64,000 nt of DNA from Halichoerus grypus (Eukaryota > Chordata > Mammalia > Carnivora > Phocidae), in the NCBI RefSeq assembly GCF_964656455.1, contig NC_135713.1, forward strand, positions 189,528,187 to 189,592,186. Reading direction: 5' to 3'. The position numbers and the translations under genes were made by a program. The stretch's first letter is position 1; each line of letters starts with the position of its first letter. This document shows positions 1 to 64,000 of this stretch, piece after piece. Below the pieces are notes generated by a model that ran no database searches, was not told where the DNA came from, and saw nothing but the letters and a program-made list of their open reading frames with translations.

Positions 1-295
1 CCACTCCAGCAACCCTCAGTTTGTTTCCTGAGATTAAGAATTCCTCATATCAGTGAGGTCATATGATACATGTCTTTCTCTGTTTGACTTATTTCGCTCA
101 GCATAATACCCTCCAGTTCCATCCACGTCGTTGCAAATGGCAAGATCTCACTCCTTTTGATGGCCGCATAATATTCCATTGTGTATATATACCACATCTT
201 CTTTATCCATTCATCTGTTGATGGACATCTTGGCTCTTTCCACAGTTTGGCTATTGTGGACATTGCTGCTATAAACATCGGGGTGCACGTACCCT
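1..295 (-). mobile_element. L1 3' end fragment
   Basis: On the minus strand this reads ACAATGGAATATTATGCGGC, the ORF2-end/3' UTR signature of L1, followed by the GAGATCTTGCCATTTGC region. It runs off the left edge and has no intact reading frame. Confidence 0.85.
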
Positions 296-299
296 TTTG

Positions 300-352
300 G
301 GTCAGGAGGTAGACACTATTATTATCCCTATTTTATAGATGAGGAAATCGAG
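300..352 (-). repeat. MIR fragment
   Basis: ATTATCCCTATTTTATAGATGAGGAAA is the reverse-oriented core of MIR, here as a short relic between two L1 pieces. Confidence 0.5.
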
Positions 353-359
353 GCTTAGC

Positions 360-1045
360 AAATTAAATAGGACTATAAAATGGTGTAAGTTTGGAAAACA
401 ATCTGGCAGTTCTCCAAAAGGTTAAATATGGAGTTACTATATGACCCAGTAGTTCTGCTCATAGGTATATGCCTAAGGGAACTGAAAACGTATGTCCACA
501 AAAATCTGTACACAAATGTTCAAAGCAGTTCATTCATGGCAGTGAAAAAGTAAAAACAACCCAAATGTCCACCAATGAATGGATGGATAATATGGATATA
601 AATAGAAAAAATAAAATGGATAAAATGGAGTATTATTCAGACATAGAAAGGAATGAAATACTGATATATGCTAAATAAAAGAAGCCAGACACCTTGGGGT
701 GCCTGGGTGGCTCAGTCGTTAAACGTCTGCCTTGGGTTCGGGTCATGATCCCTGGGTCCTGGGATCGAGCCCCGCATCGGGCTCCCTGATTGGTGGGAAG
801 CCTGCTTCTCCCTCTCCCACTCCCCCTGCTTGTGTTCCTGCTCTCGCTATCTCTCTCTCTGTCAAATAAATAAATAAAATCTTAAAAAAAAGAAGCCAGA
901 CACAAAAGCTATGTATTGTAAATTCCATTATATGAAATGTCCAGAATAGGCAAACCCATAGACACAAAGTAGGTTGGTGCAATAATGGGGAGTGACTCTT
1001 AATAAGTATGGGTTTCTTTTGGGGGTGAAAAATTTGTTCCAGGTC
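360..1045 (+). mobile_element. Old L1 (L1M-type) 3' end, split by a SINE
   Basis: The order of segments (CTGGCAGTTC, ATGACCCAGTAG, CCAAATGTCCACCAATG, TATGAAATGTCCAGAATAGG, TTTCTTTTGGGGGTG) matches the L1M 3' UTR. The SINE at 696-890 was inserted later with its own target duplication. Confidence 0.8.
696..890 (+). mobile_element. CAN-SINE
   Basis: Carnivore tRNA-derived SINE, full length, with TC-rich 3' region and AATAAA-rich tail. Flanked by the 13-base target duplication AGAAGCCAGACAC. Confidence 0.95.
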
Positions 1046-2040
1046 CCATCCTACTGAGGCACTGTCTGCATTGGATCTGGGCAGTCCACCGCTGTATCAG
1101 AAGGCCTCTGTCCTGAGGACTTTGTGGTGGTTGTCATATTATTTTTTGCATTCTTCTATATGTTTATTTCATAATTTTAAAAAAGAAAAGAATAAAATTA
1201 GAATAAGAAATCTAATATGGCAAGGCTCTGATTTGGGCAAAGGCTTAGGCTAGTTGGCAAATGAAATAGAAGATAGATAAACATTGCTTCTGATCAGAAA
1301 AGTCTAAGGCAAGGAACCAGGATTCAAAACTGTTAACCATATCAGCACCGTTTAATGATTGAAGACTTTGGACATATTATAAAGAGCAAGTTCCTTGGTT
1401 ATGTTTACTGCCCTACTGTCAATCCCAACATTATTACATAGACTCAGTGCTAGTGGTTACCTAGTAATAGGAACTTGGAAGGACAGAAAAATATTAAATA
1501 GCAATAATAATGGATTAAGACTTTGCTCATATTAAAACTGGCCTAACATCAAGTAAGAAGGTTTGAGTAAAACTATCCTATCTAGAAGTAGGTCAATACC
1601 AGAGCCATCTGCTCTTTAAAAAAAAAAAAAATCTCTAAACACTACTTCATAAGCAATCAGAAAGGCAATTCTCTAACAAAATCAGATTATTAAACAGATG
1701 GGAAGAGAACAGAAAGAATGAAAGTATTTGGCTCACAAAGAAACAAACAAGGAAAAATTTGCTCAGGCAACACAGAGATGATAATATTCTGGGAAGACAA
1801 TCAGTCATAAATCTTCATGTCACAGCCAAATCATTACATACTACTTTGGGAAGAAGAGAGAGAGGGAAGGGGGTGGGGGTGGAGAGAGGGAGAAGTGGAG
1901 GGAAAAAAGAGAGAGGGGAGGAAGGGAGCTATCTGCTAAATACACAGATTAAGTCTTAGTCAGTGGATTATCATATATTTAAAATTCTCACCTAAATATA
2001 AGATACCTTAGCCAAAAACACAATCTCAAAAATAGAGTAG

Positions 2041-2244
2041 GGCGCCTGGGTGGCTCAGTTGGTTAAGCAACTGCCTTCGGCTCAGGTCATGATCCTGGAG
2101 TCCCGGGATCGAGTCCCGCATCGGGCTCCCTGCTCGGCAGGGAGTCTGCTTCTCCCTCTGACCCTCCTCCCTCTCATGCTCTGTCTCTCATTCTCTCTCT
2201 TTCAAATAAATAAATAAAATCTTTAAAAAAAATAAATAAATAAA
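2041..2244 (+). mobile_element. CAN-SINE
   Basis: Full-length copy of the AGTTGGTTAAGC subtype; the tail ends in TAAATAAA repeats and AGAGTAG is duplicated at both ends. Confidence 0.93.
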
Positions 2245-2455
2245 GAGAGTAGACTCAGACAAGGATCATCATAGCCACTAAAACCAATGGGTGGTACTTG
2301 CTGGGAAACAGGATATTCACACAGTCTCAAAGTATTACCTCACATATTACTTATTATTCATAAAGGGGAAAAGGTGTATTTTCGGTGGAAAAGCCGATGA
2401 ACAACACCTTAACCAAATAATCAAACATCCCCAATCATGGAACAAACTGACATTA

Positions 2456-2880
2456 CAGTAGTCCCCCCTTATCTGTGGGGCACATGTTCCAAGACTCCTC
2501 AGTGGATGCCTGAAAACGCAGATAGTACCAAACCCTATATAGTATGTTTCTCCTACGCATACATACCAATGATAAAGTTTAATTTATACATTAGGCACAG
2601 TAAGAGATTAAAAACAATAGCTAAAAATAAAATTGAACAATTTTAACAATATACATAATAAAAGTTATATGAATGTGATCTCTTTCGCTCTCTAAATATC
2701 TTATTGTACCGCACTCATCCATCCTGTGATGGTAATGCCTACATGATGAGATGAGCTGAGGTGAATGATGTAGGCATTGTGATTTAGCGTTAGGCTACTA
2801 TTAACCTTCTGATGATATGTCAGAAGGACCGTGGGTAACTGAAACCCCAGAAAGTGAAACCGCGGATAAGGGGGCACTTG
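2456..2880. mobile_element. Tigger-like non-autonomous DNA transposon
   Basis: It begins CAGTAGTCCCCCCTTATC and ends GATAAGGGGGCACTTG, which are imperfect terminal inverted repeats of the pogo/Tigger class of mammalian relics. Internal segments such as TAGGCACAGTAAGAGATTA are typical. It has no transposase. Confidence 0.8.
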
Positions 2881-3885
2881 TTGCGTATGCCTCCGAATGT
2901 GATCTACTGAAAAGAATACACAAACTAAATGTTTCACCTCTACTCATGGAACAATCAGACAAATCCAAATTATAAGACTCTTATGAAAAACAGAAAAATG
3001 TGGAACTATTCTAGATTAAAGGAGACTAAAGAGACACAATAAACTACCTAGAGTATAATTTAAAAAATAAAACAAACTACATCTCTAAAGGACATTACTG
3101 GGACAATGAGAAATTAAAATTTTAAATTCAAATTAAATTTAAATATAGCCTACATACTGGATATTATTGCGTCAATGTTAAATTTCTTGAGACTGATAAT
3201 GGCATTGAGGTTATAAAGGACTGTTCTTAGCTACATACTCAAGTATTTAAGGGTAAAAAAAGGTCATGATGGCTGCAACTTACTTCCAAAGGAAAGAGAG
3301 AGGCGGAGGTGGTAGTAGGGAGGGTGATAAAGCAAAGGTAACAACTGTTAATAACTGGTCAATGTAGACAAGGTGTACATGAGCATTCCTTGTTCTATCC
3401 TTGCAATTTTTCAGTAATTCAAAAGTTTTTCAAAATCAAAATCAAGGGCAAAAATTGCAAAAAACAAACAAACAAATAAAAACAGTAAGAGTAGAGGTTT
3501 GAGTCCCATCTTGAAATTGTCTCTGGCAGTCCATAAAAATCTGGACTTCTCAGACCTTGTGCTGAAGCTGGTAGGACACTGTTAAACCAACTGGGCTCCC
3601 TCATGCCACGCGGGCCTGCAGCTTGAATACACATGCATTAGCATTATCTCTGTGTGGAAATCCATTAAGCAACTTGAACAACCCATCTGGGAAGAAGCTA
3701 CATCAATACCATTTTCCAGATAACAAAAACCTTTGCTATAGCCCACAAATAATGACCATCTGCATTATGGAAAAATAAGAAATGATCTGAGACTGCCATG
3801 GAGCCCTATGTTAGCCTCAGAATTTCTAATGAAAGTTCATATCTGGACCCATTTTATACTGTTAATCAAGACCAACTCATCCTAG

Positions 3886-4095
3886 GGGCGCCTGGGTGGC
3901 TCAGTTGGTTAAGTAACTGCCTTCGGCTCAGGTCATGATCCTGGAGTCCCGGGATCGAGTCCCGCATCGGCCTCCCTGCTCAGCAGGGAGTCTGCTTCTC
4001 CCTCTGATCCTCCCCCCCTCTCATGTGCTCTCTCTCTCTCTCTCTCTCATTCTCTCTTTCAAATAAATAAATAAAATCTTAAAAAAACACAAAAC
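3886..4095 (+). mobile_element. CAN-SINE
   Basis: Full-length copy flanked by the 15-base duplication ACCAACTCATCCTAG, with a long TC run near 4030. Confidence 0.95.
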
Positions 4096-4251
4096 ACCAA
4101 CTCATCCTAGAATGTGGCTTTTGTACAGTTTGAATCCTTTAGTTCAGGAAATAAAAATTCCTCAGCCACTGCAATATACTGAGTCTCTGTACCATTTAGA
4201 TGAAAGATAATCCCTTCCTTCTTGTTTTGATTTTTTAAAAAAAGGCAAGTT

Positions 4252-4430
4252 GGGATGCCTGGGTGGCTCAGTCGGTTGAGCGGCTGCCTTGGGCCCAGGT
4301 CGTGATCCCAGGGTCTTGGGATTGAGTCCCACATCGGGCTCCTTGCTGAACAGGGAGCCTGCTTCTCCCTCTCTCTCCCTCTGCTTGTGCTCTGTCAAAC
4401 AAATAAAATCTTAAAAAAAAATAAAATAAA
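4252..4430 (+). mobile_element. CAN-SINE
   Basis: Full-length copy flanked by AAAAGGCAAGTT on both sides. Confidence 0.94.
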
Positions 4431-4534
4431 AAAGGCAAGTTATTAATAAATCTGCATATGTTCCCAATATTTTCCTCATTCAAGTTCACAGCTTCCCTCT
4501 TGCCATTGAGAATTACATTAAGTTTTCACTTAGC

Positions 4535-4720
4535 GGGGACGTCTGGGTGGCTCAGTCGGTTAAGTGGCTGACTTCGGCTCAGGTCATGATCCCAGAGTCC
4601 TGGGATCCAGCCCCACATCAGGCTCCCTGCTCCACGGGGAGCCTGCTTTTCCCTCTACCTGCCGCTACCCCTGCCTGTGCTCTCTCTGTCAACTAAATAA
4701 ATAAACTCAAAAAAAAAAAA
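4535..4720 (+). mobile_element. CAN-SINE
   Basis: More diverged copy (head GGGGACGTCTGGGTGG) flanked by AAGTTTTCACTTAGC. Confidence 0.93.
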
Positions 4721-4896
4721 AGTTTTCACTTAGCAAAATTTGCTTTGAAGAGCACCTTGCACTAGGTCAACTCCCAGGGACAACCATTAGTTAGATTGTA
4801 TAATATACAATAGTAAGAAACTAGAAACAACCTAAATCCAAAATAGGATGGTTAAACTATAACATATTATTAATCTGATGGAATATTGTGCAACAA

Positions 4897-5012
4897 TTTT
4901 TTTTTTAAAGATTTTATTTATTTATTCATGAGAGACAGAGAGAGAGAGAGAGAGGCAGAGGGAGAAGCAGGCTCCCAAGGAGCAGGGAGCCTGATGCGGG
5001 ACTCGCCCCAGA
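4897..5012 (-). mobile_element. CAN-SINE, truncated
   Basis: Reverse copy starting with poly-T and AAAGATTTTATTTA, ending near GATGCGGGACTCG. The tRNA-like head is missing. Confidence 0.85.
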
Positions 5013-5039
5013 ATCATAATTTTTTTTAAAAGAAGTATA

Positions 5040-5260
5040 GGGGCGCCTGGGTAGCTCAGTCGTTAAGCGTCTGCCTTCAGCTCAGGTCACGATCCCAGGG
5101 TCCTGGGATCGAGCCCCGCATTGAGCCCTGCATCGGGCTCCCTGCTCAGAGGGAAGCCTGCTTCTCCCTCTCTCACTCCCCCTGCTTGTGTTCCCATTCT
5201 CCCTGTCTCTCTCTCTCTGTCAAATGGTAAATAAAATCTCTAAAAAAAAAAAAAAAAAAA
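5040..5260 (+). mobile_element. CAN-SINE
   Basis: Copy with a short internal duplication (GAGCCCCGCATTGAGCCCTGCATCG) and a 19-base poly-A that abuts the next, reverse copy. Confidence 0.92.
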
Positions 5261-5261
5261 C

Positions 5262-5453
5262 TTTTTAAAAAGATTTTAAAATTTATTTATTTTTGTGAGA
5301 GAGAGCGTGAGCATGTGCATGGGGGTGGGGTCAGAGGGAGAAGCAGACTCCCTGCTGAGCAGGGAGCCCAATGTAGGACTCTATCCCAGGACCCTGGGAT
5401 CATGACCTGAGCCGAAGACAGACGTTTAACCGACTGAGCCACTTAGGCACCCC
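5262..5453 (-). mobile_element. CAN-SINE
   Basis: Reverse copy placed tail-to-tail with the preceding one, so the two can fold into a near-perfect hairpin. Confidence 0.9.
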
Positions 5454-5975
5454 AATTCTATCACTTTCAAATATATATAGCAACATAAGGTGTTTTAAAA
5501 TAGTAGTTCATACTATTAATGGCTAAGATCAATTTGTAATTTTGTCATCTATTTATATTTCACTTAAATCCCTTAAAATGCCTTGCATTCAGTAACTGTT
5601 CATTTTATTCTTTTGTTTAATAAACCTTTCTTTAGAAGTTGTATAAAAGTAAATGGCACAAAAATATACTTTGAAGTATTTTTCTGAAGTTCAGAAGAAA
5701 CAAAAAAGTGTGTTTGTGGAGAGTAGAAGAAAAAAATTAACAAAACTTTGGGAATTTTTGAACTTGAGGGATGAATTTATAGATATTCATTATATACTAT
5801 TCTCTTATTTTGTGTGTGTTTGAAAATGTTCATACCAAAAGTTCAGAATACCAATAGGGGTAAAAAAAAAAAAAAGGGTAAACCAGAACTTAGACCAGGT
5901 TAAAGATTAGTGATCTCAGGGGTAACGGAGTTTGAATTTGGGAGGTTTTATTGTGACTTCTAAAAGAAATGTGGA

Positions 5976-6178
5976 GGGGCGCCTGGGTGGCTCAGTCGTT
6001 AAGCGCCTGCCTTCGGCTCAGGTCATGATCCCAGGGTTCTGGATCGAGCCCCGCGTTGGGCTCCCTGCTCGGCGGGAAGCCTGCTTCTCCCTCTCCCACT
6101 CCCCCTGCTTATGTTCCCTCTCTTGCTGTGTCTCTTTCAAATAAATAAATAAAATCTTAAAAAATAAATAAATAAAAA
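5976..6178 (+). mobile_element. CAN-SINE
   Basis: Flanked by AAAAGAAATGTGGA. Confidence 0.94.
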
Positions 6179-6691
6179 TAAAAGAAATGTGGAAAATAGA
6201 AAAGAAAAAAAGAAGAATGGGAAAGTCATATTTCAAGACAAGAAATAATACATACTTAGGTTCATATTTGGTTCTTTTTTCATCCTTGATATGATTAACT
6301 GTCCCTGCAAACTTGTACCAATTGTAAACAGAATGAAATACACAGAAAACCACTCACAGCAGCACAAGAATTACTTTTCAAAACTATACTTCCTTTATCC
6401 CTAATGACGCACCTGAACACAACCGGCCCAGGTAAAGGCCCTTTACCTTTACCTGTTCAAAGGTAACAATTCAAGGCCACAGAAGATTATAGTTAGAAGA
6501 TCAGATCCTGGAGAGCCTTAGCCATTGGTTCCTCACTCTGCTCATAGGCCAACAGAACTGGGGGAAAGTCTTCCTGTTATGTTGATATCGACTTATTTTG
6601 TGCCAAGAACCTATACCCAAAGCCTAAGCAAGGTTTGCACTCCCTGTGGGATTCTTTACTATCTCAGGAAGGTTGAACAGATCGGACCAGT

Positions 6692-6700
6692 TTCCAAGAA
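6692..6700. promoter_or_regulatory. STAT-type motif TTCCAAGAA in STAT5B intron
   Basis: A palindromic-class STAT5 site in a stretch free of SINEs (6180-7015). Similar TTCTGAGAA sites occur at 27981-27989 and 29954-29962. Chance occurrence is plausible. Confidence 0.2.
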
Positions 6701-7015
6701 CAGAAAAGAAATACTGTAGGGAAATCTTGCTAAGGAAACCCCGAGATAATTCTCCCGACGCTACTCTCTATATCTTTTCTGCACATCAACACTAATGCTC
6801 ACCCAACAACCTTTACTATCAACAGTAAATACTAGGAGAGAAACCAATAATACATTGGAAAAGCACACCTATCCAGTGAACCCCAACTAAATGGAGAACA
6901 CAGTATTCTGCTCTCTTTTCATGTAGCTGTGCTCTCTGCATTTACCAATTATCATAATCGACTTCATTTTTGCTTACAGTTACTTGAATATAAATCATTT
7001 CAAAAAACAAAATAA

Positions 7016-7230
7016 GGGGCGCCTGGGTGGCTCAGTCGTTAAGCGTCTGCCTTCGGCTCAGGTCGTGATCCCAGGGTCCTGGGATCGAGCCCCGCATCGG
7101 GCTCCCTGCTCAGCGGGAAGCCTGCTTCTCCCTCTCCCACTCCCCCTGCTTGTGTTCCCTCTCTCACTGTGTCTCTCTCTGTCAAATAAATAAATAAAAT
7201 CTTTAAAAAAAAACAAAAAACAAAAACAAA
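7016..7230 (+). mobile_element. CAN-SINE
   Basis: Consensus-like young copy; a second copy has landed in its A-rich tail. Confidence 0.94.
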
Positions 7231-7238
7231 AAAAATAA

Positions 7239-7455
7239 GGGGCGCCTGGGTGGCTCAGTCGTTGGGTGTCTGCCTTCGGCTTGGGTCATGGTCCCAGCGT
7301 CCTGGGATCGAGCCCCGCATCGGGCTCCCTGCTCCACGGGAAGCCTGCTTCTCCCTCTCCCACTCCCCCGGCTTGTGTTCCCTCTCTCGCTGTGTCTCAC
7401 TCTGTCAGATAAATAAATAAAATCTTTAAAAAAATAAATAAAGAAATAAAATAAA
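7239..7455 (+). mobile_element. CAN-SINE
   Basis: Second of a direct pair, inserted at the A-rich tail of the first; AAAATAAGG precedes both. Confidence 0.93.
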
Positions 7456-7701
7456 ATATGAACCTAAATAGGTTTTGGTTAAAATAATGGAAGACTAAAA
7501 TCCTCTCTTTAAGAGAGAGCCGTCCCATCAGCTGGTTCCTTCGTTACTCACTGGCTGATACTCCACTTGTGAAGCCCAGCTGCAGCTTTCGTGAAGATAA
7601 TGTCAATGTGTGGGGTGTAATACTCACTGTGTTTCAGTAAAACAAGTCCTGTAGAAAAGATGGTCCAACAATGGGTAGCAGGTATATTAAGCTAATTCTG
7701 A

Positions 7702-7901
7702 GGGGCGCCTGGGTGGCTCAGTCGTTAAGCGTCTGCCTTCAGCTCAGGTCATGATCCCAGGGTCCTGGGATGGAGCCCCACATCGGGCTCCCTGCTTGGC
7801 AGGAAGCCTGCTTCTCCCTCTCCCACTCCCCCTGCTTATGTTCCCTCTCTCGCTGGGTCTCTGTCTGTCAAATAGACAAATAAATAAAATCTTTAAAAAA
7901 A
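7702..7901 (+). mobile_element. CAN-SINE
   Basis: Flanked by AAGCTAATTCTGAG. Confidence 0.95.
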
Positions 7902-7925
7902 AGCTAATTCTGAGATGAAATGACA

Positions 7926-8096
7926 TTTTTAAAAAAGATTTTATTTATTTATTTGAGAAAGAGAGACAGAGAGAGCATGAGTGGGTGGGGGGAGAGGGAG
8001 AGGGAGAAGCAGGCTCCCCACTGAGCAGGGAGCCCAACATGGGGCTCGATCCCAGGACCCCAAGATGCTTAACCGACTGAGCCACCCAGGCGCCCC
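7926..8096 (-). mobile_element. CAN-SINE
   Basis: Reverse copy with target duplication ATGAAATGACATTT / ATGAAAGGACATTT, 25 bases after a forward copy. Confidence 0.93.
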
Positions 8097-8504
8097 ATGA
8101 AAGGACATTTAAATAAAAAGTTCACGTCTTAGAAAATCAAAATGTTTGGCCTCTCAGGAAAAAAGGTTGTCCAGGATAAGAGGTACTACTGATACCAAGA
8201 CGTTTAACACTGAGATGAATTAAAATTGTGCACAAAGTAACTGTCCACGTTTACCACAGCATTAACACTGGGACTCTGCAATACAATACAAATACTTTTG
8301 CTAAAACAAACTACTTTTTCCAGAAACACGTTCTTCCTTGCTACATATTGACCAGGATATCTACACAACTTAGCACTGTGAACTTGAATGCTTGTTCCTA
8401 CACCACAGAACAGAGGCAGTGAAAGACTCCCGCCTCTTAACTAACAGCTTGCGCCTCAAGACATCAGCCAGGATAACGGTGGTGCGTATGTTCTTTCACA
8501 GGCT

Positions 8505-8608
8505 GCACTGTTACAGGAAGAAGCAAAGAGCAGCGATTTCCTTCCAAAAGGTCAGCTGCCTCAGACAGACCAAACAGAAAGCAGTTAATTCTTGCCAACT
8601 TCCCCTCC
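8505..8608 (-). promoter_or_regulatory. STAT5B: Inverted paralogue of STAT5A exon 1
   Basis: Read on the minus strand, 8573 to 8511 aligns without gaps to 45296-45358 of STAT5A exon 1, with 53 of 63 bases identical. Similarity continues upstream to the GGAGGGG..TTGGC box (8594-8608 against 45262-45276) and downstream to GTAACAG. The shared core includes AGGCAGCTGACC, GGAAATCGCTGCTCT and the ETS-like CTTCCTGT. The surrounding DNA here is CpG-poor. It may be an ancestral or alternative STAT5B first exon or a retained regulatory element; no clear donor follows it. Confidence 0.7.
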
Positions 8609-9330
8609 TGCTTCTGCAGCTAGTACGCAAGAGCATTTGGTTTCCAGTAAAGCTCCAGAGAAAAACAAAGCAAGTGTGAGACCCAGAACCGAGGCAATCT
8701 AAAGTGTCTCACTTGACAATAAGACAATAAGATCACATGGAGCTACACTTTTTAAATGGCAATGGAACTTTTAAGAGCTACCAGATTTAATGAGGCTTAA
8801 ATATGAGGAAAAGAACAGAATTGGAACCATCCCAGATTTTATACTAGTGCTCCAGAGTTCACCTAAAAATAAAATGGTATTTTGGCTATAATAAATGTGA
8901 CAACATATGAGGTCCCCAGTTGATTGATATAAAAATAAACCTTTAGCCTTCCTCTTCTCAAACTAAAGTCCTATTAGTCGTCAAACATGCTAAGACACCG
9001 GCCAGATTCAATGCTGACAATCAGTAGCATAAACAAGCGTGCACACAGTGATTATATAGTTTCTTAGATCAGACATGGAAAAAAGACTATATGACTAATA
9101 ACAAAAAGAAGAGAACAGAAAATAAGATTTAAAATCTTCTTTAGGTAGTGACCCTGAATAGTTATGGAATAATACTGAAGATCTCCCACCCCCCAAAGAA
9201 ACAACACAGCATTCTCACATAGACTTCTTTAAATTAAGCAAGCATCCATACATTCAATCTTTCTAGAGGCAACAAAATTAGTCCTTTTGAGTATAAAAGT
9301 AAAGGAGAAGGAAGGAAAAATGAAGACTTT

Positions 9331-9518
9331 TTTAAAAAAGATTTTACTTATTTGACAGAGAGACACAGCAAGAGCAGGAGCACAAGCAGGAGGAGTGGGA
9401 GAGGGAGAAGCAGGCTTCCCGCCAAGCAGTAGCCCCAGGCGGGGCTCAATCCCAGGACCCTGGGACCATGACCTGAGCCGAAGGCAGACGCCCAACGACT
9501 AAGCCACCCAGGCGCCCC
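9331..9518 (-). mobile_element. CAN-SINE
   Basis: Reverse copy flanked by AAATGAAGACTTTTT. Confidence 0.95.
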
Positions 9519-10009
9519 AAAATGAAGACTTTTTAAGTTTTCTCAACCAGATGGATTTCTGGCGTAGCTACCTACATACAACTTAAAAGAAAATGTGATG
9601 GGTCCTTCGCAAGGGCTCCTACAGCATGTCATAGGGCTCTGTGTGGTTTCTACCTCTTTAGTTTCAGGTTGTGGTGGCAATGGAGACAGGAGGCTTTTTC
9701 TGAGACAAGCTCTTGTTCTAAAGATTCTAGGCTTTGATGATGGAGAGTATGTAACCCACTCTTGAGAATACCTTGCTTGAAATGAAGACAGTCTGAGGTT
9801 TAAGGAAAAACTTATTAGTTTATTACATATGCTAAATTAACTGCTGCTACCCAACTAGAAACTGTTTCATGTTGGAAACAAAATAAACTATTAAATTTCC
9901 AAGCCTTTCCTATACTTAATCATCAAACCTTAAATAATAAGAAAGGAATCTGCTTGGGAAAGGAGAAAAAGAGGGTACAAACCATAGTAGGAGTAGTAAG
10001 AGTAATGCT

Positions 10010-10243
10010 AGTAATGGTAAACGTTTAAGGAGCTCTTACTACATTATGCACTGTTGTATGCACGTTATATGCTTCCTCAGTTAATCCTCATGACAAATCT
10101 ATGAGGCAGCACAATTATTATCCCCCTTCTAATAGATGACAAAACAGGTTTAATAGGGAATTTGCCTGAAGTCCTGCAGCAAGTAAGTGAAGGAGCTGGG
10201 ATGAGCACACAGGCTATCCACCTCCAGGGCTCATGCTCTCAAA
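10010..10243 (-). repeat. MIR element
   Basis: Nearly complete reverse MIR: CTCTTACTACATTATGCACTG, TTAATCCTCATGACAA, then AGGAGCTGGGATGAGCACA. Confidence 0.8.
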
Positions 10244-11278
10244 GACACCTCACCTAATTCCTGACATGGTATCTGTACTCAAGACTGCTTTATGATAAAA
10301 ACTACAAAGTGAATTAACACAAAGTACAACTCACAAATAGATATGAAAAATTATTTGACAATCCAAAAATATTTTAAATGGGACTCCCCTCTCCTAAAGG
10401 TCAGAGATCATCCAGATGACCAGCCTTCAAACACAATCAAAGGAAGCCAGCCATATTAGGTGTTTGGTGGCTCACCTTCACTCCTCTAAATCAATCAGAA
10501 ATCAGCTAAACACTTTAGATTGTAAAAGGGAGTGGGAGGAGAATAACGAGAGGTGGGTAACTTTCCAATGAGGCCAAAACCTAGATCCTGACCACCTGTG
10601 GTCAGAATTAGCACTGTGACATTTCCTATAAGCAGCAGAGTGGTTCCATTTGTTATATTTGTTCCTGAATTCCTTATTGGGTTTCCCTTAGATACACTAC
10701 TGTCCATCACCAATATTCACCAGAGATCATTCTAAACTCAGGTTTTTCTGCTGGCAGAAAACATTTCTCATTAAAGGGACAATATCATTAATACAAATGA
10801 GACAACTAGTGAAATGTTCTGGGGGTAAGATAGGTTCTTAAAAGTCAGTTATCTCAATATAACTGTTCACCTTACATCAATAACTAAACATCAACTTGCC
10901 TAACACTGATGCGCATATTTAGTTACAGACAAGGTGTGAATGATAAATTCCTGCGATAATTGATACACCCTAATATGACAAATATAAAAATAATTATGTT
11001 ACTGTGCACAATGCAGAATAAATATTAGTCAAATATTAGGAGATCATGTGGGTTCACTAAGCCATGCCACTAAGTAGTAGTTACTCTATATGTGGAAGAC
11101 AACTTCTGAATTTAATAGTGTTGTGCAACATGTCAAGGGAAAATTTGGGACAAGGACACTGGGCCATTCCATACTCTCATGAAAGGTGACTCATACAATC
11201 TTTAATATCTCTAGCTAAAAAAAGAATCAACACAATACTTGTATCCCATGCCTTTTATCATTCTGATCATCCCATTTG

Positions 11279-11461
11279 TTTTAAGATTTATTTATTTATT
11301 TTAGAGAGAGAGAGAAAGAGGGGAATGGGGAAGAGAGGAGGAGGGAGAGAAAATCTCAAGCAAACTGCGCTGAGCACATAGTCAAATGCAGGGCTCGATC
11401 TCACAACCCAAACTGAAATCAAGAGTTGGACACTCAACAGACTGCACCACCCAGGAGACCC
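11279..11461 (-). mobile_element. Old diverged CAN-SINE
   Basis: Reverse copy with heavy divergence; poly-T/AAGATTTATTTATTTATT start and a CCACCCAGGAGACCCC end remain. Confidence 0.85.
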
Positions 11462-11554
11462 CTAAACATCCCATTTTTAGAAGATGGAATGCTTTACCTC
11501 TCTGGAATTAGAATTTATACTACACTCTGGGCATAAGAACCAAAGCAATTTTGA

Positions 11555-11690
11555 GTTATCTGTTGCTCAACTACTAGACTAGAAGTTATCCCAGGGCAGG
11601 AACCATTTCTCATTCATTTTGATTTCCTCAACACAGTACTTGATATATGGTACATAATCAATAATTGGGTGTTAAATTAAATATAATTTT
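11555..11690 (+). repeat. L2 3' end
   Basis: GCAGGAACCATTTCTCATTC and the terminal GGTACATAATCAATAATTG match the L2 tail in sense orientation. Confidence 0.55.
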
Positions 11691-12902
11691 GGTAGACCTC
11701 CATGTTACAAAAAGAACCTAAACTGGGGAAAATTAATGGTAGGTCAGTTATTCTCTTCAAGATGTTATTTTTGACACTGTGGAAGTCATTAACTTGAATC
11801 CTTATTACAGGAATAATGGGACTGAATCACACTTTATACAAACTGTGACGGAGGTTTTGACTCATCGTTGGTGCTAATCAAGACAAATATAATCGCCATG
11901 TTCCATTCCATAAACATCATGACAAGTTTGTAAAATAGAGCTAACACCTCATCGCAGCAATTTCAAAGAGGAGAATTACATGAAATACGATGGTGCTAAT
12001 ACAAGCTGAAATTCCAAAGAAAGCTTCTCCTTTATGCAAACTAAACTGTTTCTTTCCTTTAATTATGTCTCAAAAAAGAAGCTGAGTATAAACGGAAAGC
12101 ACAACATTTATCAACAATTCACTCCTTCAGTTACCATGCATACTACCAAATACAATCCAGAAAGATTTATGATTGTGCCAAAACAAGATGATGAGGTTCT
12201 ACATCCAGAATGTAGATTAACGTTAGAAGGATGACTCAGGACTAATGCCATCGGTCTGATAGACACTGAACCTATTTTTTAATCTCCTGAGAGTTCTTCA
12301 ACCATGGGACTGAATGCCAACTCAGGGAGATATTTCAGTAAATACAGCCACCTTTGACTACAGACTATTTTTTATTTGAGATGTCATTCCATGAAGCAAA
12401 GTAAATTTAGTAAGTGAAAATATAGTCTTGAATTCTTATGGATGTCCCCTACCCCTGCCAAAAATGACAAGCTGCTTGCTCAAAAGCTGTCACTAATTAG
12501 CAGCTGCTGCTGTAAAGAAAACCAAAGTAAGTGCCAATAAAAGCATATTGAACTGCAAGAGGGCCCTATGACAAGGAATGGAAGATGTAAGAAGCTATTT
12601 GTGACCAGTAAACTTTATAAATACTGCCAATCTAAATTTGGAAGAAGTGGGGGCAGGGCAATAATTGCAATATATATCCATTCATATTTAAACAAGGACT
12701 GGAATATTCTCCTAACATTCTGAAAGTCATATAAATCCCAGAATACTGAGGTTACTGAATTCCATGACAACTACTTCCACCTTTCTAACAGAAATCAATC
12801 TTGGTTTTGTAATTTCTCATTGTCAATACTTCTGTCTCTGGCACAGTAACACAAACAGCATTTGTAGACATCAAAAAAATTGAATTTAAAAAACACCTTT
12901 CA

Positions 12903-13006
12903 GGGGCACCTGGCTGGGTCAGTCAGTACAGCACACAACTCTTGGTCTCAGGGCTATGAGTTCAAGACCCACATTGGGTGTAGAGATTTCTTAAAAACAA
13001 AATCTT
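12903..13006 (+). mobile_element. Old short CAN-SINE
   Basis: Older subfamily: GGGGCACCTGGCTGG head, AACTCTTGGTCTCAGGG middle, TTGGGTGTAGAGATT end, without the long TC-rich 3' part. Confidence 0.85.
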
Positions 13007-13007
13007 A

Positions 13008-13205
13008 GGGGCGCCTGGGTGGCTCAGTCGTTGGGCGTCTGCCTTCAGCTTGGGTCGTGGTCCCAGGGTCCTGGGATTGAGCCCCATGTCGGGCTCCCTG
13101 CTCTGCGGGAAGCCTGCTTCTCCCTCTCCCACTCCCCCTGCTTGTGTTCCCTCTCTCGCTATGTCTCTGTCAAATAAATAAAATCTTTAAAAAAAAAAAT
13201 CTTAA
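13008..13205 (+). mobile_element. CAN-SINE
   Basis: Young copy inserted into the A-rich tail of the older one; AAAATCTTA is repeated at both ends. Confidence 0.93.
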
Positions 13206-13284
13206 AAAAGTAAATAATAAAAAATGCCTTTCATATTCTAATGGCTTCGGCCCAAACTCCTATAGTTCTGAACCTAACTGGTGA

Positions 13285-13375
13285 CCCTCCATTTTACAGG
13301 GTGAGAAAATGGAGTCAAGGATAGCAGAAATCATCTGCCCAGTGTCACTGAGCAAGGGATACAACGCTAGAAAAC
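13285..13375 (-). repeat. MIR fragment
   Basis: CCATTTTACAGGGTGAGAAAATGGAG is the reverse-oriented MIR core, diverged. Confidence 0.5.
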
Positions 13376-13717
13376 CTTTACTGGCCCTATGTTTAATGTT
13401 CTGATTAAGAGGCTCTAAAATAGTCCACAGATTAAGATCCTGCTTGAAATCTAAATTGCATTGGTTGCTTTTCAAATCATTCTCCAAGGCTCTCCGTCTT
13501 ACCCATCAGCTCTCACAGTATATATCTTTTTTCTCTCAACACGTTAGTTTCTGTCCTTTAAAACAATTAGGGATATTTCCTCCTTCAGTTTAGTTCTCTC
13601 ACTCTCTTTCTCCCTATCCTTCCAGGTAGCCTGATAGAGAGCCGTGACTATTTTATTTATACTTGGGCCATAGGGTCTGCTTGTCTCTGTAGCAACTACT
13701 CGGAAAAATGAGAATGA

Positions 13718-13920
13718 AAAAGAAGGAAGGAAGGAAGAAAAGGGAGGGGAGGGGAGGGGAGGGGAGGGGAGGGGAGGGAAGGAAGGAAGGAAGGAAGGAA
13801 GGAAGGAAGGAAGGAAGGAAGGAAGGAAGGGAGGGAGGGAGGGAGGGAGGGAATGGAAAGGAGGGATGAAGGGATAGACTGGAAAAAGAAGGAAAGGAAA
13901 GGAAAGGGAGGGAAGGACAA
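13718..13920 (+). repeat. Polypurine tract with GGGGA and GGAA repeats
   Basis: About 200 almost pure purine bases: AAGG units, then GGGGA repeats (13743-13777), then about 11 GGAA units, GGGA units and AAAGG units. GGAA arrays can bind ETS factors and such tracts can form triplex DNA; neither is shown here. Confidence 0.9.
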
Positions 13921-14374
13921 GGAAGATATAATGAGAAAAGAAAATAGAAAAGAAACAAGTTATGAGCATAATTTCTTAATGAAGCTACAATCAAAACCTC
14001 CTCTCTTGCAGTTGTTGTCCCTTATGTAGAGTTTGCCTTAGTGTCTGTATAAACAATTACAACAATGTACCAGTAATTTTCCAGTTCATCATCAGGCTAA
14101 AAGAAGGAGAACAATTTGCTTTATGAAACATGGAGAAAGACTAATCTCTGCTATTACTGTCAGTGCAGGTTTATCAGCAAGACCTGGAGGAGATAAGCCT
14201 ACAGACATAAAGATTAGGAATCACATTTTCAAAGCCTTAATAACCCCCTAGTGGTATGCAACAAGCTGCTGAATTAACTTGTCTTTGGATACTTATTTTG
14301 TATGCATCACTGGCTAGGTCTAGGTACAGAGCAAAAACTAAAAAATCTGGGGAAAGAAAAGAAAAAAGAACCAG

Positions 14375-14632
14375 ACACAAAGGGACAAATGTTGTAGGAT
14401 TCCACTTAACATGAGGCACCTAGAGTAGTCAAACTTCGAGAAAGTAGAATGGTGGTTGCCAGAGGCTGGAGGAGAGGGGAGTGGGGAGCTACTGTTTGAT
14501 GCATACAGTTTCACTGTGGGATGATGAAACAGTTCTGGAGATGAATGGTGACAGTTGACTGAAAATGTCAATGTACTTAATGGAACGGCACTGGTTAAAC
14601 TGGTACATTTATCATATACACACACATTTTTT
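14375..14632 (+). mobile_element. L1M-type 3' end
   Basis: TGAGGCACCTAGAGTAGTCAA, AATGGTGGTTGCCAGAGGC and ACAGTTCTGGAGATGAATGG follow L1M 3' UTR order. Confidence 0.8.
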
Positions 14633-14924
14633 AATGGGGGATAAAAAGCCAGTTCTCACCTAGTGAACTCACATTTCTTCCAGGTCTAACTCTAAAATGC
14701 AAAAGAAACAAAGGGAATTGGCTTTGCCCTCTTGTTTTTCCCACAGTAAAAGGCAATGCTTTCTGCCCTTTGGAAGGCTGACGCAGTCTCTGGATATACC
14801 GTCTGTATCGAGATTCCATTATAAATGGAATTAAGGTATCTTCAACACCAGCCAGTGCTTATTACCAAAGATGAGTAACTGCCTACCATAAACAAAAGTG
14901 GATCAACCCTCTCACAGAAGCAGT

Positions 14925-15065
14925 TAAGTATTTACTGGATAAATACTTACTGAGCATCTGTTAGATGCCAGGTTCTGTTCTAGGTACTGAGGATACAGCA
15001 GTGAACAAAACAGAGAAACATTTTACAGAATTAGATCCTAGTATTAAACAGTTTAAAGTTCAAAT
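14925..15065. repeat. Ancient interspersed repeat, family not assigned
   Basis: TTACTGAGCATCTGTTAGATGCCAGG and GATACAGCAGTGAACAAAAC are common mammalian-wide repeat motifs; I cannot name the family. Confidence 0.45.
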
Positions 15066-15116
15066 AAATACAGACTATGCTATACTTTCTCATTTTTGCC
15101 TTTAATTTTCTTCTTC

Positions 15117-15307
15117 GGGGCGCCTGGATGGCTCAGTCATTAACCGTCTGCCTTCAGCTCAGGTCATGATCCCGGGGTCCTGGGATCGAGCCCCACATCG
15201 GGCTCCCTGCTCTGCGGGAAGCCTGCTTCTCCCTCTCCCACTCCCCCTGCTTGTGTTCCCTCTCTCGCTGTGTCTCTGTCAAATAAATAAATAAAATCTT
15301 AAAAAAA
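15117..15307 (+). mobile_element. CAN-SINE
   Basis: Full-length young copy in a T-rich target. Confidence 0.94.
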
Positions 15308-15499
15308 TTTTTTTTTCTTCCTTTTTTTTCTGTTGGGGGAAAAGGGTACCACCTATTAGAGAATCTTACTAGTAAAGAGCAAAGTCTGTGTATTCAAACC
15401 AATATTTGGAAAAAAAGTTTTAAAAGCACCTCAACAAAATCAAACAGAGAGGGTGAAGACTGGCTTTTGAGAAAGGCATGGCAATGTGAAAGCAATTTC

Positions 15500-15718
15500 T
15501 TTTTTTTTTTTTTTTTTTTTTTTTAAATATTTTATTTTATTTATTAGAGAGAACGAGAGAGAGAGAGAGAGAGAGAGAGCATGAGAGGGGGGAGGGTCAG
15601 AGGGAGAAGCAGACTCCCCAGAGCAGGGAGCCTGATATGGGACTCGATCCTGGGACTCCAGGTTCATGACCTGAGCCGAAGGCAGTCGCTTAACCAACTG
15701 AGCCACCCAGGCACCCCC
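15500..15718 (-). mobile_element. CAN-SINE
   Basis: Reverse copy with a 24-base poly-T and long GA run; flanked by TGAAAGCAATTTCT. Confidence 0.95.
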
Positions 15719-16342
15719 TGAAAGCAATTTCTGATAAAAACAGGACATCTGTTCATCCTCGTTGAAAGCTGGTCATCTCTAAGGAGCTATATAGTACGTG
15801 CAAAACAAATCAGGTCTAATCAAGGATTCCACAGTTAAGATCATTTCAGTGTGGTATTAGTCTAGCTTTTTTCCAAGATATACAGTTTTATATGGAAGAT
15901 AGCTTTCCTGCTTGATACACTCAAATCAAGTCATTTATCTTTCAAAGATGATTTGCAGATTCAATCTCTACAAGGTACTAAAAATACAGGGCAGAGAGTT
16001 AAAAATTCAATGGTACTCAAGTTTCTACCTATCAATGCATAGCAGCAGCACAAGGTGGTAGGTGGCTAGCAAACACTTCGTTTCTTCTTTTCCTATGGCA
16101 TAAAATATAGGTCAAATTCTACTAAAATAACAAGTACCATCACAGTGAAAACCTAGGTATAACAAAAATATTTTGAAATACTTGAAAATGCCCCACCTGT
16201 TTCTCAATTCAACACAACCATCTTTTGTTCAATATAATGATGAATATAATGAATTTTAAAACAAACGAATCAGATTCCCTGGAGCATAACAACTGCTTGT
16301 ATGCTCTTAAATTTTCATTTCTAAGGAAATATTTTTAATATT

Positions 16343-16526
16343 CTTTTTTTTAAAGATTTTATTTATTTATTTGGCAGAGAGAGACACAGCGAGAGAGGGA
16401 ACACAAGCAGGGGGAGTGGGAGAGGGAGAAGCAGTCTCCCCACTGACCAGGGGCTCAATCCCAGGATCCTGGGATCATGACCTGAGCTGAAGGCAGACGC
16501 TTAACGACTGAGCCACCCAGGCACCT
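16343..16526 (-). mobile_element. CAN-SINE
   Basis: Reverse copy flanked by TTAATATTCTT. Confidence 0.94.
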
Positions 16527-16576
16527 ATTGTTAATATTCTTAAAAAAAGGAATTTTTTTTTTTTAAGATTTTATTT

Positions 16577-16774
16577 GGGACGCCTGGGTGGCTCAGTCCA
16601 TTAAGCATCTGCCTTCGGCTCAGGTCATGATCCCAGGGTCCTGCAATCGAGCCCCACACCGGGCTCCCTGCTCAGTGGGGAGCCTACTTCTCCCTCTCCC
16701 TCTGCCTGCCTCTCTGCCTACTTGTGCTCGCTCCCTGTCAAATAAATAAATAAAATCTTAAAAAAAAAAAAAAG
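16577..16774 (+). mobile_element. CAN-SINE
   Basis: Forward copy directly preceded by an orphan poly-T plus AAGATTTTATTT stub (16551-16576) that looks like the tail of another, reverse copy. Confidence 0.92.
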
Positions 16775-16858
16775 CAACATAGAAGTTCTATCCATTTCTT
16801 CAAGGGTTCCTTCTAGAATCAGAGATCTAAAAAGACCATTAAGATAAATTAAGTAGAG

Positions 16859-16983
16859 GGGTGCCTGGGTGGCTCAGTCAGTTAAGCAACTGACTCTTGA
16901 TATCAGCTCAGGTCTTGATCTCAGGGTCACAAGTTCAAGCTCCATGTTGGGCTCCATGCCCACTGTGGAACCTACTTAAAAAA
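16859..16983 (+). mobile_element. Old short CAN-SINE
   Basis: Older subfamily with AACTGACTCTTGATATCAGC insert and short tail. Confidence 0.88.
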
Positions 16984-16987
16984 TAAA

Positions 16988-16988
16988 T

Positions 16989-17021
<33 letters not shown>
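16988..17021 (+). repeat. GATA microsatellite
   Basis: Eight GATA units grown from the A-rich tail of the adjacent SINE; likely length-polymorphic. Confidence 0.95.
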
Positions 17022-17353
17022 GGTAGAAAGGCCTGAAGAATGGCAGGAACTGGGGCTTAGGCATTACCTAGGTTCCAAAATCTATCAATTTGGTCTTCTG
17101 AAGCTCTATTTGTTCAGTCTTTCACACATAGTTGGTGTTATCCTCACCTCATCTACAGAGAACTAAAAATTACCCCCCTCCTTAGGGGAGTATCTTCAAA
17201 GACTAAACTAATATTAGGGGGTCAAATCTCTTTTGAAAGGACAAAATTTCATCTGTAACCAGAAGATCTCAAATTCCAAGCATCAACTTTATGTATACCA
17301 TAAAAATGAATAGTAGCTAAGATCAAAAGATCTTCTTTTCTAGGCAAATTCAG

Positions 17354-17358
<5 letters not shown>

Positions 17359-17393
<35 letters not shown>
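17359..17393 (+). repeat. CA microsatellite
   Basis: About 17 CA units, imperfect at the right end. Confidence 0.95.
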
Positions 17394-17395
<2 letters not shown>

Positions 17396-17997
17396 CACAC
17401 ACAGAAGGAAAACAAAATAACAAAAAAAATCTACCTAAAAGTGATTTGATAGTTGAGTTATACCTAAAACAGAATGGGCTGTTTTATGTTTTAGTTTTCA
17501 GAGTTGTAAGTAAGGTCATATAGGTGACAAGAGACAATTTAGGCTGATGCATCAAAGTTCAATACTCAAGCCCCTGACCTTTCTGTTATAAAAACAACAA
17601 GCAACTTCAAACATCTTCCCCATATCCTCTTCCTGGTCACTTTAAAAATGGAGTCATATTCCAAAATGCACTTGCACATGTGTTGTTTGGAACATGGAAT
17701 ATTTTCCCATAGGAACAAAGTTATAAAGAGATGAAAAATACCTAGGTAAACCCCAAAACCTCAGCTGATCTACATTCTTGCAAAACCTAGTTACCTTTTA
17801 TAATTTTGTTTCTGAAGGAAAAGATGTTAGAATTTCTAGTCAGGGATACCATTAGTAACCAAATAATCCCTCTAGCCCTCTCTGTTCTCCATCCCAGCTG
17901 CCACACAGCACAGACTGGTCTTCTATTCCTAAGAAAAGAGAAGGGCTTCCAGGAGGTAGATAATGCTTCAACCATACCTCAGCGCAGCAGTTTTGTT

Positions 17998-18197
17998 TTG
18001 TTTAAGATTTATTTGCTTGAGAGAGAGAGAGAGTGCGTGCAAGCAGGAGGAAAGGGCAGAGGGAGACCGAGAATCCCAAGCAGACTCCCTGCTGAGTGCG
18101 GAGCCTGACGTGGAGCTTGATCCCACGACCCTGAGATCATGACCTGAGCCGAAACCAAGAGTGGGACACTTAACCGACTGCGCCACCCAGGCATCCC
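17998..18197 (-). mobile_element. CAN-SINE
   Basis: Diverged reverse copy flanked by AGCGCAGCAGTTTT / AGTGCAACAGTTTT. Confidence 0.92.
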
Positions 18198-18435
18198 AGT
18201 GCAACAGTTTTTTTTTAAAAAGGAAGTGCATCTGTGTATGTGTATTTTGGGGTGGGGGTCTGGTGGGAAATTTTAGGGGTATCATCTTCTTTAGGTAACA
18301 GTAGCTTTGGCTCCCTTATAGAGCAATGGCTTCAATTCCCAGAGGGCAAGAGACCCTATTTGTATTTGAGTTATTTGCAGGCTAGATATTAAAAGTTGGA
18401 GACCAGCCTATATTTTATTTCTTTAGAACTAGGCC

Positions 18436-19270
18436 TGTAACTGTACTGTTCAATATGACAGCCACTAGCCACATGTGCAATTGGTACTTGAAATGTGGCT
18501 AGTATGACTGAGGACCTGAATTTGTTATTTTATTTTAATAAACTTAAATGTAAACTTAAAAAATTGATGCTCGATTTAGTTATTGGAAAACTTTCAAGTA
18601 TGTTTGGGACAACTTGGGTATGTGACTCCATTAACTGAAAGTCTTATGAAATCTGAACACAGTTTGTGTATATATTTTTTACCCAGTTCATACATTTCTG
18701 ATGAAAATTTTGCATCCAAACTGAGATATGGTATAAGTATAAAATACACACCAGATTTCAAAGACTTGGCACAGAAAAAGGAATGTAAAATACCTCATTA
18801 GTTTTTATATTGATTACATGTTGAAATGACAATATTTTGAATATACTAGGTTAAAGAAAATATATTTTAAAATCGATTTCACTTGTTTCTCTTTGCTTTT
18901 TTAAAGGTAGCTACTAGTTATACATGTTGCAAATATCTTCTCAGTAGCTTGCTTTTTTCTTTGGTGGTTTTTTTTTTTTTTTTAAAGATTTTATTTGTTT
19001 ATTTGACAGAGAAACACAGCGAGAGAGGGAACATAAGCAGGGGCAGAGGGAGAGGGAGAAGCAGGCTTCCCGCAGAGCAGGGAGCCTGATGCGGGGCTCG
19101 ATCCCAGGACACTGAGCCGAAGGCAGACGCTTAACGACTGAGCCACCCAGACGCCCCTCATTGGTGGTTCTGTTGAACAGAAGTTCTTCCTCTCAATGAA
19201 GATTGGTGATTTAAAAAAAATAAAGCTAGCTACTAGAAAATTGCATTTATATTTTTATGTGGACAGTGCT
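18436..19270. mobile_element. hAT-type DNA transposon relic, split by a SINE
   Basis: Starts ACTGTACTGTTCAATATGAC with GCCACTAGCCACATGTG and ends TTTTATGTGGACAGTGCTT, matching a common mammalian non-autonomous hAT family. It contains a later SINE at 18968-19157. The exact family name is not certain. Confidence 0.6.
18968..19157 (-). mobile_element. CAN-SINE
   Basis: Reverse copy nested in the DNA-transposon relic; flanked by approximately CTTTGGTGGTT / CATTGGTGGTT. Confidence 0.94.
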
Positions 19271-19894
19271 TATCCGTAACATAAATATTTTACATATCCC
19301 TTTGTAACTCCTGTGTACAGTTTTCTAGTTCATATATGTCTTATCTGTAACATGAATAATTTTCCTTCTGTTTTGTTTAGAAGAAGAACATTCTGAAAGC
19401 AATCCTAAGCTTTTAAATTAAAGAAATAAAGTTTTACTATACTTACTGAAATGTGAGAATGAAATTACACCATTGGAGTTGAAAGTGGACAGATTATTGT
19501 TTTTAAAAATTACCAATCTGTTACTACTTCTATAGGAACACATGTTTAAGACTACATCTAGTGTATCTTTAATGGAACTACTGGTGATTATCTACCATCT
19601 GCTCAAAGAATGTGAAATTCATTTTGAGTCAGATTAAAAATCTATCCTAATGCATATTTCAGAGGCAGTCCATGAAAATTCTCACCTTTATTATTCTCTG
19701 AAAAAATTGTAATGATCCAAATAAAATGTCCAATAATTAAAACAATGGGGAATATTCAGAGACACACTGATCTCTGCAACAGAACAGAGAAGCAGTGGAT
19801 CTGAGCAGATATGAGGACTTAGAATATATGCTAAACATGTACTGTATCAGTAGAGAAAGAGGGAGCTGGTGGAAAATAGTTGATTTTTTTTTTC

Positions 19895-20015
19895 TTTTGA
19901 TAACTGGCTCACCATTTGGAATTGATTTAGGTTAAAACTGTTAATACATGTGAAACATTTAGCTCAATGCTTGGCACATAGTGAGTGATCAATAAATAGT
20001 ATTATTTTTAGAAAA
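19895..20015 (+). repeat. MIR fragment
   Basis: GTTAATACATGTGAAACATTTAGC then TGGCACATAGTGAGTGATCAATAAA matches the MIR 3' part. Confidence 0.6.
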
Positions 20016-20019
20016 ACAA

Positions 20020-21015
20020 AGCTACATTCCCACCTCACTTCTTACATAGAAACAGATTCCAGATGGATGGAGAAACTTAATGCAAAAAAATAACCACAAA
20101 ATATTCTAAAAGAAAATACAAATGAAAATTTTATAATCTTTGTGTAGAAATGGTTTTTCTAAGCATGTCTTAATAGCCAGACCAGAGAAGAAAAAACTAT
20201 TAGACAACATAAAAATGTAACATTTGGTACTGCAAAAAAATAATACACAAAGTTGAAAGGCAAGAAAAGAGAAAAAACCAGGAGGGAATTTTTTTTTTTT
20301 TTTTGAAGATTTTATTTATTTGACAAAGAGAGACACAGCAAGAGAGGGAACACAAGCAGGGGGAGTGGGATAGGGAGAAGCAGGCTTCCCGCGGAGCAGG
20401 GAACCCGATGCGGGGCTCGATCCCAGGACGCTGGGATCATGACCTGAGCCGAAGGCAGACTCTTAAGGACTAAGCCACCCAGGCGCCCCAACCGGGAGGG
20501 AATTACTTGTAATACGTAAGACAGAAAGATCTTTGGGAAAACTCAAACAGCTATATAGAAAAAAGGCTAATTATATAAAAGGGCAAAGGACAAGAAGAAA
20601 CAAAATGGCCAATAAACATGTGAAACACTAACCTTGTTAGAAATCAAAGAAATATAAATATGAGAGACTAGCAAAGATATAAAGGTTATCAATACTCAGT
20701 TACAGAAGATGTGGGGAAATGCCATCCCTATCATACACTAGTTCTTGGTAGGCATGTTGACTGGGGTGATCTTTTTGGAGGGTGCACTATCTATGTAAAC
20801 TGCTCAGCAACTCTACTTCTAGAACTTACATTAAGAGGATGGTCCAGTAAATGCAAAAAAACCCACTCAACCTAAGAATCTGCACCAGTGTTGTTTATAA
20901 AAGAGAAAAACTGGAAACAACTTAAATATCCACTAATAGATATTAGTGGATTAACTAAATTATGCTAGGGCTATGCAATGAAATACAGACCTTAAAATGT
21001 TGAGATAGACTGATA
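20020..21015 (+). mobile_element. Old L1 3' region, split by a SINE
   Basis: Segments GATGGAGAAACTTAATGC, AAATGGCCAATAAACATGTG and AATATCCACTAATAGATATT follow L1M ORF2-end and 3' UTR order. Multiple stops; the SINE 20290-20489 interrupts it. Confidence 0.75.
20290..20489 (-). mobile_element. CAN-SINE
   Basis: Reverse copy flanked by CCAGGAGGGAATT / CCGGGAGGGAATT. Confidence 0.95.
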
Positions 21016-21175
21016 GTGAGTTCCTGGGTGGGGGGAATAAGTCCTTCCTGAGCCCTCAGGTAACAAGATCAGACTAAAGGTTTTTAAATAAGTCCACATT
21101 TTGTAAATCTGGATTATTTATCTCTTCTCCATATCCCCCCACTTCCACTACTGCATTAATGGAGGGCTGGTTGTT

Positions 21176-21326
21176 TATTTTAGGGGTTTGTAACCTTGAG
21201 TCCATGGACCTCTTGAAATGTATGCAAAATTTTATGTGTATGTGTATTTTATTGGGAAGAGAGTCAATGGTTTCATTAGAGTCTCAAGAGGTCCCCTAAT
21301 CCCCAAATGGTTAAGAACCACTGGCA
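21176..21326. mobile_element. hAT-Charlie-like relic
   Basis: GTCCATGGACCTCTTGAAAT and the terminus GGTTAAGAACCACTGG are typical of short hAT-Charlie relics. Confidence 0.5.
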
Positions 21327-21558
21327 AATATAGTTTAATGGGGCAAGTTGTTATCTAATTTGGCCTTAAGAAGTGTATGTGATTGTACAGACCATTCATT
21401 CACCAGTCAACAAATATTAACCAAGTCTTACCTTGATTGGTAGCCCAATTACTGGAAAATTTTGAAATAAATTTCTTTACTCACTTTGGAAGTATTTTTA
21501 AATACACATACATACACAACCCCAAAAGCCCTCTGGCAGCTAAGAAACAAAAAGCAGA

Positions 21559-21763
21559 TTGAAGACGGGCATCTTGGTAGCTAAGCGTCTGCCTTCAGCT
21601 CAGGTCATGATCCCAGGGTCCTGGGATCGAGTCCCACACCGGGCTCCCTGCTCAGCGGGAAGCCTGCTTCTCCCTCTCCCACTCCCCCCGCTTGTGTTCC
21701 CTCTCTCGCTGTCTCTCTCTCTGTCAAATAAATAAATAAAATCTTAAAAAAAAAAAAAAAGCA
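21559..21763 (+). mobile_element. CAN-SINE with altered 5' end
   Basis: The standard head is replaced by GAAGACGGGCATCTTGGTAG joined to CTAAGCGTCTGCC. Flanked by AAAAAGCAGA, so the altered head arose at or before insertion. Confidence 0.9.
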
Positions 21764-22137
21764 GACAAGAGTTTCAAACAAAATTATAATGTTAACTTTT
21801 GAAAGAAGTAATCTTTTTTATTGTCTTTTGAATGTTACATATATTTGAGCTCCTTTAAAGAGATAATCTTAAGATTTACAGACTTGGGAAAGACTTATCT
21901 TTGTAAGAATAACCAAGTTCTCCAAAATCAGATAAAGATTAGAACACAATCAAGTAACTAGTTCTAAATTAAGAAAGCAACAAATCATTTTATATCTTAA
22001 TTTAAAAATATATCCTATAATTTACTGATGCCATGTTATAAAATATATGATGTTAAATTTGAAGCCCCAAATTTATATGATTTTTTAAATATCTCGGTTT
22101 GATAAATATGATTCAGGTACATAAAAGATGAAAGGGA

Positions 22138-22330
22138 GGGGCGCCTGGGTGGCTCAGTAGGTTGAGCATCTGACTTCATTCAGCTCAGCTCACGATCTCA
22201 GGGTCCGGGGATGGAGACCCACGTTGGGCTCCCCACTCAGCAGGGGTCTGCTTGTCCCTCTGTCCCCCCTGTTCTGCTCGTACCTCTCTCTCTCAAACAA
22301 ATAAATAAAATCTTTAAAAAAAAAAAAAGA
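22138..22330 (+). mobile_element. CAN-SINE
   Basis: Forward copy with a small internal repeat (CATTCAGCTCAGCTCACG). Confidence 0.92.
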
Positions 22331-22797
22331 AGAAAGGGGATTATTCTAACTGGTCATAACAATATCACAGTGATAAAACAGATTAGAGAGAAAATCAGCA
22401 ATGATAAATACACTGAAGCTAAACGGAAACATAATTTTGGATTAAATGAGATTGATCACATTTTCAGGAGGCAGAGAAGGTAAGAAGTAATAAGCAAAAA
22501 AGAACAAGAAAATCAGCAGGATTTATTTATGAAGGCATATTGGGCAATATATGTTTATGGTTTTATCTTTAATACATGAAAATATTTATTCATTTTTATA
22601 CATCTGAATTAACTACTTATGGATTTAGGTTTACAAAGCACTAAAAAGTACTATATGATTTCTCTTTATGTTTTAGTATTCTCAAAATTGACTTAAAATT
22701 CTGTTACAGCAAATTCCATTACAATAAATTACAAGGCATAATCCAGGTTAAGAAAGATTTTTACTGAGCTGAATTTTACATAAAATAAGTAGGCCTG

Positions 22798-22899
22798 AGG
22801 TGCCTGGCTGGCCCCGTCGGAAGAACATGCAACTCTTGAACTTGGGGTTGTGAGTTCAAGCCCCACATTGGGTGTAGAATTACTTTTAAAAAAATCTTG
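22798..22899 (+). mobile_element. Old short CAN-SINE
   Basis: Older subfamily; ends TTGGGTGTAGAATTACTT. Confidence 0.85.
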
Positions 22900-22900
22900 A

Positions 22901-23108
22901 GGCGCCTGGGTGGCTCAGTTGGTTAAGTGTCTGATTTTGGCTCAGGTCATGATTTCCAGGTCCTGGGATCAAGCCCCAAGTGGGGCTCCCTGCTCAGTGG
23001 GGAATCTGCTTCTTCCTCTCCCTCTGCCTCTCCCCCTGCTTGTGCTCTGTCTCCCTCTCTCTCTCAAATGAATAAATAAAATCTTTAAAAAAAATTAAAA
23101 TAAAATAA
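22901..23108 (+). mobile_element. CAN-SINE
   Basis: Forward copy joined to the A-tail of the older SINE. Confidence 0.92.
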
Positions 23109-24150
23109 AGTAAGTAGGTCTTCTGCTGGGCTCAAATATATATATTTTTTAAGATTGTAATTTTATTTGCTGAAAAAGTGCTAAGACTTAAAACTTGTGC
23201 TCCAGAATTCCTAAAACATCAACTTGTAATTTATTTTCATTTTTCTTCTTTAAACTTCTTAAAATGTGAAAAGGCTTTTGAATACTAAATCTAGTTACAA
23301 AGAAACTATTTAATGTGAATTTAATTAAGGAAGAACACAAGTCTCTTGTATTAGCAATGACATACACCCAAGAGAAAGTATCTTTCACTAGAGATTTCCT
23401 TTACCAGATATTCCCAAATGAATACCATAATAAACATTTAAAGAAGTCATTAAGCATGACTAATGGAATTACAAGGGAAAAAAATCCATAAACCTAGCTA
23501 TCTTTGTATCATCACGAAAGAGAAAGCAGTACAAAAGCAAATACACAAAATATAATGAAATAATATAATATTCACAGGGTTACCAGAAGTTAAAATAAAC
23601 TAGACCTATTTTTTTTCAAAAGTTGAAAAAAAAACAAACACACATCTTCAATATGAAATGAATGGTAACTTAGCAGGGCACATACACAAATAAAGCAATA
23701 TAATCTCTTTATTACATTTATAAAACAATATATAATTCACCATCAGCTTATATATAAAAAATGGACCACTCCACCAAGTATAGGAAATAACTCAGTCCAC
23801 AAGTTCAAATTATGTTAACTCTGAAAACGTTAAATATAATTAGAATGGTTTTAATATAGTTCTTCAACAAAAAATGTCATAAACCATACCAAATTAATAT
23901 ACTATGCCAAATATTTAACACAAACATCACAAACTACTCATTTTCTGCTCCTAAAAACAAAATACTAACTGAAAATAAAAACAAGTTTCTCATTCTAAAC
24001 CAACACACAAAAGTCATTTTAAAAATAACTTTCCCCCAGCTTTATTTTTCATTGAGATATACCTGACATAAAACATTGTGTAAATTTAAGGTATATAATG
24101 TAGTAATTTCATATATATCTCTCTCTTAAAATGTTTACTAAAATAAGATC

Positions 24151-24340
24151 GGGGGCGCCTGGGTGGCTCAGTCGTTAAGCGTCTGCCTTCGGCTCAGGTC
24201 ATGATCCCAGGGTCCTGGGATCGAGCCCCACATCAGGCTCCCTGCTTGGCAGGAAGCCTGCTTCTCCCTCTCCCACTCCCCCTGCTTATGTTCCCTCTCT
24301 CGCTGTGCCTCTCTCTGTCAAATAAATAAATAAATAAAAT
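24151..24340 (+). mobile_element. CAN-SINE
   Basis: Young copy nested in L1; AAAATAAG at both ends. Confidence 0.94.
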
Positions 24341-24452
24341 AAGGTTGTTTAATGCATCCATCACCTCACATAGTTACAATTTGTGTGTGTGTGCCTCTGT
24401 GGGGAGAACTTTTAAGATCTACTCTCTTAGCAACTTTAAAATACACAATACA

Positions 24453-24648
24453 GGGGCGCCTGGGTGGCTCAGTCGTTAAGCGTCTGCCTTCGGCTCAGGT
24501 CATGATCCCGGGGTCCTGGGATCGAGCCCCGCATCGGGCTCCCTGCTCTGCGGGAAGCCTGCTTCTCTCTCTCCCACTCCCCCTGCTTGTGTTCCCTCTC
24601 TCGCTGTGTCTCTCTCTGTCAAATAAATAAATAAAATCTTTTAAAAAA

Positions 24649-24679
<31 letters not shown>

Positions 24680-24684
24680 AATAA
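24453..24684 (+). mobile_element. CAN-SINE
   Basis: Young copy nested in L1, tail expanded to about ten TAAA units; flanked by AAAATACACAATACAG. Confidence 0.96.
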
Positions 24685-25349
24685 AATACACAATACAGTT
24701 AACTATAGTCACCATGCTATACATTACATACTCAGAACTTACTCATCTGAAAACTGGAAGTTTGTATCCTTTGGCCACCTTCACATAGTCCTCTACCCCC
24801 TGCCTTTGGCAACCACCAATCTGGTGTGGGTTTTTTTGTGTGTTTTGTTGTTTTTTTTTTAAACTTGGTTTTTTAAGATTCCACATATCAGTGAGATCAT
24901 ACAGCATTTGTCTTTCTCTGTCTGACTTATTTCACTTAGCATAATGCTCTCTAGATTCATCCATGTTGTCACAGATGGCAAGATTTCCTTCTTTTTTATG
25001 GCTAAATAATATTGTTATACATATATCTCATATTTTCTTTATTCATCCATTAAAAATAACTTTTTTCTTGATTATAAAGTATTCCATTTATTATTATCTG
25101 TTTATTATAGAAAAATGGGAAGACACTAGAAACCACACATGCACACACACACACCCAGAATCCTATAACCCAAAATATTTTTTCAATACCTATACTTTTT
25201 CCAAGCACGACTATATGTGATTGTTTTGCAATGTGCCTCTTCATTTAGTAATATATTGTAAACTTTACCTATATCATTAAATATTGTTTTTTAAACCATG
25301 ATTGAAAGGGCTGAATAGTATTCCATTATATAAGATATTCTTCAATTTA

Positions 25350-25545
25350 GGGGTGCCTGGGTGGCTCAGTCGTTAAGCATCTGCCTTTGGCTCAGGTCAT
25401 GGTCCCAGGGTCCTGAGATCGAGCCCCGCATCGGGCTCCCTGCTCGTCGGGAAGCCTGCTTCTCCCTCTCCCCTCCCCCCCCCCGCTTGTGTTCCCTCTC
25501 TCGCTCTTTGTCAAATAAATAAATAAAATCTTAAAAAAAAAAAAA
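25350..25545 (+). mobile_element. CAN-SINE
   Basis: Flanked by AAGATATTCTTCAATTTA. Confidence 0.96.
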
Positions 25546-25774
25546 AGATATTCTTCAATTTAATTAATCCTCTAATGCTGAACACTTAAGTTGTTTCCAA
25601 TTTGTTGCTATTTTAAATAACACCATAAGGAACATCCTTATATACAGATACACAAATCTTTGAACATATTTCAGATTATGTCATCTAAATAGAATTGTTA
25701 GGTCAAAAGGTATGCACACTTTCAAGGCTTTCAATACATATATCAAACTGCCCTTCAAAAAAAGTGCCAATTTA

Positions 25775-25947
25775 GGGGCACCTCAGTGGTTTAGTTGGTT
25801 AAATGTCTGCCTTGGCTCAGGTCATGATCTCAGGGTCCTTGGATCGAGCCCCTCGTCAGGTTCCCTGCTCAGTGGGGAGTCTGCTTCTGCCTCTCCCCAG
25901 CTCATGCTTGGTCCCTCTCTCTCTCTGAGATAAAATCTTTTTTTAAA
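25775..25947 (+). mobile_element. Old CAN-SINE
   Basis: Diverged copy (GGGGCACCTCAGTGG) whose right target duplicate was later split by the next SINE. Confidence 0.9.
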
Positions 25948-25959
25948 GAAAAAGCACCA

Positions 25960-26153
25960 GGGGTGCCTGGGTGGCTCAGTCATTAAGCATCTGCCTTTGG
26001 CTCAGGTCATGATCCCAGGGTCCTGGGATCGAGCCCTGCATTGGGCTCCCTGCTCAGCGGAAAGCCTGCCTCTCCCTCTTCCACTCCCCCTGCTTGTGCT
26101 CCCTCTCTCGCTGTGTCTCTGTCAAATAAATAAATAAAATCTTTTTTAAAAAA
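25960..26153 (+). mobile_element. CAN-SINE
   Basis: Younger copy flanked by AAAAAGCACCA, inserted in the target duplicate of the preceding copy. Confidence 0.95.
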
Positions 26154-26441
26154 AAAGCACCAATTTACATCTGACCAACTAATATGAAGGTGCCAGTTTC
26201 CCCACATTCCTAAGCCACATTGTTTTTATTTTTTCAATATTTTTAGTTTTGTAAATCTGTTAGTTGGAAAAATTATGTCATTGTTTTTGTTTGTATTTCT
26301 TGATTTCTAGTGTAGTTGAACATAATTTTGTATGATTACTGAGCATTTGTAACTCTTCTTTTGTTCATTTTCTCTTTGGAAGACCATCTTTTTCTTATTT
26401 TTGGTACATATTTTTTATATATTAATATTAACCCAAAAGCT

Positions 26442-26622
26442 GGGGCACCTGGGTGGCTCAGTCGGTTGAGCATCCGACTCTTGGTTTCTGCTCAGTGGTG
26501 ATCTCGGGGTCGTGGGATCAAGCTGAGTCTGGCTCTGCCTGTCCCTCTCCCTAAGCTCCTCACCTTGCTTGAGCTCACCCTCTCTCTCTCTCTCTCTCAA
26601 AATAAATAAATAAGATTTTTAT
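26442..26622 (+). mobile_element. CAN-SINE
   Basis: Variant with GAGCATCCGACTCTTGG after the head; TC run near 26585. Confidence 0.92.
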
Positions 26623-27205
26623 TAAAACAATAATAATAATATTAACCTATAACCTTTTATCATATATGTTTACAATGTTTTCTCTTATTTTGTCATTTAT
26701 CTTCAGCTTCCGGCACTTTTTTGGCATAAGGAAGTTGTTAATATTTATGCACTTATATATTTTTTTCTTTTATGAGTTATTCCATAAGAGCCACTGGTTG
26801 GTTTTTCTTATGTTTGCCTTGTTCAAATTTAGCAACAAAACTGGAACGTAATGCAAAGTTCTTTCCAAACTAAATCTCTCACATTTGGGTAATAGAAATT
26901 CAAAACCATAAATCTTGACAATGTCACATTTCTAGGACATAATTTAAAATGTGTGCTTAAGGTAATAACTTACTTAAGGGCCCATTCCTTTGAAATTATG
27001 TGCTCTGCTCTGGTATTGCAAAATCAAGGAATCCTGCTTCATTACCAGCTCAGCATGTTAATTGTAGCCATACCATTCAGGAAGCCAAATATTTTCTATT
27101 TTGTTTTGATACCTTCAACAGTTAAGGAGGAAGATAAATCTATACACATTACAATGAATTCAGTATTTTTACTTGATATTTAAACTCATTACAAAATAAA
27201 CTTAT

Positions 27206-27406
27206 CTTTTTTCTTTTTTAAGATTTTATTTATTTGACACAGAGAGAGACACAGTGAGAGAGGAACACAAGCAGGGGGCGTGGGAGAGAGAGAAGCAAGC
27301 TTCCTACCGAGCAGGAAGCCCGATGTGGGACTCGATCCCAGGACCCTGGGATCATGACCTGAGCCCAAGGCAGACGCTTAACGACTGAGCCACCCAGGCG
27401 CCCCCC
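27206..27406 (-). mobile_element. CAN-SINE
   Basis: Reverse copy flanked by AAATAAACTTATCTTT. Confidence 0.96.
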
Positions 27407-27435
27407 AAATAAACTTATCTTTAAAATCTGCTTAG

Positions 27436-27634
27436 GGGGCGCCTGGGTGGCTCAGTTGGTTAAGCGACTGCCTTCGGCTCAGGTCACGATCCCGGAGTCC
27501 TGGGATCGAGTCCCACATCGGGCTCCCAGCTCAGCGGGGAGCCTGCTTCTCCCTCTGACCCTCTCCCCTCTCATGCTGTTTCTCTCTCTCTCAAATAAAT
27601 AAATAAAATCTTTAAAAAATAAAAAATAAAAAAA
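27436..27634 (+). mobile_element. CAN-SINE
   Basis: Flanked by TAAAATCTGCTTAGG; forms an inverted pair with the copy 30 bases to its left. Confidence 0.96.
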
Positions 27635-29251
27635 TAAAATCTGCTTAGGATATGTTCAGGGTTTCCATATATCATTACATAATTGAAACAGTAACAACAC
27701 AAAGAAAAGGAATATGTGCATTGTATCTCTATGTATTAGACTTTCCATACCTTTTGGAGTATGGCTCTATAACGTCCAGTTCTCGCTATAATTCTCCCTC
27801 ACTTTCTACCAGAAACAGATTACAAATTGTAAAAACATAAACCTACACGGTGGACTGTTTCATTTTGTAAAGAGCTGTATATTTCTGTAGATCTCCAGTT
27901 TGTTATTCTTTTCAAGCCTAAAAGATTACCAAAATATTTTAGAAACATGAAGCAAAATGAAAACATAGAATTAACATTATTTCTGAGAATGGTTTATCTA
28001 GTTAAACTACAAATGACTATCTTGTAGAATGCTGTATTATCAAGCTGATAAATTCCATTTTTTAGTACTTTAACAGATTAAGGGCTCAAAAGTTTCTATT
28101 TATAAATGCCACAATGGCATTTGTGAATATAGCTTATTGAAAACATTTTCTGCAGGTTGAATTAAGTCCCATTCTTTATGAAAACATAATGATCTGCCAC
28201 AGGTTATAGGCTCTGAATTTTAGACAACACAAAATAATCTCTCACAAACTTTCTAATTTACTCTCACCTAAAGGCTGGAAAACCCCACTGAAGGCTTTTT
28301 AAAACTCATCAGACATAGAAGAAAAAAAAAACCAGCTTTAATTGTAGGATCTCACTGACACAAACATAAGGAAATTCTGAGTTATAGATACTTCACATTA
28401 AGCTTTTTCCACTGACATTGTAACTTCTGTCAACATTCAAAGAAAACTCAACCCTGGTCAAAGGTGACAGTTTGACAATCCTGGGAGACAACATCCTCTG
28501 TTTATTTGAACAAGTTTATACCCTCTGCTCAGGGAATTGAAGTTTCTCTCCTCCCTAACTTGATCTCTCAAATTCAGATCACTACACTTTAGGGTAATGA
28601 ATTCTGTCTCCAAGATTTAACTTCACAATCTACCTCCAAGAAAAAATGCTAAGACCATCACATATAAAAAGGAATAAATTTCTGTAACTAGTTTCTAATG
28701 GCCTTTGAATAGCTCTAAACACACAATAATTTCTTCAGTTGCCTTAAAAATTAACCCCCAAATTAAAATTAAGTCCTTCTATCTCAGAAATCACAATTAG
28801 TAACTCTAAAAAGCTTCAATTAAACAAAAATAGGGCTGCAAATCCCTTCGAAATAAAGCTGTAAATAAAATGAGCTGGATACTTGCATTTTCAGTGAACA
28901 AACACGTGTTACGTGCTAAATTAGTGCAAATGACCCTTTTGTTTGTAAAGAGAGGCCAAGGAGACAGCTCACAGCTCTTCTCCTACGATGTATATGGTAA
29001 TGGTAGTGGCAGAACAACAAAGCACAATTTATATTTAGAATTAAGACCTCTGTTTTAACATAATTTCCACCAGGATTATATACTTTAGTTGGAAAAATAC
29101 TTATCATCACATTCATAAACTACAAGTTTCTAAATACTTATACATTTTTTCCCCATTAAAAATAAACAAGAGACCATTTGGGAACACAAATAAAGAAATG
29201 TAAGCCTTAAAGAAACCAAACGTCTTATTGCAAAACTGCAGTTGCCTGCTC

Positions 29252-29510
29252 TCTTTTGCAGTGCAGTGGTTAGGAACACAGCCTCCAGAATCAGTTTGGC
29301 CTGGGTCTGGATCCAGGCCTGCCATTATTACTAGCAATGTGACCTTGGACAAGTTACTTAACTTCTCTGTGGCCATTTCTTCATCTTTCATCTGAAAATA
29401 ATACCCTCCCCTTTGAGGATCACGAGTTAAAATATGGCAAGAGCTTATAACAGTGTCTGCTTGGCACACTGTTAAGTGGACAGTGATAGGTATTATTATT
29501 ATTATCTTTC
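29252..29510 (+). repeat. MIR element
   Basis: Nearly full MIR: GTGCAGTGGTTAGGAACAC, CAATGTGACCTTGGACAAG, ACTTAACTTCTCTGTGGCC, then a diverged tail. Confidence 0.85.
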
Positions 29511-30049
29511 TACTTTTAGGCTTTGGACATAATTTGAAGTACTTTTTAATTAATTTTCTGACCACTTTTTGGAAAATGGCATAATTATTATACAGATAAC
29601 TAGTACATCTTCCCAGATGAGCTCATGGTGGGTAGTGCTACAGCCCAGAGTGATAAATAGTTGTTTTTAATACAAATAATGGATGTGGCTGTTACTGGTA
29701 ACTTTGGCTTGATTTCCCATATGCAAAAAAATCCCCTACCAGGGGAAAACAAGCAGTATTAGAAAATACTTGGGTTTGTCCTATTAACATTACAGGGTAA
29801 AGCCAAATTCACTTTGCTAGTCTGATGGGCATTGAAAATATTAGTCATCAAATTAATCCCAACAAACAACAATAATTCATTGGCTCATTGATGTATTTCC
29901 CCTTGTCTTCCCCAACCTTTCTCTAACTAGTCAGAAAGGAAAGTTTTCATATTTTCTGAGAATCTCATTGCTGCTCTCAAACCATACTCTATATCTTAGT
30001 ATAATTTAAAAAATGAGTCAGCACAAGCACCTCAAAAAACTAGCAGTAC

Positions 30050-30249
30050 GGGGCACCTGGGTGGCTCAGTCGTTAAGTGTCTGTCTTCGGCTCAGGTCAT
30101 GATCCCAGGGTCCTGGGATTGAGTCCCGCATCGGGCTCTCTGCTCAGTGGGGAGTCTGCTTCTCCCTCTCCCTCTGCCTGCCGCTCTGCCTACTTGTGCT
30201 CTCTCTGTCAAATAAATAAATAAAATCTTTAAAAAAAAAAAAAAAAAAA
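30050..30249 (+). mobile_element. CAN-SINE
   Basis: Flanked by AAAAAACTAGCAGTAC. Confidence 0.96.
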
Positions 30250-30654
30250 CTAGCAGTACATTGAATGTGGAGATATTTCTCTTCATAATAGAAATGTGGA
30301 AAACATTTTTTTTAAAAAAGTGCCAAAAGCAATGGAAGAATAAAAGCAGAGTGAGTGTTAGATTTTGCAAGCTAGGTTCCAAAAGATAAATGTTCTTATC
30401 AATCAATATATGTATTTTTCATCTTAATAGTATTATAATATATGGGAAACAGATGTAATTATTATTAATAAATCCAAGAAAGAAAATATCCAGTATGTGA
30501 CAAATTATAACCTCTCCTTTACTGATTACTGGTGAGGGGGGACTGGGAGGTCAAGATACCCTGCTTTAAGCTCAACTACAAAGTGCATTATGCATAACTG
30601 CGCAACATGCTAATGCAGTATTGCCTTTACTAAGGTGATCCAAAAGAAAATTTA

Positions 30655-30852
30655 GGGGGCACCTGGGTGGCTCAGTCGTTAAGCGTCTGCCTTCGGCTCT
30701 GGTTCTGATCCCAGAGTCCTGGGATGGAGCCCTGCATTGCCCCATGGGCTCCCTGTTCCGCGGGAAGCCTGCTTCTCCCTTTCCCACTCCCCCTGCTGTG
30801 TTCCCTCTCTTGCTGTCTCTCTCTCTGTCAAATAAATAAAATCTTAAAAAAA
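30655..30852 (+). mobile_element. CAN-SINE
   Basis: Flanked by AAAGAAAATTTAGG / AAAGAAAGTTTAGG. Confidence 0.94.
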
Positions 30853-31129
30853 AAGAAAGTTTAGGAGAGATAAAGTACCCCTAAACTGCAAACATATTTG
30901 AATACCAATTTAATTAGGAGTCTATTTAGTCTTTATACTCCTTAGAATAAAGTTAGTTGAGGGCCAGGAAAAGGCCACTTGCTTTAATCATGGAAACAAT
31001 ACTATACGTACTCCTCCCAAGGATATACTTCTCTTCAAGTCTCCACATAATTTACATTCCAATATTTATATTAAAGGTGACATACCATGTAAAAATTATC
31101 CGGGAGGGTCAAAAATGAGTTTTATTTTT

Positions 31130-31326
31130 TATTTTTTTAAAGATTTTATTTATTTATTTGAGAGAGAGAGAATGAGAGAGAGAGCACATGAGAGGAGGGA
31201 GGGTCAGAGGGAGAAGCAGACTCCCCGCCGAGCAGGGAGCCCAATGCGGGACTCGATTCAGGGATTCCAGGATCATGACCTGAGCCGAAGGCAGTCACCC
31301 AACCAACTCAGCCACCCAGGCGCCCC
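31130..31326 (-). mobile_element. CAN-SINE
   Basis: Reverse copy flanked by AAAAATGAGTTTTAT / AAAAAAGAGTTTTAT. Confidence 0.95.
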
Positions 31327-31453
31327 AAAAAAGAGTTTTATAGCTGAGGGTGATTTCTCCTAAGTTCTACTACCATACCCTAAATTAGTCCTAGTTCTTA
31401 TTTAAATCCTCCATGACATTCTGTATGACTTAAGTGAGGTCAGAAAAACTGCC

Positions 31454-31646
31454 AGGGCACCTGGGTGGCTCAGTTGGTTGGGCGACTGCCTTCGGCTCAG
31501 GTCATGATTCTGGAGTCCCAGTGTGGAGTCCCACGTCGGGCTCCATGCATGGAGTCGGCTTCTCCCTCTGACCCTCCCCCCTCTCGTGCTCTCTCTCTCA
31601 CTCTCTCTCTCTCAAATAAATAAATAAAATCTTAAAAAAAAAAAAA
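31454..31646 (+). mobile_element. CAN-SINE
   Basis: Flanked by AGAAAAACTGC. Confidence 0.94.
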
Positions 31647-32894
31647 AGAAAAACTGCTACAATCACTACTTAATATGTGGGGTTCCAGATTATATAAGCC
31701 CAAGGCAACGCTTCTTTAAAACTTTGACGTTCAAGGCTCCATCTAACACATTTCAACTCTATCTTAGTGCTCTACATTATCTAGGTACCGGATAGAGACA
31801 GATAGCAGCAGCCCCATTTTTCTGTTAACTGCACCTCTGTTGTTGTTTTAAGAGTCCTTCTGAGGCTATACCTTAAAGAGAGTTGGGAACAGATTCAGGA
31901 ATGCCCTGCCTTCCCAACTGAGGACTCAGGCTGAGCTCAGTAAGGCTGTCATGAAGCAGTACAACAGACAAAGATAAACCACATGGCATCTGATGCTTGT
32001 CTTTATATGTTTAAAATAAAAATGTGACACTACAAGAAAGTTAACATATGGACCTAATTTTGAAAATACAAACAGGAAGCACCCCCACCCCAATATTACC
32101 ATTAAAAAAAAAAAAAAAAAGGAAACCAAACCTCAAAGATACCTTCCAAGGAAGTCATGGGTGTGACCAAAACTAACAAAAGTAATAAACGTCATCTAAA
32201 ACCCTGAAACCACCAAAAGTGAGGGTCTCATTCAACCAACTAAAAATCTAACACCTGTAAATTACTCCTCTCTTTGATTAGTAAAAACAGCATAGATTTA
32301 TATACGTAAAATCTTCTCCAAACTGGCTTACGTTTTTCAGTAACAAAGGATCATCATTAACAAGAAAAGATCCAATGTCAATATTCTACTTAAAATAAGG
32401 ACACATTATTAAAAATGAATACAATTTTCAGAAAAAGTTTTTATCACTGTGATGCTCATGATTTAAATGTACAAAAAACAGTCTGATCAATGGAAACTAG
32501 ATTGTTAAATTTGACTTTCTTATTCCCAGAAATAAGCATAAGACTGTTGTGTTTCCAACACTGCAGGGGAAAAAATACTTACGACTTTAGAACACTTCTA
32601 TTAACAAAGCTAAGATTTAAAGAAAATTTTTTCCTTTAACCACTACACAAAATTGGGGACACTGGTACTTTAGAGCTAATTTTTCAACATTATTTTTATT
32701 AAGTTCCGGAGTCAAAGTATTCTGACAACTTTATTATGCAGTAAAGGGATATTATTCTCCTGAAGAGCTCAGTAACCTGGAATTGTCAGATAACTTTTTA
32801 AAAGAGTAAGTTTCAAATACTCAAGACAAATTAATTTTTTTGCTTCCTTTTGTAGGAATAATGTGGCAATCTACACCCTAAAAGAAGGGGAAAT

Positions 32895-33094
32895 GGGGCG
32901 CCTGGGTGGCTCAGTCGTTAAGCATCTGCCTTCGGCTCAGGTCATGGTCCCAGGGTCCTAGGATCGAGCCCCCACATCAGGCTCCCTGCTCGGCGGGAAG
33001 CCTGCTTCTCCCTCTCCCACTCCCCCTGCTTCTGTTCCCTCTCTCTCTGTGTCTCTCTCTGTCAAATAAATAAATAAAATCTTAAAAAAAAAAA
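32895..33094 (+). mobile_element. CAN-SINE
   Basis: Flanked by AAAGAAGGGGAAA. The last SINE before about 6.1 kb of SINE-free DNA around the STAT5B CpG island. Confidence 0.95.
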
Positions 33095-34589
33095 AAGAAG
33101 GGGAAAAAAATATCCCACTGGTGGTTAGAACATCCAGAAATCTGTGAATACTTTTGAGATCCATACATGTTTACAGGGCACTAAAATAGTTAAGCCTCCT
33201 TTGATTCTACCTTCAACCTGCAATCCAATCTTGCATGTTATTTACCTATTTATAACATCTTCCTTTTGTAAGACTACCTCTATCACCTACGTACACAAAA
33301 ACAAGCCAAATGAACCATCACAAACACATTCATAAATATAAACCTAACACAAATCACAAATAATTTGAATACTAACACTACTATAACTTGAGAAACTTGA
33401 CACATAAGTACCAAAAGAGCAATAAATGGCACCCTTCACTAGTCTTGATGTGGTTTCTGTATATGTAAATAACACTTAAAAAAAAATCAATTGAGAGCCA
33501 GAAAACGAAGATGAAATGAGAAGTTGGGGCACAATAGGAAGTGCTGACCAAAATATTTATGTTGTAACACTCTAAACAATGATAGCACTTTTTCCCCTCT
33601 TCTATCATATATATCACGAAGTACCCATGGAAGAAATATACCCACCTTAAATTTCTTAACACAATCCATATTAATATCCTGTTGGCAAAAACATGAATGC
33701 TGAAAAGGCCAGGTCAAAGGAGAAGGCGGGATAATTTATGGAGTTGGGTATACAGCAAAGATTTTATGTAGTTCAGCTCCGAGTTATGCAATAACCAAAC
33801 TGCTAGTGATAGAAATCAACTTTTTTTTTTCTGAGGTTTTGCTTTTTTGAAAAAAGATCTCTCCATTCCTTCCCTGTGTCTCAACCAGGTGCTTGAAATT
33901 TTCATCTTCCAGAAGGCTATGGAAAACAAGTAATCTACTAGATGACACTTACCTTACCAAAGGTGTGGTGTTGTTTTAATTAAACCATGACAGACATCAC
34001 CATTTGTCACATGGTAAATTTTTCTTAAAATCGGCAGCCCCTTCTCCCATTTACACTATTGATTCTAACAACTGGAATCTTCCACGAGGTGGAAATTGGT
34101 ACCAAAACAAAAAACCCAAAGCCTTGATAAAAAGTCAATCAATAGGATTCCATCATTTGAAATTATCAGAACCGATCCAACGTTCACGGGTGTTACAAAA
34201 TAAAATTAGAAAAACATGAAAGGTACACGAAATAAAATACATCCTCTTCTACTAGTCAATAAACATAAATATAATATAAACAAATGAATAACAGAACAAT
34301 GTTAAGAGGCAAAGTTATATTATCTTCACTGAACAATAACAAAATTATTTGAGATAATATACGCAACAGCTGAAAGCTTATTATGGCCCAGGCAGCTATC
34401 CAACCACTTTGGAAACCTAAAATACCAGCGGATAATAAACACCATTTGAAGACCGAAAAAAGGACATAAACCTCAGTTTAATAATTTGGTGACACACTAG
34501 CCCTTTCGAGGGGCATTCCCCGAGGACATTCCAGAGACAATTAATGGAACTGTATTTAGGCAAAGATCTACTGCTCCACAGTGCTTTGG

Positions 34590-34765
34590 GCAGAGCACCG
34601 ACCTGAGAGTCCTCAGACGGACATTTCAGTCTCAGAACGACTGAACAGCTGTGTAAACTGAACAGGCCACTTTCTCCATCTACCTGGGGCCTCAGTTTCC
34701 TCACTTGTACAATAAGAGAATGTAGCATAATCCCGGGGTCCTTTCCAGCTCCAACATTCTATGAC
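34590..34765 (+). repeat. MIR-family fragment
   Basis: GGGGCCTCAGTTTCCTCACTTG and CCTTTCCAGCTCCAACATTC match the 3' half of MIR-type elements. Confidence 0.6.
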
Positions 34766-35774
34766 CCACTTTTAGTACTGTTTATTAGAATCAAAGGTCT
34801 GACAGGATCATGGGGGACAAGAAGAAAAAGAACTGGGAAGGATCGCTATCTCCTTTTGCCTTTCACATTCTTGTGGTTTTCATTAATCCCCATCTTCCTA
34901 AAAGCTGGCACTTGTTTTTCTTCTTTGCCTTTTCCATCACTGCTAGCTACAAGTGTTTGCAAACGCCTCTTGCTCCACACAAGTTCTTCCCTCTTTGATC
35001 AGCCTGATCATCTTGCCAGATTCCTTTAGCCTTAGACCGGCTTTTGTGACACCACAACTCGCCTTCCGACTCTCCCTATCTACCCCCGACACCAGGAGCA
35101 CTTTTTTACTCTTTATCCCCGGCTAGCAAAAAAAAAAAAAACAAAAAACAAAAAAAACATGCTGCATCCCACTGCCACACGCACCAGCCGGGGCCTGGCG
35201 GGTCCTGATGTGGGATCCCGCACCCCAAAGCCATATCGAAACGTTCGTATTTGTTGTCTTGACTCCATATAAGGCACTGTTCCTTGAGGCTTGCCTAACA
35301 CCCCCCACCCCACCGGGCACCCCCGGGCTCATCCCACCCCGGGGAGTCGCAGATCCCTCTTTTGAAAAAGGAAAAGCAAGGAGACGCCTGGGGTTACTCG
35401 GCACTGCAACCCGGGGGTGTGAGGTGGCCGACAGCAGTCCCCTCCTCTGGCAGGGGTCGGCGCCGGGGCCCCTCACACGCCCACCTCGACACACGAGCCC
35501 GCACGGTCCCCACACTCGACACCCTCCGCCCGCCACCGCCTCGGCACAACGCCCCTCGCGCGCCCCTAGCGCCCTCGCCCCCAGCGCCCCCGGCGCCCCC
35601 GGCACCCCCGGCCCCCAGCGCGCAGCCACCGCGGCCACCTCCTGGCCGGGGTAGCGATGGCGGCGGCGCGGCCCTGCCGGGCGTCTGGGCGGCCGGGGCG
35701 CGGGGCCCCGCCCGGGCGGGCTCCCCGGCCTCGCTCCCCGGCCCGGAGCCCAGGGCTCGCCCCACAGCTCCTAC

Positions 35775-35870
35775 CTCGCTCGGCACCTCGGGCGCCAGCC
35801 GCCACCGCCCGCCCGCTCCCTCCCTCGGCCGGGCCGCCGCGCGTAGTCGCCTGCGCAGGGTCCCCGCCCG
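35775..35870 (-). other. STAT5B: Possible STAT5B non-coding exon 1 (limits approximate)
   Basis: On the minus strand the sequence CGAG is followed by GTAGGAG at 35775/35774, the best-looking splice donor in the island. Upstream is GC-rich sequence typical of a 5' UTR. No protein-coding evidence is available and the transcription start is not visible. Other weaker donors exist within the island (for example near 35787), so the boundary is tentative. Confidence 0.4.
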
Positions 35871-36241
35871 GGGTGACGGCTCCCGCCGCCGAATCTCCTC
35901 ACGCCGGGGCCCGCGGGGGCGCGCGCGCTGCTCGCGCACCGAGGCCCGAGCGCGCCCCGCGCCGGCGCGCGCCGCTTCCTGGTTCCGCCCGGCGCGCGCT
36001 CGTGAGCCCCGTGGTCCCCCGCACCCGGTCCGCGGCCGCCCTGGAGGGACCCGGAACCCCCCGGCGCGCACGGGGTGGGGGAGGGGGCGGGCGCTGTGCG
36101 CAGCCCCTTGTCGCCGGGGCGAGTGGCGTCCCCTCTCGGCTCCCGAGGCGGGTCCCAGGGGGCCACGAGCACATGCTGCTTTGTTTGGGTCGGCTCGACC
36201 ACCACGAGCAGGGCTCGCGCCAGGCTGTTGTGATCGCGTTG

Positions 36242-36246
36242 ATTGG
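36242..36246 (-). promoter_or_regulatory. CCAAT box upstream of STAT5B
   Basis: ATTGG on the plus strand reads CCAAT on the minus strand, followed by AACGCGATC. It sits about 400 bases upstream of the proposed STAT5B exon 1, at the distal edge of the CpG island. A single motif, so weak evidence. Confidence 0.3.
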
Positions 36247-36268
36247 CCCCGCTCCGCGGCCCGCCACT

Positions 36269-36284
36269 CCCCCCCCCCCCCCCC
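36269..36284 (+). repeat. Run of 16 C
   Basis: Homopolymer at the distal edge of the STAT5B CpG island; its length may be unreliable in the assembly. Confidence 0.9.
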
Positions 36285-36499
36285 GCCCCGAGCTGAGGCC
36301 CGCGTTCCGGGTCCTGTCCCTCCCAGGCCCAGGTCAGAAGTCCACCGCTGCCCCATCAATAATTATCCCGGGTTTGCTCCCTGGAGGGCGTTTCAGCCAG
36401 GACTGCCGCTTACCACCCGGGCGGAAAGCCTGAATGGACACAGCAGGAGTTTACATTTGCCCAGGCCAACTGGATGCGTCCACGATTCCAGAGTAAATC

Positions 36500-36515
36500 G
36501 GGGGGGGGGGGGGGG
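36500..36515 (+). repeat. Run of 16 G
   Basis: Homopolymer followed by CGGGC, about 230 bases beyond the C run; can form G-quadruplex in principle. Confidence 0.9.
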
Positions 36516-37229
36516 CGGGCAAGGAGGAAGGGGCGTCTGACACCATTTCCCTCCCTGGGGACTCTTGCTAGCTCCCACCAGTGAGAGCTGCGGGGAGGAA
36601 CTGACTGCTCGTTAAGAGAAGCAAGAATAAACACGATCACTTTTATAAGATCCAGGGGAAAGGGGTCTCTGAGAGCCTTTTCCATGTAATGGGGAGGGGG
36701 TGTGGTGTCTGAGAAGGCAGCCTGAGTCACCCACTCTCCTCTCCTCTGGCTACATCTCTGGAGCTGGCCAGCCGTTTCCCTGGCAACCCTCCAAGGGCTG
36801 GCACCAAAGCGAGGCATGTCAGATCTCCAGAAACCTAGCTGCAGGGGCAGAAGGAGAAGGACCCCACACGTACCAGAACTTCCCTTCCTTACAGTCTGAA
36901 AATCTTCACGTCAAGAGATGACCAAGATCTGCAAGGCCCCAAGTTCTCCCATAATCCTCCTTTGGCAGCTCTCCTCCCAGCAGCCTTCCCTTCACCTCCA
37001 GAATAACACCAACCACAAAGATCTTTGTGTCTGTAGCTGATCTCAACAAAGTCCTCCCCCACCTAGGCAACTGCTTCTATCCCACACTTTGGGCCAACAC
37101 CTGGCACAGTGCTTTGCCCAGAGTAGATGCAGGGCACTTGGAGGCTAGAGCAGGAGGACAGGCTGGAGCAGGAAGCTGGACAGGAGCGCCAGCTCTGAGC
37201 TCTCTGGCACCTCTCTGACAGTCACTGTG

Positions 37230-37560
37230 CAAGATGTTTTGGCACTTGAGCACACCACATTTCTCCTTGTAAGTTTTCCTATCTGTGCACATGCTGTTCC
37301 CTCTGCCCGGAACTTCGTCCTGCCCTCTAGATGTCTGCCCTTGGTCCAGGCAATGAGAACCTCTCTCTCTGTCCCTATTTCCCACCACATGATGTTTGTG
37401 CCTCTATTATGGCACCTCTTGTGTTGAAGGACAATTTCTTGTTTACATGTCTCTCTACCCATGACTGCACACAATATCCCATTTACCTTTAAATCCACCC
37501 ACATGCCCAGCCCAGAGCAGACACCCAATAAATATTTGGGGAACAAACCCTACACTCTAG
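37230..37560 (+). repeat. L2 3' end
   Basis: GCTGTTCCCTCTGCCCGGAAC and the terminal CAGACACCCAATAAATATTTG match the sense L2 tail. Confidence 0.8.
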
Positions 37561-37579
37561 GAATAGAAATGGAACCCAA

Positions 37580-37800
37580 GGGGACTGTGTAGTAATTAAG
37601 AGCAAAGAATCTAAAACCAGACTTGCTGTCAGCTCCTTGAGCTGTGTGACCTTAAGCAAGTTTTTGGCCTCGATTTCCTCATTGTAATGTGGTGATAGTC
37701 ATGGGACCTACCTAGTAGCATTGTTATGGGAATTAAGTGAGGTAATGCATGTATAGTGCTTCGAATGACTTAAGCACCATAGAGCTGTTAACAGCAAAGA
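37580..37800 (+). repeat. MIR element
   Basis: TAGTAATTAAGAGCAAAGAATC, GAGCTGTGTGACCTTAAGC and GGGAATTAAGTGAGGTAATGC match MIR in order. Confidence 0.85.
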
Positions 37801-38884
37801 TTTACACCCCTCTTCCTAGGATTGGTCAGGTCTAGAATTCCATCCAGCTGCCTTGGCAGCTGAGCGATGGCCACAGGGGGCTAGTTAGAATGCCCTGGAG
37901 GGTGGGGCAGGTACACCTCTTCATTCTTGCGTCTCACAGCACATCTTTGACTGACCACTACGATCTGGCTGGCTGTGTGCACAGACACAAAGGACGGAAT
38001 GTTCTGGGTGACTACCTCAGCAAAACAAGAATGTTGTCAACCTGAGACAGGAAGGAAGGTCTAACACCTACCTCTCCCTGCTTGACAATTCAGATGAGGT
38101 GAGACCCTCTTCCCTTGGGCCTCAGGGACATAGTTCCCTTGGTGGAGGGGACACCAGACAGAGATATAATGCAGAAGGAATCCTAGAAAGAAAGAAACTG
38201 AAGAGGAAGCTAGGATCCAGAAAGCCCTACAGAGAGCCCACAGAGAAAGTTCCCAGAGACATACCTACAGACACAGTAACACCCACTGGAGAGAGAGTTG
38301 GTCATCTCTTGGCTGACCCTGTCCCGACCCAGGAGAGAAAGAGGCTGGAGGAGTGCCTGGAAGTCTGGTGGGCAGCCATTGTCCATACATCCAACCTCTT
38401 CTTACCTGGGGACTGACTCCAGCCTCCTTCCCTTGCTCTCGAGAACAAGCTTATGGCTACCACGGAGAACAGAGAACAGCAGCTCCCTGCTTCACACCTC
38501 CCTCAGCCCGGCCCAGCCACAGGGAGAACGTGAGGCCATTTTCTGGAAACATCTTTGAAACCACAACCATAATCCCCTCTAGTCAGAGACCCATCCTCAT
38601 GTGGCTTCCTTCTCCAGAATGCTCTGAATCCTGGGAATCCAGCTGTCCCTGGGGAACCACCAGCCACACGGAAGCCAAGGAAGGATGCTTGTGGGAACTT
38701 CTCTTCTTTCACAGGGGAATGATTCCTCCTTATTAAGTCAATACAGGCATTGGGCGCACAACAGAGGGGAAGGCAGATGTCCAGATTTCTGGGGCCTTAG
38801 AATGGAGATTTGTGACAGCCAGTGGTTTGGGAGAGGCTTGGTCGATGCCAGGGCTTACCTCTGCCAGAGCGTGGGCAGTGAAAG

Positions 38885-39030
38885 GAGCCGAGTTTTTCAC
38901 TTAGGTCTGGTTCCAAATCCCAGCTCTGCCAACTTACCAGCTATGGAACCTTAGTTAAAGTACTTCACTTCTCTGAGGGCCTCAGTTTCCCTCAGGTGTG
39001 AATGGGAAGTAAAATATAGTATCTGTTTGC
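38885..39030 (+). repeat. MIR element
   Basis: CCAAATCCCAGCTCTGCCAAC, then CTTCTCTGAGGGCCTCAGTT. Confidence 0.8.
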
Positions 39031-39193
39031 AAATACATAGAATCTTTCTGGGGTGCACACAAGACCCAGGTAATTGTGGTTGCTCCTGCAGAGGGGATCT
39101 GGGGGGACGGGAAAGGTGAAAGACTAACTCTTTCCCATTTTGAATCTTCTGAGTTTTATGCCAGGGCTATACTACCTATAAGAACATTAGGAA

Positions 39194-39316
39194 GGGACAC
39201 CTGGCTGGCTCAGTCACAGGAGCATGTGACCCCTTGATCTTGGGGTCATGAGTTCGAGCCCTGTGTGGGGTGTAGAGATTATTACTTAAGTAAAACTTAA
39301 AAAACAAAGAAATAAA
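39194..39316 (+). mobile_element. Old short CAN-SINE
   Basis: Older subfamily flanked by ACATTAGGAA. The tRNA-like box B is intact (GAGTTCGAGCCC near 39250). One of only two SINEs between the STAT5 promoters. Confidence 0.9.
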
Positions 39317-40224
39317 ACATTAGGAAAATAAACTTTTTTTTTTTTTTAAAAAGAAAAAGTGGAGAGACAATGTTTGTGAAAGTAACCAAGCATCATGCCT
39401 GGCTTGCAGAAGGCACTTGATAAATGTGCATTTACTCTTTCTTTCCCTCAGCCCAACCCCAGCCAGCTTGCTGGGGCCAGGAGTGGGTGGCATGGGGGCG
39501 AGGTGAGGGCGGGGAGACCGGATTGAGTGATGGATGTGCAGGTCCTTACAGGACTCACCCGGGAATTCTCAGACACTTTCTGTCTTGTTCTTGTGCACCT
39601 TACTTACTTGGGCTCCCTTCCAGCCAGAACTAAAGGGACGGCTCTTTGGAAAGCCAAAGGTTCCCCGCCCCTGCCTCCTGGGACAGTGTCACAGTGCCCT
39701 CTCCACCCAGAGCCCTGGGGCGCTCTGCATTATCGGGTGCTGCATTATCCGGAGAGGACAGGGCTGACACAGAGGAGGGAGCAGAGGGTCACCCCAGGCA
39801 GTATCTTCCTGACTTGGTGAGTGGGATTAAGAATTCACAAGTCAACCCAGCAGCAGGCAAAGACGAGGCTGCTGCTGGGGCCATGGGCAGGAAATCAGGT
39901 CAGTAGGACGAGAGCAGGCAGAGGCCAGGGTGGCAGAGGAGAGAGCCCTCTGGGTGCTATGGGTCAGGATGTGTGAAAGGGAAACGGGGTCTGTACTAGT
40001 GTGAGGGAACCCCTGAAGTGTTGGAGCATGGGGAAGCCCTGTCCTGTTTGAGGGACCTTCATTAGGCCAATAAATATCTATGAAGCCTCAATTATGAACC
40101 AGGCAGTGGAATACAGCCTTTCAGCAACTAGTAAAGAGCCACAAGAAGTGGCCTGCAGTATAGGATTGAGGGCTACCGGACAGCATGGGAGAAAATGCCT
40201 AGCTCTACTGGCCAGGGTCCCTGA

Positions 40225-40405
40225 ACACCTTATCACGTGCGAGTCACTGGGACTGAATCTTCATAGCAATCCTAGGAGACAGGTCTTGCTGTTCCCCTTT
40301 TTACACAGGAGGTGGCTCAGTCCAGAGAGGCAGACTCACCTGCCCAAAGTCACACAGCCGAGCCAGGCTTTGCACCAGGTCCTGAGGACTCCAAAGCCTT
40401 TGCAT
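40225..40405 (-). repeat. MIR element
   Basis: CAATCCTAGGAGACAGGTC, GCCCAAAGTCACACAGCCGAG in reverse MIR order. Confidence 0.75.
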
Positions 40406-41760
40406 TTTTCTCTACACTACCCTGACCCCATGAAAGATGAGCAGGATGTTACCAGGTGGCCAAGGGAGGACTGGCATTCCAGGGAGGTGGAATGAAAGGG
40501 GCAAAAAAAGCTTGGAGTGAGAGAGGCCAGGGCACTGGGGGGACTGCATGGCTGAAGAACGAGTAAAGAGAAGGCCATAGGTAGGCCGGAGCCCAGCAGC
40601 CAATGAAGAGCAGGCCAGTAGCCAGTGGGGAGGGGACGGAGCATTGGCCGAGTCTTCATTTTGGCTTTATAGCCCCCACTTGCTCTGGGCACTGGGGAGC
40701 CAATGTCGGAGGCTGGGAGCCGGGGAGCCAGCAGTGAAGGTGTGGGTGGGTTAGTGACATGATGAACCGAGGAACAATGAGAAACAGGGACAGGGAGAAA
40801 GGAGCTCCCTCTGGTCATAACAAAGGAAAGTGGCAGAGTGGTGGGGGTAGCAGGCCAGGAGATGCACAGTCCTCTCCCACGCACCCCTCTGAGGGCCTGA
40901 GGTTGGGTACTGGGCTGGCTCAGGCACGAAAGATTTCTTGTTGGTCTGGAAGGAGGAGAAATGAGTGAGTAGAGAGGCCTGGTAGTCCTCATGGAAGAGG
41001 ATGAGAGCCAGACGTGACCCAGGGCTGCTCAGGACAGCCGGCAGTCCCCCTGGGAGGCCCAGCTCTGTACCACCTCTCCCCTCTCCACCCCCTAGGCTCC
41101 AGGGCCTCCCCCTGCCGTGAGAAGGAAGAGCAAAGGATGGGCTCCTTCCCCGTTCTCCGACGTTGCACCCCCTCCTGTCCTTGTCCCATAGGTGGCTCTC
41201 CCAAGGCAGGTGGCTAGGGCAGCCAGACAAAGGAAGGCAGGCTTTCCCTCCCACCCACCCAGTCAGTCCTGAGCCCCTCCCACCCCTATTCCCAGAAACA
41301 GAGAAGAGTTACTGTGCCTCAGGCAGGATGGCAGTGTGTTCTCTTGGTAACTTCACTGTAAACTGACTTCCCTGAAGAGTGGTAGAGGACAAGGGACAGA
41401 GGCAGGAAGGGCAGACAGGCTTCACCGAGGATCCAGCAGCTTCTTCCCCTCCCCTCAATTCACACAGAATTACTCACGGCACACACACCCCTTCCCTAGG
41501 TCCTGCTCTGTCTTCAGGGACAAGAATGGAGGCAGCCTATCTATCCACAGGGAGGTACCAGGATAGGGAGACTGGGGAGAGGCAGGGACAGTGGTCTTGG
41601 GCGTGCAGTATATGCTGAGCATGGGCCTACGGCTCACCTTCCAAGAGCTTTGGGGCTGGGGCTAGAGAGGAGGTAGATAATCCCAGCAGAGGCAAGGTGA
41701 GGGAGAGCAGGGTGGTTAAGCCCAAGGGCTTCAGGTCTCCCTCTGTGGGCACAGAGATAC

Positions 41761-41790
41761 TTCCTGGAATGCCTCCAGCTTTCTTGGGAA
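41761..41790. promoter_or_regulatory. Paired STAT-type (GAS) motifs
   Basis: TTCCTGGAA at 41761-41769 is a perfect palindromic STAT5-type site. TTCTTGGGAA at 41781-41790 is a four-base-spacer variant, favoured by STAT6 but able to act as a weak STAT5 half of a tandem. The centres lie about 20 bases apart, a spacing compatible with tetramer binding. Binding itself is inferred. Confidence 0.4.
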
Positions 41791-42249
41791 GGCTCTCCAC
41801 CCCACCCTGCCTCCCCTCTGCCCTCTGGCTCCCACACCACGGGAACTCTCCTTGAAGAAGGTACTTGGAGCAGAGGAAACAAAGACAGCTCTGTACCACC
41901 TCTCTCCACCCACCCCCCACCCAGGGACGGTTAGGTCAAGGTGACCTCAATCTGTTCTCCCCAGGGAAGGGGCATGAGCGCAGCCTTCTGGGCTAACCTG
42001 GTTTCCAAGGGCAGGCCAGAAATGGGACTCGAGATGATTCTTCCCTTCCTCCATAAATTCAAACCCACCTTCATATAATGCACAGGTCAAAGGAGCAGGG
42101 GCGCAGACTGGCGTGGAGATGGAGGGGCCACACTCTGTGCCACAGAACCGTTATGGGCTAGCCCAGCCAGAGGAGACACCTTCCCTTTGTGGGTGCGTGC
42201 TGGGGTCAGGGGATGTCGGGAAGGCCATACTGAGACCTGCGTGTGGGGC

Positions 42250-42410
42250 TGGGCCCCTTGGATCGTGGAGCCAGCTGGGCACTTACTGGCTGGACGGTTG
42301 TGGACATCTCTCCTTTCTGGGCTAATCAAATGTAGCTCTGCCCAACTTCAAGGTTGTTGCAAGGATCAGTTGAGTTAAAGGGTACAACGATGTTTGTATA
42401 CTAATGTGCC
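42250..42410 (+). repeat. MIR element
   Basis: GGGCACTTACTGGCTGGACGG and AAGGTTGTTGCAAGGATCAG match MIR. Confidence 0.65.
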
Positions 42411-43250
42411 ACGATTCAGTTCGGGCTGTGTCTTTAGTATGCTAACCACAAACTAGGCTAGGGATTATTACTATTCCTAATAATATTTTATGGTCAGTCT
42501 TCTTTGGGGGAATGCATTCCCATATGATTTTTATAATCCTTCCTCACTCTCCATGTAATGTTGTATCTTGGAATTGGGAATGAGGGGCAATTAGCAGAGG
42601 CCAGCCTGGGACCCCAGCTCAGTCCAGACCCGAGGCAGTTTCTGATCTTCCTGAACCCCATCCCATAGGCCTCAGTTTTCTCCTCTATAGTCTGGGTCCC
42701 TGAAACCACCAGAGTGCTTTGTGGTGGGAAATAGCAGAGACCAAAGCAGGGGACTGAAAGCAAAAAGAAACCCCAAATTTGACATTTCCGGGTAGTTGTG
42801 TTATCCGGAGCCACGACCACAGTCACCTCTGCCCCCAACCCAACTTTGACACCCTTCCCTCCTCCACTCCCTTGGGTGGCCTTTGCCCATCCTGGGAAAG
42901 CTCCAAAGCTCCTCCTTCTCCCCATTGCATCTCAAAGGGAGGAGAGAGGCACAAGGAAATGGAGAGAAACCCAGACAGAAGCAGAGAACCAGAGACCAGA
43001 GACCTAGAGAGAAAGAATCAAAAGGAGGAGGGAAATCAAAAAGCAAGAAGAGGCAACAGGCAGTGAAGAACACTGGGATTCAGGGCCTCACAGACAGAGG
43101 CCAGATGGGGAGAGAGCCAGAGTTAGCCAGGGGGGCGGCTACAGCCACTGAACGCAAGGTGGGGGCACAGCAGGCGACTCTCTGAAGCTATGGGGGCACA
43201 TCCATTTAGGCCAACCCCTCCAGTTTGGCTCACTGGCACCTTAGTCCTAG

Positions 43251-43450
43251 TTTTTTTTTTTTTAAGATTTTATTTATTTATTTGAGAGAGAGAGAATGAG
43301 AGACAGAGAGCATGAGAGGGAGGAGGGTCAGAGGGAGAAGCAGACTCCCTGCCGAGCAGGGAGCCCGATGCGGGACTCGATCCCAGGACTCCAGGATCAT
43401 GACCTGAGCCGAAGGCAGTTGCTTAACCAATTGAGCCACCCAGGCGCCCC
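43251..43450 (-). mobile_element. CAN-SINE
   Basis: Reverse copy flanked by TAGTCCTAGTTTTTT. The other SINE in the intergenic region. Confidence 0.96.
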
Positions 43451-43819
43451 TAGTCCTAGTTTTTTAGGATCCAGGACTATCCACCTTCGAGCCCAGCTCA
43501 GCCCAATCTAGCCAGGTGTTTGGGGGTGCAGCTGCCTGCTGGAGCAGCAGGTCCCTGCAGGCCCTGGGGAGCAGGCTGGAGAGGCGGCTGCCTGGCAGTG
43601 GGCAGGCAGGGCTCCCACTCTGGACTTGGCACCCCCATACTACCTTCTCCAGATGCCCAGAAGTGAGTACATGGCAAGGGTGGTCCCCTGCCTTCCAGAT
43701 GTGGCTCAGAGGACTTGGAATCCAAGGACTCTCCTCCCAATCACTGGCTTACCCATCTGCCAGAAGTGAGAAGCTGGAGGGCACAAACCCTCCGTGTAGC
43801 AATGGGTTTGCATCTGCCC

Positions 43820-43925
43820 CCGACAGAATTGTGTGACCCTGGCCAAGTCACTTCCTCTCTCCAGTCTCTGTTGCCCCATTTGTAAAATCATCTCTACAGG
43901 TCTTTCCAGCTCTGACACTTGACTC
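43820..43925 (+). repeat. MIR fragment
   Basis: TTGTGTGACCCTGGCCAAGTC and CCTCTCTCCAGTCTCTGTTG. Confidence 0.75.
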
Positions 43926-44569
43926 TCATTCCAGGTGACCTCCTAGCTGTGTGTGTCTGGCCCTCCTCCACCAAATGAATTGCCCAGAGTGAGGGAAAAA
44001 TCGAGGGAGAGGCCGTGTGCTTCTTCCTCCAGGAGACTAAGAGACTGCAGCCATGTGTGTGAGACCCAGACATCCCAGCTTCTGGAGCTGGAAACTTGGC
44101 TTGTTCTCTGAAGGAAAAAGAATGAAAGTGGGGGAGGTCCTGAGGGGCAAGAAGGTGGGGGAGTAGTGTGAGGGGGGGAGGGAATGGAGAGAAAAGGACA
44201 GACCCAAGAAGGCATAGGGAGGGAGGGAGGTAGATGAGAATGATTCCCTCCAGGACACGTGGTCCTGGCCTGGCGAGGCCCTCCCCTGGTGCTGCCAATC
44301 CCAGCTGCCAGGCAGAGGGGAGGTCCAGAGGAGAGGGAAGCTGGGCAAAGGGGATGGAAGGCTTCCAGCCCAGCCTTGCTCAATTCTGCAGGCCCACCCT
44401 CCTTGAGCCTTGCCTGGGTCACAACCCCTTCCTTGAGAGCCCCCTACAGGGCCTGCAAAGGCCCACCAGCAGTTGTGAATTTGTGAGGATTCAAGACAGC
44501 CCCTCTGGACCTTTCTGAAGGCAGGACCAGCCTCAGATGTGACTGGACTGGGTGAGCAGAGGGGTAGGA

Positions 44570-44690
44570 TCATTTATGGATCATAGTCTGCAGACCAGGT
44601 CATATGCCTGCTGTGTGACCCTGGGCAACTCCTTCCCCTCTCTGGACTTCCATTTCTTATCTGCAAAATTTTGGGGAGGGATTTGAAACT
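44570..44690 (+). repeat. MIR fragment
   Basis: TGCTGTGTGACCCTGGGCAAC followed by CTCTCTGGACTTCC. Confidence 0.75.
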
Positions 44691-44858
44691 TAAGACTGCC
44701 AAGGTTCTTTCCTGTTTCCACTGCAGGGGCGAGCGCAGGGTGGTGGGAGTAATGGAAGGAGGGGAGGTGGGGCCCTGGTGGTGAGCTGCCTTCTCTGGAA
44801 TCCCCAGTCTTTCCCCTCCTTGGGCTTTGCCTCAGAGGTCACAAAAGCTGTGTCCCCA

Positions 44859-44887
44859 ACACACACACACACACACACACACACACA
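44859..44887 (+). repeat. CA microsatellite
   Basis: About 14 CA units, 370 bases upstream of predicted STAT5A exon 1. Confidence 0.95.
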
Positions 44888-44929
44888 TTTACATTTACTT
44901 TTTTAATCTAGAGACTCAAAAGATGACAA

Positions 44930-45005
44930 ACGCAGAGCTGGAAGGCATCTCCAGCTAGTCCAACCCTACCCTCCTCCCTTTTTACAGGTGAGAAAACTGA
45001 GGCCG
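44930..45005 (-). repeat. MIR-like fragment
   Basis: CCCTTTTTACAGGTGAGAAAAC is the reverse MIR core; it marks the left edge of the STAT5A CpG island. Confidence 0.55.
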
Positions 45006-45239
45006 TGGTTTGGGATTTCCAGAGCCCGGGGTTTCCCGGCTCTCCCACCCCCATCCCCGGCCACTCCAGCGCCTGCTGCCCGCCGGTCGGGGGCCCGCGG
45101 GCGAGGGCTGCCTGGGACTCCCGGGGGACCCCGCCGTCGGGGCAGCCCCCAGGCGCGGCGTCGCCCAGCCTCGCCGCCAGGGGCCCGGCCGCGGCCGCCG
45201 CTGCGCACTCGCGCGGGAGCCAGCGACCGAGGGCGGAGG

Positions 45240-45454
45240 CAGGGAGGGAGCGACAGAGGCTGGGAGGGGTGTTGGCGAGAGCTCGCGCGCTGTGTATGGT
45301 CTATCGGAGGCAGCTGACCTTCGAGGAGGAAATCGCTGCTCTCTGCTCCTTCCTGTAGTAACAGCCGCCGCCGCCGCCGCCGGGAGCGCGGCCCGGGAGC
45401 GAGAGCCGCGGGGCGGACAGCCGGCCCCGCCGCCAGACGGCTCGGCGCCACCAG
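45240..45454 (+). other. STAT5A: STAT5A non-coding exon 1 (5' end approximate)
   Basis: This is the predicted untranslated first exon inside the CpG island. The 3' boundary is a strong donor, CCAG then GTGGGT, at 45454/45455, and it pairs with the acceptor before 46249, ten bases upstream of the start codon. The exon contains a GCC-repeat stretch near 45364-45381 and one upstream ATG at 45296. The transcription start cannot be seen in the sequence; the left limit is a guess. The block 45262-45365 is duplicated in inverted orientation at 8505-8608. Confidence 0.75.
45296..45358 (+). other. Upstream ORF of 20 codons in STAT5A 5' UTR
   Basis: An ATG in a weak context (T at -3, G at +4) opens a 20-codon frame beginning Met-Val-Tyr-Arg-Arg and ending Cys-Ser-Phe-Leu before TAG, entirely inside predicted exon 1. 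No other ATG lies between it and the donor at 45454, so it would be met first by scanning ribosomes if transcription starts between about 45010 and 45296. Whether it is translated is unknown. The inverted paralogous copy keeps the frame length and a stop codon (TAA) but has TTG in place of ATG. Confidence 0.5.
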
Positions 45455-46258
45455 GTGGGTGGCCCGGCAGCGCGTCCCGAGCGGCGAGCGCGGAGATGGG
45501 GCCCTCGACTCCCACCCCGGGCCCCCGCGCCCCGGGCCCCGGAGCCCGACGGCCGGCCGGGGCGCGGGGACGGGTGTCCCGGACCGAGAGGGAGCTTTGG
45601 CGCGGGGCGCGGGACGCTGGACGCGGAAGGAAGGAGGGGGCCGCGGGGAGCAGGGGGCGCTGTCGGGCCGGACAGTGGGAGACCGTGGGGGCACGGCTGG
45701 GGGGCGCCGCCGTAGAGACAGCGTCTGTCACCCCAGCCCTCCCTCCTCAACCACCCCAGCCACGTGCCGGCGGTGACCGAGCCTTTCGGTGGGAGCCGTC
45801 GGTGCCCTAAGTTTGGGCTGGAATAACACCCGACCCCCCAGGCCAGAAATTGGGACTCGGGGCTTGAGGCGGGGTGGGGGTGTGTGTGTGTAGGGGGGTT
45901 CTTGCAGCCTTCCCCAGAGGGCCCGTGGGCCTCCGCGTCAAGTTTCTCTTTCAGTTTTCTAGCTGTCCCCCCTCTGGGGAAGCCCCGGTGGGGCGAGGGG
46001 AGAGGAAGAGGGGGAGGGCACCTGACTTTCAGGAGCCCCTCCCCAAGCCTCAGCGGGTTCCTTGTTGGAGGGCAGGGCGGCTGTCCCCTCCTCACCATCT
46101 TTCTTCCCGCACAGGAAAGCGTGTCTGTGGGAGGGGAGGGGCCTGGCCTGACCGCGGTCCAGGGATGGGTGGGCATGGCAGGGTCAGAGGCAGGCCCGGC
46201 CCTCTCTCCTGTCGAGGAGCCGCCTCTGCAGCCCTCGGCTCGCCCTAGGTGAACGGAC

Positions 46259-63806
<17,548 letters not shown>

Positions 63807-64000
63807 GTAGGTTGTGTTCTCATGGGGCTCCGCGGGGAGGAAGTGGGCACCTGGCCTCAGGCTGGGCCCTGGGAGGGCTGGTGGGCAAAGGGACCCAGAG
63901 CTCCTGTAGGTCTGAGACCACCCAGGCCGGGCTCCAGCATGTGCCCAGGTACAGCGAGGGAGATCAGCCAGTGAGAAGCATAGAACATAAGCTACATATA
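63807..64000 (+). other. STAT5A: Start of STAT5A intron 18
   Basis: Follows the donor GTAGGT. The last coding exon is not reached before the window ends; nothing else recognised. Confidence 0.85.

Follow-up and report, generated by a model that had tools for sequence, protein, structure and literature searches.

Much of the difference between STAT5A and STAT5B, whose proteins are nearly identical, probably lies in the place and strength of their expression. The locus analyzed here, a window of 64,000 nucleotides from Halichoerus grypus, raises a question that touches on this difference: why does a segment of STAT5A exon 1 recur, in inverted orientation, within the putative first intron of the neighboring STAT5B gene? 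The features discussed below, including this intronic copy (hereafter the block), are collected in Table 1.

Table 1 Features of the STAT5A/STAT5B window discussed in the text.
Feature	Position	Strand	Basis
Paralogous copy of STAT5A exon-1 segment, in putative STAT5B intron 1 (block)	8512..8621	-	alignment, masked comparison
Core of the block, 53 identities over 63 ungapped bases; TTG in place of ATG, in-frame stop TAA	8511..8573	-	
CpG island taken as STAT5B promoter	35401..36700	.	inferred by position; GC 0.74, CpG o/e 0.85
Segment of STAT5A exon 1 matching the block	45249..45357	+	
20-codon upstream ORF in STAT5A exon 1, ATG to TAG	45296..45358	+	translation
Likely STAT5A exon-1 splice donor, CAG/GTGGGT, 5.94 bits	45455..45456	+	inferred; simple donor matrix
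First coding part of STAT5A, start codon to inferred donor	46259..46386	+	Pfam STAT_int, donor 6.26 bits

The right-hand gene of the window is identified by its sequence as STAT5A. Its first coding exon, with the coding start at 46259, matches Pfam STAT_int (E 1.1e-18), and an exon near 62.5 kb scores 103.9 bits against STAT5A and 90.6 bits against STAT5B in the Protein Data Bank; a likely exon 1 with a donor at 45455 was assigned from position and consensus. In an exact search with 16 STAT5 peptide words, every hit lay on the plus strand at or beyond 46286, and the left-hand gene had no match in the window. We infer that this gene is STAT5B because human STAT5A and STAT5B are described in excerpts of PMC9569778 as lying head to head within about 10 kb, and because a CpG island is found at 35.4-36.7 kb. 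To look for genes hidden in the intron, 10 of the 20 ORFs listed for 1-37000 with a length of 110 amino acids or more were scanned against Pfam, the others being 13653-14021 and nine that lie within the CpG island or touch it. Eight of the ten scanned gave no match, and two gave matches below Pfam's cut-offs.

The relationship of the block to STAT5A exon 1 is clear, and true paralogous homology, far beyond chance, is well supported by the alignments. Local alignment of minus-strand 8621-8512 with 45249-45357 yielded 84 identical columns out of 110 with one gap (76% identity), unevenly distributed, with 31/48 identical in the first columns and 53/62 in the last. In the core, minus-strand 8573-8511 matches plus-strand 45296-45358 at 53 of 63 bases without a gap, exactly as an earlier sequence-only reading of this DNA had claimed. 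That reading had also described weaker similarity over about 100 bases, which the 110-column alignment bears out. Exon 1 (45200-45460) reached a local score of 56 against the minus strand of 1-35000, compared with 18 against the plus strand; 100 dinucleotide shuffles of 1-35000 averaged 12.8 and never exceeded 16. The block itself was thus correctly recognized, whereas its limits, placed earlier at 8505-8608, are better drawn at 8512-8621 from the full local alignment. With up to 3 mismatches, the core pattern occurs only at these two places in the whole window (mean 0.00 in 100 shuffles), and two core patterns returned 0 matches in a prokaryote genome collection, as expected there.

A comparison of 37001-64000 with 1-37000, carried out after masking 13,301 bases that recur within the window, returned nine rows with E up to 0.05, among which the block ranked first (E 1.4e-16) and was the sole inverted row, the other eight being direct; the next inverted row had an E of 0.059. 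The unmasked comparison contained many SINE pairs matching in both orientations. We rejected the block as part of a repeat of the window, self-similarity masking touching neither copy. The interspersed repeats of the window presumably represent tRNA-derived SINEs of caniform carnivores, and a carnivore-type SINE is present at 7005-7434 in about 1.9 head-to-tail copies (period 223, 92% matches). Separately, one short repeat is common to 39193-39299, 22803-22898 and 12902-13007 in direct orientation; it seemingly lies outside the main SINE family and is probably an old interspersed repeat.

Beyond the block, the similarity ends. The 900-bp flanks showed no similarity, the best local score being 14 both upstream and downstream, a value reached by 36/200 and 22/200 Markov-resampled controls, respectively; the nearest 100-120 bp of each flank scored 6 and 6, reached by 268/500 and 454/500 controls. 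The adjoining non-coding DNA is therefore as dissimilar as had been claimed, and the block is an isolated island of similarity.

Similarity that drops sharply on both sides would suit an event later than the duplication, in which about 110 bp of STAT5A exon 1 were copied into the STAT5B intron by gene conversion or as a small insertion, and gene conversion is mentioned for a segment of mammalian STAT5 genes in excerpts of PMC3296744. Against such an event, 8300-8800 contains no run of 6 A or T, no direct repeat of at least 6 flanks the block, and the sense orientation of the block would have to be a one-in-two coincidence; the missing target duplication counts as weak evidence, a shared word of six being likewise absent from about 46% of control pairs of stretches. 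We consider this explanation very unlikely. A recent processed insertion, which the sequence-only reading had named as evidence that would contradict its proposal, was looked for, and neither poly-A nor a flanking repeat of at least 6 was found. A processed retrocopy, which would also be expected to continue across an exon junction, is disfavored: the similarity reaches only to 45357, short of the inferred donor at 45455, and crosses no junction.

The alignments are best read as homology that arose through the duplication of STAT5 in mammals. Excerpts of PMC12144074 describe eight Stat genes in a turtle, with Stat5 on the Stat3 chromosome, and by our own count from that text the turtle has one Stat5; excerpts of PMC3296744 place a local duplication of STAT5 on the lineage of mammals. 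Because the turtle has one Stat5, the block would most simply date from the mammalian duplication. Its orientation agrees with a divergent duplication, as was proposed from the sequence, in that each copy is sense-oriented relative to its own gene, provided that STAT5B runs leftward. Collectively, the block is probably what remains here of the 5' region of the common ancestor of the two genes, and it is plausible that the ancestral STAT5 first exon lay at the block and that the island at 36 kb is a newer distal start. The STAT5B-intron block was not named in the titles or abstract openings of the literature searched.

The core coincides exactly with an upstream ORF of STAT5A that precedes the STAT5A start and encodes the peptide MVYRRQLTFEEEIAALCSFL. 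The intron copy has TTG where this ORF has its ATG, and its frame remains open with a stop at the same place. The core changes number 3, 4 and 3 by codon position, and six of the 20 residues differ. A conserved upstream-ORF peptide in the intron copy was accordingly rejected, the start codon being absent and the changes being even over the codon positions, and peptide constraint on this copy is not indicated by the sequence comparison. In STAT5A itself, the upstream ORF at 45296-45358 (+) starts in the context GTGTATGG, which we take to be weak, and ends before the coding start; it may possibly act as a translational control element.

Being sense-oriented and homologous to a first exon, the block could also still serve STAT5B as an alternative promoter and first exon; a TATA-like TATAAAA lies about 220 bp upstream of it at 8837-8843 (-), on the same strand. 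This word is easily found by chance in an AT-rich intron. A working first exon needs a splice donor, and by a simple matrix, on which the STAT5A donors reach 5.94 and 6.26 bits, no donor of at least 2 bits lies on the minus strand from 8650 to 8000 (the best being 0.3 bits at 8254), that is, within about 620 bp on the sense strand; going downstream, the first such donor (2.8 bits) lies 994 bp from the block start, at 7627. Donor-less stretches are common in this intron (278/676 stretches of 512 bp), which limits the weight of this result. Around the CpG island taken as the STAT5B promoter (37200-34500), the best donor by the same matrix is 4.11 bits, so a weak true donor could be missed by it, and a weak donor at 8254 or a longer exon ending at 7627 near the block is possible. 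The CpG content argues in the same direction as the donors: the STAT5A segment has eight CpGs and the intron copy has one, at a shared place, and the CpG ratio of the intron copy is 0.40, reached by 24% of intron stretches and thus not enriched beyond intron level, compared with 0.95 around STAT5A exon 1. As a first exon, the intron copy now seems unusable, and the suggestion of an alternative STAT5B promoter at the block, raised in the sequence-only reading, gains no support from these results; we regard its present use as such as improbable.

Other functional signals were sought around the block. A bacterial-type promoter scan of 8300-9300, which is uninformative for a mammal, found 3 promoters compared with 2.2 expected. 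RNA hairpins were rejected after four folds across both copies (z -0.28 to 1.31, none notable), and Rfam returned 0 matches in the window at gathering thresholds.

The main rival to a retained regulatory segment is an inert relic, namely the ancestral exon 1 drifting neutrally in STAT5B intron 1 and visible only through the slow change of STAT5A exon 1. Such a relic would account for the missing ATG, the single CpG against eight and the lack of a good donor, and the identity of the core is expected for it as well: with STAT5A frozen, a neutral divergence of 0.2-0.25 per site gives at least 53/63 identities with P 0.44 to 0.19. Identity runs within the core are likewise no longer than chance (longest 16, P 0.43). 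At this divergence, however, paralogous flanks of at least 300 bp should still align. In our simulations, the STAT5A segment was frozen and the intron copy evolved neutrally, a joint fit being a block score of 56 with flank scores of at most 14; even rates and composition were assumed, whereas the STAT5A side is a CpG island with skewed composition. With 900-bp neutral flanks, joint fits were 0/300 at each of 7 divergences and 0/400 at each of 8 further settings, and with 300-bp flanks they were at most 4/400. With 100-bp flanks they rose to as many as 28/400; the limit of 14 was kept for these shorter flanks, for which 6 to 8 was observed, so that the counts are generous to neutrality.

These simulations suggest a slower rate of change in the intron copy than in its flanks, provided that homology once reached well beyond the block; for a short duplicated or converted piece, or for flanks that were replaced, neutral decay is sufficient in the model. 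Because up to 28/400 neutral trials fit with flanks of about 100 bp, constraint is not proven. The slower change that the simulations suggest for the intron copy nevertheless favors a retained regulatory element over an inert relic, which we judge to be unlikely.

In summary, we propose a model in which the ancestral STAT5 5' region, comprising the first exon and promoter-proximal DNA, was duplicated together with the gene in the mammalian lineage. STAT5A would have kept the segment as exon 1 within a CpG island, and the STAT5B start would have moved about 27 kb further upstream, so that the segment now lies sense-oriented in STAT5B intron 1. There, the intron copy may have been kept as a cis-regulatory DNA element through transcription-factor sites shared with the STAT5A promoter. 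We infer the ancestry at the gene duplication, STAT5B as the host, constraint on the intron copy and the regulatory role; for the whole explanation, an ancestral remnant retained as an intronic cis-regulatory element, our confidence falls a little short of even. A more specific form, in which a cis-regulatory module shared by STAT5A exon 1 and STAT5B intron 1 predates the duplication and is still active in both genes, with the ancestral core promoter of STAT5B turned into an intronic enhancer and a new distal CpG-island promoter, is conceivable but somewhat doubtful.

STAT5A exon 1 is the closest system for comparison, aligning with the block over 110 columns at 76% identity and in the same sense relative to its own gene; it has a CpG island, the upstream-ORF ATG and a good donor, whereas the intron copy is without all three. 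Human STAT5B reportedly has an alternative tissue-specific promoter, going by the title of Ambrosio 2002. The block would resemble it in being an additional STAT5B start, but it has neither a good donor nor a CpG island.

Between STAT5A and STAT5B, a STAT5-driven autoregulatory enhancer is described (Metser 2016, via excerpts of PMC9569778). As far as those excerpts go, it is like the block in being regulatory DNA of the same locus and differs in being intergenic and STAT5-driven, the block having no TTCNNNGAA site. No such site occurs in 8000-9200, the nearest being at 6692 and 12387. As a separate observation, three STAT-type TTCNNNGAA sites lie within 480 bp in the intergenic stretch 41289-41769, in the region where excerpts of PMC9569778 place the autoregulatory enhancer. 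Against a uniform null, these sites are not significantly clustered (P 0.098).

If one gene kept, and the other displaced, a promoter segment inherited from their common ancestor, this segment would mark the regulatory split between STAT5A and STAT5B and would give a compact target for testing it. The general class to compare is that of paralogous conserved noncoding elements kept after gene duplication. Known from one genome, the block resembles these elements in being a short noncoding island of paralog similarity between unalignable flanks.
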